Shown here: positions 1 to 64,000 of the stretch, piece after piece
How the letters are laid out: every line of letters begins with the position of its first letter
How positions within the stretch are numbered: the first letter of the stretch is position 1
NCBI GenBank assembly: GCA_022750055.1
Contig: JAKIWL010000003.1
Location: 243,300 to 307,299 of the forward strand
Reading direction: 5' to 3'
Origin: Thermoplasmata archaeon
GTDB lineage: Archaea; Thermoplasmatota; Thermoplasmata; Lutacidiplasmatales; UBA184
Length of the DNA stretch: 64,000 nucleotides
Program-made: the position numbers and the translations under genes
Notes under the pieces: model-generated
Database searches by the model: none
What the model was told of the DNA's origin: nothing
What the model saw: the letters and a program-made list of their open reading frames with translations, nothing else

Positions 1-134
1 TAGGACGGTCCGTGTCCGCACTCTTCCTCTCCTTCTCCCATGTGTTCTCGTTCCCGGTCGCCTTGCGACCGAGTATCCTATCGGAAGGAGAGGGATATTG
101 AGCGAAGAACGGGGGACCCGGTCACGGGTCCGGG

Positions 135-716
135 CTAGTTCGCGAGATTCGGACGCTCGTCGCGGGAGAACCGGGTCAGGTCTTCGTCGGACGGGGTCCG
201 GGGGGTGTCGCGCACCGAGTCCAGGGCGCGGGCGAGGAGCGCATAGGCCGCGTCGTCCGCCTCGGGGCTCGTGGAATCGGCATCAGCGAGTACGCGAAGC
301 GTGCCCCGCCGGACCGAGAGCATCGCGTGCTCCGAGGTCGTCCCCAGGGTCCATACAAGCCACGGATCCCCGGGATGTTCGTAAACCCCAAGCCATCGGA
401 GCGGACCGAGCCAGCGACCGGCGAGGCGGCCGAGCAGGTCGTGGGCCGATACGTTCGGCGGCAACCGCACCGACGCGACCGTCCGTGCCCGAGGGGGCCC
501 CGAGGCAGCCCGCGGGGGCACCGGTTCCCGGAGCGCATACCCATTCTCGGATCGGAGGACCATGCCCTCACGCTCCAGCCGTCGGAGGGCGCGGACGAGA
601 GACTCCGGGTGGACCTTCAGAGTTCGTCGTAGCCCGTTGAACGCGAGCGTCCCCGAATTGCTGGCCAGCGCGCCGAGGACCCGTTCGTCCACCCGGGCAT
701 GAGGGCCGACCTCCAT
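135..716 (-). CDS. Winged-helix DNA-binding protein, 193 aa
   Basis: The track ORF extends upstream to 1115, but the protein-like part begins at the ATG at 716 (MEVGPHARVDERVLGAL). The residues upstream are Pro/Arg-rich and read as shadow of the methyltransferase gene. Residues about 8-65 look like a winged helix-turn-helix: RVLGALASNSGTLAFN, then a recognition-type helix and wing ending GMVLRSENGYALRE. The C-terminal about 120 residues form an unrecognised alpha/beta domain. I infer a transcription regulator or other DNA-binding protein; the ligand and targets are unknown. It stands alone, with a methyltransferase upstream on the same strand. Other possibilities include a domain of a larger archaeal regulator family. 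Confidence 0.7.
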   Translation of the reverse strand: MEVGPHARVDERVLGALASNSGTLAFNGLRRTLKVHPESLVRALRRLEREGMVLRSENGYALREPVPPRAASGPPRARTVASVRLPPNVSAHDLLGRLAGRWLGPLRWLGVYEHPGDPWLVWTLGTTSEHAMLSVRRGTLRVLADADSTSPEADDAAYALLARALDSVRDTPRTPSDEDLTRFSRDERPNLAN

Positions 717-835
717 GTCCCAGTCCTTCACGGACCCGGAATCGACGAGGACGGGTATAGACGCGTGGTTACCCGGACGTAGCCAAGTAGAGGGGCCGAT
801 CGAGAGGGGGTGCCGGGGTGAAGGCGAACCCGGGG

Positions 836-1480
836 CTACCTCGGGGGCGGCTGTCGGATCGCGCGCCGCTCGAGCAGGGCGCCATAGGCTGGGATCCGCC
901 CCCACCGGCCTCCCAGGAACTCGGTCCGCAGGAACTGGAACCGTTCCTCGAAGACCCCAGTCACCTCCGACACGGACGGCCGGTGGGACGGTCCGAGCGG
1001 GCGGGTGTATTCGCGTGCGACCCACGCGAGGGCGAGGCGACCCCCCGGTCGAAGGACCCGAGCGAGCTCCGACACGTAACGGGTACGGGATCGGATCGGG
1101 AGGGTGTGGAAGCAACCCACGTCGATGGCCCCCGCGAAGCGCGAGCGAGGGTACGGGAGGGCGAGCGCGTCGGCGACGCGGAAATCAGCCCGAGTCCGGA
1201 GGCGGCGAGCCCGTCCGGCCGCGGCCGAAATGGCCGAAGGGGCCACGTCGATCCCGCTCACTCGATATCCGGATCGGGCGAGGAACAGGGAGTTGGTCCC
1301 GGCTCCGCATCCGACGTCGAGGACCCGGCCCCCGTCGGCAAGCCAGTGTTGCGAGACCGATCGCCGGATCCACTCGAACGGTCGGGAAGAAAACCATGGG
1401 AGTTGCCGATAGGGAGTTTGTTCGTAGACCTGCCGCCACCGACGACGGGCCGGTTCGGGCAACCCTCGACGCCGGACCAT
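836..1480 (-). CDS. Class I SAM-dependent methyltransferase, 214 aa
   Basis: The SAM-binding motif I, RVLDVGCGAGTNSLFLA, is at about residues 52-68, followed by an acidic residue ending strand beta 2 (VSGIDVAP). A motif IV-like AIDVGCFHTLP and the typical ARVLRPGGRLAL follow. The layout is that of the Methyltransf_11/25 and TehB-like superfamily, which methylates small molecules or oxyanions. The cysteine and histidine after motif IV recall tellurite or thiopurine methyltransferase-like proteins, but the substrate cannot be read from sequence. The N-terminal helix RWRQVYEQTPYRQLPWF is typical of this group. It is probably monocistronic. A weak TATA-like CTTAAG lies about 40 nt upstream on the minus strand. 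Confidence 0.85.
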   Translation of the reverse strand: MVRRRGLPEPARRRWRQVYEQTPYRQLPWFSSRPFEWIRRSVSQHWLADGGRVLDVGCGAGTNSLFLARSGYRVSGIDVAPSAISAAAGRARRLRTRADFRVADALALPYPRSRFAGAIDVGCFHTLPIRSRTRYVSELARVLRPGGRLALAWVAREYTRPLGPSHRPSVSEVTGVFEERFQFLRTEFLGGRWGRIPAYGALLERRAIRQPPPR

Positions 1481-1659
1481 CCCTGCACCCCCAAACGCCG
1501 TCGGGTCGACGACGGCTCCTTCGCCTTAAGCCTTCGTTCTCCGAAGGCGGGACGTCGGTCCGACGACCGGGCGGAAGGGGCCCGCCCGGCGTAGCTACGG
1601 TACTCGACCGGCCCGGGGGTGCGGTCCACCCGGGCGGGTATCGCCTGTCCCGCTCACAG

Positions 1660-1668
1660 TTTATTATA
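1660..1668 (+). promoter_or_regulatory. TATA box (Box A) for the 76-aa ORF
   Basis: TTTATTATA stands out from GC-rich surroundings and lies 22-30 nt before the ATG at 1690. This is the spacing expected for a leaderless archaeal transcript. Confidence 0.6.
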
Positions 1669-1689
1669 GGGGTGACACTCGCATCGTCC

Positions 1690-1920
1690 ATGCCCGACAC
1701 CTCCTCCAAAAGCTCGACCGCTCAGGCCCCCGATTCGGCGATCGCCCAGATCGTTCAGATGAATCCACGACGCGTCACGGTCACGCTCACTCTGCCGGTC
1801 TCCGGCGGGGAAGGCCGACCCACGGTCACTCTCGAATGGTCCCGGGAAGACACGACGATGCCCCTCAGTGACCTCCTACTGCGGATCGAATCTTACGTGA
1901 GCCGTTTCGGCAGCAAGTAG
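1690..1920 (+). CDS. Small hypothetical protein, 76 aa
   Basis: The track reports a 401-aa ORF from 715, but most of that is antisense to the methyltransferase gene. I place the start at the ATG at 1690 because a clear TATA element sits about 25 nt upstream and the protein composition becomes normal from here (MPDTSSKSSTAQAPDSAIAQ). The C-terminal half has alternating hydrophobic strands (RRVTVTLTLPV, PTVTLEWS) and an amphipathic helix (PLSDLLLRIESYVSRFG), suggesting a small beta-strand/helix fold. There is no signal peptide and no recognised family. Function unknown. Confidence 0.6.
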   Translation: MPDTSSKSSTAQAPDSAIAQIVQMNPRRVTVTLTLPVSGGEGRPTVTLEWSREDTTMPLSDLLLRIESYVSRFGSK

Positions 1921-2020
1921 GATCGGGCCGTCGATCGGTACTGTCAGAAGAGGCTCCTCTCGGGGCGTCACCACTGCGAGCGTTCCGAACGCCGGCGTGC
2001 CGTCGAGCCGCTGCGGGCCT

Positions 2021-2668
2021 CTACGCCCTTACGACCTTCAGGGCCACGTTGTAGTTCCCGAGTGCCCCGGCGATCCGCACCCAAAGCGGCACCCACGCCT
2101 CCAGCCAGACCGCTTCCTTCAGTCCGCCGAGATCGATCACCCCGGTCCATCCGAACGAAGTCAGGATCTCCTTCGTCCTCTTCTTCGCTCCCTCGTCGTC
2201 GCCGCACAGGAGCATATCCGGAGCGCCTTCCTTCGTCTTCGGGTTGACCATTAGGCTGTTCGGGACGACGTTGAAACACTTCACGACCTTGGCACCGGGC
2301 AGCTTGCGCTGGATCCTCTCCGAGAGCGACTGCTTGCCGTCGGTAAAGAGCCCAGGAGGCATCCCTCTCGAGAAATCGAGCGCATTCGTCGTATCGATGA
2401 CCAGCTTCCCGGTAAAGTGCTCCGCCCCGGCGAGCTCGATCGCCGCCTCGACCGCCTGCCCGTTGGTCGCGACGACGAGCACCTCCCCGAACGCGGCGCT
2501 CTGCCCGAAGGTCCCGGTCCTTCCCCGCGCCCCGACCTCCGCTATCCAATCCGTCAGCCCGGAGCTCTCGGGCGTCCGGGAACCGATCATGACGGAATCC
2601 CCGCGGGCCACAAAGCCTCGTCCCAGTGCCTTTCCGACATCTCCGCTTCCGAGTATTCCCACGTTCAT
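2021..2668 (-). CDS. NADPH-dependent F420 reductase-like oxidoreductase, 215 aa
   Basis: An N-terminal Rossmann motif (VGILGSGDVGKALGRGF, residues 3-19) is followed by IGSRTPES after strand beta 2. This is the arrangement in F420H2:NADP+ oxidoreductase (Fno, COG2085), where Ser/Arg/Thr bind the 2'-phosphate of NADP. Other family features are VIDTTNAL at mid-protein and VKCFNVVPNSLMVNP. The length fits the family. The likely role is hydride transfer between NADP(H) and coenzyme F420, or another dinucleotide-dependent reduction. Family assignment is firm; use of F420 is inferred, since no F420 biosynthesis gene is in the window. The ATG at 2668 lies just downstream of an A8 tract on the minus strand. 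Confidence 0.85.
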   Translation of the reverse strand: MNVGILGSGDVGKALGRGFVARGDSVMIGSRTPESSGLTDWIAEVGARGRTGTFGQSAAFGEVLVVATNGQAVEAAIELAGAEHFTGKLVIDTTNALDFSRGMPPGLFTDGKQSLSERIQRKLPGAKVVKCFNVVPNSLMVNPKTKEGAPDMLLCGDDEGAKKRTKEILTSFGWTGVIDLGGLKEAVWLEAWVPLWVRIAGALGNYNVALKVVRA

Positions 2669-2694
2669 CGCTCGACTTCCACGTCCATTTTTTT

Positions 2695-2719
2695 TGATGG
2701 GGGACCGGGACTTGAACCC
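2695..2719 (-). other. tRNA-like T-arm/acceptor 3' fragment
   Basis: On the minus strand, GGGTTCAAGTCCCGG followed by TCCCCCA resembles the T-loop and 3' acceptor of a tRNA. The T-stem pairs only at its inner three positions, and no matching D arm, anticodon arm or 5' acceptor was found within about 200 nt upstream. It could be a tRNA 3'-end remnant of the kind left at integration sites, or a coincidence. Confidence 0.25.
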
Positions 2720-2938
2720 TTGCTTACCCCCGCGCCAGAACGGGCTTGGCGAGAACGACGGGAGCCGAGACGCCCCCCTCTCTTTCCTTGGATCGGCCCT
2801 GAGTCCGGTCCGGCCAGCGCTCCGATGCCCGCAGCCACGAGGGGAGACGCGACTCCTCCCGATCCGGCGGATCCCACGAACCTCCTACTCCGCCATCCTC
2901 ATCCTGCATGGAGCCTTCGTATCGGGGAGGGAGCGCCG

Positions 2939-3487
2939 ATGTCCGACCCATCGAAACTGGCCCCACCGCATCGTTGGCGTCTGCGAACTTCCACGCAAGT
3001 CGAGTGGCGGGGACCCGAATCGGAGCGGTATGTCGACGGAAGCATCGAGATCGACGTTTCGATGACCAAGCGGTACCTCTCGGTCACTCCGGTACCGGTG
3101 GAGTATGTTCCGTCGGCACGCCTCGCCCGGTGGATGCGGTCCCGATCGGGTTTCCGTCTTCTCGGGAGGATCTCCGCGCATATCGTTTGGTCGGCGCTTC
3201 CCTCGGCGGACCCCGACGTCCCCCTCATTTTCGTCGAGATCGCCGATCGCCCATATCTCATCGACGGCCACCACCGGCTCGAGCGCGGACGCCGCCTCGG
3301 CCGTCCGGAATTCCCGGTCGTGGTGATCCGCGATACGGCGATCGTCCAACGGGCGATGAGGGAATCGAGTGCGCCCGTGGTCTACTGGTGGACCTGGTCA
3401 GTGGAGCGCCGGCTCCGGTCCTGGTGGAGAAGGCGAGGGCGAAGGAGCGCGATCCAGTTGCCTTCCGCCCCGTCAAGGTCCGCGTAA
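2939..3487 (+). CDS. ParB/sulfiredoxin-fold domain protein, 182 aa
   Basis: The track ORF starts at 2417, antisense to the reductase gene. The ATG at 2939 (MSDPSKLAPPHRW) is where normal protein sequence begins. At about residues 112-135, PYLIDGHHRLERGRRLGR matches the DGHHRL..A motif of ParB N-terminal/sulfiredoxin-like nuclease or CTPase folds. FVEIADRPYLID just before it is the matching strand. There is no HTH domain of the Spo0J type, and the C-terminus is Arg/Trp-rich. A stand-alone ParB-fold protein could bind nucleotide or DNA; its substrate is unknown. It is not next to parA or an origin-like region. Confidence 0.65.
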   Translation: MSDPSKLAPPHRWRLRTSTQVEWRGPESERYVDGSIEIDVSMTKRYLSVTPVPVEYVPSARLARWMRSRSGFRLLGRISAHIVWSALPSADPDVPLIFVEIADRPYLIDGHHRLERGRRLGRPEFPVVVIRDTAIVQRAMRESSAPVVYWWTWSVERRLRSWWRRRGRRSAIQLPSAPSRSA

Positions 3488-3512
3488 GCCTGGCGCGCGG
3501 GGCTGCGCAACC

Positions 3513-3896
3513 CTACCGGAGCCAACCGGGGGCGCCCGTGTATCGGTAGTGCCCGTCGAGCTCGTGGGCGTACATCTCGTGGTACAACGCATGGTACCGT
3601 TTCAGGTGGTCCACTCCCTGGACCGTGATCCGGACGTCGTAGCCGTGCTCGTCCCCCCGGACGGTCGCGTACCCCTGCTCGACCAGGTAGGCGAGGACCT
3701 TGTCGGTCATGTGCGAATTGGACCGGATCGCATGGAGGATCTCCTCCTTCGAGACCCGCTCGGCGGCGTTCTCGATCCGCGCGGGAGCCTGCTCGAACAG
3801 GTCCGGCTGTTGGAGGTCGAGGTCCAAGGCGTGGAACAGCCGCGCGAGGGCGATGTACGCGTACACACGGTACCCCCGGTAGGGTCGCGCGGTCAC
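3513..3896 (-). CDS. Small winged-helix-like protein, 127 aa
   Basis: Residues about 45-100 form a winged helix: VSKEEILHAIRSNSHMTDKVLAYL, YATVRGDEHGYDVRITVQG, then a C-terminal helix rich in His and Tyr (HLKRYHALYHEMYAHELDGHY). The N-terminal helix YAYIALARLFHALDL may serve dimerisation. I infer a transcription factor or DNA-binding protein. It lies 42 nt downstream of the membrane-protein gene at 3939-4739 on the same strand, so the two may share a transcript. The start is the GTG of the track (MTARPYRGY). Confidence 0.7.
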   Translation of the reverse strand: MTARPYRGYRVYAYIALARLFHALDLDLQQPDLFEQAPARIENAAERVSKEEILHAIRSNSHMTDKVLAYLVEQGYATVRGDEHGYDVRITVQGVDHLKRYHALYHEMYAHELDGHYRYTGAPGWLR

Positions 3897-3938
3897 CGAA
3901 CCCCTCGCTCGCTTCCCTGGAGCCGAACTCGCAAGAAC

Positions 3939-4739
3939 CTACGGGACGCCGAGGACGTGCGGAATGAGGTCGTAGGTCCCGTCCGCCTGTTCGGTCACGA
4001 TCTCGATCGCGACCTTCCCGCCGGGAACCGAGACCGGGTGGCCCACCGCGAAATCGTGGACATCCTCGGAGATCGGCTCGGACTTCGTGCGAACCAGGAG
4101 GGCCCGGGCGACCCGGGCCGGGAGCCACTTGGAGGCCCGGAGCACTTCGTCAGCGAATCTATCCAGGTCGGCCACCGTCGGGGAGTCCGGTCCGAGGCGG
4201 GCGAGCAGGGCGAACCCCGGGTCACCGATTCGCAGCCATCGGTACGCGAGGCCCGTCGGGGAGACGATCGTCAAGTCGAACGTGAGGGGCGGGGTCCCGT
4301 TTCCCAACCGCACCCGGTAACGCAGCGACTCCGGATGTTCGTGCAGGAGCGTCGCCACGCGGGGATTCGACTGAGCGAGGTATCGGACGAGCCGCTGCAT
4401 CGGCGTGCGACCGGCCGGGACGTTCGGGGAGGGCTCGGCATCCTGCAGCAGCTTGATGCGACGATACCGTTCTGCGAACGTCCGGTAGAACCGGTCCGTT
4501 TCGACGAGCAGACTGAGCGCGATGAAACCGAAGACGATCGCCACGAGGGCGAGCACGGCGAAGGCGAGGTTCCCCGAGAGTCCGACGAGCAGGAGGACGA
4601 CCATGATGACCAAATACAGTACGATCACGGTCGCCGTGTAGCGGTACATGCGTCGTATCGTCGGGGCCATCTCGGAGGCCCGGTCGGTGAGCTCGAAGAT
4701 CGACGAGATCGGGTCCTCGATTCCGGAGGGGACGGTCAT
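3939..4739 (-). CDS. Two-helix membrane protein, 266 aa
   Basis: Two adjacent transmembrane helices lie at about residues 35-80 (TATVIVLYLVIMVVLLLVGL and AFAVLALVAIVFGFIALSLL). They are followed by a roughly 180-residue soluble domain with alternating strands and helices (TFDLTIVSPTGLAYRWLRIG, SVPGGKVAIEIVTEQ). No catalytic motif is recognised. A well-placed TATA element supports the ATG at 4739. A winged-helix gene follows 42 nt downstream, suggesting a small regulatory unit in which this protein could be a membrane sensor or partner. That role is speculation. Confidence 0.7.
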   Translation of the reverse strand: MTVPSGIEDPISSIFELTDRASEMAPTIRRMYRYTATVIVLYLVIMVVLLLVGLSGNLAFAVLALVAIVFGFIALSLLVETDRFYRTFAERYRRIKLLQDAEPSPNVPAGRTPMQRLVRYLAQSNPRVATLLHEHPESLRYRVRLGNGTPPLTFDLTIVSPTGLAYRWLRIGDPGFALLARLGPDSPTVADLDRFADEVLRASKWLPARVARALLVRTKSEPISEDVHDFAVGHPVSVPGGKVAIEIVTEQADGTYDLIPHVLGVP

Positions 4740-4760
4740 CGTCGGCGCTCCGTTCCCGGC

Positions 4761-4770
4761 CTACTTAAAA
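4761..4770 (-). promoter_or_regulatory. TATA box for the 266-aa membrane protein
   Basis: Minus-strand TTTTAAGTAG lies 22-31 nt before the ATG at 4739, consistent with a near-leaderless transcript. Confidence 0.55.
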
Positions 4771-4847
4771 CCCCCCGAATGAGTCGGCCGACCTTCTGTT
4801 GAGCCGGAGGGGAAGGTAGCCCACGCGTTGGTCCCCGTGGTGGTCGA

Positions 4848-6401
4848 ATGAACCCTCACGGAACCCCGAAGAGTACCCGACCCGGCCGCGCAGCGACGAC
4901 CCGACCTCGGCTCCCCCTCCCGACCCTCCTGCCTGCGTTCGCTTTGGCGCTCGCCGCCTTCGCGATCCTTCCGGCGGCGGGGGCGGCCCCCCTCGCGACG
5001 GCCCACGCCGTGTCGCCCATGGTCGCCGCTTCCACCGGTGTGTGGGCGTGGGGCGCCTTCGAGAACGCGAGCTACCAGACCGAGGTGTTTGGCGCGTATG
5101 CCGACTCCCTGAACCTGACGAGCGGCAACCTGTCCCACTCCACGGCCGTCGTCGGCGAGTTCGCCGCGGACCGGGCCCTCTATGGCGCCTATACGGTGGT
5201 CAACGCGACCGCTCCGACTCCCTCGACCCGTCAGGTCGAGGTGACGTCGATCGCGATCGCCAACTACAGCGCGATCGTCGAGGTCGTCGGGAACCTGCCT
5301 GCGACCGGGACCTACGCGCCGGGAGCCTCCGTCCCCCTCGTCAACGTCACGGGGGTCTACTACGCCTCGATCGTCGACGTGAGCGCGTACGTCGCGTTCA
5401 CGAACTACACGCTATCGAACGGGACCCTCGCCTTGGCGAACGAACACGTCGAGGTGTGGAATGCCGCCAACGAGACGGTCATCCTCTACCACTGGCCCGG
5501 TTACACCAACGATGCCAACGGATCCACCACGGTGACGTCCACCACGGCGGGCGCCATCGCACTCGCGTGGGTCGCGGAGTCGTTCTCCGCCTCGTTCACA
5601 CCCGCGGTCCCGATCGCCGAGGCGCCGCTGTCCGTCGGGGAGACCTGGCACGCGAACACCACCGCGACGATCGTCGGATGGGCGGCGGACGCGTCGGCGA
5701 GCGCCTACCAGAACGGGAAGACGAACACGAGCGCCAGCAACTCCGGCGGATGGTCGCTCAACACCACCGTGGCACTGGGGTTCTCCTTCGCGGTCGTCGG
5801 CACCCAGAACGTGGTTTTCCCCAATGGGACGACAGGGACGGGCTACACGATCGTCTCGACGGAAAACGGGACGGGCACCTCGGCCTACACCCTCTGGGAT
5901 GGCCTCGCGGTCCTACCGGCGGGCCAAGTCCCCTCCACCCCGCCGTCGGCCCCCGCGGCCGCCTCGGCCGTGAGCCGCGATGCGCCGGTCGGCGTCGCGT
6001 CCTCGACGAGCTCACAGGCGGTGGTTTCCGCTTCGGGGTTCCCGGTCGCGACCAACTCGCGCGTTTCGGCGGGGGCGACCCTGCTGACGGCGCCGCTCAG
6101 TCCGGGCCAGGCCCGCGTTGCGATCCAGGGCACCGTGACTCCGAGCGCCCCCAAGCAGGCCGTCGCACCGGTCGTCCACGGCCCGCCGACGCTCGCCGGC
6201 ACGACCCCGGTCCAGACCACGCCGACCCCCGGTACGAAGCCGACCCCGCCCACCCCCACTCCGTCGAAGAACGCGACGCCCGCGCCGTCCACGAAGGGCC
6301 ACTCAAGTCCGCTCAGCCCCTGGATCCTCGGGGCGGGCGTGGTGGGCATCGCCCTCGTGTTTCTCGGGGTCGAGCTCGCCCTTCGACGCCGGACCGCCTG
6401 A
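4848..6401 (+). CDS. Exported, membrane-anchored surface protein, 517 aa
   Basis: An N-terminal hydrophobic segment (LPAFALALAAFAILPAAGAA, about residues 25-45) reads as a signal peptide. The body is rich in Asn, Thr, Ser and Val with many N-glycosylation sequons (NAS, NLT, NGT). A Pro/Thr stalk (TPVQTTPTPGTKPTPP and following) precedes a C-terminal helix (WILGAGVVGIALVFLGVELAL) and a short basic tail, the usual plan of an archaeal surface protein anchored at the C-terminus. No enzymatic motif is visible. It is probably part of the cell envelope. The ATG at 4848 is preceded by GC-rich DNA without a strong TATA box. Confidence 0.8.
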   Translation: MNPHGTPKSTRPGRAATTRPRLPLPTLLPAFALALAAFAILPAAGAAPLATAHAVSPMVAASTGVWAWGAFENASYQTEVFGAYADSLNLTSGNLSHSTAVVGEFAADRALYGAYTVVNATAPTPSTRQVEVTSIAIANYSAIVEVVGNLPATGTYAPGASVPLVNVTGVYYASIVDVSAYVAFTNYTLSNGTLALANEHVEVWNAANETVILYHWPGYTNDANGSTTVTSTTAGAIALAWVAESFSASFTPAVPIAEAPLSVGETWHANTTATIVGWAADASASAYQNGKTNTSASNSGGWSLNTTVALGFSFAVVGTQNVVFPNGTTGTGYTIVSTENGTGTSAYTLWDGLAVLPAGQVPSTPPSAPAAASAVSRDAPVGVASSTSSQAVVSASGFPVATNSRVSAGATLLTAPLSPGQARVAIQGTVTPSAPKQAVAPVVHGPPTLAGTTPVQTTPTPGTKPTPPTPTPSKNATPAPSTKGHSSPLSPWILGAGVVGIALVFLGVELALRRRTA

Positions 6402-6572
6402 GACCGAGCCATCGTCCGTCCAACCTCTTCCGCCCCGGGGGACCCCCCCGGGGCCGTCGTCGATCGGTTTCCCCCTGCCGTGGCGGGGTCGGCCGTGCCG
6501 ACGCCGCGTAGGAACCCGGACCTCCGACCGCGAGGGCGTTCCGATTTCAGCGATCCGGAGCCCAGAGGACGG

Positions 6573-6580
6573 ACTTAAGA
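6573..6580 (+). promoter_or_regulatory. TATA box for the universal stress protein gene
   Basis: ACTTAAGA lies 32-39 nt upstream of the TTG start at 6612 in otherwise GC-rich DNA. Confidence 0.45.
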
Positions 6581-6611
6581 CCGGGTCGCATTCCCGCACC
6601 CGAGGGGCCGG

Positions 6612-7055
6612 TTGTTCGACAAGATCCTGGTGGCGTACGATGGCCGAAGCCAGAGCCAGTACGCCCTCAAGACCGCGACCGAAGTAGCCCTGCGATTCGG
6701 CTCGACCCTGACGATCGCGACCGTCAGCGCGGGCCCGAGCGATTCCTCCGACCCGGAGCTCGCCCGTCTGGTACCGGTCAGCGAAGACGAGCGACCCCTC
6801 GGCTCCCTCCTGGAGGAAGGTCGGGCCCAGGCGATCGAAAAGGGCGTACGATCGGTCGAGGTGGTATTCCTTCGCGGCGAGGCGACGCCCGCGATCGTGC
6901 GGTACTTGACCCAGTCTCCCCACGACCTGCTCGTCGTCGGGACGCGGGGTCTCCCTAGGGCGCACCGGATCCTGCTCGGAAGCGTCTCCGCCTCCCTGGT
7001 GAACGCCGCGCCGTGCACGACCCTGGTCGTTCGGCCCCCGCGCCGGCGCGCCTGA
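6612..7055 (+). CDS. Universal stress protein (UspA family), 147 aa
   Basis: The protein is a single Usp domain: KILVAYDGRSQSQYALKTA at the N-terminus and the ATP-binding signature VVGTRGLPRAHRILLGSVS near the C-terminus (G-2x-G-9x-G-S), then CTTLVVR. The length is typical. The start is TTG at 6612; the family normally begins just before KILVAYDGS, so no upstream extension is needed. Such proteins bind ATP and form dimers in stress responses. The next gene is a polyphosphate kinase 2, which would suit a starvation or phosphate-stress role, but the two genes are separated by 99 nt with a possible own promoter. Confidence 0.9.
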   Translation: MFDKILVAYDGRSQSQYALKTATEVALRFGSTLTIATVSAGPSDSSDPELARLVPVSEDERPLGSLLEEGRAQAIEKGVRSVEVVFLRGEATPAIVRYLTQSPHDLLVVGTRGLPRAHRILLGSVSASLVNAAPCTTLVVRPPRRRA

Positions 7056-7154
7056 CCGCCCCGGACTTCACGGCCTTGGGCCGGGCCCCCTATCAAGGGC
7101 TTCGACTCTTCACCCCTCGGGCCGCGGGCGAAACCGGCCCCACCCGAGCGGGCA

Positions 7155-8006
7155 GTGAAGCGATACCGGGTCGAACCGCAGGAGAAGGTCGACCTCGAGA
7201 AGTGGGGTCCGGCCGACGTCTCGGGTGTAGACGGCTCGCAGGAAAAGGCCGAACGAGATTCGGCCCGCTGGACCCGCCAGCTCGAGCGCCTCCAGGAGGT
7301 GCTACACGCCGAGCACCGCCACGCGATCCTCGTCGTGCTACAGGGAATGGACGCGGCCGGTAAGGACGGAACGATCCGTCGGGTCTTCGAAGGGGTCAAT
7401 CCCCAGGGAGTCCGGGTGGTCGGGTTCAAGCAACCGACCCCTCTCGAGCGCGACCACGATTTTCTATGGCGCGTGCACGCCGTCCTCCCGGCCCTCGGAG
7501 AGATGGTGATCTTCAACCGCAGCCACTACGAGGACGTCCTCGCGGCCCGGATCCACAAGCTCGCCCCCAAGAAGGTGATCCGGCATCGGTTCGATGAGAT
7601 CAACGAGTTTGAGCGGACCCTGACCGACGAAGGCACGACGATCCTGAAGTTCTTCCTCCACATCTCCTCGGGCGAGCAGATCCGCCGCCTCCGGGACCGA
7701 TTGACGGACCCCGCGAAACGCTGGAAGTTCAGTGGGACCGACCTCGCTGAGCGACGATTCTGGGAGAAGTATCAGAAGGCGTACGAAGAGGTCCTCGAGC
7801 GGACGAGCACCTCCTGGGCACCCTGGTTCGTTGTTCCGTCGAACTCGAAATGGTACCGGGATTGGGTCGTTTCCGGGACGATCGTCCGGGCCCTCGAGGG
7901 CCTCGGCATGCACGTACCCGGGCTCTCCGACGAGGCGCGAGAGTCCTTGAAGGGGGAGCCCTGGGCGGCGGCGGCCCTGCGGCGCCAGGCGACGGAACCG
8001 CGATAG
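7155..8006 (+). CDS. ppk2: Polyphosphate kinase 2 family protein, 283 aa
   Basis: The Walker A-type motif QGMDAAGKDGTIRRVFEGVN is at about residues 63-82. The FNRSHYEDVLAARI segment replaces the usual FDRSWYNR. The lid-region RRLRDRLTDPAKRWKFSGTDL matches PPK2 of the polyphosphate:nucleotide phosphotransferase (PPK2-III/AMP-phosphotransferase-like) branch. These enzymes transfer phosphate between polyphosphate and nucleotides in the cytosol. Nucleotide preference cannot be read reliably. The start is GTG at 7155 (MKRYRVEP). It follows a stress-protein gene, and the genome also carries a Pst transporter in this window, which is consistent with polyphosphate storage. Confidence 0.88.
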   Translation: MKRYRVEPQEKVDLEKWGPADVSGVDGSQEKAERDSARWTRQLERLQEVLHAEHRHAILVVLQGMDAAGKDGTIRRVFEGVNPQGVRVVGFKQPTPLERDHDFLWRVHAVLPALGEMVIFNRSHYEDVLAARIHKLAPKKVIRHRFDEINEFERTLTDEGTTILKFFLHISSGEQIRRLRDRLTDPAKRWKFSGTDLAERRFWEKYQKAYEEVLERTSTSWAPWFVVPSNSKWYRDWVVSGTIVRALEGLGMHVPGLSDEARESLKGEPWAAAALRRQATEPR

Positions 8007-8038
8007 AGGACTGCCCCGGGCGGCCCGGGTTGAGGAGG

Positions 8039-8048
8039 TTCTATATGC
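8039..8048 (+). promoter_or_regulatory. TATA box for the 819-aa exported protein
   Basis: TTCTATATGC lies 23-32 nt upstream of the ATG at 8071. Confidence 0.6.
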
Positions 8049-8070
8049 GCCCCGCCCCCGTTTATTCACG

Positions 8071-10530
8071 ATGACGCACTGCCCTTCCGCGGCTCGCCCG
8101 CCTCCGGGGGTCCGGGCCCGGAGCGGTCGTTCTCGGGCCGCCGCACGCTCGGTCCTGGTCATCGGGGTCGCGCTCGGGTTCCTGTTCTTGCTCGGCCCGG
8201 TCGGGCCTCGTACTTCCCACTCGGGACCGCCCCATGAGCTACCCAGGGAGGTGACGCTGAGAGAGACCCTTCCCGTCGGTCGGATCGGCCATCTTCCCGC
8301 CGCCCTGCCTCGTCCTCAGGCCTCGAACGAGTTCTACACCCAGATCGGGGCCACCCTGTCCGAGGTCAACAACACCTTCGCGATCGGGGGCCTCACCCAC
8401 CTCGCCGAATCGATCCCGCTCGTGGTCAGCCCGTACCCCACCGGATACGAGCTCAACCTGTTGTCCGACACGGGGGACTGGTATCAGGTAGTGATCGGCG
8501 ACAACTGGCCCGGATGCAATTCCGGGTTCGAGGAGATCATCGAGGTTTGGGACTCCCAGGGCGGGTCGGGCCCCGTGACGTGCGACCCTGCGGTCTCCCT
8601 CGCCAAGGGGAACGTGATCGTCCTCAACGGATCGTTGCCGAGCCGAACGAACGCCTGCCTCGGCCTCGATGACCTGACGACCCACCGCTCCCATGTGGTC
8701 TGCCAGGCCCAGCCCGACGCCGGCGGATCCGAGTTTATCTTTCTCGGCAGCGCCGCGAACGGAGATGGGTACTACACCGGTACGATGACGGAGATCGTGA
8801 ACCTCTCGGCAACCTCGTGCCCGGACTACCGATTGATCCCCACCGTTACGTTCGACTTCCCCCCGTGGGCCCACTTCACCGAGTTCGTCCCTTGGTCGGA
8901 CGAATGGGATAACGTTCCATCCGGGGTCTTCTGCTATTCGAGCTCGGGTCCCGTCGTCTACCTGCCGGGCCCCTCCCCCCAGAGCCACTACGAGGACGCC
9001 ACGGGCGGGGCGACGGACGGTCCTCAGGAGATCCAGGGCCAGAATGACACGACGCTGAACGCGAGCGTCGGGTTCCGATTTCAGAGCGATCCCCGTCCGA
9101 TCGCCTCCGAGACGCTGAACGCATCAGCGACCCACGTGAGCGCGGGTGGGACGGTGACCCTCCAGTCGAGTACGACCGGCGGCCGCGCACCCTACGGTAC
9201 GCTGTGGGAGTTCGACGGGAGCTTCACGAGCGGCCAGACCGGGAGCGACTGGAACTTCAGCACCCTGACACCGGGCAACTACAGCTTTGTGGCCTTCGGC
9301 ACCGATGCCCAGGGCAACGCCCTCGGTTCGCCGAAGGTCACGATCGTGGTCCCGTTCCCGCTCACGGTCGGACCGTTGACGGCGAGCACAGGGGGCGGCG
9401 CGGACGCCGGCCAGTCCGTCACGTTCTCCGCGAGGGCGACCGGCGGCCTACTCCCGCTTTCGTTCGCCTGGACCGGATTGCCGGCCGGATGCGCGAGCTC
9501 GAACGGGTCGTCCCTGACGTGCGTGCCGACGGTCGCTGGGACGAGCACGGTCGCGCTGACTGCGACCGATGCGAACGGTTCGCAGAGGCAAGCGAACGGC
9601 CTCGCATTCACCGTCTCACCGACCCTGTCGGTCGCCCTGGTCGCAAGCCGCACGGTCGGGGACGTCGGCCAGAGCGTCCTCTACCGCGCCGTTCCCACGG
9701 GCGGTTCGGGAGGACTCGGCTTCATCTGGTCTCAGCTGCCGGGCGGGTGCGCCAGCACCTCCATGCAGGCCGCCTGCGCCCTGCGCACGACCGGGGAGTC
9801 CGTGGTCACGGTCGCAGCCTCGGATACGAACCGAATGACGGCGACGTCTCCCTCGAGCGTCCTATGGGTCTTCCCGACGATGACGAGCCGTCTCAGTGTT
9901 TCGAGCTCGGGGATCGACCTCGATCATCCGGTCACCTTCTCGGCCACGGTCGTCGGCGGAGCAGGCGGAGCCCACTTCGACTGGAACGGGCTTCCCGGGG
10001 GTTGCACGTCGGCCGATACGGCGACGCTATCGTGCACTCCGTCGAACGCCTCCACCTTCTCCGTGGGCGCGACGGTGGCGGACCGGGCGAACGCCTCGGT
10101 CCCGGCCGCACCGGTCGACCTCCTCGTTTACCCGGCCCTCACCCTTTCGCTCTCGCCTAGCACGCGCGACGCGGTCGCGCCCGCCTCGCTGTCGATCTCC
10201 CCGACGGTACTGGGCGGGTCCGGTCTCGTCAACATCAGCTGGCTGACGCTTCCGACCGGTTGCCTAGCCCAGGGATTGCACCCGGTGGTCTGTACGGCGC
10301 TCGACATCGGGAACTATACAGTCAAGCTGCGGGTCGACGATGTGGGGCACGGCAACGCGACGGCCCAACTCCACTTCTCCGTCGGGTCGCCCGCATCTCC
10401 CGGACCGACCCCGCTCTCGGAGGTGCCCGGAGGAGAGCCGCTCCTGTTCGGGATCGTCCTGGTCCTGATCGTGGCCGCCGCGATCGGTCTTGCCCTTCGA
10501 CGGCGCTCCCGAGCCTCGCCGCCCCGCTAG
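8071..10530 (+). CDS. Large exported protein with Cys-paired Ig/PKD-like repeats, 819 aa
   Basis: The signal peptide is at about residues 25-50 (SVLVIGVALGFLFLLGPVG). An N-terminal region to about residue 330 contains several cysteines and a DWYQVVIGDNWPGCNSGF motif. It is followed by four or five Ig/PKD-like beta repeats of about 85 residues. Four repeats share a loop of the form LPxGC-(8-11)-C (LPAGCASS, LPGGCAST, LPGGCTSA, LPTGCLAQ), suggesting one disulfide per repeat. A C-terminal helix (LLFGIVLVLIVAAAIGLAL) and a basic tail anchor it in the membrane. It is likely an envelope or adhesion protein. No protease or glycosidase motif was recognised. A TATA box supports the ATG at 8071. Confidence 0.85.
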   Translation: MTHCPSAARPPPGVRARSGRSRAAARSVLVIGVALGFLFLLGPVGPRTSHSGPPHELPREVTLRETLPVGRIGHLPAALPRPQASNEFYTQIGATLSEVNNTFAIGGLTHLAESIPLVVSPYPTGYELNLLSDTGDWYQVVIGDNWPGCNSGFEEIIEVWDSQGGSGPVTCDPAVSLAKGNVIVLNGSLPSRTNACLGLDDLTTHRSHVVCQAQPDAGGSEFIFLGSAANGDGYYTGTMTEIVNLSATSCPDYRLIPTVTFDFPPWAHFTEFVPWSDEWDNVPSGVFCYSSSGPVVYLPGPSPQSHYEDATGGATDGPQEIQGQNDTTLNASVGFRFQSDPRPIASETLNASATHVSAGGTVTLQSSTTGGRAPYGTLWEFDGSFTSGQTGSDWNFSTLTPGNYSFVAFGTDAQGNALGSPKVTIVVPFPLTVGPLTASTGGGADAGQSVTFSARATGGLLPLSFAWTGLPAGCASSNGSSLTCVPTVAGTSTVALTATDANGSQRQANGLAFTVSPTLSVALVASRTVGDVGQSVLYRAVPTGGSGGLGFIWSQLPGGCASTSMQAACALRTTGESVVTVAASDTNRMTATSPSSVLWVFPTMTSRLSVSSSGIDLDHPVTFSATVVGGAGGAHFDWNGLPGGCTSADTATLSCTPSNASTFSVGATVADRANASVPAAPVDLLVYPALTLSLSPSTRDAVAPASLSISPTVLGGSGLVNISWLTLPTGCLAQGLHPVVCTALDIGNYTVKLRVDDVGHGNATAQLHFSVGSPASPGPTPLSEVPGGEPLLFGIVLVLIVAAAIGLALRRRSRASPPR

Positions 10531-10550
10531 GGCAGCCGGACCGGCCCCGT

Positions 10551-10904
10551 CTACCCCGGCCGATGGTCGAAGAGGTACCAGTGGTTCCCATCGGGGTCGT
10601 CGAAGAGGGCGATGCGTCGCGGGCCGGCCCTCAGGATCCGCCCCACTCCAACGCCTCTCGCCGCGAGGGTGGCCGCCGCGGACTCGATATTTTTGACTCC
10701 CAGCCCGACCGCCGAACTTCCCGAGCCCGAGGTCGGGATCTCTTTCCGTCGCCGATGGATCCGCAATCGGATCCCGGGACCGGAGAACTCAGCGGTCTCC
10801 CCGTCCGACGGGCCCTCCGGGCCGAACTCGAGTGTCTCGCGGTAGAACCGTACCGACCGGGCGACGTCATCGACCATCAGCGTGACGAGGGCGCCGGTGA
10901 ACAC
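10551..10904 (-). CDS. VOC (glyoxalase/bleomycin resistance) superfamily protein, 117 aa
   Basis: The protein has a duplicated beta-alpha-beta-beta-beta arrangement. ALVTLMVDDVARSVRFYRETLEF forms the first module and GLGVKNIESAAATLAARGV the second, ending in the signature FDDPDGNHWYLFDH. The length is that of a minimal glyoxalase-fold protein acting as a dimer. Expected metal ligands are only partly evident, so it may be a metal-dependent enzyme of unknown substrate or a binding protein. It is convergent with the preceding exported-protein gene, with 20 nt between stops. Confidence 0.85.
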   Translation of the reverse strand: MFTGALVTLMVDDVARSVRFYRETLEFGPEGPSDGETAEFSGPGIRLRIHRRRKEIPTSGSGSSAVGLGVKNIESAAATLAARGVGVGRILRAGPRRIALFDDPDGNHWYLFDHRPG

Positions 10905-11005
10905 GCCTCGTTCAACGACCGAGGGCAGGTCAGTCTTTCGGAGGGGCCCTAGCGCCCTGGTCGGGGAACTCCTTCAAAGCCTCACGACCCCTGCGCGTGG
11001 GAGTG

Positions 11006-12106
11006 ATGTATCTCTCCGTCTTCGGAGGCGTCCGAACGGCACCCCGCCGATGGACCTTCCGGGGCGTCCTGGGAGCGGGACTCGTCCTCGCCGTCCTCCT
11101 CGTCACGGTCGGAGTCGTACCCGCAATTTCCGGTTCGCCGACCTCCCAGACACTCATCGGGCGCTCGAGCCCGGCAATGGCACCGTCCACCGATGCTCGG
11201 CTCTCCGAGGCGAACTCACTCCCCCTTCCGAAAGTCGTCGGTCCGGTCGCGCTCGGTTCCCACGCGGTTCAATTCGGGCTTCGCACGGCGCTCCTCTCGG
11301 CCGTCTACGTTCCCCGTGTGTCGATCGCCAACGGGAGCCTCCCCTCGGGGAACGGCTCCCGGGCGACGGTTCGATTCTCGGGAACCAGCGCGACGATCTC
11401 GCTCACCCTGCTCGGCCTGGCGCCGGCCGACGTGACCCTTCCCGCGCTCGGCGTCCAGGAGGCGGCGGTCCCCGGGTTGAACTACTCCGTCGCCGGTGTC
11501 CCTCTCTCGATCTACATCGACCTGACCGGCGCCGTGAACGGAACTTCCTTCGTGGGTCCGAACGGGACCGGCGGCGGGGTCGCCTTCTCCTGGACCGCGC
11601 CCGGGAACCTCTCGATCCCGTTCACCGCGACCGGCCCCGCGCCGAGCCGAGTGGAGGTCGGCGTGGCTAACCTCTCCTATGTCCTGAGCGTCGCCGTCGT
11701 CGCCAGAGGCACGGCGGCCGGAATCCCGGTCTCGGTCGACCTGATCTCACCCGTGGCGCTTCCGGCTGCCACCGGCACGCCCGCGAACGTGGCCGGCGTG
11801 TTCGAGATCCTCGCTCTCGGCCCGGGCGCTCATCCCCGCGACTCCTCTCCGTCGTTGCCCCTCCCTGGGGGCCTGTGGCTCGTGGCGGCGGCCATCCTAG
11901 CTGCCCTGACCCTCGGTACCTTCGTCGGATGGCGGCTCCGTCACCGGTCCCTGGCGCGACCCGCGTCACCCCGAGTCTGCGCCTACTGCGGGGCTCCGGC
12001 GCCGTGGGAGGCCTCGTTCTGCGCGAGTTGCGCCCGACCGCTCCGTCCGGCCCCGACCGCCCCGGGTCCGCGGTCTCGTAACGATGGACCGCCACCCGAC
12101 GCTTGA
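11006..12106 (+). CDS. Exported protein with transmembrane anchor and cytosolic zinc ribbon, 366 aa
   Basis: An N-terminal signal segment (GVLGAGLVLAVLLVTVGVVPAI) is followed by a Ser/Thr/Gly-rich extracellular domain with N-glycosylation sequons. A C-terminal helix (LWLVAAAILAALTLGTFVGW) comes before a tail carrying CAYCGAPAPWEASFCASC. That is two CxxC pairs, a compact zinc ribbon predicted on the cytosolic side. I use the ATG at 11006 (MYLSVFGG); the track start is a GTG three codons earlier. Other zinc-ribbon membrane proteins exist in archaea, but none with this exact build is recognised here. Function unknown. Confidence 0.75.
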   Translation: MYLSVFGGVRTAPRRWTFRGVLGAGLVLAVLLVTVGVVPAISGSPTSQTLIGRSSPAMAPSTDARLSEANSLPLPKVVGPVALGSHAVQFGLRTALLSAVYVPRVSIANGSLPSGNGSRATVRFSGTSATISLTLLGLAPADVTLPALGVQEAAVPGLNYSVAGVPLSIYIDLTGAVNGTSFVGPNGTGGGVAFSWTAPGNLSIPFTATGPAPSRVEVGVANLSYVLSVAVVARGTAAGIPVSVDLISPVALPAATGTPANVAGVFEILALGPGAHPRDSSPSLPLPGGLWLVAAAILAALTLGTFVGWRLRHRSLARPASPRVCAYCGAPAPWEASFCASCARPLRPAPTAPGPRSRNDGPPPDA

Positions 12107-12128
12107 CGACCGGCTTTCAGGACCGCCC

Positions 12129-14420
12129 CTACAGGGTTCGCTGCGCGCGCTGCTCGGGAGAGCGGAGCCGGGGACGAACGACCGGGGCGCCCACCTTCCA
12201 TCGCTCGCAGAGCGTCGGGTACGGGAATCCGAGCGGGGAGAGCAGCGTATCGGCGCCCCGCGCGAGCAGCTCGACGTACGCGACCGGGTCGTAGCGGTCG
12301 TCCTCGGGAAGCCGCTCGGCGACCGTGACCCGGTCCCGGAACGAGCGCGACGAGCGGTCCCGCAGGACGTAGCGGACCGACTGGCCGGCCTCCCGGTGGA
12401 CCCCGAGCGCTTCGAGCTGACGGAGCGCGGCGACCGACTCCGTGAAGACGACGTAGCGCGACGGGTCCTGGCCCACCCGGTGGGTCATCACGAGCTCGTC
12501 GATGGGCCAGGCGCCGGAGCGGACCCGCTCGGCGATCGCGTCGAGGCGTTCGACCGCCTCCGGGACCGCGCGCTGGACCCCGTCGGGGCCGCGTTCCTCG
12601 GCGAAGCGGTCGAGGACGGCGCGCTCGGCCTTTTCGAGGAGGACGGGCGTGTCACCCCGCCGGGACCGGACCCCCCGCAGCTTGAACTCCCCCGTCTCGT
12701 ACAGGCCGTAGTATCGGTTCGGGACCCCGAGGCCGTGGGTCACCGAGGGCAGGAAGACGATCCACCGGTAGCGGCCCTCGTAGCCGAGCGGCAGGTCGAA
12801 CTCTTCGCTCATCCGCACGGCGTAGCGCTCCGGGTCCGGCGGGTGGGTCGGGTCCGACGGCGCGAGCCAGAGCGAATCGACGATCCCGTGGAGGACGCGG
12901 TATCCCTCTGCCTCGGAGCGGGGGATCAACCGCGCGATCAGGTCGCGCGCGTAGGCGTTGATCGCCTCGTGGCACTCGATCCGGCCGAACCGGGCGTTCC
13001 GGTAGCCCTGGTAGCCGAAGGAGGTCACGAGGATCCACTTGAGCATCTTCGTGCGGCGGGCGTAGCGGTCCCGCTCCGCCTCCGAGAGGCTCGGGTCCTT
13101 GAGCCGCGTCTTGTAGGCGAGCCGGCGCGCGATGAGCGGGGAGAGGGTCCGGGGGATGAGGCCGGGGCGCTTGGTGCACGACCGGTACCCGAGCCCCGGC
13201 GCCCGGTAGGGGCTTCCGGGGCAGCATCGGCAGTCGAGGGTCTCGGTCGACAGGTTGTGGCGGACCATGATGTGCGGGTAGAGGCTCGAGAAATCGAACT
13301 CCTCGACGCCACCGTGGACGCCGACCGGCGGCAGGAAGATCACGCCCCCTCGGTCGGCCTGGAGGAGCCGGTCGAGCGACTTGAACTCCTCCGGGCGGTT
13401 CTTCTTCCACGGTACGTGCACGCCCCCGGTGAGGGCGTGGGCCATCTCCATCGCCGTGAAGCAGGTCCCGGGCGACTGGCGGGCGATGCTCTGCAGGGAG
13501 AGCCTCGAGAGGCGCGCGGCGTCGATCATCCCCTCGAACGAGGCGTCGCCGTAGAGGAAGGAGTCCCGTCCGTCGACGTGGAAGCGGCCGGGGATCGAGA
13601 ACGCCGTGTCGCGGTGGTAGATCCGGCCGTAGCTCTCGTAGGAGCTCGACCGGCGGATCGGCCGGAACGCCGCGGGCTCCCGACCGAGGAAGAACGCCTC
13701 CTCGTCGAGGCCGAGTGCCTGGGCCCGCTCGAACAGCCTCGGGAGGTCGAGCGCGTCCCCGCCGTCCGTCAAGAGGAGGTCCGGGTCCTGGGTCGCGAGC
13801 GCGCGAACGAGGGCGAGGAGCGTCGCCGCCTCGGACTCCTCCTTCACCTCGACGGGCCCGACCCGGACCGATTCCACCGCCGCCCCGGGGGGAATGACCC
13901 CACCGCGCCGGGCCCCGTCGAACCGGGTCTCGAGCGGGACCCAGCGGATCGGCACCGGGGCGTAGTCGATCGTCTCGGGCGGTTCGGTCGCCCGGACCCC
14001 CGCCCCGTCCCAGACGACGGGGGCGAACGGGTAGAGGTCGTGGGCGAGATGGTAGAGCTGGGGCGCCGACAGGTCGACGTCGTAGAGCGTGAGCGCCCGG
14101 TACCCGCCGAGGGCATCGATGGCCGTCGCGAGGCGCCGGCGCGCGAAGTTCGTGCGGGCCGTCACCGCGAGGACGCGTCGGAGCCGGCGGTCGAATAGCG
14201 ACGGCCGCTCGGTGCGCCGCTCGATCCGCTCGACCGCCGGGTCCGGGGCGAAGGTGCGCTCGACCCGATCGAGGAGCGAGGACGGCCCGTCGACCAGGAA
14301 CGGGGGCCGCCACGGGAGGCGACGGGTGTCGACGCGGCCCGTCGAGCGCTCCTTGAGCCACAGCACGACCCCGGTCCCGGGGGCGGAGTCGGTGATGTCG
14401 ATCAGCCACCCGTCCGGCAT
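12129..14420 (-). CDS. Family B DNA polymerase, archaeal PolB2 type, 763 aa
   Basis: Polymerase motif A is intact (EEFDFSSLYPHIMVRHNLS, near residue 375). Motif B reads KMLKWILVTSFGYQGY, with Thr where replicative enzymes have Asn. Motif C is HGIVDSLWL (near residue 510) instead of YGDTDS, so the first Asp is replaced and the second is kept. The N-terminal region keeps an exonuclease-like fold (DLLLTDGGDALDLPRL) but lacks a clear DxE ExoI motif, so proofreading is probably lost. These changes fit the archaeal PolB2 group, implicated in DNA damage tolerance rather than replication. It is last in a three-gene minus-strand cassette with a RecA-fold protein and a small helical protein. It starts 45 nt after the previous stop. 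Confidence 0.88.
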   Translation of the reverse strand: MPDGWLIDITDSAPGTGVVLWLKERSTGRVDTRRLPWRPPFLVDGPSSLLDRVERTFAPDPAVERIERRTERPSLFDRRLRRVLAVTARTNFARRRLATAIDALGGYRALTLYDVDLSAPQLYHLAHDLYPFAPVVWDGAGVRATEPPETIDYAPVPIRWVPLETRFDGARRGGVIPPGAAVESVRVGPVEVKEESEAATLLALVRALATQDPDLLLTDGGDALDLPRLFERAQALGLDEEAFFLGREPAAFRPIRRSSSYESYGRIYHRDTAFSIPGRFHVDGRDSFLYGDASFEGMIDAARLSRLSLQSIARQSPGTCFTAMEMAHALTGGVHVPWKKNRPEEFKSLDRLLQADRGGVIFLPPVGVHGGVEEFDFSSLYPHIMVRHNLSTETLDCRCCPGSPYRAPGLGYRSCTKRPGLIPRTLSPLIARRLAYKTRLKDPSLSEAERDRYARRTKMLKWILVTSFGYQGYRNARFGRIECHEAINAYARDLIARLIPRSEAEGYRVLHGIVDSLWLAPSDPTHPPDPERYAVRMSEEFDLPLGYEGRYRWIVFLPSVTHGLGVPNRYYGLYETGEFKLRGVRSRRGDTPVLLEKAERAVLDRFAEERGPDGVQRAVPEAVERLDAIAERVRSGAWPIDELVMTHRVGQDPSRYVVFTESVAALRQLEALGVHREAGQSVRYVLRDRSSRSFRDRVTVAERLPEDDRYDPVAYVELLARGADTLLSPLGFPYPTLCERWKVGAPVVRPRLRSPEQRAQRTL

Positions 14421-14465
14421 CGGCTCCCTCCGCGGCTCCCTCGGGCCGAGCGCGGCCGGGACCGG

Positions 14466-14747
14466 TCAGCCGCCCCGTGGGGAGGGCGATGTGCCGGCCG
14501 ATGGCGGCCCGGTTCCGGATCGCTTTGGAAGCTCTCGGGCGAGGTCGACGAGCGCCGACAGGAGGATCGACTCCAGGAGGTCGGGACTCCCCGCGTACGT
14601 CGCCTGGGCGATGTAGCGTCGGGTCCCCCGGCGGATCCGCTCGAACGCGGCCCGGTCCTCCGGGTCGGTCAGGAGCTGACCGAAGGAGTCCCAGCGCTTC
14701 AGCCGTTCCTCCAGGGCCTGCCGGTACGTGGGGGCGGTGCGTCCCAT
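14466..14747 (-). CDS. Small helical protein of the PolB2 cassette, 93 aa
   Basis: The track gives a 710-aa ORF, but only the part from the ATG at 14747 is protein-like: MGRTAPTYRQALEERLKRWD, then FGQLLTDPEDRAAFERIRRG, then SPDLLESILLSALVDLARELPKR. It is charged and entirely helical in appearance, with no Cys or membrane segment. It overlaps the end of the upstream RecA-fold gene by 49 nt in another frame and is followed by polB2 after 45 nt, so the three are almost certainly co-transcribed. I infer a small accessory or adaptor subunit of the polymerase. No family is recognised with certainty. Confidence 0.75.
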   Translation of the reverse strand: MGRTAPTYRQALEERLKRWDSFGQLLTDPEDRAAFERIRRGTRRYIAQATYAGSPDLLESILLSALVDLARELPKRSGTGPPSAGTSPSPRGG

Positions 14748-15559
14748 CCGAGGATCACCTCCTGCGGGGCGATGCCGCCGAACTCCTCGAGGCCCCGCTG
14801 GCCCGAGGCACGCGGGACGAGGGTGAGGTAGGCGACCTCGCGGTACGATTCGAGGGCGAGCGCTCCCGACCGGGGCCGGCAGCGGACCACGTCGAAGAGC
14901 CGGGGGCCGCGGTCGGTGAGTCCCGGGAACGTCGCGGGCGCATCGGCGAGCGTGAGGAGCATCGGGAGTCCGCTCTCCTCGGCGAGGTCGCGGAGCGTCC
15001 CGGCGACGTGGGCCAGGAGCACCGAGCGCTCCTCGGGCGGGACCTCCTCGCTCTCGAACAGGTTCGATAGGCCGTGGGCGACGAGCAGGGTCGGGCGGTG
15101 CCGTCGGACCTCCCGGGCCCAACCGTCCACGAGGGCGACCAATTGGTAGGCCGTGAACGCCCGGGCGAGCCGCACCCGGCGCAGCACCTCCGCCGGGTCG
15201 GTCCCGACGAGCCGACCGGTCTCGGCGACCCGGTAGGGATGGATCCGGTTCGCGCCCTCGATGAGCGAGACCTGGCCGCCCGCCCGCGCGCTGCCCGCGT
15301 ACAGGAACTCGAGGAGGCGGCCGAGGACCGGTTCGCTCCCGATCCACGCGGTCGCCTCGCCCTCCGAGAACCGTCGCTCCAGCCACGGGAAGATCGCCGG
15401 GGCCTCCGGGAGGAGGGCCCGGGGCGTCCGGTCCGGGCGCGCGCTCGGTCGGCCGACCCGGACCCGGGGCGTCGCCCGGGCCCGGGGGCGGTCGCGACGC
15501 CGCGGGAGCGCGGGCTCGGCCGGGACGGGGGTGCGGACCTCGGAGAGCGAAGACATCAT
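14699..15559 (-). CDS. RecA/RadA-fold protein without Walker A, PolB2-associated, 286 aa
   Basis: The segment GGQVSLIEGANRIHPYRVAETG, followed by DPAEVLRRVRLARAFTAYQL, matches the post-Walker A part of RadA (IDTEGTFRPERI...VLxNIxVARAFNxxHQ). HRPTLLVAHGLSNLFE corresponds to the Walker B strand. The expected P-loop position reads ATAWIGSEPVLGRLLEFL, with no GxxGxGK[T/S]. ATP hydrolysis is therefore unlikely. The first about 55 residues are Arg/Pro-rich and disordered-looking. The start is the first of two ATGs at 15559. The family resemblance is my reading. The role as a RecA-like accessory to the polymerase is inferred from the operon. Confidence 0.75.
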   Translation of the reverse strand: MMSSLSEVRTPVPAEPALPRRRDRPRARATPRVRVGRPSARPDRTPRALLPEAPAIFPWLERRFSEGEATAWIGSEPVLGRLLEFLYAGSARAGGQVSLIEGANRIHPYRVAETGRLVGTDPAEVLRRVRLARAFTAYQLVALVDGWAREVRRHRPTLLVAHGLSNLFESEEVPPEERSVLLAHVAGTLRDLAEESGLPMLLTLADAPATFPGLTDRGPRLFDVVRCRPRSGALALESYREVAYLTLVPRASGQRGLEEFGGIAPQEVILGWDAPPPRTGRPWRNG

Positions 15560-15658
15560 CGGGGACCGTACGAGCGGCCCGGCCCTCCTTATCGCTCCCC
15601 GGGAGGGTGTGAAACGGTTCGGGGAACAGTGTTTCAATCCCGAGAGGCGGGGACGGGA

Positions 15659-16429
15659 CTACAAGGCGTTGACCGCGAACCCCACGACGAAACCGACCAG
15701 GACGCCGAGGTAGACGATCCGGTTCCGACGGGAGGAGAGCTCCTTCGTCTCGAGCGGGCGGAACGCGGCCCGGAACATCGGGAGGATCACGTAGGCGATC
15801 GCCCCGATCGCCGCGGCGTCGAAGATCACGAGGAACAGCTCGCTGCTCCAGAAGTAGCCGATCGCCCCACCGAGGATCGTCGGGATGCCCCCGATGAGGA
15901 AGAGCCCCGTGATCGTGCCGATGCCCCGTCGCTCGGGGCTGGCGAGGAACGGGGAAGCGATCGGGAAGCCCTCCGAGATGTTCTGGAGGCAGAATCCGAC
16001 GAACACGACGGCCAGGATGCCGACGGCGCCGGCGGTCCAGTTGGCGCCGAAGACGAGCCCTTCGGTCAGGTTCTGCAGCCCGATCGCCAGCGCGATGATG
16101 AGCGCGGTCCGGCGCGGGCTCCCCTCGGTCGCTCCGGCCGCGCGCGAGGAGACGTTGTCGACGGCGAACAGAAGGAGGAAGGCGACGAGGAACACGGTGA
16201 CGAAGGCGATCGAGTACGACGCGACGGCGACGTAACCGTGAGGGTAGAGGATCGGACTCACGTTCGAGAAGATGTCGGCGAGCAGGAACACCAGGATGCC
16301 GATCGCGCCCGCGTTCAGGCCGGTCGCCCACCTTCCTTGGGCTCGCTTGTTGTAGACCACCGGCAGCGACAGAAAGATCGACAGGCCCATGACCGACGTG
16401 ACCGCCAGGAAGACCCAGAAGCCGTCCAC
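15659..16429 (-). CDS. ZIP family divalent metal transporter, 256 aa
   Basis: About eight hydrophobic segments are seen. The two family signatures are IALAIGLQNLTEGLVFG (usual HNxPEG, here QNLTEG) in TM4 and GFCLQNISEGFPIASPF in TM5. ZIP proteins move Zn, Fe or Mn into the cytosol. Replacement of the usual TM4 His by Gln, and the lack of a His-rich loop, suggest altered metal preference. The gene stands alone between the PolB2 cassette and the DUF72 gene. A minus-strand TATA-like GCTTATACTC lies about 40 nt upstream of the ATG at 16429. Confidence 0.85.
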   Translation of the reverse strand: MDGFWVFLAVTSVMGLSIFLSLPVVYNKRAQGRWATGLNAGAIGILVFLLADIFSNVSPILYPHGYVAVASYSIAFVTVFLVAFLLLFAVDNVSSRAAGATEGSPRRTALIIALAIGLQNLTEGLVFGANWTAGAVGILAVVFVGFCLQNISEGFPIASPFLASPERRGIGTITGLFLIGGIPTILGGAIGYFWSSELFLVIFDAAAIGAIAYVILPMFRAAFRPLETKELSSRRNRIVYLGVLVGFVVGFAVNAL

Positions 16430-16646
16430 GCCTGCCGCCCTGTCGGGCCACGACGATTCCGCGCGAGTATAAGCCCATCGTTCGCGCCGGAGTCACGCCG
16501 GCTTCTCGTCGGAAGAGCCCGCCGGGCCCCCAGGTCGTTTCGGCCCCGATCCGGCGCGCTTCGACCTTCCTGGCCAGGGTCGCGTGACGAGGCGGCATGC
16601 GGGGACGGGGGACCCAACGGACGGAACGCGCCCTCCCGGCGCCTCG

Positions 16647-17414
16647 CTACACGGCGAGCCGCGCGGTCCAGGCCGGGGGCGGAAGGCCGAGCATCTCTTC
16701 GAGGGTCTGGCAGTTGCGCGCGGCATCGCCGCGAAAGTGGTTGTTGAAGAACCCGAGCACCGGACCGCCCGCCTCCGAGAGCGTCCGAACCCGGGGGACC
16801 CAGGCCCGAAGCTCCTCCGGGGAGTACCGGTAATCGTACCAGACCGGAGCCCCGTGGCCGTGCCAGCGGACGTAGGAAAACGGCGCCGTCGCCTCCAGGC
16901 GCACGGGGAGGAGGGGCTCGTCGACCACCACGTGGGCGAGCGCGAACTCCCTCAGCAGGTCGAACGACTCCGGCACGAGCCAGGAGCGCTCGCGGAACTC
17001 GACCGCCACCGGGCCGTCCTCCGACAGGCTCTCGTAGAACGCCCGGACCGCGGGGCGGTCGAACGAAAGGGTCGGAGGAAGCTGCAGGAGGGTCGCGGCG
17101 AGCTTTCCCGACTCGCGCATGGGCGCCATCGCTCGGCGGAATTCCGCGAGCTCCGGGCCCGCGCCGACCAGTCGGCGCTCGTGCGTCACCGCCCTCGGGA
17201 ACTTCGCCGTGAAGCGGAACCCCTCGGGCGTCCGGCGCACCCACGACGCGACGGTCGCGGCGGGGGGGGTCCGGTAGAACGTCGTGTTTACCTCGACGAC
17301 CGGGAAGAGGCGCGCGTAGTACGCGAGCCGGTCGGAGACCCCGCCCTTCGGATACACCCGGCCGGCCCATTCCGGGTAGTCCCACCCGCTCGTGCCGAGG
17401 AGTACCCTGCCCAC
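16647..17414 (-). CDS. DUF72 family protein, 255 aa
   Basis: The protein has the typical DUF72 (YecE-like) TIM-barrel features: LLGTSGWDYPEWAGRVYP at the N-terminus, VVEVNTTFYRTPP, FTAKFPRAVTHERRL, LLQLPPTLSFD, VAVEFRERSWLV and the C-terminal GFFNNHFRGDAARNCQTLEEML. The length is typical. The biochemical function of the family is not established; related folds suggest an endonuclease- or hydrolase-like barrel. It follows kdpC by 57 nt on the same strand and could be read through from the kdp operon, but a functional link is not implied. Confidence 0.9.
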   Translation of the reverse strand: MGRVLLGTSGWDYPEWAGRVYPKGGVSDRLAYYARLFPVVEVNTTFYRTPPAATVASWVRRTPEGFRFTAKFPRAVTHERRLVGAGPELAEFRRAMAPMRESGKLAATLLQLPPTLSFDRPAVRAFYESLSEDGPVAVEFRERSWLVPESFDLLREFALAHVVVDEPLLPVRLEATAPFSYVRWHGHGAPVWYDYRYSPEELRAWVPRVRTLSEAGGPVLGFFNNHFRGDAARNCQTLEEMLGLPPPAWTARLAV

Positions 17415-17471
17415 GCGGCTCGGAGGGCGGAGCGAACCAAAGCCCTTCGCCCTGTCCCCGGCGAGCGGGGC

Positions 17472-18152
17472 TCAGTAGCCGGTCCCGGGGGGTAGCGAGC
17501 CGATCAGGGCCCGGTCGAGGTCGAGGACGTTGACGAACTCGGACCCAAGGAACCCCAGGACCGCTTGGACGACATGGGCGTTGACGAGACCGCGAAGGAA
17601 CTCCTCCGACAGGTTCGAGTAGTGGGCGATCCGCGGGATCTGAACCAGGGCGGCGGCCGGCGTGATGTCCGGGTCGACCCCGCTCGCCGACGGCGCGACG
17701 AGGTCGATCGGGACGGTGTGGTTCTGAAGGCAGTCGACGGTGGCGTTTCCGCTCGTCCAATGGCAATAGTAGACGACGTAGTAGGCCGTCTCGTTGAGGA
17801 GGGCCGGGTCGGTGGGACCCGGCGGGACCTCGTTGCCCGGCCCGGTGCCGTTCCCGGCGAAGGTCTGGTAGTCGATCAACGACGCGCGGGGCCAGAACAG
17901 CGCCGGGTTCGTCACGTTCTCCCCGATCCATCGGGATCCGTAGGCCGTCCCGTTCGGGTACGTGAGCAGCGACCCGCCCGAGCTATTCGGCACGAGCGTG
18001 TGGGCGATCAGGCTCACCCCGCCCGGATAGAGTCCTCCGACGACGACGAGGAGCAGGACCAGGATCGTGCCCGACGCCCGGACCGCCCCGGGCACGGTCG
18101 GATCCGGCGGCGGGGGGTGGGGGTGAGGAGGCGGCGGGGGGTCCGTCGACAT
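17472..18152 (-). CDS. kdpC: Potassium-transporting ATPase subunit KdpC, 226 aa
   Basis: The ORF of the track is longer, but the gene starts at the ATG at 18152, two bases after the kdpB stop. One N-terminal transmembrane helix (ASGTILVLLLVVVGGLYPGGVSL) is followed by a periplasm-type domain with YGSRWIGENVTNPALFWPRAS and a region DPDITPAAALVQIPRIA, the KdpC signatures (SxSGLDPxISPxAAxxQvxRVA). A Pro/His-rich stretch (PPPPPHPHPPPPDP) before the helix is unusual, and the insert around NATVDC adds two cysteines. KdpC stabilises the KdpFABC complex in the membrane. It is third in the kdpABC operon. Confidence 0.9.
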   Translation of the reverse strand: MSTDPPPPPHPHPPPPDPTVPGAVRASGTILVLLLVVVGGLYPGGVSLIAHTLVPNSSGGSLLTYPNGTAYGSRWIGENVTNPALFWPRASLIDYQTFAGNGTGPGNEVPPGPTDPALLNETAYYVVYYCHWTSGNATVDCLQNHTVPIDLVAPSASGVDPDITPAAALVQIPRIAHYSNLSEEFLRGLVNAHVVQAVLGFLGSEFVNVLDLDRALIGSLPPGTGY

Positions 18153-18154
18153 CG

Positions 18155-20257
18155 CTAGCTCCCCAAGGCTTGGACGGCCAGGTGGACGAACGGGGCGAAC
18201 CACGGGCTTCCCACCAGGTAGAGCAGGGCGACGTAGACGAGCCAGATCCCGACGAACGCGCTGACGAAGCCCCCGACGCCGTAGACGAGGATGTTGTTCC
18301 GCAACAGGGCGACCGCCGTCCGGGGACGGAAGGGGGCCCCCCGGAGGGCGACCGGTATCATCAGGGGGATGATGAACGCGTTGAACAGGAGCGTCGCGAG
18401 CACGGCGATCGGGGGGTTGTGGAACCGCAGGACGTTCAGGAAGGTGACCCCGCCCACGCCGACGAAGATCGCCGGCAGGAGGGCGAAGTACTTCGCCACG
18501 TCGTTCGTCACCGAGAAGGTGGTCAGCCCTCCGCGGGTGATGAGGAGCTGCTTGCCGAGGGAGACGACCTCGATGATCTTGGTCGGATCGCTGTCGAGGT
18601 CGACCATGTTGCCGGCCTCCTTCGCGGCCGTGGTGCCACTGTTCATGGCGAGGCCGACGTCGGCCCGCGCCAGCGCCGGCGCGTCGTTCGTCCCGTCGCC
18701 GGTCATCGCGACCAGCCGACCGGCCGCCTTCTCCCGGTTCACGAGCTCGAGCTTCGTCTCGGGCTTCGCCTCGGCAACGAACTCGTCGACCCCGCTCTCG
18801 TGCGCGATCGCCCGGGCCGTGATGCGATTGTCCCCGGTGCACATGATCGTGCGGATCCCCATCAGCCGGAGCTCGCGGAGCCGGTCGGGGATGCCGGGCT
18901 TGACCACGTCCTTCAACAGGATGACGCCGAGTGCGGTCTTGTCCTGACACACGGCGAGCGGGGTCATGCCCTGGTCGGCGGCCCGGCGGGCGGCCTGGCC
19001 AAGCTCCGCTTCGAGTGGACCCGTCACGGACTCGATCGACGCCACCGCCCCCTTGAGCACTTCCCGGCCATCGGCCATGACGACCCCGGAGACGCGCCGT
19101 TCCGGAGTGAAGGGAAGGACACGGGCGATCTGCGGAGGGGGTCCCCCTCGGGCCGGAGAGCGCCGGAAGGCGAGGCGCAGGATCGAGCGGCCCTCCGGCG
19201 TGTCGTCGTAGGAGGAGGCCAGGGCCGCGGCCGCGGTCAGGTCGGTCTTGGAGACCCCTCGCGCCGGGATGAACTCGACCGCGATCCGGTTCCCCGTGGT
19301 GATCGTCCCGGTCTTGTCGAGGATCAGCACGTCGAGGTCCCCGGCGGCCTCCACCGCGCGACCGGACTTCGCGATGACGTTGGCATAGGACACTCGGTTG
19401 ACCGCGGCGATCCCGATCGCCGGCAGGAGTCCTCCGATCGTCGTGGGCATCAGGCAGACCAGGAGGGCGATGAGCGTCCCGAGGCTCACGACGATCGCCC
19501 CGGACGCCGTCAGCATGTAGTCGAACGTCAGGATCACGACGAGCAGGCTCACCGTGAACGCGGAGAGGAGGAGGGTGAGGGCGAGTTCGTTCGGGCTCTT
19601 CTCGCGCGTCGCGCTCTCCACGAGCCGGATCATGCGGTCGAGGAAGCCTCCTCCAGGGTCGACCGAGATCCGGACGAGGATCTTGCCCCGCAGGAGGCGG
19701 CTTCCGCCCAGGACGCTCGTTTTGTCCCCCCCGCTCTCTCGGATCACGGCGGCCGACTCCCCGGTCATCATCGATTCGTCGATCTCGGCGACGCCCTGGA
19801 ACACATCCCCGTCGAGCGGGATGATCTCCCCGGCGCCGATCCAGACCACATCGGTTTTGTGGAGCGCGTTCGAGTCGACGAACTCCGAGGAGCCGTCGGG
19901 CCGCATCCGGCGTGCCCGAGTACCGGTCCGGATCTGACGGAGGCTCTCGGCCTGGGCCTTCCCTTGGGCCTCGGCGATCGATTCGGAGAGGGTGGCGAAC
20001 CAGACCGTCAGGAACAGGATGAGGGTGATCGCGAGGAAGTACGATCGGCTGAAGCCCGGACCCGACAGGTCCGGAAAGGCGCTCGGCAGGAGCGTGATGA
20101 GGGCCGTGAAGATGGTGAAGACATACACGACGAACATCACAGGGTTCCGGGCCATCGTGCGCGGGCCGAACCGGATGAACGATTGCTTCAGCGCCCCCCC
20201 GAAGCTGATCCGGGGGGTCTTCCGAACCGCGAGGGCGGTCGCCGGGATCGTCGCCAC
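18155..20257 (-). CDS. kdpB: Potassium-transporting P-type ATPase subunit KdpB, 700 aa
   Basis: P-type ATPase hallmarks are complete: the phosphorylation site DKTGTITTGN, the actuator motif MMTGESA, the nucleotide-binding region with KGAVASIE, and MTGDGTNDAPALARADVGLAM in the P-domain. Seven or so membrane helices are in the expected places. The length matches the family. KdpB hydrolyses ATP to drive K+ uptake through KdpA. It starts with a GTG at 20257 that overlaps the kdpA stop by one base, and kdpC begins two bases after its stop. Translation of the three is thus likely coupled. Confidence 0.96.
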   Translation of the reverse strand: MATIPATALAVRKTPRISFGGALKQSFIRFGPRTMARNPVMFVVYVFTIFTALITLLPSAFPDLSGPGFSRSYFLAITLILFLTVWFATLSESIAEAQGKAQAESLRQIRTGTRARRMRPDGSSEFVDSNALHKTDVVWIGAGEIIPLDGDVFQGVAEIDESMMTGESAAVIRESGGDKTSVLGGSRLLRGKILVRISVDPGGGFLDRMIRLVESATREKSPNELALTLLLSAFTVSLLVVILTFDYMLTASGAIVVSLGTLIALLVCLMPTTIGGLLPAIGIAAVNRVSYANVIAKSGRAVEAAGDLDVLILDKTGTITTGNRIAVEFIPARGVSKTDLTAAAALASSYDDTPEGRSILRLAFRRSPARGGPPPQIARVLPFTPERRVSGVVMADGREVLKGAVASIESVTGPLEAELGQAARRAADQGMTPLAVCQDKTALGVILLKDVVKPGIPDRLRELRLMGIRTIMCTGDNRITARAIAHESGVDEFVAEAKPETKLELVNREKAAGRLVAMTGDGTNDAPALARADVGLAMNSGTTAAKEAGNMVDLDSDPTKIIEVVSLGKQLLITRGGLTTFSVTNDVAKYFALLPAIFVGVGGVTFLNVLRFHNPPIAVLATLLFNAFIIPLMIPVALRGAPFRPRTAVALLRNNILVYGVGGFVSAFVGIWLVYVALLYLVGSPWFAPFVHLAVQALGS

Positions 20258-21945
20258 TACGGCCCTCCCACCATCTGCGAGAACGGTCCGAGCGCGAGGA
20301 CGGGCAGGAACAGCAGGCCCGTCACGATCACGATGAACGCCACGAGGAAGAACCAGAACGTCACCGAGCGCGTCTTCAGGGTCCCCGGACCCGGTCGGTG
20401 CGGCTCCTGTTGGGCGAGGGATCCGGCGATGGCGAGCATCGCGACCGCCGGGAAATAGCGCCCGACGGCCATGACCAGGGCGCCGGCGACGTTGAAGAAC
20501 ATCGTTCCGTCGTTAATGGGACCCATGCCGCTACCGTTGTTGGCCGACTCGCTCGAGAACTCGTAGAGGAGAACGGTGAATCCGTGGGGGGTGTACCCCC
20601 CGATCGCCGATTGGAGGACGCCGGGGATCACCATGGCCAGGGCGGTCGGGATCAGGATCGAGAACGGGTGGGAGAGGATCGCCGCCGCGGCCCACTTCAC
20701 CTGGGGCATGCCGATCTTCTTACCCAGGTATTCCGGACTGCGTCCGACCATCAGCCCTCCCATGAAGACCGCGAGGACGACGTTGATGAGCAGGGTACCG
20801 AACCCCGTCCCGACGCCGCCGGGGGTGGATTGCATGAACATCCCGAACATCAGGACGGTCTGGGAGAGCGGCGTCAACGAACCGAGCGCCATGTTGGTCG
20901 CGCCGGTGTTCGAGTAGACCGAACTGAACTGGAAGAGGGCGCTCTCCGAGATGGAGAACCGGGTCTCCGCCCCGACGAGGTATCCGGCGCCCTGGTTGAC
21001 CGTGACCGGGAGGAAGTGATTGGACCCTTCGAAGACGAGGAAGACGATGAAGCCGGCCAGGAATATCGTGAGGATCGTCGCGAACAGGGGGGTCGCCTCG
21101 CCCGGGCGCCGGACTAGTCGGGCGAACGCGAAGGGGCTAGCGAGCGGGATCGAGAGCATGAGCAGGATGGCGACGAAGTTGGTCGCGCTGGTCGGGTCCT
21201 GGAACGGATGGGCCGCGTTCGCGGTGAAGAATCCCCCGCCGTTGGTTCCGAGGAATTCGATCGAGTCCCACGAGGCGACCGGACCGAGCGGGATCGATTC
21301 GTGTCCGCCGGTCAAGGGGAGGATCTGGGCCGTCTGCGTCAGGGTCTCGGGGACGCCCAGGAGGACGAGCGCGATCGCCCCGAGGACCGTCACCGGGACC
21401 AGGACGCGGGTCAGGGTCCGGACGAAATCGGAGTAGTAGTTGCCGAGGCGCCCGTCCTTTCGGGAGAATCCCCGGGCCATCGCGGCGAAGACGCACAGCC
21501 CGGTCGCGGGGGAGGTGAACATCAGCAGCTGAAGTCCGAAAAGGGAGCTCAGTAGCGAGGCCTGTTCCTCGGGGACGTAGTGCTGGAAATCGGTGTTCGT
21601 TCCGAACGCGATCGAGGTGTGGAAGGCGAGGTGCCAGCTCATGCTCGGCGCCCCGAGCGCGTTGTTCGGGAGACCCGACTGGAGCTGCAGCAGGACAAAG
21701 ACGAACCCGATCGCGATGCCGTCGGTCAGGAGCAGAGCCTTCGCGTACTGGCTCCAGGTCATCGGTCGCCGAGGGTCGACGCCCATGATCCAGAAGACGG
21801 CTCGTTCGACCCGCCCGACGATCGGGTCCCAGACCGATGGTCCATTCGAGTAGACGTTCGCGAGATACCGGCCGAAAAGGGGCGCGAGCGCAATGGCGAT
21901 CCCTAGGGTCAGGACGATCTCCGGTACAGTTCCGGTGGGGATCAT
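20257..21945 (-). CDS. kdpA: Potassium-transporting ATPase subunit KdpA, 562 aa
   Basis: The protein is a ten-helix K+ channel-like subunit with the expected filter-type loops: FGTNTDFQHYVPE, LGTNGGGFFTANAAHPFQ, YSNTGATNMALG and, near the C-terminus, SANNGSGMGPIN. The N-terminus (PEIVLTLGIAIALAPLFGRYLANVY) fits the family, supporting the ATG at 21945. It forms the K+ pathway of the high-affinity Kdp pump. It is first in the operon. No kdpF is visible upstream and no KdpD/KdpE sensor pair is in the window; instead, a winged-helix gene lies upstream at 22380-22892. Confidence 0.96.
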   Translation of the reverse strand: MIPTGTVPEIVLTLGIAIALAPLFGRYLANVYSNGPSVWDPIVGRVERAVFWIMGVDPRRPMTWSQYAKALLLTDGIAIGFVFVLLQLQSGLPNNALGAPSMSWHLAFHTSIAFGTNTDFQHYVPEEQASLLSSLFGLQLLMFTSPATGLCVFAAMARGFSRKDGRLGNYYSDFVRTLTRVLVPVTVLGAIALVLLGVPETLTQTAQILPLTGGHESIPLGPVASWDSIEFLGTNGGGFFTANAAHPFQDPTSATNFVAILLMLSIPLASPFAFARLVRRPGEATPLFATILTIFLAGFIVFLVFEGSNHFLPVTVNQGAGYLVGAETRFSISESALFQFSSVYSNTGATNMALGSLTPLSQTVLMFGMFMQSTPGGVGTGFGTLLINVVLAVFMGGLMVGRSPEYLGKKIGMPQVKWAAAAILSHPFSILIPTALAMVIPGVLQSAIGGYTPHGFTVLLYEFSSESANNGSGMGPINDGTMFFNVAGALVMAVGRYFPAVAMLAIAGSLAQQEPHRPGPGTLKTRSVTFWFFLVAFIVIVTGLLFLPVLALGPFSQMVGGP

Positions 21946-22379
21946 ACCCGGGGCCTTGGTGCAGGAACCGCGGCTACGCCACGGGGAGGAACGTCCAAAG
22001 ACGCTGCGGCTGAGCCGTTGGAGCGAAGGTTCTCTCCATCTCGGGCCGTAGGTTCTCCGTGGGCCGCGGTTGACTCGAATGTCGGAATTTAAGCCATGAG
22101 GTCGATAGGCAGGTCGAGTACCGGGTGCGGCCCGTCCGTTCAGGCCATATACTCGTCGGGATGCAGCCCGCCCTTCGCGCCCCTCGAGGCGTGCAGGTCG
22201 CCTCGCGAGTCAAGGAAACGACGGGCGTTGGATTCGAGCCGATGCCACGAGGCGGTTCAACGTGCCGACGTCGGCCGGACTGCCCGGTTCCCTGCACAGA
22301 GGTACCGGGCCGGGCACGGCGATCCTCGTGAAAGGGACGGGCCATGGGGGTCAAGGCCCGGGCGCCCGCTGAACGATCC
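21946..22379. other. Gene-free stretch upstream of kdpA (promoter and leader)
   Basis: This 434-nt stretch holds no convincing gene: the ORFs on both strands are Pro/Arg-rich with no family features. The minus strand carries a TATA-like element near 22086-22094. This would give a kdp mRNA with a leader of roughly 115 nt. Inverted CGCCTCG/CGAGGCG repeats occur around 22199-22258, so a structured region is possible. No known riboswitch was recognised. Confidence 0.5.
22086..22094 (-). promoter_or_regulatory. Candidate TATA box for the kdp operon
   Basis: Minus-strand GCTTAAATT is the only AT-rich block upstream of kdpA. It implies transcription starting near 22062 and a leader of about 115 nt before the ATG at 21945. 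Confidence 0.4.
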
Positions 22380-22892
22380 TCAACTCGGGAACCGTAGCCT
22401 GAGCCGACGGACCAGTTCCTCCCCCGCAGGGGTGAGCCGATAGACCTTGAGACGCATCATCCTGCCCTGGACGTGGGCTCGTTCGACGGACAGGATGTTG
22501 CCGACGACCAGACGGCCGAGGGTATTCGAAACCGCCCCTTGGCTTGCGCCGAGCGCCTTCGCCATCCCTGCCTGACTCAAGGCCGGTGGGGGCACCTCCT
22601 CCGGTCCGAACCGACCTTGCCGCCCGATGTGGAGCAGGATCCGGATGGAGATCCGGAGTTCCTGGGGGGTGGGCTCGGTGTCCTTGTCCCCGGCCGTGGG
22701 CGGACGCGGTCGAACGAGCACCTCCGCCTCGAGTCTCGTCGAGGACTCGCGGGACTCTTCCACCGGGTTCCCAGATCCGGGTATCCCGTCGTCGGACCCC
22801 GGGTCCTGTGAGTCGGGGTCGGGGTCACCGATCCACGGGTCGTTCGGACCGGACGCGGTTCGGTCCGACGCCCGCAGGATCCTGAACGCCAT
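22380..22892 (-). CDS. MarR-like winged-helix regulator, 170 aa
   Basis: The first about 75 residues are acidic and Pro/Ser/Asp-rich (GDPDPDSQDPGSDDG) and look disordered. Residues about 80-170 form a winged helix: ELRISIRILLHIGRQGRF, PPALSQAGMAKALGASQGAVSNTLGRLV as the HTH, ERAHVQGRMMRLKVYRLTPAGEELVRRL as wing and last helix. It most resembles MarR/ArsR-type regulators with the TPAGEEL ending. It lies upstream of kdpABC on the same strand, separated by the kdp promoter region, which makes it a candidate regulator of potassium uptake. That link is inference from position only. Confidence 0.8.
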   Translation of the reverse strand: MAFRILRASDRTASGPNDPWIGDPDPDSQDPGSDDGIPGSGNPVEESRESSTRLEAEVLVRPRPPTAGDKDTEPTPQELRISIRILLHIGRQGRFGPEEVPPPALSQAGMAKALGASQGAVSNTLGRLVVGNILSVERAHVQGRMMRLKVYRLTPAGEELVRRLRLRFPS

Positions 22893-22951
22893 GGTCGGCA
22901 GCGATGGGCCCCGAAGCGACCCGCCCTGACTTCGCCCCCGCTCTCGATCCG

Positions 22952-25900
22952 TTATGGGGAGCCCCGCGGGGGGGCCGGCGGTGGCGTGTCGGACCCGGAA
23001 TCGAGGCCATCGGCCACCTGATAGAGGCGGTCGACCAAGACCCGAGCCCGCTCCCGCTCCTTCGTCCGATATCGGTACGCCGTGAGCGCGAGGCCCAGCG
23101 CCCCGATGGTGGCGATCGCCACGCCGAGCACGGTCCCGGAGAGGATCGAGCTCGGAGCGAAGAACTTGGGACTGGATGGAATAGACGGGATCGAGGCGAA
23201 GCTCACGACCAACGTCGGTGGGGAGGCCCCGGAGACGGTCACGGTACCGAAACTCGTGATGTAGCCTGCCGCCCCGGCGGAATACAGGAACTTGCCGTTC
23301 GAGACGTGGAAGACGACCGGCGTCCCACCGGGGGATGCGTGGGAGACGTTGGTCGACTGACCAGGTCCGTTGAGGTCGATGACCACGCTGTTCGTGCTGC
23401 TTCCTAGGTCGACGAACCAGGAGGCTCCCGCCCCCAATCCCGTCTCGGTGAAAGTCAACGTGTAGGGGGTGGGGGTGGTCACCTGGAACAGGACGGGATT
23501 CACGTTCGAGTTGGAGAAGCTGTCGGTCGCCGTCGCCGTATAGGGTCCGATGGGTACGGCGGGCACCAGGAAGGCACAGCCCAAGAAGCTCCCGTCGGGT
23601 CCCGTGGTGCAGGGGGCGAGGAGGGAAACCCGGTTCCCCCCGAAGGACACGACGATCGGAGAGATGGGGGCATATCCGTTCCCGCTCATGGACACGGTGG
23701 CTCCCACCGCCCCACTCGGCCCGGCCATCGAAAAGCTCGCTAAGATCTGGAACGGGGTGAACCCGCTCGTGGAGTTGTGGACGAGGCTCACCGTGTTGTC
23801 GTATTCGTTCGTCACGGCGGCCTCCGCAGCGCCCGAGTCGTACGCGACCGTCACCGGGACCACGCCGACCTGCACGTGGGCGACCACCGAATCGTTGGTG
23901 TCGTTGATCTCGACGAGGGAGCCTCGCACGTTCGGGAGCGGGACACCGGTCCCATTGTTCCCTCCGGCCCCCGATGCGTTCAGGTCGTTGACCAAGATCG
24001 CCCCCGCCGCGGGGTCGTAGGTGACCCCCGACAGGCCCGTGCCCGCGGCGATCGTGGCGACCACGGTGTTCGAGGAATCCGAGATCACGCTTACGTTCGT
24101 TCCATTGATCTGCGAAACGAACACTTGGCCCTTCGCCGCGTCGTACGCCACGCTCCAGGGGTCGTGCCCCACCGACACCGTGGCTACCACCGAGTTCGTG
24201 GAGTCCGAGATGATCGTCACGTTCCCGGTGTACGCGGTCACGAACAGTTCCCCTTTCTTCGCGTCATAGGCGATCCCCTCCGGTCCGCCAGCGACCGAAA
24301 CGGTCGCCACGACCTTGTTCGACGATCCTGAGATGGCGGTTACGGAGTTCGACCCGAAGTTCGTCACGTAGATCTCTCCTCGACCCGGGTCGTAAGCGAG
24401 TTCGAACGGGTCCGTTCCCACGGTCACGTTCGCGACCACCGAATTGGTCGAGTCGTTGATCACGCTCACGGTCCCGACGCCCCCGGGGTCATAGTTCGCC
24501 ACCAGGACCTCGCCCAGGGCCGGGGCGTAGACGACCCCGTGTGGGCGATAGCCGACCGACACCGAGGTCCGAATTGAGTTCGTGGAATCATTGATCACGT
24601 CGATCGAGGCGGTGTTCAGGTCCGACACGAACAGCTCCCCCTTGGCCGAGTCGTACGCGATTCCCCAAGGACCCGATCCCGCGGCGATCGTGTTCTGCGG
24701 CGCGCCGCTCCCATACCCGATCACGCTCACGGTGTTGTCGTACTGATTCGCCACGAACGCCTGGCCGGTGCCCGAGTCGTAGACGACCGCCACCGGGACG
24801 CCCCCGACGGCCACTTGGGCGACTACCGAGTCGTTCGAATCGTTGATCTCGACGAGCCACCCAGGGTTGCCCGGAAGGGGGACCCCGTTTCCGTTGTTGC
24901 CGCCGGCTCCTGTGGCGTTCAAGACGTTCACCAGCATCGATCCGGCCGCGGGGTCATAGGTCACCCCGGTGGGGCCCGGAGCGGTGGTCACGGCAGCGAC
25001 GACCGAGTTCGACGAGTCCGAGATGACGCTCACCTTCGTGCCGTTAACCTGGGTCACGAAGAGTTCGCCCTGGGCGGCGTCGTACGCCACGGCCCACGGA
25101 TCGTTCCCGACCGTCACGGTGGTCAGGACCGCGTTCGTTGAGTCCGAGATCACGCTCACGCTACCGCCGTAGGCCGTCACAAAGAGCTCGCCCTTCCCGC
25201 TGTCGTACGCGATCCCTTGCGGGCTCGCGGGGACGGAAACGGTCGCCACCACGGAGTTCGTCGTGTCGTTGATCACGCTGACGCTGCTAGAACCGAAGTT
25301 CGTCACGAAGACCTCGCCCCGGCCCGCGTCGTACGCGAGCTCGAACGGATCGCTCCCTACGGTCACACTCGCGACCACAGAGTTCGTGGTCGCGTTGATC
25401 ACGCTGACCGACCCGGGGCCCCCGGGGTCGTAGTTCGCGACGAACAATTCCGCCCGGCCCGAATCGTAGACGACCCCGTGTGGGCGATTCCCGACAGAGA
25501 TCGACCCCGTCACCGAAAGCGTCGAGTCGTTGATCACCTCGACCGAGTTGGTGTTGATATCGGCTACGTACACCGCTCCTTTCGTCGGGGCGTAGGCGGC
25601 CCCCCAGGGTCCGGACCCGGCGGCGAGGGTCTCGATCGCAGCGAGGGTATGGTTGGAGGAGCTGGTGGATGAGGCGGCCGAGACCACCAGCGTTCGCGGC
25701 CCGTGCGGGGCCGCAGGGACGGTGAAACGGCACGCGAACGCGCCCGCCGCGCTCGCTTGGACTTTGAGACCCGCGCCGGCCAGGGTGCCAACCGAGCAAT
25801 CCGTGAACGCGAGCAGTCGTCCGCCGAGCGTGGCAGTGAGAAGCTCATGCGGCTGGTAACCAGAGGCCTGAGCGGTCACGACACTCCCGACCGTTCCTGC

Positions 25901-26272
25901 CGAAGGAGACAGGACCACCCCGGCGAGGGCGGAGGAATGCCCTTCAGGGGAGAACGCATCCGTGCTCAACCCGCCTTGAGAGAGGGGTTGCACGGACGGC
26001 CCGGGCGCCCGAGACACCGGCGATCGCGGGTCGTGGCCGAGGGGAGGCCCGCCCCCGCGTTCCGGGCTGATCGGGAGGGAGTACGGAGCCCCCATCAGGA
26101 ACATCGTACCGACCACGAGCAGTAGCATGGCGAGATGGAAACCGGTCCCCTTCGATCGACGCTTCCTAGGCCGGGAGGAACTCCGGATTCCGGTCGGAGA
26201 CGTTGGTTCGAGGGGGGGCGGTTCAACGGGTGGACCCAGGTCGACACACGACGGCGCACCAGAACGCAGCAT
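22952..26272 (-). CDS. Giant exported protein with two seven-bladed propellers, 1106 aa
   Basis: The start is moved to the ATG at 26272 because a TATA box lies about 25 nt upstream and the signal segment (LAMLLLVVGTMFLMGAPYSL) then falls near residue 50. An N-terminal Ig-like domain is followed by fourteen YVTN/YncE-type blades (pattern P-x-G-x-x-Y-D-x-x-x-G-x-x-F-V-x-N...V-x-V-I). Blades 1-7 match blades 8-14 in order, so a whole propeller was duplicated. A second Ig-like domain, a YTLTFTETGLGAGASWFVDL module typical of thermoplasmatal secreted proteins, and a C-terminal helix (TVLGVAIATIGALGLAL) follow. It is likely a surface-anchored binding or adhesion protein. Confidence 0.88.
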   Translation of the reverse strand: MLRSGAPSCVDLGPPVEPPPLEPTSPTGIRSSSRPRKRRSKGTGFHLAMLLLVVGTMFLMGAPYSLPISPERGGGPPLGHDPRSPVSRAPGPSVQPLSQGGLSTDAFSPEGHSSALAGVVLSPSAGTVGSVVTAQASGYQPHELLTATLGGRLLAFTDCSVGTLAGAGLKVQASAAGAFACRFTVPAAPHGPRTLVVSAASSTSSSNHTLAAIETLAAGSGPWGAAYAPTKGAVYVADINTNSVEVINDSTLSVTGSISVGNRPHGVVYDSGRAELFVANYDPGGPGSVSVINATTNSVVASVTVGSDPFELAYDAGRGEVFVTNFGSSSVSVINDTTNSVVATVSVPASPQGIAYDSGKGELFVTAYGGSVSVISDSTNAVLTTVTVGNDPWAVAYDAAQGELFVTQVNGTKVSVISDSSNSVVAAVTTAPGPTGVTYDPAAGSMLVNVLNATGAGGNNGNGVPLPGNPGWLVEINDSNDSVVAQVAVGGVPVAVVYDSGTGQAFVANQYDNTVSVIGYGSGAPQNTIAAGSGPWGIAYDSAKGELFVSDLNTASIDVINDSTNSIRTSVSVGYRPHGVVYAPALGEVLVANYDPGGVGTVSVINDSTNSVVANVTVGTDPFELAYDPGRGEIYVTNFGSNSVTAISGSSNKVVATVSVAGGPEGIAYDAKKGELFVTAYTGNVTIISDSTNSVVATVSVGHDPWSVAYDAAKGQVFVSQINGTNVSVISDSSNTVVATIAAGTGLSGVTYDPAAGAILVNDLNASGAGGNNGTGVPLPNVRGSLVEINDTNDSVVAHVQVGVVPVTVAYDSGAAEAAVTNEYDNTVSLVHNSTSGFTPFQILASFSMAGPSGAVGATVSMSGNGYAPISPIVVSFGGNRVSLLAPCTTGPDGSFLGCAFLVPAVPIGPYTATATDSFSNSNVNPVLFQVTTPTPYTLTFTETGLGAGASWFVDLGSSTNSVVIDLNGPGQSTNVSHASPGGTPVVFHVSNGKFLYSAGAAGYITSFGTVTVSGASPPTLVVSFASIPSIPSSPKFFAPSSILSGTVLGVAIATIGALGLALTAYRYRTKERERARVLVDRLYQVADGLDSGSDTPPPAPPRGSP
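23770..25640 (-). repeat. Tandem duplication of a seven-blade propeller-coding unit
   Basis: Within the 1106-aa gene, the unit at about 24705-25640 and the unit at about 23770-24705 encode corresponding blades in the same order. For example, GNNGNGVPLPGNPGW in blade 6 matches GNNGTGVPLPNVRGS in blade 13. Unit boundaries are approximate. Confidence 0.75.
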
Positions 26273-26629
26273 CGACGGTGGGCTCGGCTGCCGTCGTAAT
26301 AAATCCTCGGCGAGGATACACGGAAAAACCCACACCGGTCAAGCTCGCGAACCGCCCCAGAGTGCGTTTGACGACCGCCGGAATCCGAGGGTCAGGGAGG
26401 CGTGCGGGCAGGGGAGCACGGGATTTCCCGTCGACTCGACGGGTTCCGGCGTAGCGTTCTGGTTAGGACTCTTGAGCTGTGGAGTTGCAAGGTGCGAACC
26501 GATCCGGCCGTCGTGGCGGTCCTTAGTCGGCCCTTCCGTTCCGCCCGCCCATCGCTTGAAAAAACGGTGAGGACTCCGTGGAAATCGCAAGAAAGGCTTT
26601 ACTCCAGTTCTGAGCTGGTCTTTCACCTA
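26273..26629. other. Gene-free intergenic stretch with divergent promoters
   Basis: This 357-nt region separates divergent genes. It holds a minus-strand TATA box for the propeller protein and a weaker plus-strand GGCTTTACT about 30 nt before the ATG at 26630. Base composition drops toward the right. No gene-like ORF or RNA gene is evident. Confidence 0.5.
26297..26304 (-). promoter_or_regulatory. TATA box for the propeller protein
   Basis: Minus-strand ATTTATTA lies 25-32 nt before the ATG at 26272 and decides the start chosen for that gene. Confidence 0.65.
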
Positions 26630-27181
26630 ATGGCTCGGGTGGGAGGGCGGCATATCCTGGCGGCCTTCGCCGCGGGCCTGGCAGGGGGTGCGAGCGTTCT
26701 CATCCTTGCCTCGGCATACTCGGTAGAGGAGGGGTTCGGGTTCCTCAGCCCATACCAAGGGATTGGGCGCGTTCTGGGCTTTTCAGGCACGACGGGGCTG
26801 GCCGTAGGTTTCCTGGTCGACTTCCTGATTCCGATTGTCGTGGCGCTGGTCATGGTCCTTACACTTGCGGTTCTTTCGTTGACCCGATGGAGAGTCCTTG
26901 AATTCACCGATCCCTTCCGTGCTTCCGGGGAGGGCGGCTTGGTTGGGATGGTTGTGTTCGCCGTGTTCTATATCCCCGTCATCGAGCTACTGACTCACTA
27001 TCCCCCACTCCCCGCCCTAAGGGATTCGTTACTGTTCGGGTTCGCGGAACATCTGATTTTCGGGGCGGTCATCGGTTTAGTTCTATTCCTGGTGGGTGGA
27101 CCAGTTCGATTCCGTTCGCCTTCACTCTACCTTCCCGGGGGGGCTCCGACCACCGAGCGGGAATACTCGGGTGGGCCTTAG
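26630..27181 (+). CDS. Small multi-pass membrane protein, 183 aa
   Basis: The track ORF begins at 26402, but the ATG at 26630 (MARVGGRHILAAFAAG) starts the membrane-protein sequence. Four hydrophobic segments are visible: HILAAFAAGLAGGASVLILAS, LIPIVVALVMVLTLAVL, GLVGMVVFAVFYIPVIELL and LIFGAVIGLVLFLVGG. There are few charged residues and no cysteine cluster. No family is recognised. Base composition is lower in GC than the neighbouring housekeeping genes, in keeping with the patch that runs to the tRNA-Trp at 28.6 kb, so it may be accessory DNA. Confidence 0.7.
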   Translation: MARVGGRHILAAFAAGLAGGASVLILASAYSVEEGFGFLSPYQGIGRVLGFSGTTGLAVGFLVDFLIPIVVALVMVLTLAVLSLTRWRVLEFTDPFRASGEGGLVGMVVFAVFYIPVIELLTHYPPLPALRDSLLFGFAEHLIFGAVIGLVLFLVGGPVRFRSPSLYLPGGAPTTEREYSGGP

Positions 27182-27437
27182 AAGGCTCGCCCTGCCTGGG
27201 GGTCGGACCGGTGGAACCAGGGCTCACGCTTCCTCGTTCCGGGTCACCGACCAGCCGCCTATCCTTCGAACCGACCCGCAGAAGATTCCGAGTTCGCATC
27301 GGGCCCAGAAACACCCCGCCCCCCCATCCCAGCGGGGCGCGAAAAAACCCACTCGTATCCCCGGGGGTTATGGGAGCCCGGGGTTCCACACGATAGGGCG
27401 GGAACGCCGCAGGGCAAGTTAAGGCGTGGGAAAAACG

Positions 27438-28178
27438 CTAGGTCCGCTTCTTCGAGGCTGCTCGTAGGAGGGCTTTCGGGGGTTCGATTTCATCCGCACC
27501 GAGCCAGACTTCGGGCGTCGATACAAACGCAGTGGTTTGGTCTCCGGCCGTGATGACCTCAACCACGTACCTCTCCGGGTCTCGGCGGAGCCGCTTCAGG
27601 ATGGACTCGAGCACACGACACGCGGACCCTTTTGCAAATATCACCACGGTTCCGGGCCCGTGAGCGATCAAACGCATTCGTACTTTCCCCAAGGTTTGTT
27701 CGACGGGGTTGCCAGCCACCACAAACAGAACGAATCGGTCGACATTCCGCAGGAATCCCTCAAGACGAGACTGGACATCGGCCGAGGTCGACTCCTCTCT
27801 GACGAGGAGTTTGAGGTAGGCAGTTATGACACCGTTTGCCACAAGTTCGGCGACATGGTGACCTGCGGCACCGAACCGGCGCTGCAGGTTCCCTCTCAGC
27901 GATTCCCGCACATCGCGAAGCCCGGGTTTCGATTGTAGCCTCCTTAACGCAAGACCAAGTTGAACTTGGATCCGAAGTTCTCGGTCGGTGACGTATGCTT
28001 TGAAGAAATTGAATTCCGGTGCCTGCCGCTCCTCCTTGATCAGCGAGATGACCGCAGGGTCTGTGGCGCCTCCGACTTCCCTGTTTCTTACGCGCTCGAT
28101 GAATCGAGCGGCTCCTTCCGCGAGAAGCTTTGCCAGTCCGTATGCAGTGCTTGCGAACGGGTCTGGAGGGACATCCAT
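27438..28178 (-). CDS. Hypothetical protein of a two-gene accessory cassette, 246 aa
   Basis: No family is recognised. The N-terminal half is helical (AYGLAKLLAEGAARFIERVRNRE, RELRIQVQLGLALRRLQSK). The C-terminal half has alternating hydrophobic strands (VDRFVLFVVAGN, GPGTVVIFAKGSACRVLESILKRL, ERYVVEVITAGDQTTAFV), suggesting a Rossmann-like or similar alpha/beta domain. There is no signal peptide or P-loop. The ATG at 28178 overlaps the stop of the upstream 81-aa gene by one base, so the two are probably translated together. GC content is clearly below that of the window average, a sign of recent acquisition. Confidence 0.7.
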   Translation of the reverse strand: MDVPPDPFASTAYGLAKLLAEGAARFIERVRNREVGGATDPAVISLIKEERQAPEFNFFKAYVTDRELRIQVQLGLALRRLQSKPGLRDVRESLRGNLQRRFGAAGHHVAELVANGVITAYLKLLVREESTSADVQSRLEGFLRNVDRFVLFVVAGNPVEQTLGKVRMRLIAHGPGTVVIFAKGSACRVLESILKRLRRDPERYVVEVITAGDQTTAFVSTPEVWLGADEIEPPKALLRAASKKRT

Positions 28179-28423
28179 CAGAGGATATCCCCGTGCACCT
28201 CCAGATACCAGGCGATGCTCACCGGATTGTTGTCCAACAGGACAACGCTGCCAGGGAGGACCGCGATATTGTCGAGCCGAAGAGGCTCCTTGGAATATGG
28301 ATCGAGTGCACGCTCACCCGCCTTTACGAGGTGGATTCCATCCGAGTCGACCTCGCAACCGAGCTCCTTCGCGACCCCGACCCGAAAGTCGAGTGGTGTG
28401 TCCTTTAGGGATACAATCTGCAT
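28178..28423 (-). CDS. Small hypothetical protein, first gene of accessory cassette, 81 aa
   Basis: The product (MQIVSLKDTPLDFRVGVAKE) is small and slightly acidic, with a likely beta-rich C-terminal half (LDNIAVLPGSVVLLDNNPVSIAWYLEV). It is not recognised. It is coupled to the 246-aa gene by a one-base stop-start overlap (TGATG). A minus-strand CATTATG about 35 nt upstream may be its TATA box. A small upstream gene coupled to a larger one recalls toxin-antitoxin or defence modules, but nothing in either sequence proves this. Confidence 0.65.
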   Translation of the reverse strand: MQIVSLKDTPLDFRVGVAKELGCEVDSDGIHLVKAGERALDPYSKEPLRLDNIAVLPGSVVLLDNNPVSIAWYLEVHGDIL

Positions 28424-28639
28424 GTTCGTCGGCTTCTAGAAGGCCGCAAGGGGCGCATAATGCCACCTCCCATAAACCCTGTTTGAGTACGTAGATATGG
28501 GTACGTTAGGGCCGGCGAGCGACGTAATCCCCACCGGGGAAGCTCACTCAAAATCGAGGAGGACCCGGAGTCGATTGTTGGGAGGGCCGAGCAAGGAATC
28601 CCCCGGGGAGAAGCTAGTGGTTTTGAACCGAGGTAGGTA

Positions 28640-28800
28640 TGGGAGCACGGGGATTTGAACCCCGATATGCGGGTCTCTCCGCGCGCTCCAGTCACTCGTC
28701 ATGGGGGCCGCCGAAGCCCCTCCGCTGACCCGATGTCCCAGGTCGACGGTTCGTCGACCTGACTGGAGCCCGCCGGTCTGCCAGGTTAGCCTATGCTCCC
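28640..28800 (-). tRNA. tRNA-Trp (CCA anticodon), intron-containing
   Basis: Read on the minus strand, the acceptor GGGAGCA pairs perfectly with TGCTCCC and is followed by discriminator A (no encoded CCA). The T arm is CGGGG-TTCAAAT-CCCCG and the anticodon stem GCGGG/CCCGC. The anticodon loop CTCCAG-A gives anticodon CCA for tryptophan. An 88-nt intron interrupts the loop between positions 37 and 38. The D stem has a C-A and a G-U position, which is weaker than usual. The gene lies downstream of uvrB on the same strand; its 3' end faces a low-GC patch. Confidence 0.92.
28675..28762 (-). other. tRNA-Trp intron (88 nt) with bulge-helix-bulge splice sites
   Basis: The exon segment CTCC pairs with intron GGAG to make a 4-bp central helix flanked by 3-nt bulges AGT and AGA. 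Cleavage after the second base of each bulge removes the 88 nt. This is the canonical substrate geometry of archaeal tRNA endonuclease. The intron also contains a 9-bp hairpin (CAGGTCGAC/GTCGACCTG) and a segment TGACTGGAGC complementary to the anticodon region. No C/D-box pair was found. Confidence 0.8.
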
Positions 28801-28847
28801 TCGAAGGAGGGCGAGTCCTACGCCAACATAACCATTCGCGTCGACAT

Positions 28848-30917
28848 TCAGGCGGTCGGACGGGTGCCCCCCCGTCGGGCCGCCTTCCGATGGGCGGTCA
28901 GTCCTGCGGACTCCTCGAGCGCATGGATCCGATCCCGGATCCGTGCCGCCTCCTCGAAGTCGAGGCGCTCGGCGGCGAGGCGCATCTCCTCTTCGAGATT
29001 GGCGAGCAGCATCGGAAGGCGGGACTTCCATTTCTTCCCGAGCCCCGAGACCGACAGGTCCCCGGAAGGGGCGGACTCCTCCGCCGCGAGCAGGGCCCGG
29101 ACCTCCTTGCGGATCGTCGACGGGACGATGCCGTGCTCGGCGTTGTACGCGACCTGGGCGGCGCGCCGCCGGTTCATCTCCGCGATCGCGCGATCCATCG
29201 AGCCGGTGCGTCGGTCGGCATACAACAGAACCTTCCCGAGCACGTTGCGCGACGCCCGGCCGCTCGTCTGGATGAGCGAGGTCTCGCTCCGAAGGTACCC
29301 TTCCTTGTCCGCGTCCAGGATCGCCACGAGGCTCACCTCGGGCAGGTCGAGGCCCTCCCGCAAGAGGTTGATGCCGACGAGGACGTCGAACCGCCCGAGG
29401 CGCAGGTCCCGGAGGATCTCGATTCGTTTGAGCGTCTCTATCTCGGAATGGAGATAGCGGACCTTCAGCCCGAGGTCGGCCAGGTAGCGGGCCAGGTCCT
29501 CGGAGGTGGCCTTCGTCAGGGTCGTGACGAGCGCGCGATCCCCCCGGGCAATGACCGTCTTGAGCTCGCCGACGAGGTCGACGATCTGGCCCTTCGTGGG
29601 CCGGATCTCGATCTCGGGGTCGACGAGGCCGGTCGGACGGATGATCTGCTCGACGAGGCCGTCGGAGTGCTTGCGTTCGAACGGGCCGGGCGTGGCCGAT
29701 ACGAAGACCGCGTTGGGGACGTGGGCGAGAAACTCCGTGAACTTCAGCGGCCGGTTGTCGCGGCAGGAAGGAAGGCGCCATCCGAACTCCACGAGGGTGT
29801 CCTTTCGGGACCGGTCCCCAAGGTACATGCCGCCGAGCTGGGGCACGGTGACGTGGGACTCGTCGATGAAAACGAGGAAGTCCTTCGGGAAGAAATCAAG
29901 GAGCGTGTAGGGGGCCTCCCCGGGCTTGCGACCGGCGAAGTAGCGGGCGTAGTTCTCGATCCCGGAACAGTAGCCCGTCTCGCGGATCATCTCGACGTCG
30001 TACTCGGTCCGGCTGCGCAGCCGTTGCGCCTCGACGACCCGTTCCTTCCGGAGGAGCTCCTGGACTCGGTCCTCCTTCTCTGCCTGGATCTGGGCCAAGA
30101 TGGATTGCATGCGCTCGTCGACCGTCAGGAAGTGGGTGGCCGGGAACAGCATCAGTCGGTCGAGCTCGCGCTTCTCTTCCCCCGTGACGGGGTCGAGCTC
30201 CGAGATCGACTCGAGGGTGCTCCCGTCGAGCACGATCCGGTTCACCGTCTCCCCGGCGCCCATCACGTCGATCGTCCCCCCGCGCACGCGGAAGCGACCG
30301 CGCTTGAGCTCGAGGTCGTTGCGGTCGTACTTCATCCGCACGAGCTTTGCGAGGAGCTCCTGGCGACCGATCGATTCCCCCCGTACCAACTCGACGACCG
30401 AGGCGCGATAGTCCTCCGGGGAGCCGAGACCGAAGATACAACTGACCGACGCGACGATCAGGGTGTCGCGACGCGTGAGCAGCGCCTGGGTGGCCCGATG
30501 CCGGAGCCGGTCGATCTCCTCGTTGATCGATGCGTCCTTCTCGACGAACAGGTCGATCTGCGGGACATACGCCTCGGGCTGATAGTAATCGTAGTAGCTC
30601 ACAAAGTATTCGACGGCGCTACGAGGGAACAGGGCACGGAATTCGCTCACCAGCTGCGCCGCGAGGGTCTTGTTCGGGGAGATGACCAGGGTCGGCCGCT
30701 GGAGAGCCTGGATCGCATGGGCCATCGTGAACGTCTTTCCGGAGCCGGTCACGCCGAGCAGCGTCACGAAACGTTCGTCGGCACGGACCCGCCGGACGAT
30801 CTCGGCAATCGCGGCGGGTTGATCTCCCTGCGGGACGAGTTCCGTGTCGAGCTCGAATCGACCGGTCAACGGCTCGGCGACCGCGGCCGGCTCGGCCTTC
30901 GGTTGGGCCTCGGTCAT
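28848..30917 (-). CDS. uvrB: Excinuclease ABC subunit UvrB, 689 aa
   Basis: Helicase motifs and the UvrB signatures are present: GVTGSGKTFTMAHAIQ (Walker A), the beta-hairpin region YYDYYQPEAYVPQ, DESHVTVPQLGGMY, VATLTKATSEDL-type motif IV, GINLLREGLDLPEVSLVAILDADKEG, and a C-terminal UVR domain (LEEEMRLAAERLDFEEAARIRD). UvrB verifies DNA lesions with UvrA and UvrC in nucleotide excision repair; the gene type is bacterial in origin and found in some archaea. I start at the ATG at 30917, which overlaps the upstream larE-like stop (ATGA); the track start is five codons earlier. UvrA and UvrC are not in the window. Confidence 0.96.
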   Translation of the reverse strand: MTEAQPKAEPAAVAEPLTGRFELDTELVPQGDQPAAIAEIVRRVRADERFVTLLGVTGSGKTFTMAHAIQALQRPTLVISPNKTLAAQLVSEFRALFPRSAVEYFVSYYDYYQPEAYVPQIDLFVEKDASINEEIDRLRHRATQALLTRRDTLIVASVSCIFGLGSPEDYRASVVELVRGESIGRQELLAKLVRMKYDRNDLELKRGRFRVRGGTIDVMGAGETVNRIVLDGSTLESISELDPVTGEEKRELDRLMLFPATHFLTVDERMQSILAQIQAEKEDRVQELLRKERVVEAQRLRSRTEYDVEMIRETGYCSGIENYARYFAGRKPGEAPYTLLDFFPKDFLVFIDESHVTVPQLGGMYLGDRSRKDTLVEFGWRLPSCRDNRPLKFTEFLAHVPNAVFVSATPGPFERKHSDGLVEQIIRPTGLVDPEIEIRPTKGQIVDLVGELKTVIARGDRALVTTLTKATSEDLARYLADLGLKVRYLHSEIETLKRIEILRDLRLGRFDVLVGINLLREGLDLPEVSLVAILDADKEGYLRSETSLIQTSGRASRNVLGKVLLYADRRTGSMDRAIAEMNRRRAAQVAYNAEHGIVPSTIRKEVRALLAAEESAPSGDLSVSGLGKKWKSRLPMLLANLEEEMRLAAERLDFEEAARIRDRIHALEESAGLTAHRKAARRGGTRPTA

Positions 30918-31762
30918 GCGCTCGGCCGCCACCGGTACCCGTGGGGGTCGAGGATCACGGAGCCGAACCCCAGGGTGGCCAGCTCCTCGCGTACCTCGGA
31001 GGCGATCGGGTCCGACAACAGACGACTCGTTTCGGTCGGGTCGACCTCGACCCGCGCGTTGGCTCCCTCGACCCGGACCCGGACCCGGCGGAACCCGAGG
31101 CGGCGCAGGACCGCCTCGGACCGATCGACCGTCCGGAGCAGATCGGCGGTGATCAGCTGGCCATGACGGACCCGGGAGGCCAGGCAGGCGTCGGAGGGCT
31201 GGTCGGCATTCGGTAGGCCGATGGAGCCTCCGAACGCACGGACCTCTGCCTTCCCCCAGCGGGCGTCGACGAGCGGATGGCGGAACCCCGCCTCCTCCAT
31301 CGCCCGGATCCCGGGTCGGTCCTCGCCGAGGTCATCCGATTGAACCCCATCGTAGAATCGAGAGATTCCCCGTGCCTGACCCCAGGACGAGACGGCAGAG
31401 GTCTCGACCCGTCGACAGAAGTAGCACCGATTCGCGGGATTGGACCGATACTCCGCAGAGGCGAGCGGGTCCACCGGGACGAGTTCGTGGTGGATCCCGA
31501 GGAATCGGGCCACTTCGACGGCCCGTTCGACCTCGGTCGGGGCCACGGCCGGACCCGATAGCGTGACGGCGTGGGCCCGATCGGCCAACGCCCGAACTAG
31601 GAGCGCCGCCACGACCGAGGAATCCACGCCCCCCGACATGGCCACGACCGCCGGGCCGGAAGCCCGCAGCGACCGGATCAGCCGTTCCGGCTCCCAACTG
31701 TCGATCGCTGGCGTCCGATCCAACGGCGGCGGGTCCATCGCGATTCTCAGAGAGGCCGTCAT
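30914..31762 (-). CDS. larE: LarE-like ATP-dependent sulfur transferase, 282 aa
   Basis: A PP-loop motif AMSGGVDSSVVAALLVRAL, the cysteine segment NPANRCYFCRR, and DQPSDACLASR match the LarE family, which uses its own cysteine sulfur or a cluster to build the nickel-pincer cofactor of lactate racemase. Members outside lactate-racemase loci probably serve other sulfur transfers. There is no larB, larC or larA nearby. The start is uncertain: ATGs at 31762 and 31738 are both possible and the track uses 31798. Its stop overlaps the uvrB start, so the two genes are translationally coupled, an unusual pairing. Confidence 0.85.
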   Translation of the reverse strand: MTASLRIAMDPPPLDRTPAIDSWEPERLIRSLRASGPAVVAMSGGVDSSVVAALLVRALADRAHAVTLSGPAVAPTEVERAVEVARFLGIHHELVPVDPLASAEYRSNPANRCYFCRRVETSAVSSWGQARGISRFYDGVQSDDLGEDRPGIRAMEEAGFRHPLVDARWGKAEVRAFGGSIGLPNADQPSDACLASRVRHGQLITADLLRTVDRSEAVLRRLGFRRVRVRVEGANARVEVDPTETSRLLSDPIASEVREELATLGFGSVILDPHGYRWRPSA

Positions 31763-31906
31763 GATTACCGTTGCTGACGAAGGGCGCGGCGGGACCATGA
31801 CGGAGCCACCCGATGGGGTCCCCGTCCGGCCGCGGTCTCGGCCGGGGAGAGCGCAACTCGCGACGGGGAGGACGAGCCCATAAGGTCCGGTCCGTACGCC
31901 CTACTC

Positions 31907-32380
31907 ATGCAGGCCGTGAACGAAGGGGACCGATGGATGCTCCGGCTCGAGCCGGGTGAGGAGATCCTCGACGCGTTGGGTCGATTCGCCCAGGATCACC
32001 GCCTTCGGGCCGCCGCCATCGGGATGGGGATCGGGCAGTTTCGTTCCGCGACCCTCGGCTATTGGAACGGACAAGAGTACGAGACCCACGAGGTCGCGGA
32101 GCCCACGGAGCTCATCTCGCTCGCGGGTTCGATCGCCGAAGCCGACGGTCGTCCCTCGGTCCACTTGCACGCTTCGGTCGGACTGCGCACCCACGCGACG
32201 GTATCGGGCCACGTATTGCGCGCGATAGTCGGTCTCCTCGCCGAGGTTCGGGTCGACGCGTTCCCGACTCGAGTCTTCTCCCGACCGATGGATGAGAGCC
32301 TCGGGCTTCGCACCCTTCGATTGGAGCCCGACGCTCCAGAACTCAGAGCGCGACCGCCGGGCGGCCCGTCGGCCCGGTAG
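31907..32380 (+). CDS. PPC (DUF296) domain protein, 157 aa
   Basis: The single PPC/DUF296 fold is recognised from LRLEPGEEILDALGRFAQDH at the N-terminus, AAAIGMGIGQFRSATLGYW, and the metal-binding-like HLHASVGLRTHATVSGHVLRAIVG, with VRVDAFPTRVFSR near the end. Prokaryotic PPC proteins form trimers, and some bind DNA or metal. The ATG at 31907 gives a typical length. It is followed 32 nt downstream by the Lhr helicase gene on the same strand, so co-transcription is likely; a DNA-related role would fit. Confidence 0.85.
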   Translation: MQAVNEGDRWMLRLEPGEEILDALGRFAQDHRLRAAAIGMGIGQFRSATLGYWNGQEYETHEVAEPTELISLAGSIAEADGRPSVHLHASVGLRTHATVSGHVLRAIVGLLAEVRVDAFPTRVFSRPMDESLGLRTLRLEPDAPELRARPPGGPSAR

Positions 32381-32412
32381 GGCTATCCCCCCGCTCCACG
32401 TCGTTGGGGGTC

Positions 32413-35253
32413 ATGTCGAGCGCTGCGGCTGGCCCCCGCGCCCGGCTCGACGCTCGGCTTCGGGAGGTCGTGGTCCGACGCGGGTGGGCCGAACCCACGG
32501 AGATCCAACGGCTGGCGGCCGGCCTGCTCGACACCCGGGCTGACGCCTTGCTTGTCTCTCCCACGGGAACGGGCAAGACCGAGGCGGTGCTCCTGCCGCT
32601 CCTCTCCCAGCAGCTCGCCGACCCGCCTCCGCCGGTGAGTCTCCTGTACGTCACCCCGCTACGAGCGCTCAACCGGGACCTCGAGCACCGACTGGTGACC
32701 TTGGTCGAAGAGGTCGGCCTGCGCGCAGCCGTACGCCACGGGGATACCTCGGCGGCCGCTCGCCTCAGCCAGTCGAAGCGGCCGCCCGATCTGCTCCTGA
32801 CCACTCCCGAAACGCTGCCTCTCCTCCTGATGGGAAAGCGGCTGAGGGAAGGACTTCGCCACGTTCGCGCGGTCATCGTCGACGAGGTCCACGAGCTGGT
32901 CTCGAACGACCGCGGGGCCCAGCTCGCGCTGACCCTCGAGCGGCTGGACGAGTGGGTGGGAAGACCCATCCGTCGCATCGGTCTCTCCGCGACCGTCGGG
33001 AATCCCCGGGAGGTGGCTCGATATCTTTCCCCGGCGCCGCGCGCGGTCGAAGTGACGAGCGCCTCCACGGCGCGGAAGGTCCGCTTGACCGCCCGGGTTC
33101 CCACCGAGGGCCTGACGCCCCTTCCGACCGACCTCGACCGCGAGCTCAAGGCGGACCCCGTCTTCCTGGCGGCGCTGAGAACGGTCGCGGAGGAGATCCG
33201 CGCTCACGAGACCACGCTCATCTTCGTCAACACCCGTCCGACCGCCGAAGGCCTGGCGGCTCGACTCCGTCTGCTCGCGCCCGACCTCCCGATCGCGGTC
33301 CATCACGGTTCGCTCTCCCGCGAGGTTCGGGAGGAGGCGGAGCGCCAGTTCCGCGACGGGGCACTGCGCGCCCTCGTGGCCACGTCGTCGCTCGAGCTCG
33401 GGATCGACATCGGGTCGGTCGATTTCGTAGTTCACTTCGGGTCCCCCCACCAGGCCGGCCGATTGTTACAGCGGGTCGGCCGGTCCGGACACCGCGTCGG
33501 CCGCGAGATCCGGGGCACGGTCCTCGCGCTCGATGATGAGGACTTGGAGGAAGCCGCGGTCCTCGCCCGGCGGGCCGCCTCCGGGGAGGTCGAACCGAGC
33601 CGGTGGCGCACGGCGAATCGGATGGCGGCCGCCCAACAGATGGTCGCGGCCGTGCGCGCCGACGGCTCCCGCCGGACGTCCGACCTCATCGGCACGCTCC
33701 GCCGGGCGGCCGCGGTCTCCACGCTCGACGACGCCGACTGGGCAAGGCTCACCGAATACTTGGAAGGACTCGGCTCGCTGCGTCGCGAGGGGAACGAGGT
33801 CCGATCCGGCCGCTCGACCCTCGAGCGCTTCTACTCGACCCTGTCCCTCATCCCGGACGAGCGTACCTACCGCCTCCGAGACATCGCGACGCGCAAGCCG
33901 ATCGGCGTGCTGGACGAGCGGTTCGTCGTAACCCGCGTCCTGGCCGAGCCCGATCACCTGTTCCTGCTCCACGGCCGGACCTGGAAGGTGGTCGAGTTCC
34001 GGGAGGGGGAGCTGCTGGTGGAGGGCGTCCGGGAGATCGGACAAGAACCCCGATGGGTCGGGGAGGACCTCCCCGTTCCGTTCGACGTCGCCCAGGAGAT
34101 CGGCCGACTCCGGCGGGACCGGACGCTCGATGCCTACCCCCTCGAGGCCGCCGCGCAGCGTCGACTCGCCGCCCGGTTGGCCGCCCTCCCCGAGGGGGAA
34201 TCGAGGCCGGACGACCGGACCATCACGGTGACGGTGAACGGGCGGACCGCCGTCTTCGGCGCCGCGTTCGGCAATAGGACGAACCTGACGCTCGCGACGG
34301 TCGCCGCCGGACTCCTCGCCGCTCGCCTCGGCGCCCGGGTCGAGGTGCAGGCGGTGGAGCCGACGTGGTTCATCCTGCTCCTCCCCGTTGCCCTCGATGG
34401 GGCCGCCCTCTCCCAATCCCTCGCGGTCCCCGCCGATACCCTCGATGGGCTGCTCGAAAAACTGGTCCCGGCGGGCCTCGAGTACCGCTGGACCTTCCTG
34501 ACGGTCGCGAGGAAGTTCGGAGCACTGCCGGCTTCGGCCGACCCGCGCGACCTGCGACTGATCGAGCCCCTTCTCGAGGCGGCCCGTGCCTCGCCGCTAG
34601 GGGAGGAGGCGCTGGAGAAGACGCTGTTCGAGCGGCACGACGTGGAGCATGCACGCGAGGTCCTCGAGCGCATCGGTCGCGGGGATATCGCGCTGCGGAC
34701 GGTCGCGCCGTCGGGGTGGACCGAACTCCCGCTCTCCCGGCTCGCCTGGCGGGAGCTCCCGGACGTTCCCCCCCCGACGCTGTTGAAGGCCGTGAGCGAC
34801 CGCCTCCGGGACGAGGCGCTCACGCTCGTCTGCCTTCGGTGCGGCTTCACCCGGACGACCACGGCGGCGCGCTACGAATCCGAGGGGGGGAGCGACTGTC
34901 GGATCTGCCATGGCTCTCTCTCGGCGGTGGTCGCTCCGAACCGGGAGGCGGACGTCGCCAACCTCGCGCGCTACGCCAAGAAGAAATGGTCCGCCCGCCG
35001 GGCGTCGACACGGACGAAGGATCGCCGCCGTCTGCCGGAATCGCTCCCGGCGCTCGTCCGGCAAGGATACACCACGGCCGAGCTCCTGGCCCATCACGGT
35101 GCGAACGCGCTGCTGTGCCTGGCCGCCCGCGGCATCGGACCGGAAACGGCCCGCAGGATCCTCGCTCGACCCTATCGGAACCCGAACGACCTCGTCGGCG
35201 AGATACTGAAGGCCGAGCGCCGCTACGCTAGGAACCGGGCCTTCTGGGATTGA
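32413..35253 (+). CDS. lhr: Lhr-type superfamily 2 DNA helicase, 946 aa
   Basis: SF2 motifs occur in order: VSPTGTGKTEAVLLPLL (I), TPLRALNRDL (Ia), TTPETLPLLL, VDEVHELVSNDRG (II, DEVH), GLSATVGNPREVA (III), FVNTRPTAEGLAARL (IV), TSSLELGIDIGSVDFVVHFGSP (V) and LLQRVGRSGHR (VI). The following winged-helix and Lhr-core domain match Lhr, a repair-related 3'-5' helicase. Beyond it, LVCLRCGFTRTT with CRICHGSL forms a zinc site, and the last about 60 residues (ELLAHHGANALLCLAARGIGPETARRIL) look like helix-hairpin-helix. I prefer the ATG at 32413 over the track's TTG at 32404. Confidence 0.93.
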   Translation: MSSAAAGPRARLDARLREVVVRRGWAEPTEIQRLAAGLLDTRADALLVSPTGTGKTEAVLLPLLSQQLADPPPPVSLLYVTPLRALNRDLEHRLVTLVEEVGLRAAVRHGDTSAAARLSQSKRPPDLLLTTPETLPLLLMGKRLREGLRHVRAVIVDEVHELVSNDRGAQLALTLERLDEWVGRPIRRIGLSATVGNPREVARYLSPAPRAVEVTSASTARKVRLTARVPTEGLTPLPTDLDRELKADPVFLAALRTVAEEIRAHETTLIFVNTRPTAEGLAARLRLLAPDLPIAVHHGSLSREVREEAERQFRDGALRALVATSSLELGIDIGSVDFVVHFGSPHQAGRLLQRVGRSGHRVGREIRGTVLALDDEDLEEAAVLARRAASGEVEPSRWRTANRMAAAQQMVAAVRADGSRRTSDLIGTLRRAAAVSTLDDADWARLTEYLEGLGSLRREGNEVRSGRSTLERFYSTLSLIPDERTYRLRDIATRKPIGVLDERFVVTRVLAEPDHLFLLHGRTWKVVEFREGELLVEGVREIGQEPRWVGEDLPVPFDVAQEIGRLRRDRTLDAYPLEAAAQRRLAARLAALPEGESRPDDRTITVTVNGRTAVFGAAFGNRTNLTLATVAAGLLAARLGARVEVQAVEPTWFILLLPVALDGAALSQSLAVPADTLDGLLEKLVPAGLEYRWTFLTVARKFGALPASADPRDLRLIEPLLEAARASPLGEEALEKTLFERHDVEHAREVLERIGRGDIALRTVAPSGWTELPLSRLAWRELPDVPPPTLLKAVSDRLRDEALTLVCLRCGFTRTTTAARYESEGGSDCRICHGSLSAVVAPNREADVANLARYAKKKWSARRASTRTKDRRRLPESLPALVRQGYTTAELLAHHGANALLCLAARGIGPETARRILARPYRNPNDLVGEILKAERRYARNRAFWD

Positions 35254-35346
35254 CCGGGCTCGGTCGTCCACCGGCTCGGTGAGCGCCGACGGCTGAGCGC
35301 ATCCGCGCGGGGCGATCCAGCGGTGGTGACCTACCGCCGCCGCCGT

Positions 35347-36258
35347 CTACGCGGACCGGGTAGCCTCGCCGGTCACGCCGAGCAATCCGTCCATGGAAGC
35401 TCCGATCGCCAACCGCAGCACTCCGAACGGGTGGCCGGATCGCAGCGTCGCGCTCCCGAGACGGTTGAGCGTGGTCCAGGTGATGGGGGCCACGCCTCCC
35501 GGAAATTGCCACGCGTAGGAGCGGCCCAACCGGACGAGCTCGCGGATCGCATAGTAGAGGCGGACGCTCCCCAGGGGGGGGCCACGGACGAAGTTGTGCT
35601 CCACCGAAGCTTCGGGAACGTGGAACACGGCGTACCCTTGACGCGCGAGGCGCAGCGAAAACTCGTAGTCCACGAAGTCCACAAAGTAGCGCTCGTCGAA
35701 CCCGCCCACGGATTCAAACACGGCTCGGGGGATGAGCGCGCCGGAGTTGAGGAGCAGCAATCCCTGAAAGGAGGACGGGCCCGAGTACCCCCCTCGGCGC
35801 GCGTAGTAGTCTCTGCGACGCGAATCGAGCGGGATCCTCCCCCCCGGCTCGCGATTGGCCGACTGGAGCGCGCCGACGCGGTAGTTCTTCGAAAGGGCAT
35901 CGTGCTCCCGAACGAGTCGGTCCACGGAGCCGGCGCGGACGATGGAGTCCTGGTCCAGGAGAAAGATGAAGTCGAATCCGGACGGGTCCCCCGCCGCGAC
36001 GGCCTGGTTGAAGGCCACGGCCACTCCTTCGTTTCGACCATTCTCGATCACGGCGAAGCGGCGGGTCGGGCTCGGTCCGGACCCGGAGAACGATCCGAGA
36101 GCTTGGTGGACCACTTCGCGACTGGCCAGGGTCGACGCATTGTCCACGATGACGAGGTGGTCTACCTCTCCCAGTGCGGCCGCCACGACCTTCGGGAGCG
36201 CCTCCGAGTCCGGCCGGTAGGTTACGATGGCGCCCAGAACCCTTGCGGCGCGCACCAT
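35347..36258 (-). CDS. Family 2 glycosyltransferase, rhamnosyltransferase-like, 303 aa
   Basis: The ATG at 36258 (MVRAARVLGAIVTYRPD) begins a GT2 fold: VIVDNASTLASREVV, NGRNEGVAVAFNQAVAAG, FIFLLDQDSIVRAGSV (DxD-like metal site), GALIPRAVFESVGGFDERYFVDFVDYEFSLRLARQGY and VEHNFV. The arrangement is that of dTDP-rhamnosyl or related transferases acting at the cytosolic membrane face. The substrate is unknown. The upstream extension in the track is low-complexity and excluded. It is monocistronic, with 161 nt between it and the trm1 gene; surface glycans or glycoproteins are a reasonable target given the many secreted proteins. Confidence 0.88.
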   Translation of the reverse strand: MVRAARVLGAIVTYRPDSEALPKVVAAALGEVDHLVIVDNASTLASREVVHQALGSFSGSGPSPTRRFAVIENGRNEGVAVAFNQAVAAGDPSGFDFIFLLDQDSIVRAGSVDRLVREHDALSKNYRVGALQSANREPGGRIPLDSRRRDYYARRGGYSGPSSFQGLLLLNSGALIPRAVFESVGGFDERYFVDFVDYEFSLRLARQGYAVFHVPEASVEHNFVRGPPLGSVRLYYAIRELVRLGRSYAWQFPGGVAPITWTTLNRLGSATLRSGHPFGVLRLAIGASMDGLLGVTGEATRSA

Positions 36259-36419
36259 GCAGGCCCTTCCCAGCGGTCGTTCGGACAAAAGCCTGCGCGG
36301 GCGCCCAGCTCGGGCTCCCGAACGACGGATATCGACGACCCACGACTCAGACGGTCTGCCCAATGCGACGTCTCGATCCCCGATCTGGCCCCGACGCGCT
36401 CCTGCTCCGGCGGACCCGA

Positions 36420-37457
36420 TCACCCAGCCTCGGGACGCGTCCGGGACGCAGGCTCCGCCACTTCCCGCGCCACCTTCGCCACTTCGGCCCTCGGCGCCGT
36501 GGTCCGGAACCCCCCCGCTCTCACGTGGGTGCGAGCCGTCGGCCAACCTCGTTCGCTCAACCGCCGGATCATCTCATCGACCCGCGGCGGAGATGCCAGG
36601 GCCTCTTCCCGGGCGAGCTCGTTCGCCTCGAAGAAGAACATGGCCTCCACCCTCGCCTCCCCCTGGAGGAGTTCGAGGAGCCGAGCCGCCTCCCGAGGCC
36701 GAGCGGCGGAACGCGGGACCTCGAGAAGGTCGACGAACGCGGGGTCGACCAACGCCGAGGTCCACAGCGGCCCGACCGGTGTGGTACCGCCGATCGAGGG
36801 TCCGGTGAAGTCGCGGGGGTCGACCGTCGACACGAAGAAGTCGCGGTCCGCGGCTTCGTCGAAGAGCTCGACGTACGCCCTCAGGTAATGTCCCCCCACG
36901 TACGCGAGGAGGGGTCGCAGCCCGACCCCGCGCGACCGGGCCTGGCGCGCGAGCCAGCCGAGCAGGATCCGCAGGCCCCCTTCCGGCGCCAGCCGCCCCC
37001 GTAGAGGACGTGCGCCGTACCGCCGCTCGCAGGCCGTCGGGTCGGCGCCCGCGAGGACGCGCAGGTCGGTCGCCGTGACGGCCAACACCGAGGGGATACG
37101 GGCGGAATCGAAGCACGACGATACGAACGGAGCAGGCGACCCATACGGGTCGAGGTCGATGAAATCGAAGGGGGCGTCGGGGGGTGGCGACCTCGCGTTG
37201 CGAAGGAGGGCGCGTGCCCGCTCCGGCCCGAAACGCGCGACGTTCGCCTCCAGCACTCGGTACGCCGACGGGTTCGCCTCCGTCAGGAGAACCGAGGAGA
37301 ATAGTCCGCTCTCGTTCAAGACCCGCAGGGCGCGGACTCCGGTCGCCGCCAACATCTCCCACGCGGCCCACGAGCGGGGCCCAGCCCTCGAGGCAAGGGC
37401 ATTGGCGACGGCCACGGAGAGGTCCCGGTCGAGCGCCATGGCGCCATTGTAGAACAC
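36420..37457 (-). CDS. trm1: tRNA (guanine26-N2)-dimethyltransferase Trm1, at least 345 aa
   Basis: The core is clear: VFYNGAMALDRDLSVAVANAL at the start, AWEMLAATGVRALRVL (SAM motif I), FDFIDLDPYGSPAPFVSSC (catalytic DPYGSP), VTATDLRVLAGA, and YLRAYVELFDEAADR. Trm1 makes N2,N2-dimethylguanosine at position 26 of tRNAs. The annotated start is a GTG falling inside the conserved VFYN motif, but family members have about 25 residues before it. The frame stays open upstream and encodes ATDLWLPESVGEKGPGRR, which looks like that missing N-terminus. The true start is probably a non-AUG codon (CTG at 37547). Confidence 0.92.
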   Translation of the reverse strand: MFYNGAMALDRDLSVAVANALASRAGPRSWAAWEMLAATGVRALRVLNESGLFSSVLLTEANPSAYRVLEANVARFGPERARALLRNARSPPPDAPFDFIDLDPYGSPAPFVSSCFDSARIPSVLAVTATDLRVLAGADPTACERRYGARPLRGRLAPEGGLRILLGWLARQARSRGVGLRPLLAYVGGHYLRAYVELFDEAADRDFFVSTVDPRDFTGPSIGGTTPVGPLWTSALVDPAFVDLLEVPRSAARPREAARLLELLQGEARVEAMFFFEANELAREEALASPPRVDEMIRRLSERGWPTARTHVRAGGFRTTAPRAEVAKVAREVAEPASRTRPEAG

Positions 37458-37543
37458 GGGGCGCCGCCGCCCCGGCCCCTTCTCCCCGACCGATTCAGGG
37501 AGCCAGAGGTCGGTGGCCCCTTCGCGACCGGATCGGACCCCGG

Positions 37544-38101
37544 TCAGTGGGAGCGGCCCGTCAGCAGTCGGACGATCTTGAACGCGAGGAGGTTCTTGTT
37601 GACCGGCGTGACCTCGAGCAGGCGTAGTTCGTCCCTCCGCCGGATGTCCTGCAGGAGCGGATTCCTCGACTTCTTATGAAGCGTCATTACGATCGACTTG
37701 TTCCCGTCGAGCGTATCGACCACCGATTTCGTGAACGCCTCGCTCTCGACCTCCATCTTGCCGACCTCGTCGATCACGATCACGTCGGCGGCGGCCCGAG
37801 CCTCGGCGAGCGAGCGCGCCCCAAGCCCTTCGAGCGCCTCGACGTTGATCCCGAACTTGCCCGAATGGACCCGGGACTTCAACCCCTCGTGCGCGAAGAC
37901 CTCGTGTTCCTTCGTCATCCAGTTCGTGATCTGGAACCCGGAGCGGCGGTGCTTCTCGATGATCGGCTCCGTCACCATCCCGCCGACCCGGACCCCCTCC
38001 TGTTCCAGGAGCTGGATGATGCGAAGCAACGTCTGGGTCTTGCCCGAACCGGGCATGCCGGTAATCCCAATCTTGATAGGTCCGGTCACCCGACGAGCCA
38101 T
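37544..38101 (-). CDS. Nucleoside-triphosphatase of the THEP1 family, 185 aa
   Basis: From the ATG at 38101, a P-loop KIGITGMPGSGKTQTLLRI is followed by GGMVTEPIIEKHRRSGFQI and a Walker B VIVIDEVGKMEVESEAF with the family-specific E-V-G-K-M-E string. SIVMTLHKKSRNPLLQDI and the C-terminus VTPVNKNLLAFKIVRLL complete the domain. Members hydrolyse NTPs in vitro, and the cellular role is unknown. The length is typical. The stop TGA at 37546-37544 overlaps the proposed CTG start of trm1, so the genes may be coupled. The longer upstream reading in the track is antisense to the methyltransferase. Confidence 0.88.
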   Translation of the reverse strand: MARRVTGPIKIGITGMPGSGKTQTLLRIIQLLEQEGVRVGGMVTEPIIEKHRRSGFQITNWMTKEHEVFAHEGLKSRVHSGKFGINVEALEGLGARSLAEARAAADVIVIDEVGKMEVESEAFTKSVVDTLDGNKSIVMTLHKKSRNPLLQDIRRRDELRLLEVTPVNKNLLAFKIVRLLTGRSH

Positions 38102-38124
38102 GAAGGAACGATTCCCTCCTACGC

Positions 38125-38958
38125 ATGGTGAGATTGGAGAAAAAGGCATCTCCCGCCGCTCGGCCAGGCGTGACGCGGTCGCGCACGCCACCTCCTGAGA
38201 AAGGGACCGAGCAGCCGGTCTATCCCGTCCGGGAGGACACGCTCCTCCTGCTCCCGTTCGCGACCGCTCCATCGGACGGCTGGCTCGTTGAGGTCGGGTG
38301 CGGCGAGGGCCTGGCCTCCCTCGCGGCGGCTCGCCGGGGCTGGAGGGTGATCGCGACCGACCGGAACCCCGACGCCCTCCGACGGCTCCGACGACGGGCC
38401 CGCGCGGAGGGTCTCCCGGTCCATCCGGTCCGGACCGACCTCGCCTTCGGGTTGGGCAGGGTCGCCCGCGTCCTCGCCAATCCGCCGTACCTCCCGACTC
38501 CGCCCGGGGCTCGGGACCCGGACCCGTGGGCGGACCTCGCATTGAACGGGGGCCCGGACGGATGCCGGACGACCGCCCGGTTCCTCCGAGACCTGGCCGG
38601 TCACCTTCGGCCGGGCGGACGCGCCTTCCTCCTGACCTCTTCGCTCCAAGACCGCCGTCATCTCGACCGGCTGTTCCGCCGCTGGGAGCTCGAAGGCGGA
38701 ACGCGATCCGCCGTCGCCCGGCGGGTACTGGAAGGGGAGGTCCTCGAGGTGGTCGAACTCTCTCGGCGGACTCGACCGCGCGGGTCGCCGACCGCTATCC
38801 GGTCCGTTCGGCCGCGGACAACACCGCGTCGAGAAAGCGGGACCCATCGCCCGGCCCGCTCGACGACGAGGAGCGCGTCCAATCCGGTGCCAGCGACCGG
38901 TCGAACGCCCGCTCGGGGTGGGGCATCAGTCCGAACACGTTCCCTTGGCGGTTCGTAA
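38125..38958 (+). CDS. HemK-like N5-glutamine/nucleic acid methyltransferase, 277 aa
   Basis: SAM motif I GWLVEVGCGEGLASLAAARRG and the catalytic RVLANPPYLPTPPGARD are those of the HemK/PrmC-Mtq2 family. Mtq2-type archaeal enzymes of about 200 residues methylate the GGQ of release factor aRF1 with Trm112. The catalytic core ends near residue 215 (EGEVLEVVELSRR). The remaining about 60 residues are Arg/Thr/Pro-rich and overlap the 3' end of purQ on the opposite strand for 164 nt. This tail may be a non-functional run-on after loss of an earlier stop. The start is divergent from the NTPase gene by 23 nt. Confidence 0.82.
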   Translation: MVRLEKKASPAARPGVTRSRTPPPEKGTEQPVYPVREDTLLLLPFATAPSDGWLVEVGCGEGLASLAAARRGWRVIATDRNPDALRRLRRRARAEGLPVHPVRTDLAFGLGRVARVLANPPYLPTPPGARDPDPWADLALNGGPDGCRTTARFLRDLAGHLRPGGRAFLLTSSLQDRRHLDRLFRRWELEGGTRSAVARRVLEGEVLEVVELSRRTRPRGSPTAIRSVRPRTTPRRESGTHRPARSTTRSASNPVPATGRTPARGGASVRTRSLGGS

Positions 38959-39625
38959 GCCCGGCTACGTCGCCCTCCGACCCGTTCGGATTCCATGGGT
39001 ACTGAGCCGTCGAGCCGTCGGGGCTCGTCCAACGGAAGAGGATCTGCCCGGAACGCCGCAGGGCCGCGAGACGGTCGCCGGGCGGACCCGAGAGGATGAG
39101 CTTTCCCTCGCCGTGACCCGACGGGAACAGAAAGCGCGTCCCAACCGGGAATCCCGAGAGAGGGCCGAAGCACCCGCCGCCCCACTCGACCCAGGTGGGC
39201 CGGCACTCATAGTGGCCGGAGTCGTTCGTCACCAGGGCAGCCTCCGGGCTGCCGAGGCCCCTCCCCGGACGCCCGGGAAGCAGGCCGAGTTCGGTCAGGA
39301 CCTGGAACCCATTGCAGATTCCTCCGACCTGACGCCCCGAGCGGACGAAGGCCTCGAGTTGCGGGCCGATGGCTGCACGGATCCGGGCGGCGAAGATCGC
39401 CCCGGCCCGGACGTAGTCACCGGAGGAGAAGCCGCCCGGTATGAGGAGGAGGGAGAATTGGTCGAGGTCCCGAAACCGGTTCGGCTCCACGTCGCGATGC
39501 TCGAACTGTTTGAGATGCACGACCTCCGGGTTCGCCCCGAGCGCCGCCACGGCGCGGCCGAGCTCGGCATCGCAGTTGGTTCCTTCGATCGTCAGAAGGG
39601 CGACCCGGACATCGGAACGCCGCAC
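38795..39625 (-). CDS. purQ: Phosphoribosylformylglycinamidine synthase subunit PurQ, 276 aa
   Basis: A class I glutamine amidotransferase with LLTIEGTNCDAELGRAVAAL, LLIPGGFSSGDYVRAG, the catalytic cysteine in VGGICNGFQVLTELGLLPG, and the His/Glu pair in VFGLMPHPERAFD. PurQ supplies ammonia to PurL in the fourth step of purine synthesis. PurL and PurS are not in the window. The start is GTG at 39625, supported by a TATA element 22-30 nt upstream. The last 164 nt overlap the tail of the convergent methyltransferase gene. Confidence 0.95.
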   Translation of the reverse strand: MRRSDVRVALLTIEGTNCDAELGRAVAALGANPEVVHLKQFEHRDVEPNRFRDLDQFSLLLIPGGFSSGDYVRAGAIFAARIRAAIGPQLEAFVRSGRQVGGICNGFQVLTELGLLPGRPGRGLGSPEAALVTNDSGHYECRPTWVEWGGGCFGPLSGFPVGTRFLFPSGHGEGKLILSGPPGDRLAALRRSGQILFRWTSPDGSTAQYPWNPNGSEGDVAGLTNRQGNVFGLMPHPERAFDRSLAPDWTRSSSSSGPGDGSRFLDAVLSAAERTG

Positions 39626-39646
39626 GGTGGTCGGATGGGTCCGAGC

Positions 39647-39655
39647 GGTTTAACC
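39647..39655 (-). promoter_or_regulatory. TATA box for purQ
   Basis: Minus-strand GGTTAAACC lies 22-30 nt upstream of the GTG at 39625. Confidence 0.55.
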
Positions 39656-39663
39656 ATTCTCGG

Positions 39664-40686
39664 TCAGGACGAGACCGGCCGAGCCGGGACCATCGGCAAG
39701 GGGCTGCCCTCGGCGAGCGCCTCTTCGCGGCCCAGAGGGGCCGGCGACGGAGTCTCTGGCCCGACGAAGAACGGTCGACGCCGAGCGATGGCCCGTTCGA
39801 ACGCGGCGACGAGCGCCTCCTCGGGGGCGTCCGACCGAAGCAGCGACCGGAGGTCCAATAGCCCGTCGTTCGTCATCAGACAGCCCTTGAGGCGGCCGTC
39901 CGACGTCAGTCGGAGCCGGTGACAGGCCATGCAGAACGCCGGGTTCTCCACGGGCTGGACGACCTCGACCGTCACCGGGCGTCCGCCCGATTCGAAGGTA
40001 TACCGGGGTCGGTCGTGCAGGGGATTGTGATCGACCCGGAAGGCGCGGGCCGCTGCCTCCTCGGAGAGGCGACCCAGCTCGGAGTGGAGGGCTCGGTACA
40101 CCTTCGGGTCGACCCGGCCGGAGACGTTCTCGAACTCGATCACCTGCACCCAGGCCCCCACGTCCTGGGCGAACGCCACGAGCCGGTCCACTGACTCCGG
40201 ACGCGCGCTCATCCCGTAGAGCGCGACGACGTTGAGTTTGACCGGAGTGAGACCCGCCCGAACGGCCGCCCGGATCCCTTCGACGGTCCGGGCGACCCCG
40301 TCGACCCCGGTCAGCCGCTGATAGGCGTCCGGGTCGAGGCTCGGAAGGCTCACGTTCACCCGGTCGAGTCCGGCCTCCGAGAGCGGCCCGGCCAGCTCAC
40401 GCAGCTTGAGGCCGTTGGTCGTCATCGAGACCTCGCGGAGGTGGGGACGGATCCGCCGTACGATCTCGACGATATCGGTGCGCAGGGTGGGTTCGCCACC
40501 GGTCAGCTTGACCCGATCGATGCCCACTCGGGCGCCCGCCCGGACGACCCGCTCGATCTCGGAGGGGGAGAGCTCCTCGGTGGAGACGGGCTGGCCCTCC
40601 ATATGGCAGAAGACACAGCGGAGGTTGCAGCGCTGGGTGAGCGAGATCCGAAGGTCCGAGACCTCCCTCCCGTAGCGGTCCTGCAC
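39664..40686 (-). CDS. moaA: GTP 3',8-cyclase MoaA, 340 aa
   Basis: The start is GTG at 40686, because family members begin with a short DxYGRxV segment: here MQDRYGREVSDLRISLTQRC. The radical-SAM cluster motif is CNLRCVFC, the GGEP motif is VKLTGGEPTLR, and the C-terminal second cluster site includes NPAFCMACHRLRLTSDGRLKGCL. It converts GTP to 3',8-cyclo-GTP, the first step of molybdenum cofactor synthesis. moeA lies 56 nt upstream on the same strand. The 783-aa track ORF is an upstream read-through of the moeA region in another frame. Confidence 0.95.
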   Translation of the reverse strand: MQDRYGREVSDLRISLTQRCNLRCVFCHMEGQPVSTEELSPSEIERVVRAGARVGIDRVKLTGGEPTLRTDIVEIVRRIRPHLREVSMTTNGLKLRELAGPLSEAGLDRVNVSLPSLDPDAYQRLTGVDGVARTVEGIRAAVRAGLTPVKLNVVALYGMSARPESVDRLVAFAQDVGAWVQVIEFENVSGRVDPKVYRALHSELGRLSEEAAARAFRVDHNPLHDRPRYTFESGGRPVTVEVVQPVENPAFCMACHRLRLTSDGRLKGCLMTNDGLLDLRSLLRSDAPEEALVAAFERAIARRRPFFVGPETPSPAPLGREEALAEGSPLPMVPARPVSS

Positions 40687-40742
40687 GCCGTGGACAACGA
40701 CCGACCCTCGGATATGCTTTGGGCCCTGAGGGTCCCGCCGGC

Positions 40743-41975
40743 CTAGGCGGGCCCGAGCGGCGGCCGCAGGACGTGGGCCTCGAGACGGCGACCCCGCCCC
40801 GGTGCGGGTGCCCCGGGGGGCCAGAGAGCGAATGCATTCGCTCCGCCGAGGCTCGCGATCGCGCTCGACCCCCGGAAGGTGGGCGTCGCGCGGGCCCCCC
40901 GAACCTTCAACGGGATGACGGTCGCGAACCCGGACGTCGGGAGTTCGACCGGGCCGGTCAGGCGAACCGGGGTGTCCCGCCATCCGTCCCCGGGCAAGTG
41001 GGCGAGCCGCCGTAGGAGCGGTAGAAGGAGCCAGAACCCGTTCGAAAGACAGGAGGTCGGATGGCCCGGCATGCCGATGACGACCACCCCGCCGGATCGG
41101 ACCGCGAGGGTCGGCTTGCCGGGGCGGATGGCGATCCCGTGGAAGCGAAGTCGGCCCAGTTTCGGGAAGACCTCCGGAAGGAAGTCTCGCTCCCCGACCG
41201 AACTCCCACCGGTGACGAGGACAAGATCGCTCGCGCGGATCGCCCGACGGATCGCGGACTCGATCTGGCGAGGGTCGTCGCGAACCGGGGTCGTCGTCCG
41301 GGCGACCCCGCCACTCGCCTCGATCAGGGCCGAGAGGGTCGCGTTGTTCGATTCGTAGATCGCACCCCGTCGGAGTCGTCGCCCAGGAATGACGAGCTCG
41401 TTGCCGTTCGGAACGATCGTGACGACCGGCCGCGCCCAGACCTCGACATCCGGCCACCCCGTGATCGACAGGGCGCCGAGGTCGGCGGGCGCGAGGACCG
41501 CCCCGCGATCGACGATCACCGACCCGCGTTGGAGGTCCTCCCCCGCGCGGGCGATGTGGTCCCCTCGGGGGACCGGGGCGTGGACTCGGATGGCCCGTTC
41601 CTCCTCCGTCACGTCTTCGAACAGGACCACGGCGTCGGCGCCCCGCGGCAGGGCGCCGCCCGTCGCGATAGCGACCGCCTGGTTCGCGCCCACCGATCCA
41701 CGGAAGTCCCCTTCGGCGAAGACCTCCCCGACCACCGACAACCGGAGGGGAGCGACCCGCCCGGCGCCTCGGGTCGACCGGGACCGCAGGGCATACCCGT
41801 CCCAGGTCGCCCGGTCGAACGGGGGCACGGCCGAGCGGGCCCGGTACTCGCGCGCCGCGACGCGGCCGACCGCATGGGCCACGGGAACCCGTTCCCGCCG
41901 GCCAACGGGCCGAACGTCGCGCTCCAGCCGTCGAAGGGCCTCCCCCCAAGGGAGGAGCCGGCGGAACGGACGCAT
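40743..41975 (-). CDS. moeA: Molybdopterin molybdotransferase MoeA, 410 aa
   Basis: Domains follow the MoeA order. The N-terminus (RRLLPWGEALRRLERDV) is followed by VPPFDRATWDGYALRS (usual PxxDxSAMDGYA), GEVFAEGDF, GANQAVAIATGGALPRGADAVVLFEDV, GNELVIPGRRLRRGAIYESNN, the molybdopterin-binding DLVLVTGGSSVGERDFLPEV, and GKPTLAVRSGGVVVIGMPGHPTSC. It inserts molybdate into adenylylated molybdopterin. The ATG at 41975 is two bases after the stop of the PfkB-family gene, and moaA follows, so the three probably form an operon. The track's 579-aa version extends into the sugar-kinase gene. Confidence 0.95.
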   Translation of the reverse strand: MRPFRRLLPWGEALRRLERDVRPVGRRERVPVAHAVGRVAAREYRARSAVPPFDRATWDGYALRSRSTRGAGRVAPLRLSVVGEVFAEGDFRGSVGANQAVAIATGGALPRGADAVVLFEDVTEEERAIRVHAPVPRGDHIARAGEDLQRGSVIVDRGAVLAPADLGALSITGWPDVEVWARPVVTIVPNGNELVIPGRRLRRGAIYESNNATLSALIEASGGVARTTTPVRDDPRQIESAIRRAIRASDLVLVTGGSSVGERDFLPEVFPKLGRLRFHGIAIRPGKPTLAVRSGGVVVIGMPGHPTSCLSNGFWLLLPLLRRLAHLPGDGWRDTPVRLTGPVELPTSGFATVIPLKVRGARATPTFRGSSAIASLGGANAFALWPPGAPAPGRGRRLEAHVLRPPLGPA

Positions 41976-41977
41976 CT

Positions 41978-42901
41978 TCAACGACGACGACTCCTCGGCG
42001 GGTTCGGAGCGACAACGGGGCGCCCGGTACCGCCCAGCCAGGCCCGAGCGGCTCGGACCCCCGCGGTCAGGCACCCTCGGAGCGGTTGTCCGGAAAACCA
42101 ACCCGCATAGAAGCCGCCCCGGAAGGCGTCGCCGGCTCCGGTGACATGCCGGGGTCGGAGCGATCGACCGGCCCGGACCGTGTGAGATCCCGTTCGGGTC
42201 AGCGCCGTGACCCCGCGAGCACCGAGGGTGATCACGACGATCGGAACCCGCCCCAGCAGTTCTTCCGGGCGAAGCAGGCCGAGCCGGGAGCACACCGCCT
42301 GGATCTCGGCGGCATTCCCGAAGAGGATCTCCGACCCCTCGACCAGGGTCTGAAGCTCGCGACGCCCCCAGCGATAGTGAACTTCCTGGGCGGGGTCGGC
42401 CGAGACGGGCCGACCGAGTCGGCGCGCCTCCGCGAGGACCTTGAGCTGGTAGGGGGGATCCCCCGTCGTCAGGTGGACCCACCGACTCCTGGCGATCAAG
42501 CGTGTAGGAAGGGGTGCCTTCGATCCGTCCGCCATCGCCCCCTGGTCGATGACGGTCATCTGGGCCCCTCGCCCGTCCTCGAGGATCAGGCAGGAGGGGG
42601 TCCGGGTACCGGCGACCCTCGTCAGACCCGAGCGGCTGACGTGCGCGGCCAAGAGCTCGGCGCGGAACCTCGCTGGAAAATCGTCACCGACGAGGCTCGC
42701 GAGCCCAACCCGTACCCCGTAGCGCGCCGCCGAGATCGCGATGGTTGCAGCCGTCCCCCCGAGCGACTCGTGCGAGCTCAGCACCGGGACGGTCCGGTCC
42801 CGGCCCGGGAGTTGGGCGACGTCGAGGAACCGGTCGATGTTCGTGTGACCGACGACCAATAGGTCAAGCCCCAAGGACCGCTCACCCGCGCCGTAGGGCA
42901 T
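41978..42901 (-). CDS. PfkB-family carbohydrate/nucleoside kinase, 307 aa
   Basis: From the ATG at 42901 (MPYGAGERSLGLDLLVVGHTN): LGGTAATIAISAARYGVRVGLASLVGDDF is the substrate-side motif and PRHVTGAGDAFRGGFYAGW carries the GAGD anion hole with catalytic Asp. Ribokinase-family members phosphorylate sugars or nucleosides, and the substrate is not determinable here. It ends two bases before the moeA start; a role near cofactor synthesis is possible but may be only positional. Upstream residues in the track (MTESRGSSLWPG and following) are not protein-like and lie over the divergent promoter. Confidence 0.88.
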   Translation of the reverse strand: MPYGAGERSLGLDLLVVGHTNIDRFLDVAQLPGRDRTVPVLSSHESLGGTAATIAISAARYGVRVGLASLVGDDFPARFRAELLAAHVSRSGLTRVAGTRTPSCLILEDGRGAQMTVIDQGAMADGSKAPLPTRLIARSRWVHLTTGDPPYQLKVLAEARRLGRPVSADPAQEVHYRWGRRELQTLVEGSEILFGNAAEIQAVCSRLGLLRPEELLGRVPIVVITLGARGVTALTRTGSHTVRAGRSLRPRHVTGAGDAFRGGFYAGWFSGQPLRGCLTAGVRAARAWLGGTGRPVVAPNPPRSRRR

Positions 42902-43014
42902 GCCGTCGGGGGACGGTCTTGATGGGATATCGGCTTCGCCCCTGGTTCGGCTCCCCCTCGGATTCGGGGTCGAGCGCCCGGGCCACAGGGACGACCCTCT
43001 CGACTCGGTCAACC

Positions 43015-43024
43015 CTTACATACG
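43015..43024 (+). promoter_or_regulatory. TATA box for the amidohydrolase-glyS operon
   Basis: CTTACATACG lies 28-37 nt upstream of the GTG at 43052. Confidence 0.5.
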
Positions 43025-43051
43025 CCGCTCGGTCCTCTCAGGACCACGGCC

Positions 43052-44143
43052 GTGATCGTCGAAGGGGCCATCGTCGACGCCGACGGCCCCCGCGCCGCTT
43101 ACGTCCGATTCCAGGGCGAGCGAGTCGCCGAGGTCGGCAAGATCGGAACTGACTCCACCCACGGGTCTGAACGTCGGATCCGAGGGATCGTGATCCCCCC
43201 ACCCGTGAACGGCCACATCCACCTCGGTGACGCCGTTTCGACTCGGGAACCCCCGACCGGTCCTCTCGAGCGACTCGTCAAACCACCGGATGGCTGGAAG
43301 TTCACCCTACTCCGCTCGGCCACCGCGTCGGCCAAGCGACGGGCCATCGCCGCCGCCGTCGCTCGGATGGGGCGAGAAGGGATCGCCGCCGCGATTGATT
43401 TCCGGGAGGAGGGAGAGGAGGGGCTGCGCCTGCTCCGACGCGCCACCCGAGGATCGCGGGTACGGATCGTCGCGCTGGGTCGCCCGCTCGAGCGTCCGAT
43501 CCTCCCCGAGGAGGTCGAACGCGTCCTCGAACTGTCCGACGGCATCGGGTTGAGCTCCGCGCGCGAAGAAAGTCACGGCGACCGGGCCCGGATCGGCACG
43601 GCTTGCAAGAAGGCTCGAAAACTGTTCGGGATGCACGCGAGCGAGAACGTCCGGGAGGACCCCGACGTCTACCTCGACCCGCGTCCGGACCTCCTCGTGC
43701 ACTTGACGGAAGCGACCGATGCCGACCTCGAACAGGTGGCTCGCGCCGGGGTCACCGTCGCGGTCTGCCCCCGTTCGAACGCTCTGTTCGGCCGGCGCCC
43801 GAGGCTTTCGGCCCTCGAGCGGATCGGGGTGCCGACGGTGCTCGGAACGGACAACGTGATGTTCCACGCGCCGTCGATCTGGCGGGAGCTCGAGTTCGCG
43901 TACGTCTCCAACCGGCTCGCCGGGGAGCGGGTCTCTCCGGAGTTTCTCGTTCGGGCCGCCTGCGTGACGCCGTGGAATCTGCTCGGGGAGCCGGAGCAGG
44001 CGCGGGTCCAGGCCGATGGGCCGTCGCGACCAATCGTCGTGCGCTTGCCTCCGGACGATCCCGCCTATCAGCTCGTGGGTCGGGCGACCGAACATCTTAT
44101 CGTGCGGCCGGCGAGCGCGAAGGGAGGGAAGGGACCGGGATGA
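43052..44143 (+). CDS. Amidohydrolase-superfamily enzyme (deaminase-like), 363 aa
   Basis: TIM-barrel metal-hydrolase motifs are in order: VIPPPVNGHIHLGDAV (HxH), FGMHASENV (third His), HLTEATDADLEQVARAG (fourth His), and VLGTDNVMFHAPSIW with the catalytic Asp. VAVCPRSNALFGRRPRL resembles SAH/5'-methylthioadenosine and related aminohydrolases (CPxSN). The N-terminal strand set (MIVEGAIVDADGP) is the usual small beta domain. The substrate is unknown; deamination of a nucleoside or cyclic amide is likely. The start is GTG at 43052 with a TATA element upstream. Its stop overlaps the glyS start by ATGA. Confidence 0.85.
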   Translation: MIVEGAIVDADGPRAAYVRFQGERVAEVGKIGTDSTHGSERRIRGIVIPPPVNGHIHLGDAVSTREPPTGPLERLVKPPDGWKFTLLRSATASAKRRAIAAAVARMGREGIAAAIDFREEGEEGLRLLRRATRGSRVRIVALGRPLERPILPEEVERVLELSDGIGLSSAREESHGDRARIGTACKKARKLFGMHASENVREDPDVYLDPRPDLLVHLTEATDADLEQVARAGVTVAVCPRSNALFGRRPRLSALERIGVPTVLGTDNVMFHAPSIWRELEFAYVSNRLAGERVSPEFLVRAACVTPWNLLGEPEQARVQADGPSRPIVVRLPPDDPAYQLVGRATEHLIVRPASAKGGKGPG

Positions 44144-45645
44144 AATCGGAGGAGCTCTTCGCGCTGCTCCGTCGCCGCGGCTACCTGTGGCCGTCGGCGG
44201 AGCCCTACGGAGGCCTCCAAGGGTTCTACGACTACGGTCCGCTCGGCACGGCCCTCAAGCGCCAGGTCGAGGAGGCTTGGGCGACCTGGTTCCTCGGGCT
44301 CTCACCGGATTACCATCGGATCGAGCCGGCGGAGGTCCTGCCGGAGGCGGTCGTCAGGGCCTCGGGACATCTTGAGAACTTCACCGACCCGGAGGTGCGG
44401 TGCGGCCAGTGCGGGAACGCGTTCCGGGCGGAGACGGTACTGGAGAGCGTCCGGCCGCAGGGCCTGGATGGGGTCCCGCCCGCCGAGATCGCGGAGATCC
44501 TGGCCAGTTCCGGGGCCCGGTGCCCGAGATGTGGCTCCAAGTCCCTGTCGGTACCGCGCCCGTTCAACCTGATGTTCGGTCTCGACCTCGGTGCCGAAGG
44601 CAAGGAGCGCGGCTACCTGCGGCCCGAGACCGCCCAATCGAGCTTCCTTTCGTTCGACCGGATGCTCGACGTCGGCCGAAAGGCGATGCCCCTCGGGATC
44701 GCGGTCGTCGGGCGGGCCTACCGAAACGAGATCGCCCCTCGACAGGTCTTGTTCCGGATGCGGGCCTTCACGCAGGCCGAGCTCCAGGTCTTCTTCGACC
44801 CCTCCGGGTTCCCGGTCGACTTTGCGTCCGTGTCCCAGTCGACGATACCCGTCCTGCGGGTCGCCGATCGGGACCGCGGAGAGGGTTCGCCCTCGAGCGT
44901 GCCCGCGTCCGACCTCGTGGGTGCCGGGGGCCTCCCGGAGTTCTACGTCTACCACCTCGCCCAGACCCTGCGGTTCTATCGGGAGTCGCTGGGGTATCCG
45001 GAGTCCGTCCTCCGCTTCTACGAGAAGTCCGACTCAGAGCGGGCGTTCTACAACCGGATCCAGTTCGACGTCGAGGTGCGACTGGATTCGCTCGGGGGAT
45101 ATCGCGAGGTGGGGGCGGTGCACTACCGCGGGGACTACGACCTGACGCGCCACGGCGAGGGATCGCGGCACGACCCGAAGGTCCTCCTGCCGTCCGGCGT
45201 GCGCGCCGTGCCTCACGTCCTCGAGATCACCTTCGGCGTGGACCGGAATCTTTGGGCGCTCGCCGACCTAGGGCTCGCGAACGCCGACGACCGCGTACTT
45301 TGGCGCATCCCCTCTCACCTCGCCCCGGTGACCGTCGGAGTCTTCCCGCTTCTCCCGAAGGAGCACGGGGCCGCCGCGCTCGGCGTCTATGAGCGTCTCC
45401 TCTCGGAAGGACTGCGGGCGAGATACGATGCCGCCGGAACGATCGGCAAGCGGTATGCTCGGATGGACGAGGCCGGAACCCCGTTCTGCGTCACCGTCGA
45501 CGGCGAAAGCCTCCTCAACGGGGCGGTTCGGACCGTCACCCTGAGGGACCGGGACTCCAGGGCCCAAGAACGCGTCGAGCTGGATCGTCTGATCGAGACA
45601 GTGCGCGCAGCGATCCGGTTTCCCCGACCCCGTCGCGCCGGCTAG
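44140..45645 (+). CDS. glyS: Glycyl-tRNA synthetase, archaeal/eukaryotic type, 501 aa
   Basis: From the ATG at 44140: [30 protein letters not shown] is the class II entry. Zinc-type pairs CGQCGNAF and CPRCGSKS are in the insertion. [15 protein letters not shown], motif 2 [29 protein letters not shown], and the C-terminal anticodon-binding domain [11 protein letters not shown] and [22 protein letters not shown] follow. The alpha2-type enzyme charges tRNA-Gly. At 501 residues it is shorter than many archaeal homologues, apparently from reduced insertions. It overlaps the amidohydrolase stop (ATGA) and converges with pstB, overlapping by 4 nt. Confidence 0.96.
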
Positions 45646-46394
45646 CCGAACCGGCCCTGGACGTAGTTCTCGGTCAACGCCTCTTTCGGATGGTCGAACA
45701 CGGCCGAAGTCCGGTCGAACTCGACCACCTTGCCGAGGTAGAAGAACGCGGTGCGGTCGGAGACCCGACGGGCCTGGGGGAGGTTATGCGTCACGATGAC
45801 GATCGTGTAGCGCTCCTTGAGCTCGGCGATGAGCCGCTCCACCTTCGCGGTCGCGATCGGGTCGAGCGCGGAGCAGGGTTCGTCCATGAGCAGCACCTCC
45901 GGTTCGACCGCGATCGCTCGGGCGATGCACAGGCGTTGCTGCTGACCCCCGGAGAGGCTCGTGCCCAAGGCATCGACGTCGTCGCGCACCTCCTCCCAGA
46001 GCCCGGCCCGCACGAGACTCGCCCAGACCGCCCGGTCGAGGTCCTCGCGCCGGTGGAGACCGAGGAGTCGGGGCCCGGCGGCGACGTTCTCGTAGATCGA
46101 CATGTGCGAGAACGGGGTCGGCTTCTGGAAGACCATGCCGATCCGGGCGCGCACCTCGGTCGCCTCCAGCCGACGGACGTCCGTGCCGTCGAGAAGGACG
46201 CGCCCGTCGACCCGGGCGCCGGGGAGCTCGTCGTGGAGGCGGTTCAGACACCGCAGGAAGGTGGTCTTGCCGCATCCCGAGGGGCCAATGACGGCCGTCA
46301 CGCCGCTTTCGGGCAGGTCGAGGGTGAGGTCGTAGAGCACCTGTTGGCGACCGTACCAGGCGTTGAGCCCGTCCACGTTCAGCTTGCCGCTCAT
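45642..46394 (-). CDS. pstB: Phosphate ABC transporter ATP-binding protein PstB, 250 aa
   Basis: Walker [18 protein letters not shown], signature [17 protein letters not shown], Walker [14 protein letters not shown], and the switch His in [13 protein letters not shown]. The Pst-type N-terminus [20 protein letters not shown] supports the ATG at 46394 rather than the track start 11 codons earlier. It powers the high-affinity phosphate importer. It is last in pstS-pstCA-pstB, starting four bases after the permease stop. No phoU follows; the next gene is the convergent glyS. Confidence 0.96.
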
Positions 46395-46398
46395 GAGA

Positions 46399-48429
46399 TC
46401 ACGCCTCCGGGTCGGGGCGAGTGGCACCGCGCGCCATCAGGCGGGCGGCGACGCTCACTCCGAGCATCAACACGAGTAGAACGAGCGCGGCCCCCCATGC
46501 ATCCGCCTGCCAATTCGAGTAGGACGATTGAGATCCCTGCTCGAAGATCACCAAGGTCAGGGAGGAGACCGGGTGGTTCAGACCCGCGAACCAATACGGG
46601 CTTCCGAACGCGGTCAAGACCACGGCCGCCGTCTCGCCTCCGGCGCGGGCGACCGCGAGGAAGATCCCCGTGATGAGGCCGTAGCGGGCCGAGGGGAGGA
46701 CCACCCGGATGGTGGCGCGGTGACGGGGGAACCCGAGCGCGAGGGCCGCCTCCCGAGCGGCCTGCGGCACGGCCTTCAGGGCCTCTTCGGTCGCACGGGT
46801 CACGATCGGGACCATCAGTACGCCGAGCGCGAGCGCTCCCGCGAGGGCGGTGTTGTCGAGCGCCGGCGCCCCCTGTAACAGGACAACGACGACGAACAGG
46901 CCGATCAGCACCGAGGGGATCCCGACGAGAAGGTCGGCCGCGAGCCGGACGATCGAGGTCCCTCGGCCTCGACCGTACTCGGAAAGGTACACCCCGGCGA
47001 GGATTCCAACCGGCACGGCGACGAGGGATGCCAGTCCGACGAGCAGAAGCGTTCCCTGGATCGCCGGGCCGATCCCCCCGATCGGGCAGGAGGCCTGAGC
47101 GATTGCCGGGCAGGCGGCAGGAAGCTCGCTCGTGTAGAAGGAGGGGTGCACGGCCGCGACACCCCCGAAGGAGATGGCCGTGCCGAGCACGCTGACGAGG
47201 GGCAGGAGAGCCAACGTCGTGGCGGCCCCGGTGAGCGCGACCGCGGCGATCCCCCTCGCCCGCCGCACGATGCGACGATGCCCCGGGCGGGTTCGTGGGT
47301 GAGGGCGCCGTCCCGGAGCCGCCGGAGCACCGGGCCCGGGGTCGGGCGGAAGACCTCCTGATCCGAACTCGCGCAAGATCCGGGTCGCTCGCCCGGACCG
47401 GTCGGAACCGAAACGGGGACGGCTCGCTTCGGCCCAGCGAACGATACCTCGCGCGGCGAGCTGCACGAGCACCGTGACGACCAGCAGAAGGAGGCCCAGC
47501 TCGACGAGAGCGCTCCGCTCCGGCGGGAGCCCCGAATTGAGGTCGTTAAGGATCTCGCCGGCGATGGTCTGGCCCTGGGCGAAGAGGGATGTGGGCAACG
47601 CGTAGACGTTCCCGATCAGGCCCACCACGATGACCGCCTCCCCGGCGGCTCGCCCGAACCCGAGTAGGATGCCGGCGACGATCCCAGAGCGAGCGGGTCG
47701 CAGGACGGAGAGCCATGCCGCTTCCGAGCGGGTCGCGCCCAACGAGAGCGCCGCCTCGCGCTGGCTCCTCGGCACGGCCCCGAGCGCCGACCGGCTGATC
47801 GCGGAGATTGTCGGAAGCACCATGATCGCCAGGACGACACTGGCGCTCAGGACGTCGAATCCGGTCGGTGGTCGGGCGAACGGCCCCGCTCCGCCCGTCC
47901 AGCGGGCGAGCACGGGCTCGACGCTGTGTCCGACGAAGGGTGCGACGACCAAGATGGCCCAGAACCCCCAGACCACCGAGGGAACCGCCGCCGAGAGGTC
48001 GACCAGCGCGGCGATCGGTTCCCGAAGTCGGCGGGGGACGAATTCCGTCAAGAAGATCGCGACACCGATGGCGACCGGGACGGCAAAGAGAAGTGCGAGG
48101 CCGCTCGTCGCGATCGTCCCAGAGATCGCCGGGAGAGCGCCGTAGACGTTGTGCACCGGGTCCCAGGTCTGACCCACTAGGAAAGCCGGCCCGGTTCTGG
48201 CGGAGGAGCCACCGGACGCCTCCAAGAGGACCAGCACGACCGCGCCGAGGAGGGCGACGACCCCCGCTGCGGTCGCGATCGCGAGGCCATGGAACGCCCG
48301 ACCGATCCGGTTCAGTCCTACGAGCCGCAGCCTCCGGTCGGACTGACGCCCCGCCGGGGTCGGTGGCCGGCCCGCCGGGTCGTACGGCGGGGCCTCAGTG
48401 CAATCCGCAGGAGACTGTGTTGCCGTCAA
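46399..48429 (-). CDS. Fused PstC-PstA phosphate permease, 676 aa
   Basis: Two complete permease halves are encoded in one frame. The PstC half (to about residue 335) has [19 protein letters not shown] and the coupling loop [21 protein letters not shown]. The PstA half (from about residue 385) has [23 protein letters not shown] and the loop [22 protein letters not shown] Pro/Arg-rich linker of about 45 residues ([20 protein letters not shown]) joins them. Normally these are separate genes forming a heterodimer. No stop or start lies between the halves, so this is a real fusion unless sequence error removed one. It overlaps the pstS end by 35 nt and is followed by pstB. Confidence 0.92.
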
Positions 48430-49618
48430 ACGTGATGGTCCCGATGGCGGCCTCGTCGAGCGCTACGAGGTTGGAGGGGAGGGTCGCGTAGTCCAGGCCG
48501 CCGGAGAGGGCCTGCCCCGCCTGGAGGACCCAATGGAGCCATTGTTGGATCGCGTCGGTCCTGGCGAGACTCGAATGGAGGCCCAGTTCGGCAGTCTGGA
48601 ACGTGAGAAAGTACGACAGCGTCGCGAGCGGGTAGTCGCCTGGCGCCGGCGAGTTCACCATGCTGATGTTCGACCAGGATCCGGAGGCGGAGGGGAAGGT
48701 CGTGTTCCTCGACCGGTCCGCGATCGCCGAGGCGGTGTCTAACGCAGTCGGCAACACGAAGTTCTGGGCCGGGTTCTCCATCCTCGCGTACTGTAGCCCC
48801 GGCGTGCCCAGCACATCGGTGAGGTCGGCGTATCCGACCGAGTACGGGGTCGCCGCGACGTACTGCACCACCTTGGAGTTGCCCTGCTCCGCGTGCTGCT
48901 CGGGAGACGACGGCCAGCTCGGCTGGAGACCCGTTCCGGGTCCCTCCTTCCACGTCGAGCTGTCCTCCGATAGATAGTCCGTCAACACATAGGTCGTACC
49001 GGCCGCATCGGAACGGTGTACCGTGATGATCGTTTGAGAGGGGAGCACGACCCCGGGATTCAGGGAACGGATCGCCGAGTCGTCCCATCGGGCGACGGTC
49101 CCGAGGTAGACGTTGGCGAGAACATCGCCGCTAAGCTCGAGCGGAGCGACGACCCCCGGCAGATGGTACACGATCGCCAGCGCACCCCCGGTCACAGGGA
49201 GCGTGAGCACGGTCCCTGGCATGCCTTTGTATTCGCTCGCGGAAAGAGGTTCGTCCGTCGCCGCGAAATCCACGGCGCGCGCCGAGAGGCTCGAAATGGC
49301 GGCACCGGCTCCTGCCGGATTGTAGTTGACCGCGTCCGAGCCGTTCGCGCGGAATGCGCCTTCCCATTCGCTCATGAGCGGGAGGAGGAGGCTCGCTCCC
49401 TCTCCATCGAGCGTCACGCCGCTCGAACAGTTGCTCGGCGGGTAGGAGAACCATCCGAGGGGCAACCCCGCCCCGATGACGGCCACGATGACGGCCAGCG
49501 CGCCGATCATCGCCCACCGTAACGAACGGTCCCTGTCTCGATGTCGGAAGGGGGGCATCGGACCCAGGTCGTCGGGTGGCCGACGCACCGCGGGATCGTC
49601 GCCCGCGCGACCCGTCAT
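48395..49618 (-). CDS. pstS: Phosphate-binding protein PstS, membrane-anchored, 407 aa
   Basis: From the ATG at 49618, a single N-terminal membrane segment (RWAMIGALAVIVAVIGAGLPLGW) tethers the substrate-binding domain. Phosphate-binding motifs are LDGEGASLLLPLMSEW, NYNPAGAGAAISSLSARAVDFAATDEPLS and TVHRSDAAGTTYVLTDYL. The PstS-typical C-terminal TALDTASAIAD and PLATLSYFL follow. It captures phosphate outside the cell for the Pst permease. It is first in the operon. The promoter region at 49.62-49.78 kb is directly bordered by an insertion sequence, which might influence expression. Confidence 0.93.
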   Translation of the reverse strand: MTGRAGDDPAVRRPPDDLGPMPPFRHRDRDRSLRWAMIGALAVIVAVIGAGLPLGWFSYPPSNCSSGVTLDGEGASLLLPLMSEWEGAFRANGSDAVNYNPAGAGAAISSLSARAVDFAATDEPLSASEYKGMPGTVLTLPVTGGALAIVYHLPGVVAPLELSGDVLANVYLGTVARWDDSAIRSLNPGVVLPSQTIITVHRSDAAGTTYVLTDYLSEDSSTWKEGPGTGLQPSWPSSPEQHAEQGNSKVVQYVAATPYSVGYADLTDVLGTPGLQYARMENPAQNFVLPTALDTASAIADRSRNTTFPSASGSWSNISMVNSPAPGDYPLATLSYFLTFQTAELGLHSSLARTDAIQQWLHWVLQAGQALSGGLDYATLPSNLVALDEAAIGTITFDGNTVSCGLH

Positions 49619-49766
49619 GACCGCCCCCCCGCCGGGCGACCGAATGGAGGGCACCCGCCGCTGGATGCGAGTCGACCGAAACGAGGTCCCAGCCCGTGAC
49701 GGCTCCCGACCCCGTGCCGCCCATGGGTCCCGTGCGGTCTCATCGAGGGAACTAGACCGGAGGGCC

Positions 49767-49775
49767 GCTTAAACG
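49767..49775 (-). promoter_or_regulatory. Candidate TATA box for the pst operon
   Basis: Minus-strand CGTTTAAGC is the only AT-rich block upstream of pstS and would place the start of transcription near 49745, with a leader of about 125 nt. It lies ten bases from the left terminal repeat of the IS element. Confidence 0.35.
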
Positions 49776-50765
49776 TTAAGGACTGGTCCAATAATAACCA
49801 GCTGTATTCGGACGCGAAGCCGAGCGGGTGCGGATCTCGTCCGCGGTCGCGGTCCAGATGAACGGGCCTTGGGATCCATCGAGGGTGCCAAAATACCGCT
49901 TTACCGCCCCGTGAAGACGCGCGGCGCTCTCCGGGGTGGCCGGCCGTATCCGTTTCCTCGTGAACTCCCGAAGCAGGCGGTCGATCAAATTCGGGGGCGA
50001 TCGTCCGGAGGGGAGCAGGTGGAGGTAGAACCGCGGGTGCCCGACGAGCCAACGACGGACGGACGGCGCGGAGGCGGTGAGGCGGCTGTCCACGAGGAGA
50101 TGAACGTCCAGCAGCTTCGGGGTCTCCCGGTCGACGGCCTGAAGGAAGGTTCGAAACTCGAGCGCCGGGTCCCTTGGGGGAGATCCGCTGGCGGTACGGG
50201 CCGGTCGAACCGGGGCCGGCTCCCGGGTCCGTTCATCCACCGAGAAGGCCATCGCGCGTTCGGGCGGATTGAGGTAGAGGCCGACGAAATCGCTGACCTT
50301 GTCCGCGAACACGGGTGTGGGGGCGGGTCCGACCGGGGGTCCCGGTGCCGACCGCGAGATCCGGTGAGCCTTCCAGACTCGCAGGACCGTTGTCTTGCTT
50401 ACGCCGAATGACTTCGCCAACCGACGCGCAGACCACTGCGCGGCAGCGTCGGAGGAGCGGCCGTGGCTCGCTCGAACGATGAGTTGGATCGTGGAGGTGG
50501 GAATGAACGGCGGTCGGCCGGGTCTTGGGGCGTCCTTCTCAATGCCCGGGATCCGCTGCATCAAGAACCGCTTCCGCCAGACCCCGACGGTCCCGGAACT
50601 GGACCGGAGTTCCTTCGCGATCAGACGATTTTCTAGCCCGTCGGCGGCCATCAGGACGACGCGGGCCCGGAATGCGATCCGACTCGGGGTCGCGTGAGCG
50701 CGGACGAGGCTTACCAGGCGACGACGCTCCTGCCCCACTAGATGGACCGCCGGGGCGCGCCGCAT
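49776..50765 (-). CDS. IS630-family transposase, 329 aa
   Basis: An N-terminal HTH region (IAFRARVVLMAADGLENRLIAKELRSS) and a second HTH (WSARRLAKSFGVSKTTVLRVWK) precede a reduced DDE domain: AMAFSVDERT (first Asp), LLDVHLLVDSRL (second Asp, usual DN), and SPPNLIDRLLREFTRKRIRP, where the usual Glu of NQVE is Asp. RRWLVGHPRFYLHLLPS is the IS630 signature. I use the ATG at 50765, about 25 nt from a TTAATTAA element; the track uses a GTG at 50789. The region around VDERTREPAPV is shortened, so activity is uncertain. The stop codon lies outside the inner terminal repeat. Confidence 0.85.
   Translation of the reverse strand: MRRAPAVHLVGQERRRLVSLVRAHATPSRIAFRARVVLMAADGLENRLIAKELRSSSGTVGVWRKRFLMQRIPGIEKDAPRPGRPPFIPTSTIQLIVRASHGRSSDAAAQWSARRLAKSFGVSKTTVLRVWKAHRISRSAPGPPVGPAPTPVFADKVSDFVGLYLNPPERAMAFSVDERTREPAPVRPARTASGSPPRDPALEFRTFLQAVDRETPKLLDVHLLVDSRLTASAPSVRRWLVGHPRFYLHLLPSGRSPPNLIDRLLREFTRKRIRPATPESAARLHGAVKRYFGTLDGSQGPFIWTATADEIRTRSASRPNTAGYYWTSP
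49785..49795 (+). repeat. IS terminal inverted repeat, left
   Basis: GGTCCAATAAT, an exact inverted match of 50802-50812. It overlaps the last codons of the transposase gene. Confidence 0.75.
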
Positions 50766-50789
50766 CAGGAAGGGTAAGCCCGCGGGCAC

Positions 50790-50797
50790 TTAATTAA
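50790..50797 (-). promoter_or_regulatory. TATA box for the transposase
   Basis: TTAATTAA lies 25-32 nt upstream of the ATG at 50765 and just inside the right terminal repeat. Confidence 0.5.
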
Positions 50798-50801
50798 CTT
50801 G

Positions 50802-50812
50802 ATTATTGGACC
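50802..50812 (-). repeat. IS terminal inverted repeat, right
   Basis: ATTATTGGACC, the exact inverted match of 49785-49795. Confidence 0.75.
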
Positions 50813-51176
50813 GGCCAGCCTATCCCACTCACCGGGCCGCCCGTTAGGACACCCTGCACCCCGAGGTCGCATCCCGACGGTGGGAGATCGGGCGGCCCTC
50901 GGCCCATTCCGATGCAAGCGTTCAAGCCGTCCGGAGAGCGTGGTTGAGATCGCGTTGAACCGTTCCCGGGAACGCGTTCCCCTCCCGTTCGTTGCCGTAG
51001 GGCCAGCTCGCCCGGTTCGCCTGCCCTCGGGTCGGGGGCTCTTGCGCTGCGTCTTGTCCGGGGTTCAGCAGTGCCTAGTCGTCTCCGGTCGCCTGAGCGA
51101 AGCGGAGGCCGCGCCGGATCGCAGATCCCTCGATTCGAATGCCGGCTGGCTCCGACCCCGCCCCGAAGGGCGGCTA
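50813..51176. other. Gene-free stretch to the right of the IS element
   Basis: Neither strand of this 364-nt stretch holds a convincing gene: the ORFs are Arg/Pro/Gly-rich and match no family. No tRNA, TATA box or terminal repeat beyond the IS end was recognised. It may be the decayed flank of an older insertion. Confidence 0.45.
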
Positions 51177-51677
51177 TCAAGCCGGAGGAGAGGGAGGTTT
51201 CGAGCCAGCTCCGACCCAGGCTTGGGTTGGCGCCTTCGATCCAGGGCGGCTCGTAAGGAGGAGAGTGAGTCCGAGGAGGAAGGTGATGAGGTAGACCGCG
51301 AGGATCGCATCGTAGAGGTAGCGCACATCTCCGCCGTAGTAGGTGATTTCAAACAGGTAGTTCGCAAACGAGGTGGCCGACCCGAAGCCCCCCTGGCTGT
51401 AAGTGAAGATATCGCCGACCCAGATCGCGAAGAGAGGGCCCGACCCCAACACGCCCAGCTTCACTGAGGTCCGAGACCGGGTGGCTAGAAGCAGTCCCGG
51501 TCCGACCAAGTCCGCGAGGCCCATGACTAGGACGACATACCAGTGCGAGTAGTACCCGCTCTGGATGGCACCGAAATCGATCCGTAGGTTCGTGTCTGTA
51601 AGCAGCATTACCGCAGAAAGCCCGAAAGCTAGGAGGAACGGCAGGCTGTAGTACGCAGGGTTGACCCCCTTCATCAT
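51177..51677 (-). CDS. Four-helix membrane protein, 166 aa
   Basis: Four hydrophobic segments are visible: YYSLPFLLAFGLSAVMLL, WYVVLVMGLADLVGPGLLLA, KLGVLGSGPLFAIWVGDIF and AILAVYLITFLLGLTLLL. The loops carry a YYGGDVRYLYD segment. No family is recognised. A strong minus-strand TATA element 29-38 nt upstream supports the ATG at 51677 and a nearly leaderless mRNA. It is divergent from the APS kinase gene. The C-terminal tail is Pro/Gly/Ser-rich. Function unknown; a small sensor or transporter subunit is possible. Confidence 0.75.
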   Translation of the reverse strand: MMKGVNPAYYSLPFLLAFGLSAVMLLTDTNLRIDFGAIQSGYYSHWYVVLVMGLADLVGPGLLLATRSRTSVKLGVLGSGPLFAIWVGDIFTYSQGGFGSATSFANYLFEITYYGGDVRYLYDAILAVYLITFLLGLTLLLTSRPGSKAPTQAWVGAGSKPPSPPA

Positions 51678-51705
51678 CCGCGCCCCTTTGGGGGGCCGGG
51701 GAGGC

Positions 51706-51715
51706 CTATATTATC
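51706..51715 (-). promoter_or_regulatory. TATA box for the four-helix membrane protein
   Basis: Minus-strand GATAATATAG lies 29-38 nt upstream of the ATG at 51677. Confidence 0.6.
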
Positions 51716-51787
51716 GAGCAGTCTCCGGGAAACCCCCCGCGACCTGGGCCGGTGAACCCTAAACATGAACACAATCCAAGGGGAACG

Positions 51788-52381
51788 ATGAACTCGGTGT
51801 CCGCACCGGCCGCGACCACTCCGGCCCCGCCGAGCGTCGGGTCGGAGGGATTCGTGGTCTGGATCGAAGGACTTCCCGGCGCGGGAAAGACCACCCTCTC
51901 CAACGCCGTGGCCCAGCGCCTGGCCAGGACGCCGGGAGGCGCGGAGGTCCTCGATGGGCAACAGGTGCGCGAAGCGTTCTTCCCGGAGCTCGGTTACTCC
52001 CGAAGGGATCGAGAGACCCACGCCCGACGAGTGAGCCAGCTGGCGCGCATCCTCTCCCGCCATGGCGTGAGGGTCCTCGTCGCAATGATCACCCCGTATG
52101 AAACGAGCCGCCAAGCCGCCCGAGCGGCGTGCGGGGCGCGGTTTGTCGAGGTGTGGCTGAGCTGCCCGATCGACGTCTGTGAGAAACGGGAACCGCGGGG
52201 CCTCTATCGGCAGGGTCACGCGGGATCGCTCGCGCACCTGACGGGTCTCGATGACCCGTTCGAAGAACCGCTGAACCCGGACCTGACACTGGACACGGCT
52301 CGCATCTCGGCCGACGCTGCTACGGACCGGGTCCTCGCGCACCTCATCGCCCACCATTTCGTCGACGCGATTCCCCCGTAG
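51788..52381 (+). CDS. cysC: Adenylylsulfate (APS) kinase, 197 aa
   Basis: P-loop VVWIEGLPGAGKTTLSNAVAQRL, then LDGQQVREAFFPELGYSRRDRETHARRV (usual LDGDxVR...LGFSxxDR), ITPYETSR, and the KGLY-type segment REPRGLYRQGHAG with LTGLDDPFEEPLNPDLTLDT. It phosphorylates APS to PAPS. The Asp of LDGD is Gln here. I start at the ATG at 51788; the track's GTG is 12 codons earlier. No ATP sulfurylase or PAPS reductase is nearby, so the PAPS could serve sulfation or an unlinked pathway. Confidence 0.9.
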   Translation: MNSVSAPAATTPAPPSVGSEGFVVWIEGLPGAGKTTLSNAVAQRLARTPGGAEVLDGQQVREAFFPELGYSRRDRETHARRVSQLARILSRHGVRVLVAMITPYETSRQAARAACGARFVEVWLSCPIDVCEKREPRGLYRQGHAGSLAHLTGLDDPFEEPLNPDLTLDTARISADAATDRVLAHLIAHHFVDAIPP

Positions 52382-52435
52382 TCCTCGGCGTTCAGCGGCT
52401 TGCCGTTCGGACGGACCCGGTCCGACGCGCGGAAC

Positions 52436-52445
52436 GGTTTTATTC
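52436..52445 (+). promoter_or_regulatory. TATA box for the coiled-coil/UPF0200 operon
   Basis: GGTTTTATTC lies 24-33 nt upstream of the ATG at 52469. Confidence 0.6.
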
Positions 52446-52468
52446 CCCGCTCCCTCATACATCCGTTC

Positions 52469-53083
52469 ATGGCGACCCCGGGCGGTACTCCCGGTCCCGG
52501 CGCCCCCTCCCCCACGATGCACCGGGAATCCCGATGGCTCGGCCAAGGGTATGCGGACATCACGAAGCTTCGGGAGGTCGCGGCCAAGCACGACCGACAG
52601 TCTTCCAGGGCGCAACAGCGGGCCGCCCGGATCCAGACCCGGATCGAGCGGCTCCGTCACGGAGCGACGATCCTGAGGGAGAAGTCGCAGCAGGTGCTCG
52701 AGAAGGTGCCCGAGGTGCAGCAGGAGATCACCCAGCTCGAGCGCGATATTCAGACCGGCCGCCAACGAGCGGTGGGCATCGCCCTCAGTTCGGATATCAC
52801 GAGCCTGCAGGTGAGAATGCGCAAGCTCCAGCAGAAGATCATCAACCTGCAGCACAAGTCCCGCACGCTCGAGCACCGGGCGGCCCAGCGGACTCAGAAG
52901 AGCGCCGAACTCAAGGTCAAGGTCGACCGGCTTCTCGAGATATCGCGCCTCGAGGAGCAGGAGGCCTCGAGCTTCCGACAACGCGCGGACCGTCTCCAAT
53001 TGGCTACGGAAGGCGAGGTCTCGGCGCGGGTGGGCCCCTCGGCGCCTCCGAACGAGCCCAGTCGTCCGCCGGGCCCGGCATGA
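52469..53083 (+). CDS. Coiled-coil protein, 204 aa
   Basis: From the ATG at 52469, a Pro/Gly-rich N-terminus of about 30 residues leads into a nearly continuous heptad-rich coiled coil from residue 35 to 185 (ITKLREVAAKHDRQSSRAQQ, LREKSQQVLEKVPEVQQEIT, LQVRMRKLQQKIINLQHKSR). A Pro-rich tail follows. It is probably an elongated structural or scaffold protein with no enzymatic motif. A TATA element supports the start. The stop overlaps the ATG of the following UPF0200 gene (ATGA), so their products are made together and may interact. Confidence 0.75.
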   Translation: MATPGGTPGPGAPSPTMHRESRWLGQGYADITKLREVAAKHDRQSSRAQQRAARIQTRIERLRHGATILREKSQQVLEKVPEVQQEITQLERDIQTGRQRAVGIALSSDITSLQVRMRKLQQKIINLQHKSRTLEHRAAQRTQKSAELKVKVDRLLEISRLEEQEASSFRQRADRLQLATEGEVSARVGPSAPPNEPSRPPGPA

Positions 53084-53622
53084 AACTGATCGTCTCGGTC
53101 GGCATGCCCGGGTCGGGCAAGGACGAGCTCCTCGAGATCGCCGGACGCCTCGGCCTTGCGACCCTGAAAATGGGGGACCTCGTGCGGGACGAGACCCGCC
53201 GTCGGGGCTTCCCCATCAACAACGCCAACATCGCCCGGGTCGCCAACGAGGAGCGCGAGAAGCACGGTCCCGGGGTCTGGGCCCAGCGCGCCGTCCCCAA
53301 GCTCATCGAGACGAAGATGCTGGTCGACGGGTGTCGGTCGGACGCCGAGGTGACGGTGTTCCGCCACCATTTCGGGGACCTGTTCGTGCTCGGCATCTAC
53401 TCGGCGCCAGAGACCCGGTACGAGCGGCTGATCCGCCGCGCCCGCGGCGACGACGGACAGAACCTGCAAGAGTTCTACGACCGGGACCGTCGGGAACTCA
53501 AGTGGGGGATCGGCAACGCCTTCACCCTCGCCGACGGGATGCTCACGAACGAGGGGACGCTCGAGGAGTTCCGGACTGCCGGCCGGACGATGCTCGAACG
53601 CATCCTCTCCCGCGAATCCTGA
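53080..53622 (+). CDS. UPF0200/dephospho-CoA kinase-like NTPase, 180 aa
   Basis: From the ATG at 53080, KLIVSVGMPGSGKDELLEIAGRLGL is an adenylate-kinase-like P-loop with Lys-Asp. LKMGDLVRDETRRRGFPI and VDGCRSDAEVTVFRHHFGD carry family residues; YERLIRRARGDDG and DRRELKWGIGNAFTLADGMLTNEGT complete the fold. The archaeal UPF0200 group resembles dephospho-CoA kinase but its substrate is not established. The length is typical. It overlaps the coiled-coil gene by four bases and is convergent with the gene at 53624. Confidence 0.88.
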   Translation: MKLIVSVGMPGSGKDELLEIAGRLGLATLKMGDLVRDETRRRGFPINNANIARVANEEREKHGPGVWAQRAVPKLIETKMLVDGCRSDAEVTVFRHHFGDLFVLGIYSAPETRYERLIRRARGDDGQNLQEFYDRDRRELKWGIGNAFTLADGMLTNEGTLEEFRTAGRTMLERILSRES

Positions 53623-53623
53623 A

Positions 53624-54283
53624 CTAACCGGGCACCGAGCTCCGCCCCGTCCCCTCGGAGCGCTGAAGAAGCCCAACGACGCCATCGAAGCGCTCCCGGT
53701 CGACGATGACGGCGATGCGCCCTCCCCGGGTCGCGAACCGCCGCACGGCACCGACCGCCGCCGCGTCGCGGGCCGCGGCCAGACGGGCGGACCCCCCCTT
53801 CGAAGAGATCCGGGCAGACCACTCGAGCGCGAACTCGTCCGGCGTAGGCGGGGTCGGCGGGCGGCGGGTCAGGGACCGCTCTCGGAGCGTTCGTCGTACG
53901 AGCTCGGGGTAGCCGATATGGTCCGTGAACATGGTCGCATACGTCTCGTCAGACGGGTCGACGGGCTCAACCGGTACACCGCGCTCGAGGCCCCACGCGA
54001 TCGTCGCGGCCCAGGTGGGGTTCGGCACTCGGACCTCCCCGTACCGAGCGAGCCCCCGGATCTCGGCGACCTCGTTCCCGGTCAACGAGACGAGCGGTTC
54101 GACCGCGGGAACGACGAAGTACTCTCGGATCCCCCGGTATTCGTCCTCGGAGAGAGCGAGCGCGACGAGCACCGGACGGAACCCATCGAGCGCAGGCCCG
54201 ATCCGGGCCGCATCGGCCGCGAGCCCTCGAACGGCGCCGAGGACGAGGTACTCCGCCCCACTCGTGACGCGGGCGTCGATCAC
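53624..54283 (-). CDS. Conserved archaeal-type hypothetical protein, 219 aa
   Basis: An alpha/beta protein with AEYLVLGAVRGLAADAARIG, FRPVLVALALSEDEYRGIREYF, VSLTGNEVAEIRGLARYGEV and NPTWAATIAWGLERGVPVEPVDPSDE. A last segment GRIAVIVDRERFDGVVGLL resembles a Rossmann strand-helix. The arrangement faintly recalls TraB/PrgY-like proteins but lacks their conserved Glu/His motifs, so I make no family call. The start ATG overlaps the stop of the HTH regulator (ATGA). The gene is thus translationally coupled to a regulator, and the two probably act in one process. Confidence 0.7.
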   Translation of the reverse strand: MIDARVTSGAEYLVLGAVRGLAADAARIGPALDGFRPVLVALALSEDEYRGIREYFVVPAVEPLVSLTGNEVAEIRGLARYGEVRVPNPTWAATIAWGLERGVPVEPVDPSDETYATMFTDHIGYPELVRRTLRERSLTRRPPTPPTPDEFALEWSARISSKGGSARLAAARDAAAVGAVRRFATRGGRIAVIVDRERFDGVVGLLQRSEGTGRSSVPG

Positions 54284-55311
54284 GCGCTTTCGCGTTCGGT
54301 GAGGTCGTCCATGAGCTCCTGGGGGTCCCGGTGACGTCGGAGCTCATGCATGGTCAGGATCGGGAGCCCTTCGATCGACCGGCGCGTCGGGCTCCCGCCG
54401 ACGATGAACAGGGCGTGGCCCTCCGCGACTCGAGCGATCTGCTGGAGGAGGTCGGCCCGGTGCTGGGCGCTTCGGAGAGATCCCACCGCAGTGATCAGGA
54501 TCTCCTCCTCGCCGCGCATCGAACCGGAACTGAAGGCATCGAACGGGCAGCGAACCGTGACCACCACATCCCATCCCATGCCGTCCAGCTTCTGCAAGAC
54601 CGTGTCTCGGAACGGGTCGCCGGTGCGAAGCCGATGCGCGTCTCGTTCGGGCGCCGGGCCGGTCCCTCGGCTGCCCTCCTCGGATGACTTCGATGGGCCG
54701 CGCCCGCCCCGAACTCCCGGCCGGGCTGGGTGGAAGAAGTCGATAGGCATCGCGATCGGCTCGCCCATGTACCGTTCGATCCGTTCCACGATCGAGGTCT
54801 CGGCTCCGCCTCCCTCCTCGTACAGTTGGATCGTGCGTCGGCTGACCCCCGCGATCGTCGCGAGGGCACCGAGGGAAAGTCGGTGGAGGTCCCGGAGCTC
54901 TCGCAACCGGGTCCCATCGATCCGGGCGAAGATTCCGCCTGGGCTAGAGAATAGGAACGGTGGCACTCCTTTCGCGAAGTACTCCTCGAGGCTCTCCTCG
55001 ACGAGGATCGGGATGTCGTATCGGCTGTAGACGACCCCGGGCTCGAGCGGCGTGGCCCCTGAGTTCTTGCCGACGAGGATCACGGTCGCCGCGAAGAGGG
55101 ACGCGAGATCGTGGAGGCGCTTCGCCTCGGAGGAGTCGAGCGCGTCGATGTTCTTCAGAATCTTGAGGATGAGAAGGAGGGAGTCCCGGCGGGCCATCAG
55201 GTCGAACGCGGTCGGCCGGATGTGGTGGGCGTCCGAGACGTAGAACCCGGACGTCTCCAGGCGGGTGCGGATCCGCTCGATCGTCCGCTCGCGCTCCCGG
55301 TCCTTCGGCAT
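54280..55311 (-). CDS. Archaeal HTH-type regulator (COG1395-like), 343 aa
   Basis: The N-terminal about 130 residues form an endonuclease-like alpha/beta domain (FYVSDAHHIRPTAFDLMARRDSLLLILKILKN). Next is an XRE-type HTH (LRELRDLHRLSLGALATIAGVSRRTIQLYEEG), then a linker and a C-terminal domain of the first type again (GDPFRDTVLQKLDGMGWDVVVTVRCPFD). This layout is that of the archaeal COG1395 predicted regulators. A perfect TATA element lies 25-35 nt upstream of the ATG at 55311. It is followed by the coupled 219-aa gene. Its targets are unknown. Confidence 0.88.
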   Translation of the reverse strand: MPKDRERERTIERIRTRLETSGFYVSDAHHIRPTAFDLMARRDSLLLILKILKNIDALDSSEAKRLHDLASLFAATVILVGKNSGATPLEPGVVYSRYDIPILVEESLEEYFAKGVPPFLFSSPGGIFARIDGTRLRELRDLHRLSLGALATIAGVSRRTIQLYEEGGGAETSIVERIERYMGEPIAMPIDFFHPARPGVRGGRGPSKSSEEGSRGTGPAPERDAHRLRTGDPFRDTVLQKLDGMGWDVVVTVRCPFDAFSSGSMRGEEEILITAVGSLRSAQHRADLLQQIARVAEGHALFIVGGSPTRRSIEGLPILTMHELRRHRDPQELMDDLTERESA

Positions 55312-55335
55312 GGCTCCGACGATTTCATGGCGCCG

Positions 55336-55346
55336 TCTATATAAAT
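55336..55346 (-). promoter_or_regulatory. Strong TATA box, HTH regulator and possibly divergent gene
   Basis: ATTTATATAGA on the minus strand lies 25-35 nt before the ATG at 55311. Its palindromic TATATA core could also direct transcription rightward toward the metallophosphoesterase gene, with a roughly 55-nt leader. Confidence 0.65.
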
Positions 55347-55424
55347 GAACATGTATGCCCCGCGCGGCGCCCGGCTCGCCCTCCGGTTCGGAACGGTGAA
55401 GGGACCACGCCGCTCGAGCGCCCT

Positions 55425-56204
55425 GTGCCGCCGGCGCGATTGACTCCGATTCCGCAATCCCCTATCCTGCGGCTGGACGGACCTCGAGCACACCCCGCTC
55501 TGCTCCTCGCGGACCTCCACCTCGGGCTCGGCGGGAACGAGCGTCTCGGCCGCGGCCCGCCCGAGGCCTCCGCGCTCATCCTGGTCCAGACGTTGCTCGA
55601 TTGCGCCCGGAAGTTCGACGCCGCTCAGATCGTCATCGCCGGCGACGTCAAACACCCCATCGTCGGTACTCCCAGAGCCCTTCGACCGGTGGTGTTCGAG
55701 TTCTTCGCCCAGCTCCTGTCGGAGGGACTCGAGGTCGATGTGGTGCTCGGGAATCACGACGTGGGCCTCGTTCCGTTCCTGCCCCGCGAGGTCGTCGTGC
55801 ACCCGGCCAGCGGAGCCATCATCGATGGCGTGGGGGTCTTTCACGGGCATCGATGGCCGAGCGATGAGGTGCTCCGCTCCCAGTATCTCGTCGCCGGCCA
55901 CCTTCATCCGGGATACCGGCTTGCCCCCTCGGCGGACGACGCGAAGGGCAAGCAGCGGTGTTGGGTCCGGGTCTCCTTCCCGAAGGCGGGGCCCCCACCC
56001 AAGCGACCGCCCCGCCACGCGCCGATCGAGGCGCGGGAGATGATCGTAGTTCCGGCGTTCAACCCGATCGCGGGGACCGAGGCGCTCAATCGTCGACGGC
56101 CGAGCCCCGGACGGTCGTTCCTGTTCTCGCGCTTCCTATCGCGCGGGGTGGCCCGCGCCTACCTGCTCGACGGCACGGACCTCGGAACGCTGCCTATCCG
56201 GTAG
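55425..56204 (+). CDS. Metallophosphoesterase, ICC-like (COG1407), 259 aa
   Basis: Calcineurin-like motifs are in order: ALLLADLHLGLGGNE (DxH), QIVIAGDVKHP (GD), VDVVLGNHDVGL (GNHD), VFHGHRWPS and VAGHLHPGYRL (GHxH). These coordinate two metals for phosphoester hydrolysis. Archaeal COG1407 proteins are often encoded next to Lhr-type helicases; here lhr is about 20 kb away. The C-terminal part (AREMIVVPAFNPIAGTEALN) is also typical. The start is GTG at 55425. It is convergent with the DUF255 gene, overlapping by 11 nt. Confidence 0.9.
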   Translation: MPPARLTPIPQSPILRLDGPRAHPALLLADLHLGLGGNERLGRGPPEASALILVQTLLDCARKFDAAQIVIAGDVKHPIVGTPRALRPVVFEFFAQLLSEGLEVDVVLGNHDVGLVPFLPREVVVHPASGAIIDGVGVFHGHRWPSDEVLRSQYLVAGHLHPGYRLAPSADDAKGKQRCWVRVSFPKAGPPPKRPPRHAPIEAREMIVVPAFNPIAGTEALNRRRPSPGRSFLFSRFLSRGVARAYLLDGTDLGTLPIR

Positions 56205-58320
56205 GCCGGTCTGCCTCTTCGATCGCCGTACGGAGTGCCGCGGGATCGGAGATGGGCGCCAGGCATCGCTGTCCGAAGCAGACGAGGGCCCGCGCGGCGC
56301 CGGCTTCTCGATTCCCGGCTCGAAGCTCCTCGGGAAGAGAGAACGGTTCGGGAGGAAGACCTCGAAAGACCCACAGGTTGGGGTGCCAGGTGCGGTTCGC
56401 CGCCCGGACCAGGGCGTCCGACTCGGGCCCCGAGCCTTCGACGACGATACGCGCCGAAGGGGTCGATAGAAGCCCAAGGGCGAGCGCCGCACCGGAGCCG
56501 AACAGCCCCGCGCCGTCCAAGCGCGGGGCCAACGCGGCGAGGAGGGAGCGCGCCCGGTCGAACGGCTTCTCCGGCTGGGTGAGGGAGCCGTATCGGAGGA
56601 GCGCAAGGGCCGCGGTCGAGTTCGGGGACAGGTGCGGGGTGTCCTCGACCGGATAGACCCGGTCCTCGAGCGCACCGACCATCGGCCCGTCGTAGAGAGT
56701 CGGGGCGATGTCGGAAAGCAGGCCGGAGTCAGACCGAAAGGCCTTGTCGATCAGGTCGAGGATCGCCCCGGCTGCGCTCGCGTAGCGGGCCTCGGCCGTC
56801 GCTCCCGCGAGCTCGACGAGCCCGTAGGCGAACGCCGCGTTGTCTTCAAGCCGGCCAAAACCGAACGCACCTTCGGAGTCCAATCGATGCGCGATGCCCC
56901 GTTCCGGTTCGTACGCCCGATCGAGGAAGGTGTCAGCTGCCCGTCGCGCCGTGGCGAGCATCGATGGGTCGTCGAGGGCCCGGCTCGCTTGAGCGAGCGC
57001 CCCGAGTATCGGACCGTTGATGCTCGCATAGCGGGCACGGTCGACGGCTGGGGTGGGTCGCCGTTGACGGGCCCGCTTCAGCACGCCGACCGCGCGGGCC
57101 AGTCGTGGGAGGGCCCCGAGATCGCCGAGGTCGAGTCCTTGGGCGGCCTCCTCGATGGGTACCAGGCGGAATAGGACGTTCTGCTCCGGGTCGTGATGCA
57201 TCCTTCCTTCGGTACCGACCCCGAAGAACCGCGCGACGAGCTTGCGGTCGACCGGCTCGAGGACCTCCTTGAGCTCCGGTCGAGTCCAGGTGAAGTAGCG
57301 GCCGTCGTCGCCCGGCGCATTGTCGGCATCCTGGCTCGATCCAAAGCCACCGCTCGGATCTTCGAGAACCTCGCGGATCCATCCGACCGTTCCTCGGACC
57401 GTTTCGACGAACCGGGGTTCGTCAAACCGACGCGCGCCCTCTGTGTAGGCCGAGAGGAGGGCCGCGTTGTCGATTCCCATCTTCTCGAAGTGGGGAATGT
57501 GCCAGCCCTCGTCGACCGAATACCGGTGGAAGCCGCCCCCCAACTGGTCATACATTCCTCCGTCCGCCATTCGGAGGAGGGTCTCTCCGGCGCGCACGAC
57601 CGATCGATTTTCCCCGGTCGCGAAGCCGTCCCAAAGGAGGAAGGAGACGGCGGTGGGGTGGGGGAACTTGGGGGCGTGGCCGAACCCCCCATGGACCGGG
57701 TCGTAGGAACTCGACAGGTTCTCCCGGACCTGGGCGACGAGCGAGACACCGGCGTTCGGGCGTTTCGATCCCCCACCGAACGAGCGTAGGCGTTCTAGGG
57801 ATTCCGAGACGGCCTGGGTATTCTGTCGGACCTGGTCCGGCTCCTCCCTCCAAAGCCGGTCGACCTCCCCGAGGACTCGACGGAATCCCGGTCGTCCGTG
57901 GCCCTCGTCGGGAGGGAAATACGTCCCGCCGAGGAACGTCTCTCCCGAGGGCGTTAGGAATCCGGTGAGCGGCCATCCGCCCTCCCCGGAGAGCGCCCCC
58001 ACTTGCCGCTGGTACCGTCGGTCGACCTCGGGATGCTCATCCCGGTCGACCTTGACCGCGATGAAGTGTTCGTTGATCAGGCGGACGACCTCTGAGTCGG
58101 AGTAGGTCCCTTCGTCCATTACGTGGCACCAATGGCACCACGCGGCGCCGATGTCGAGGAGGACGGGGCGGTTCAGTTGCTTTGCGAGCTCGAAGGGCTC
58201 CGGACCCCAGGGGTACCATTCGATCCCCTGCTCAGCCGCCGATCGGAGGTAGACGGATCGCGCGTCCGCGAGCCGACGGCCGCCGGTCGCGGCCGCTCCG
58301 GATCCCTCGTTCGAGCTCAC
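56194..58320 (-). CDS. DUF255 thioredoxin-fold/glycosidase-like protein (YyaL type), 708 aa
   Basis: The N-terminal thioredoxin-like domain has the CxxC motif LLDIGAAWCHWCHVMDEGTY (usual FLSIGYSxCHWCHVM) and IAVKVDREHP-like KVDRDEHPEVD. FLTPSGETFLGGTYFPPD follows. The C-terminal two thirds form an alpha/alpha barrel (GGFGHAPKFPHP, YDQLGGGFHRYSVDEGWHIPHFEKM, YFTWTRPELKEVL). This matches the family of spermatogenesis-associated protein 20/YyaL, predicted cytosolic, function not established. The length is typical. It is divergent from the proteasome operon. Confidence 0.92.
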   Translation of the reverse strand: MSSNEGSGAAATGGRRLADARSVYLRSAAEQGIEWYPWGPEPFELAKQLNRPVLLDIGAAWCHWCHVMDEGTYSDSEVVRLINEHFIAVKVDRDEHPEVDRRYQRQVGALSGEGGWPLTGFLTPSGETFLGGTYFPPDEGHGRPGFRRVLGEVDRLWREEPDQVRQNTQAVSESLERLRSFGGGSKRPNAGVSLVAQVRENLSSSYDPVHGGFGHAPKFPHPTAVSFLLWDGFATGENRSVVRAGETLLRMADGGMYDQLGGGFHRYSVDEGWHIPHFEKMGIDNAALLSAYTEGARRFDEPRFVETVRGTVGWIREVLEDPSGGFGSSQDADNAPGDDGRYFTWTRPELKEVLEPVDRKLVARFFGVGTEGRMHHDPEQNVLFRLVPIEEAAQGLDLGDLGALPRLARAVGVLKRARQRRPTPAVDRARYASINGPILGALAQASRALDDPSMLATARRAADTFLDRAYEPERGIAHRLDSEGAFGFGRLEDNAAFAYGLVELAGATAEARYASAAGAILDLIDKAFRSDSGLLSDIAPTLYDGPMVGALEDRVYPVEDTPHLSPNSTAALALLRYGSLTQPEKPFDRARSLLAALAPRLDGAGLFGSGAALALGLLSTPSARIVVEGSGPESDALVRAANRTWHPNLWVFRGLPPEPFSLPEELRAGNREAGAARALVCFGQRCLAPISDPAALRTAIEEADRPTG

Positions 58321-58400
58321 GCCCCGGCACCCACCGACGTCGACTTGAGCGTGCGGGGGGAGGCCGCGTAGGCTACCTCGGCGTAATCCCTGCGGGACCG

Positions 58401-58408
58401 CTTATATG
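58401..58408 (+). promoter_or_regulatory. TATA box for the proteasome/exosome operon
   Basis: CTTATATG lies about 45 nt upstream of the ATG at 58451, predicting a short leader of roughly 20 nt that contains a GGAGGG purine run near 58435. Confidence 0.6.
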
Positions 58409-58450
58409 GTGACCGTTAGTGCCCCGTCCGCTCCGGAGGGAATCTAGCCC

Positions 58451-59200
58451 ATGGAAATGCAACCCGGCCAGATGGCCTACGACCGCGCCATCACGGTGTT
58501 CTCGCCCGACGGAAGGCTGTTCCAGGTCGAGTACGCCCGCGAGGCGGTCCGACGGGGCGCGACAACCGCGGGAGTGGTCTACGCCGACGGCGTCGCCCTC
58601 GTCGCAGACCGGCGGATACCGAACCCGGGTCTCGCCGAGCTCGCGAGCCTTGAGAAGATCCACCTCATCGATGAGCACATCGCGTGCGCGACCGCCGGGC
58701 TCGTCGCCGACGCCCGAGTCCTGGTCGACTACGCCCGGCTGGCCGCCCAGATCAACCGGGTGACCTATTCTGAGCCCATCAGCGTCGAGCTCATGGCCCG
58801 GCGGATCTGCGACTACAAGCAACAATACACCCAGTTCGGCGGAGTCCGTCCGTTCGGGACCGCCCTCCTCGTGGGCGGGTTCGACGAGGGGGGCGTGCGC
58901 CTCTTCGAAACCGAGCCGTCCGGCTCGCTCACCAGCTTTCGAGCGACGAGCACCGGCGGCAACAAGGGCCCCGCGATGGAGCTCTTCGAGCAGAAGTACC
59001 GCCCGAACCTTGACTCGGAGGATGCGGTGCTCCTCGCGCTTGAGGGACTCCGACGCTCGCTCGAGGACACTACGAACCTGGGACAGGTCGAGGTCCTGAC
59101 GATCGACCGGGAGCGGGGAGCCCGGCGGCTTGGGGCCGAGGAAATCCAGAAGTACGTTGCCCGACTTCCCCCGATCGGGGCGAAGCCCGGTCGCGCCTAG
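58451..59200 (+). CDS. psmA: Proteasome subunit alpha, 249 aa
   Basis: The proteasome alpha signature is at the N-terminus (AYDRAITVFSPDGRLFQVEYAREAVRRG). GALRRGATT-type residues, GLVADARVLVDYARLAAQ, CDYKQQYTQFGGVRPFGTALLVGG and the C-terminal helices follow. Alpha subunits form the outer rings of the 20S core and gate entry. The length is typical. It opens the operon psmA-SBDS-rrp4-rrp41-rrp42-rpl37ae-rpoP, linking protein and RNA degradation to translation genes, a widely conserved archaeal arrangement. The beta subunit is elsewhere. Confidence 0.97.
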   Translation: MEMQPGQMAYDRAITVFSPDGRLFQVEYAREAVRRGATTAGVVYADGVALVADRRIPNPGLAELASLEKIHLIDEHIACATAGLVADARVLVDYARLAAQINRVTYSEPISVELMARRICDYKQQYTQFGGVRPFGTALLVGGFDEGGVRLFETEPSGSLTSFRATSTGGNKGPAMELFEQKYRPNLDSEDAVLLALEGLRRSLEDTTNLGQVEVLTIDRERGARRLGAEEIQKYVARLPPIGAKPGRA

Positions 59201-59236
59201 GCCGGAGGGCCGACCCCGTCTCGGGGCGAGTGAACG

Positions 59237-59932
59237 ATGGTCGACGTCGAGGATGCGGTGGTCGCTCGCTGGGAGACGCAAGGCTCGAAGTTCGAGGTCC
59301 TGGTCGACCCCGAGGCCGTCCAGGCGATCAAGGACGGTCGCAAGGTCGACCTCTCCGACAAGCTCGCGCTCGACCAGGTCTTCAAGGACGTGAAGAAGGG
59401 CGACAAGGTCTCGGTGGAACACCTCGACAAGACGTTCCATACCCACGACGTCGCGGCGATCGCGCTCCAGATCATCCTGCACGGGGAGGTCCAGGTCACC
59501 ACCGAACAGCGGCACACGCTTCAGGAGGCGAAACGCCGGCAGATCGTCGCCGCGATCGCTCGCAACGCCTTGAACCCGCAGACGGGAGCGCCCCACCCTC
59601 CCAATCGGATCGAGGCGGCCATGACCGAAGCGAAGGTGCACATCGACCCGTTCCGACCGGCCGACCAGCAGGTTCAGGAGGTGCTCGCCTTGCTCCGCCC
59701 GATCCTGCCGATCCGCCTCGACGTGGTCCGCGTCCGGATCAAGGTTCCGGCACAGCATTATCCCCGCGTGATTGGAGACCTCAAGGGCATGGGCCGGATG
59801 TACGACGAGCAGTGGCTCCCCGACGGCGCCTGGTCTGCCGTGCTCGAGATCCCCGGCGGAGTTCAGACGGAATTGTACGAGAAGCTCAACGCGAAGACGA
59901 AGGGCGCCGCCGAGACCACCCTTGTTAAATAG
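59237..59932 (+). CDS. Ribosome maturation protein SBDS (Sdo1), 231 aa
   Basis: The N-terminal FYSH domain (DAVVARWETQGSKFEVLVDPEAV, LALDQVFKDVKKGDKVS) is followed by the three-helix central domain (LHGEVQVTTEQRHTLQEAKR, IARNALNPQTGAPHPPNRIE). The ferredoxin-like C-terminal domain (IRLDVVRVRIKVPAQHYPRVI) completes the family architecture. SBDS helps release anti-association factor from the large ribosomal subunit. It lies 36 nt after psmA, in the conserved operon before rrp4. Confidence 0.97.
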   Translation: MVDVEDAVVARWETQGSKFEVLVDPEAVQAIKDGRKVDLSDKLALDQVFKDVKKGDKVSVEHLDKTFHTHDVAAIALQIILHGEVQVTTEQRHTLQEAKRRQIVAAIARNALNPQTGAPHPPNRIEAAMTEAKVHIDPFRPADQQVQEVLALLRPILPIRLDVVRVRIKVPAQHYPRVIGDLKGMGRMYDEQWLPDGAWSAVLEIPGGVQTELYEKLNAKTKGAAETTLVK

Positions 59933-59967
59933 AGTACGCCGGTCGGCGGCCCGGTGTACGCAGTACA

Positions 59968-60816
59968 ATGGGTAACGGACATCGACCGGGCCACCCCGGA
60001 CGTGGCCGCGAGGGTGCGCCCTCGCCGTCGGATGAGGAACGAGAACTAGTTCTGCCCGGCGAGGAGATCGCCGCGGCAGGTCTGAAGCCGGGTCCCGGGA
60101 CCTATCGGGTCCAGGGTCACACGTACGCGAGCGTTCTCGGGTTTGTCTCGAAACGGCCGCCGATCGTCCGGGTCGTTGCCCTCTCCGGCCGCTACATCCC
60201 CCAGACCAACGACGTGGTCGTCGGGACCGTCACGGACGTCCAAGGGACGTTCTGGCTGCTCGACATCGGGGCGCCCCGCTGGGCCCCACTGCACATGACC
60301 GGCACCCCGTGGAAGATCGATTTCGGCGAGACCGAGCAGTACCTCAAGGTCGGCGACTCGGTCGTCGTCGCGGTCGAGAACCTCGACGCGACGGGCCGTA
60401 TCGGCGTCACCATGAACGGCGAGGGACTGGGCAAGCTCGAAGGGGGGACCATCGTGACGGTCTCTCCGGCGCGCGTGCCGCGGATCATCGGGCGCGCCGG
60501 GTCGATGATCTCGACCTTGACCCGCCACACGGGCGCCAAGATCGCCGTGGGGCAGAACGGACGGATCTGGGTCGACGGCACCGAGGACGCGATCCATCGG
60601 GTGCAGGAGAGCCTGCGCCTGATCGAGGAAGAGGGCCAACGCCGGGGCCTGACCGAGCGGGTCACGAGCTACCTGCGCTCCACCGAGCTTCCAGACGGAG
60701 AGCGGCCCATCCAGGCCGAGGGACCTCCAGCGGGTCCGGGTAAGGACGACTGGGTTGCCCGGGACGGCGAAGGTCCGAGTTCCGACGGGGTCGACGACGC
60801 CCCCCGCGACGAGTGA
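59968..60816 (+). CDS. rrp4: Exosome complex RNA-binding protein Rrp4, 282 aa
   Basis: An N-terminal domain ([22 protein letters not shown]), an S1 domain ([35 protein letters not shown]) and a KH domain ([37 protein letters not shown]) are in the family order. Rrp4 caps the exosome and feeds RNA to the Rrp41-Rrp42 ring. The C-terminal tail of about 50 residues is acidic, Gly/Pro-rich and longer than usual. rrp41 follows 19 nt downstream. Confidence 0.96.
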
Positions 60817-60822
60817 CGGTCC

Positions 60823-60828
60823 AAGGAG
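60823..60828 (+). promoter_or_regulatory. Shine-Dalgarno site that fixes the rrp41 start
   Basis: AAGGAG lies seven bases before the ATG at 60836 and argues against the upstream track start at 60755, which overlaps rrp4. It contrasts with the mostly leaderless first genes. Confidence 0.6.
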
Positions 60829-60835
60829 AATCAAT

Positions 60836-61600
60836 ATGGGAAGCGTAGGAGCGAAGGAAGTGCCCGTCTTGCTCGGCCCGGACGGCCGACGTATCGACGG
60901 ACGAAAGGTCGACGAACTGCGCCCGATCGCGATCACCGCCGGACCGCTGCACCAGGCGGATGGATCGGCGTTCGTCGAGTGGGGACAGAACAAGGTCATG
61001 GCGGCCGTCTACGGACCCAGGGAGGTGCATCCACGTCACCTCCAGGAGAACAACAAGGCGATCGTCCAGTGTCGCTACAATATGGCAGCCTTCTCCGTCG
61101 ATGAGCGAAAACGGCCCGGACTCGATCGACGGTCCCAGGAGATCTCCAAGGTGATCGCCGAGGCCTTCGAGTCGGTCATCTTCGTCGAGGAGTACCCTCG
61201 AACGTCGATCGACGTCTATATCGAGGTCCTCCAGGCGAACGCGGGCACGCGCTGTGCGGGCGTCGTGGCCGCCTCGGTGGCCCTCGCCGACGCTGGCATC
61301 CCGATGGTCGACCTCGTTCCAGCGGTCGCGGTCGGGAAGGTCGGCGACGCCGTCGTGCTCGACCTGAAGAAGGAGGAGGACAACTTCGGCTCCGCCGACC
61401 TCCCGATGGCACTCGTTCCTCAATCCGGTCGGCTCGTCCTGCTCCAGATGGAAGGGCATCTGAGTCGCGACGAGCTCGCGCGAGCCCTGGACCTCGGGGT
61501 CGTGGGGTGTCGGAAGATCTACGAGGTCATGAAGCAGGCACTGCGAGATCGGTACCGAACCGACGGGCCAGGGCCCGCCGCAGAGGGAATGGCGGCATGA
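60836..61600 (+). CDS. rrp41: Exosome catalytic subunit Rrp41, 254 aa
   Basis: An RNase PH fold with [60 protein letters not shown] and the active-site region [20 protein letters not shown], which carries the acidic residues of phosphorolytic Rrp41. Together with Rrp42 it forms the hexameric ring that degrades or tails RNA. The start ATG at 60836 is chosen for its Shine-Dalgarno site and fit to family length. It overlaps the rrp42 start by ATGA. Confidence 0.96.
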
Positions 61601-62379
61601 GCGAGAGCGTCACCGCCGAAATCCTCACGAACCACATCCTCGACCTCGCGCGGCGCCAGAAGCGGCTCGACGGGCGGGGCCCCGACGACTACCGCAAGGC
61701 GAGCGTCGAGCCCGGGTTCGCCTCGTCGGCCGATGGGTCTGCCCTGGCACGGATCGGCGCGACCACGGCGCTCTGCGGCGTCAAGCTCGAGCCGGGCAAA
61801 CCCTATCCGGACACTCCGAACGCCGGGACGCTGACGACGAACGCCGAGCTCATCCCCCTCTCCTCGCCGATGTTCGAGCCGGGGCCCCCCCATCCGAGGG
61901 CGATCGAGGTCTCCCGGGTCGTCGACCGGGCGATCCGGGCCGCCGAGACGATCGACCTCACCAAGCTGTGCGTGACCGCCGGGGAGAAGTGCTGGACCTG
62001 TTTCGTCGACATCCACATCCTCGACCACTCCGGCAATCTGATCGACGCGGCGTCCCTCGCGGCGCTCGGCGCCCTCACCCACGCGACGGTCCCGAACGTG
62101 CGGTTCGGGATCGGCCCCGCCGACCTCCCGCTCGAGGTCAACCACTTCCCGGTGGAGGTGACGTTCTGCCGCCTCGGCGAGACCCTCGTCGTCGACCCGA
62201 CGGTCGAGGAGGAGAGCGCGGCCCATGGACGCCTCACGATCGCTACCGACGAGCGGGGGGAGGTCGTTGCGATGCAGAAGGGATTGATCGGGGCGTTCTC
62301 GCCCGATGACGTTAAATCGCTCGTGGACCGGGCGATAACCCACGGCGACCGCCTCCGTCGGATCGCCCGAGGGTCGTAG
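61597..62379 (+). CDS. rrp42: Exosome subunit Rrp42, 260 aa
   Basis: From the ATG at 61597, an RNase PH-like fold: [85 protein letters not shown] and [20 protein letters not shown]. Rrp42 is non-catalytic but structures the ring and binds RNA with Rrp41. The start overlaps the rrp41 stop, and the rpl37ae start codon follows its own stop directly. The length is typical. Confidence 0.96.
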
Positions 62380-62661
62380 ATGAGCAAGCGGACGAAGAAA
62401 GTAGGCAACACCGGCTGGATGGGTCCGCGATACGGGATCCGGATCCGCCGGAGGGTCCTCGAGCTCGACCGGGCCCGCGAGCTCGACTCGGCCTGCCCGA
62501 AGTGCTCCACAGTAACGGTCTCGCGGATCGCGAGCGGCGTCTTCGAATGCAGTCGCTGCCACGTGAAGTTCGCGTCGGGCGCGTACCTGTTCACGCCGGC
62601 ACCCCCGATCACCCGCTCCGAGAAGGACGCGGCGGCCCTGGCCGCATCCGAGAGCGCCTGA
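62380..62661 (+). CDS. rpl37ae: Ribosomal protein L37Ae (eL43), 93 aa
   Basis: The basic N-terminus KRTKKVGNTGWMGPRYGIRIRR is followed by a zinc ribbon with CPKCST and CSRCHVKFASGAY, the family hallmark. It is part of the large ribosomal subunit. The start codon directly abuts the rrp42 stop (TAGATG), so translation is probably coupled. The length is typical. Confidence 0.95.
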   Translation: MSKRTKKVGNTGWMGPRYGIRIRRRVLELDRARELDSACPKCSTVTVSRIASGVFECSRCHVKFASGAYLFTPAPPITRSEKDAAALAASESA

Positions 62662-62693
62662 TCGGGTCGGTCGATAGGGGGGATCGGGTCGGC

Positions 62694-62828
62694 ATGTTCC
62701 GTTGCATACGTTGTGGGGAGGCGCTCCCGAGCGATGCGAACCTCTTCGGGGTGCGATGCGACAACTGCGGTGGGAAGATCTTCACGAAGGAGCATCCCAA
62801 CGTCAAGAAGGTCCTGAAGGCCCGCTAG
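62694..62828 (+). CDS. rpoP: RNA polymerase subunit P (Rpo12), 44 aa
   Basis: From the ATG at 62694, FRCIRCGEALPSDANLFGVRCDNCGGKIFTK carries the four-cysteine zinc site of archaeal subunit P (Rpb12-like). The tiny size is normal. The longer track ORF from 62502 overlaps L37Ae. It is the last gene of the operon; the convergent metallo-beta-lactamase gene ends 31 nt downstream. Confidence 0.93.
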   Translation: MFRCIRCGEALPSDANLFGVRCDNCGGKIFTKEHPNVKKVLKAR

Positions 62829-62859
62829 GCCGCCCTGCGCGGTCCGGAGAGGGCGCGTC

Positions 62860-64000
62860 TCACCAGGTGATAGGCCGGCCCGCGACGGGGGAGATCACGC
62901 GCACGGCGGCGCCTCGCGCGCGCAGCAGCTCCTCGTAGCGCTGCGGCTTCTGGATCGTGTGGACCGGGACGATCGATCGGGGACCGGCACGGACGATCAA
63001 CTCGACGAGCTCGGCCTCGGTCGCATGGCCGCTCGCATGGTGGCCTACGTCCTCGGGATGACCGAAGGAAAGCTGCGCTTCGCCGGAGGGGCCCGTTACG
63101 TACCGAAACCCGACCTGACGCATACCGGCCCATCGGATCCAGTTTTGCAATCGAAGGAAGTCGAACTCCTGTTCCTCTCCATGGGCCTCACTCGATGAAT
63201 ACAGCCACAGTCCTCCCTCGGTGGCGCCCTCCTTCTTCAGGTCGACGAGATCGTTGCAGTCAAAGAAGCTGAAACACAGGATGTACCGTCCCCGGCCCGC
63301 GGCGATGTCGCGGGGGTTGAGGAAGGCGTCTGGGTGGCGTCGGAGGACCCCTTGGAGCCACCCCCGCTCGGGTCCAACGGACGGCTCCTCGAGGATCCGC
63401 ATCCCCCCGGCCCCGACATCGACCTCAACGGAGGGGTCGGCGCTGTGGAGCACGTGGAGCAGGAAGGCATCTTTCGGGGTGAGCACGAGGGAACGGCCGG
63501 TTCCCGCGGCGATCCGACGGAACCGACGGAGCCGTTCGACGTTCCGCGGCCCGAAGTCGGCCACGACCAGGCGTCCTTCCGCTCGCTCGACCTCGCCGCG
63601 GCAGGTTCGCTCGACGTCGTCCTCCGTCAGTATCGGTTGCTCGCGCTCCTCCCCGGGCCCTCGTAGACGGGTGCCCTCCACGACGAGGACCTCCGGATGG
63701 CGCGCCTCGAGCATCCGGACGAACGCCTCGGTCCGCGCCCCCCGCTCCCCGTGGAAGCGAAGGTCCCCCGAGTAGGCGACCGCGCCCCCGTCCGTCTCCA
63801 GGAGAAAGCCCGCGGCGCCGTAGACCGAATGGTCGACTTCCTGAGTATGGAATGCGACATCACCGAGGCGCGGACCGGCGGGGGTCGGCTCCGAAGGCTC
63901 GTATTCGATGCGGCCGCCGAACGGCGAACGGACGATCTCGGACCGAAGGGCTCCGGGGAACTCCCCGACCAGCTGGAACGGCCGACCTCGCTTGGGCGCT
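62860..64000 (-). CDS. Metallo-beta-lactamase-fold RNase J-like protein, 5' end outside window
   Basis: The track begins at an internal ATG (63714), but the frame stays open to the window edge and reads VDHSVYGAAGFLLETDGGAVAYSGDLRFHG, the conserved DHS and SGD segment of RNase J/beta-CASP-related proteins. Later comes a segment VLVVEGTRL (EGT with metal-ligand neighbourhood) and a HASGHATEAEL region (second DxSGHA-type motif) near the C-terminus, followed by IVPVHTIQKPQRYEELL. This is the order of beta-CASP/RNase J enzymes, which cut and trim RNA. The N-terminal metal motif HxHxDH lies outside the window. Confidence 0.88.
   Translation of the reverse strand, partial: APKRGRPFQLVGEFPGALRSEIVRSPFGGRIEYEPSEPTPAGPRLGDVAFHTQEVDHSVYGAAGFLLETDGGAVAYSGDLRFHGERGARTEAFVRMLEARHPEVLVVEGTRLRGPGEEREQPILTEDDVERTCRGEVERAEGRLVVADFGPRNVERLRRFRRIAAGTGRSLVLTPKDAFLLHVLHSADPSVEVDVGAGGMRILEEPSVGPERGWLQGVLRRHPDAFLNPRDIAAGRGRYILCFSFFDCNDLVDLKKEGATEGGLWLYSSSEAHGEEQEFDFLRLQNWIRWAGMRQVGFRYVTGPSGEAQLSFGHPEDVGHHASGHATEAELVELIVRAGPRSIVPVHTIQKPQRYEELLRARGAAVRVISPVAGRPITW

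Follow-up and report, generated by a model that had tools for sequence, protein, structure and literature searches.

We describe a pair of overlapping genes in the 64,000-nucleotide stretch of DNA analysed here (henceforth the window), from an archaeon belonging to Thermoplasmata, which is real, undescribed and recurs in scattered relatives as a unit that looks mobile. Our preferred reading, for which we judge the case to be evenly balanced, is that the two genes form an accessory, horizontally moving, two-protein nucleic-acid-binding module that is plausibly a conflict system (i.e., serving defence or acting like a toxin-antitoxin pair). The computed basis for this reading comprises genes that are conserved and diverge together, a patchy distribution, low GC content, a new place in each genome, a predicted Alba fold in the large protein and zinc-finger homology in the small one.

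A coupled gene pair of low GC content

The two genes lie head to tail on the minus strand:

28178-28423, minus strand: small gene, 81 aa (open reading frame; homologues 5' of the partner in other loci)
27438-28178, minus strand: large gene, 246 aa (open reading frame and homologues)

An earlier note on this DNA had picked them out as a TGATG-coupled pair of 81 and 246 aa, lower in GC than the surrounding chromosome and belonging to no known family, and each of these properties was borne out. Specifically, the TGA of the small gene and the ATG of the large gene have an A in common, and the cassette has a GC content of 0.579 vs. 0.665 in its flanks, the minimum among 611 same-size segments of the 64 kb (0 of 611 were as low). 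Codon usage is not uniform across the region, with GC3 at 0.62-0.70 in the cassette genes vs. 0.78-0.88 in neighbouring genes. The high GC content of the host (a genome of 1.5 Mb in 5 contigs, 94% complete) agrees with the ~69% GC of the soil order Lutacidiplasmatales (PMC9287336). Since homologues of both open reading frames were found, in the same order, in 18 other loci, we consider both to be real genes.

Neither protein reached any model in Pfam, NCBIfam, PHROG or PADLOC (the last covering known anti-phage defence systems), the family-library searches found no known toxin, antitoxin, nuclease or defence domain in the pair, and a sequence search of the PDB with both proteins gave no credible match. 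Weak Pfam matches (Fpg-like_C, Herpes_BLRF2 and others) were each confined to single members of the family and were rejected as chance.

The low-GC patch extends into the next gene (26402-27181, GC 0.60), which encodes a membrane protein and is convergent with the cassette. This gene has a paralogue, 58% identical, at 353029-353562 of contig C3 (genome G000) and no match in 40 relatives. Further along, 22952-26335 encodes a surface-type protein of 1127 aa, in which an NHL/YncE-like beta-propeller occurs in two internal copies that are also visible as a DNA repeat (73% over 903 nt).

The pair recurs as a unit in scattered genomes

Searching genomes up to 400 at a time, we obtained 20 loci, window included; the pair is thus no orphan, as the 19 further loci occur in Thermoplasmata as well as in further classes of its phylum. 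Both genes were present in identical order in 18 of these 19, mostly overlapping or at most 10 nt apart, and with the window counted the large gene lies 3' of the small one in 19 of 20 loci. Three copies are irregular: the partner is seen as a weak vestige only in L029, the large protein is frameshifted in L108, and in L019 it lacks the Alba part and stops early, close to the end of a contig.

The loci fall into two branches, A (the window, L016-L022, L029, L030 and L031) and B (L032, L089, L093 and L099-L104). Profile comparison united them into one family, both for the large proteins (97%, E 1.2e-10) and for the small proteins (98.4%, E 4.7e-15), with a reversed control at 0.2% and E-values that refer to single comparisons. 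The distance matrices of small and large proteins were strongly correlated (Mantel r 0.815, reached by 0 of 5000 permutations), and the correlation persisted inside each branch, meaning that the pair travels as a unit. Two large partners from branch B carry an asparagine-rich segment ahead of the conserved core, NIVINNNKIVN in genome G387 (L103:491-1444) and NVVINNNIYMN in genome G161 (L104:516-1454).

The module is rare (~2% of genomes): a copy turned up in 7 of 400 genomes at the level of the class, in 7 of 390 for the phylum and in 4 of 78 for the genus, and its genomic place differs in each. Among genus mates UvrB is 74-80% identical, yet the module is either missing or represented by a large protein only ~26-28% identical to that of the window and encoded elsewhere in the genome; one genus mate carries a branch B copy. 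In 19 of 19 loci the GC content of the module is below that of its flanks (mean difference 8 points), across hosts ranging from 37% to 71% GC. A scan of genome contigs yielded the G018 record, which was known before, and nothing further; no sequence relative of the pair was found in viral contigs, phages or plasmids.

The comparison with relatives thus revealed nothing like universal core presence. Were these lineage-specific housekeeping genes whose low GC arose by chance, the conservation of the pair across wide distances would be expected; this reading is already contradicted by the distribution, the pair being missing from ~95% of genomes in the genus and 98% in the class, as well as by a low GC content at every one of the loci compared, and we regard it as highly improbable.

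The small protein is probably derived from a zinc finger

The small protein was modelled with AlphaFold2 at a pLDDT of 90. Its ancestry, which had escaped the earlier note, emerged from profile comparison: it matches the zinc-bearing branch (98.4%, single-comparison E 4.7e-15), seven of its relatives keep a CX2CX20CX4C motif, and it lacks all four cysteines itself. The same holds for branch A in general, where the four cysteines are absent and only L031 retains a partial remnant, while branch B proteins mostly carry the full motif. Genomes G387 and G161 have lost the cysteines separately, indicating that the metal site was lost at least twice. We conclude from these alignments that the small partner is probably descended from a CX2CX20CX4C zinc finger.

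The relatives with four cysteines come near the zf-FCS consensus of the TRASH clan, CX2CX14-30FCSX2C (PMC4047054). As in TRASH/zf-FCS C2-C2 zinc fingers (treble clef), seven of the small-protein relatives have CxxC and CxxxxC knuckles 20 residues apart; unlike them, these relatives have CX4C as the last spacing, and the protein in the window has no cysteine at any of the four positions. The only meaningful structural neighbour found with Foldseek was the TRASH domain of ZMYM5 (2das), a weak match (TM 0.47, rmsd 3.1, E 7.9).

The large protein probably ends in an Alba-type fold

AlphaFold2 models were built with family alignments. The large protein reached a pLDDT of 79.5 (residues 41-220 mostly >80) and was predicted to consist of helices up to about residue 149, followed by a b-a-b-a-b-b arrangement. 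We divide it into two parts:

27744-28178, minus strand: N-terminal all-helical region, residues 1-145 (AlphaFold2 secondary structure and alignment)
27513-27743, minus strand: C-terminal Alba/IF3-C-fold domain, residues about 146-222 (AlphaFold2 topology and Foldseek)

In the family alignment the helical N-terminus carries the conserved motifs GLxLR and GxHIAxxVQxGIL. The predicted topology of residues 146-222, b1-a1-b2-a2-b3-b4, is that of Alba/IF3-C, and it was not apparent to the earlier note, which had been made from the letters alone. Foldseek matched the model to plant, archaeal and trypanosome Alba proteins, to Rpp20/Rpp25 and to IF3-C; against Alba proteins the probability was up to 1.00, with a best E of 3.5e-3 and a target-normalised TM of about 0.5-0.64. 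Other matches (leucine zippers, designed helical proteins, methyltransferases) were mostly of low probability or TM-score. An [AG]-[RK]-G loop in this C-terminal domain aligns on the KARG loop of Alba.

Sequence and profile comparison, by contrast, failed to provide sequence-level proof of Alba descent. The best match to Pfam Alba (PF01918) among the members, in L017, covers the same stretch at E 0.043 and 14 bits vs. a cut-off of 25, which was reached by no member, and comparisons with true Alba proteins by hhalign gave a probability of just 2-7%, so the assignment rests on the predicted structure. On that footing, we consider that the large protein probably ends in a nucleic-acid-binding fold of Alba/IF3-C type.

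The module thus resembles the Alba/IF3-C/SpoVS superfamily in topology, in its Foldseek matches and in the register of its loop, and differs from it in profile similarity, in fusing the domain to a helical N-terminus and in coupling it to a small partner. The Alba fold is described in a 2024 survey (PMC11621453), and a term search of that survey yielded no combination of helical N-terminus and small partner. In the family libraries and literature that we searched, no system couples an Alba-fold protein to a relative of zinc fingers.

Among viral proteins, the model of the large protein shares an alignment of 237 columns with BFVD A0A8S5TTG3 (E 2.6e-3, probability 1.00, TM 0.34), a 346-aa phage protein of unassigned function and a possible distant viral relative.

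Genomic neighbourhood and possible role

Three copies of the module (L020, L022 and L106) have restriction-modification genes at a distance of at most 4.5 kb, AbiE genes lie by L110 and Schlafen AlbA_2 genes by L029. Transposases or an integrase occur by L030, L032, L096, L107 and L109, at less than 5 kb from several copies. Several other copies stand beside housekeeping genes as judged by eye (e.g., thermosome-like by L017 and DNA-polymerase-like by L031). When compared with 19 control stretches drawn from the same genomes, restriction systems gave the one firm difference, being present in 3 of 19 module flanks vs. 0 of 19 controls, a non-significant excess among the matches listed (the best 25 families per search); we therefore call the link of the module to defence suggestive only. 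No homology links the module itself to the AbiEi/AbiEii, restriction-modification or Schlafen systems that flank some of its copies. A dense defence-type neighbourhood (L020:1-13573) contains a HEAT-repeat protein, a protein with a TIR-like start (KVFVSHSREDKE), a methyltransferase fused to an Mrr-like nuclease, a PIN/AbrB-like pair and a nucleotidyltransferase.

The earlier note had likened the layout to toxin-antitoxin or defence modules. Of this, the coupled pair stands and such a role is plausible, whereas a known domain is lacking and the neighbourhood signal is not significant. In its strict form, the proposal would be a type II-like toxin-antitoxin system in which the small protein acts as antitoxin to the Alba-fold protein, the latter stopping growth by binding or cleaving RNA (tRNA, rRNA or mRNA). 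The module does resemble type II systems in having the small gene first, overlapping a larger partner, and in being accessory, mobile and made of genes that are conserved together; the co-divergence of the two proteins, the patchy distribution, a fold of RNA-binding type and decay in some genomes (G476 with just a partner vestige, the frameshifted L108) point the same way. Against it, the module holds no recognised toxin or antitoxin and matches no family of either, it is absent from the plasmid collection, and the large-protein alignment has no catalytic-looking invariant residues, so that a nuclease toxin is not our first guess. We found no literature linking the Alba domain with toxin-antitoxin systems. 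Overall, we consider this explanation unlikely.

Alternatively, the pair may serve a mobile element or virus as a nucleic-acid-binding regulator or chromatin-type module, involved for example in copy-number control or the silencing of foreign DNA, with no toxin at all. Such a role would sit well with the Alba fold, with AT-richness in every host, with the transposases or integrase near several copies and with the structural likeness to the phage protein described above. It is harder to square with the lack of sequence relatives in viral contigs, phages and plasmids, and with the fact that no replication or packaging genes adjoin the pair in the window; we rate it as improbable to a similar degree.

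Under the reading that we prefer, i.e., an accessory two-protein module that binds nucleic acid, the small and large proteins would be translated together and form a complex. The Alba-fold domain would grip RNA or DNA, and the zinc-finger-derived small protein might dock on the helical domain as an adaptor or regulator. The branch represented in the window would have abandoned the metal site while retaining the fold, as expected for a role in protein binding and not in catalysis or metal sensing. More speculatively, the job of the module could be genetic conflict, either as a defence that acts on viruses or plasmids or as a toxin-antitoxin-like arrangement in which the product of the small first gene neutralises its partner. 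Weighing against this reading are the absence of any toxin, nuclease or defence domain, the non-significant restriction signal, the housekeeping neighbours, the low Alba profile probability and the copy in L019 without the Alba part.

A bolder version, which we put forward tentatively and lean against, is that two-gene conflict systems of this kind form a new class in archaea, combining an Alba-fold RNA- or DNA-binding effector with a small zinc-finger-derived controller that lost its metal site at least twice, and spread horizontally through Thermoplasmatota. If the module does serve in conflict, the defence repertoire of this poorly studied archaeal phylum would gain a new effector fold. The ~20 loci in two branches can be compared at once, and since one branch has lost the metal site, setting it against the other offers a test of what the small protein does.

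The tRNA-Trp gene and the question of insertion

The surroundings of the cassette include three further features:

28640-28800, minus strand: tRNA-Trp(CCA) with a long intron, 5' of the cassette (Rfam RF00005, 39.5 bits; seven-relative alignment)
27342-27383, minus strand: terminator-like hairpin, CCCCGGG...CCCGGGG followed by six T, 3' of the large gene (folding)
27369-27383, plus strand: 15-nt near-copy (14/15) of the tRNA-Trp 3' end, a possible att remnant, inside the terminator hairpin

The cassette was correctly placed on the 3' side of a tRNA-Trp gene by the earlier note; this gene, with its long intron, was missed by ARAGORN. The further suggestion that the cassette had integrated there fared less well. 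If a small element had carried the pair into the tRNA-Trp 3' end, the pair would be expected to be bounded by a repeat, and the 14/15 copy, for which 0.01 occurrences are expected by chance in the window, sits beyond the cassette, where an att remnant would. In the relatives examined, moreover, the tRNA-Trp occurs without the cassette and with other genes on its 3' side (in seven of them, ~4.5 kb downstream of uvrB). However, the strong terminator-like hairpin accounts for the G+C-rich half of the repeat, no integrase lies between the repeats in the window, and tRNAs were not found beside other module copies save for one at 1.8 kb, in a scan that could miss intron-bearing tRNAs. Given that the sole repeat coincides with the hairpin and that tRNAs do not mark the sites of the other copies, the evidence fails to support insertion at the tRNA, which we consider quite unlikely.

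In the window, uvrB directly adjoins the tRNA-Trp gene (28640-30932), and in L056 the interval between the two holds an apparent ABC-type uptake operon for a metal or cofactor. The intron of archaeal tRNA-Trp doubles as a C/D guide RNA and, as expected from this, the intron ends (CATGACGAGTGACTGGAGC and GGGTC.GCGGAGG) are conserved in the seven relatives.
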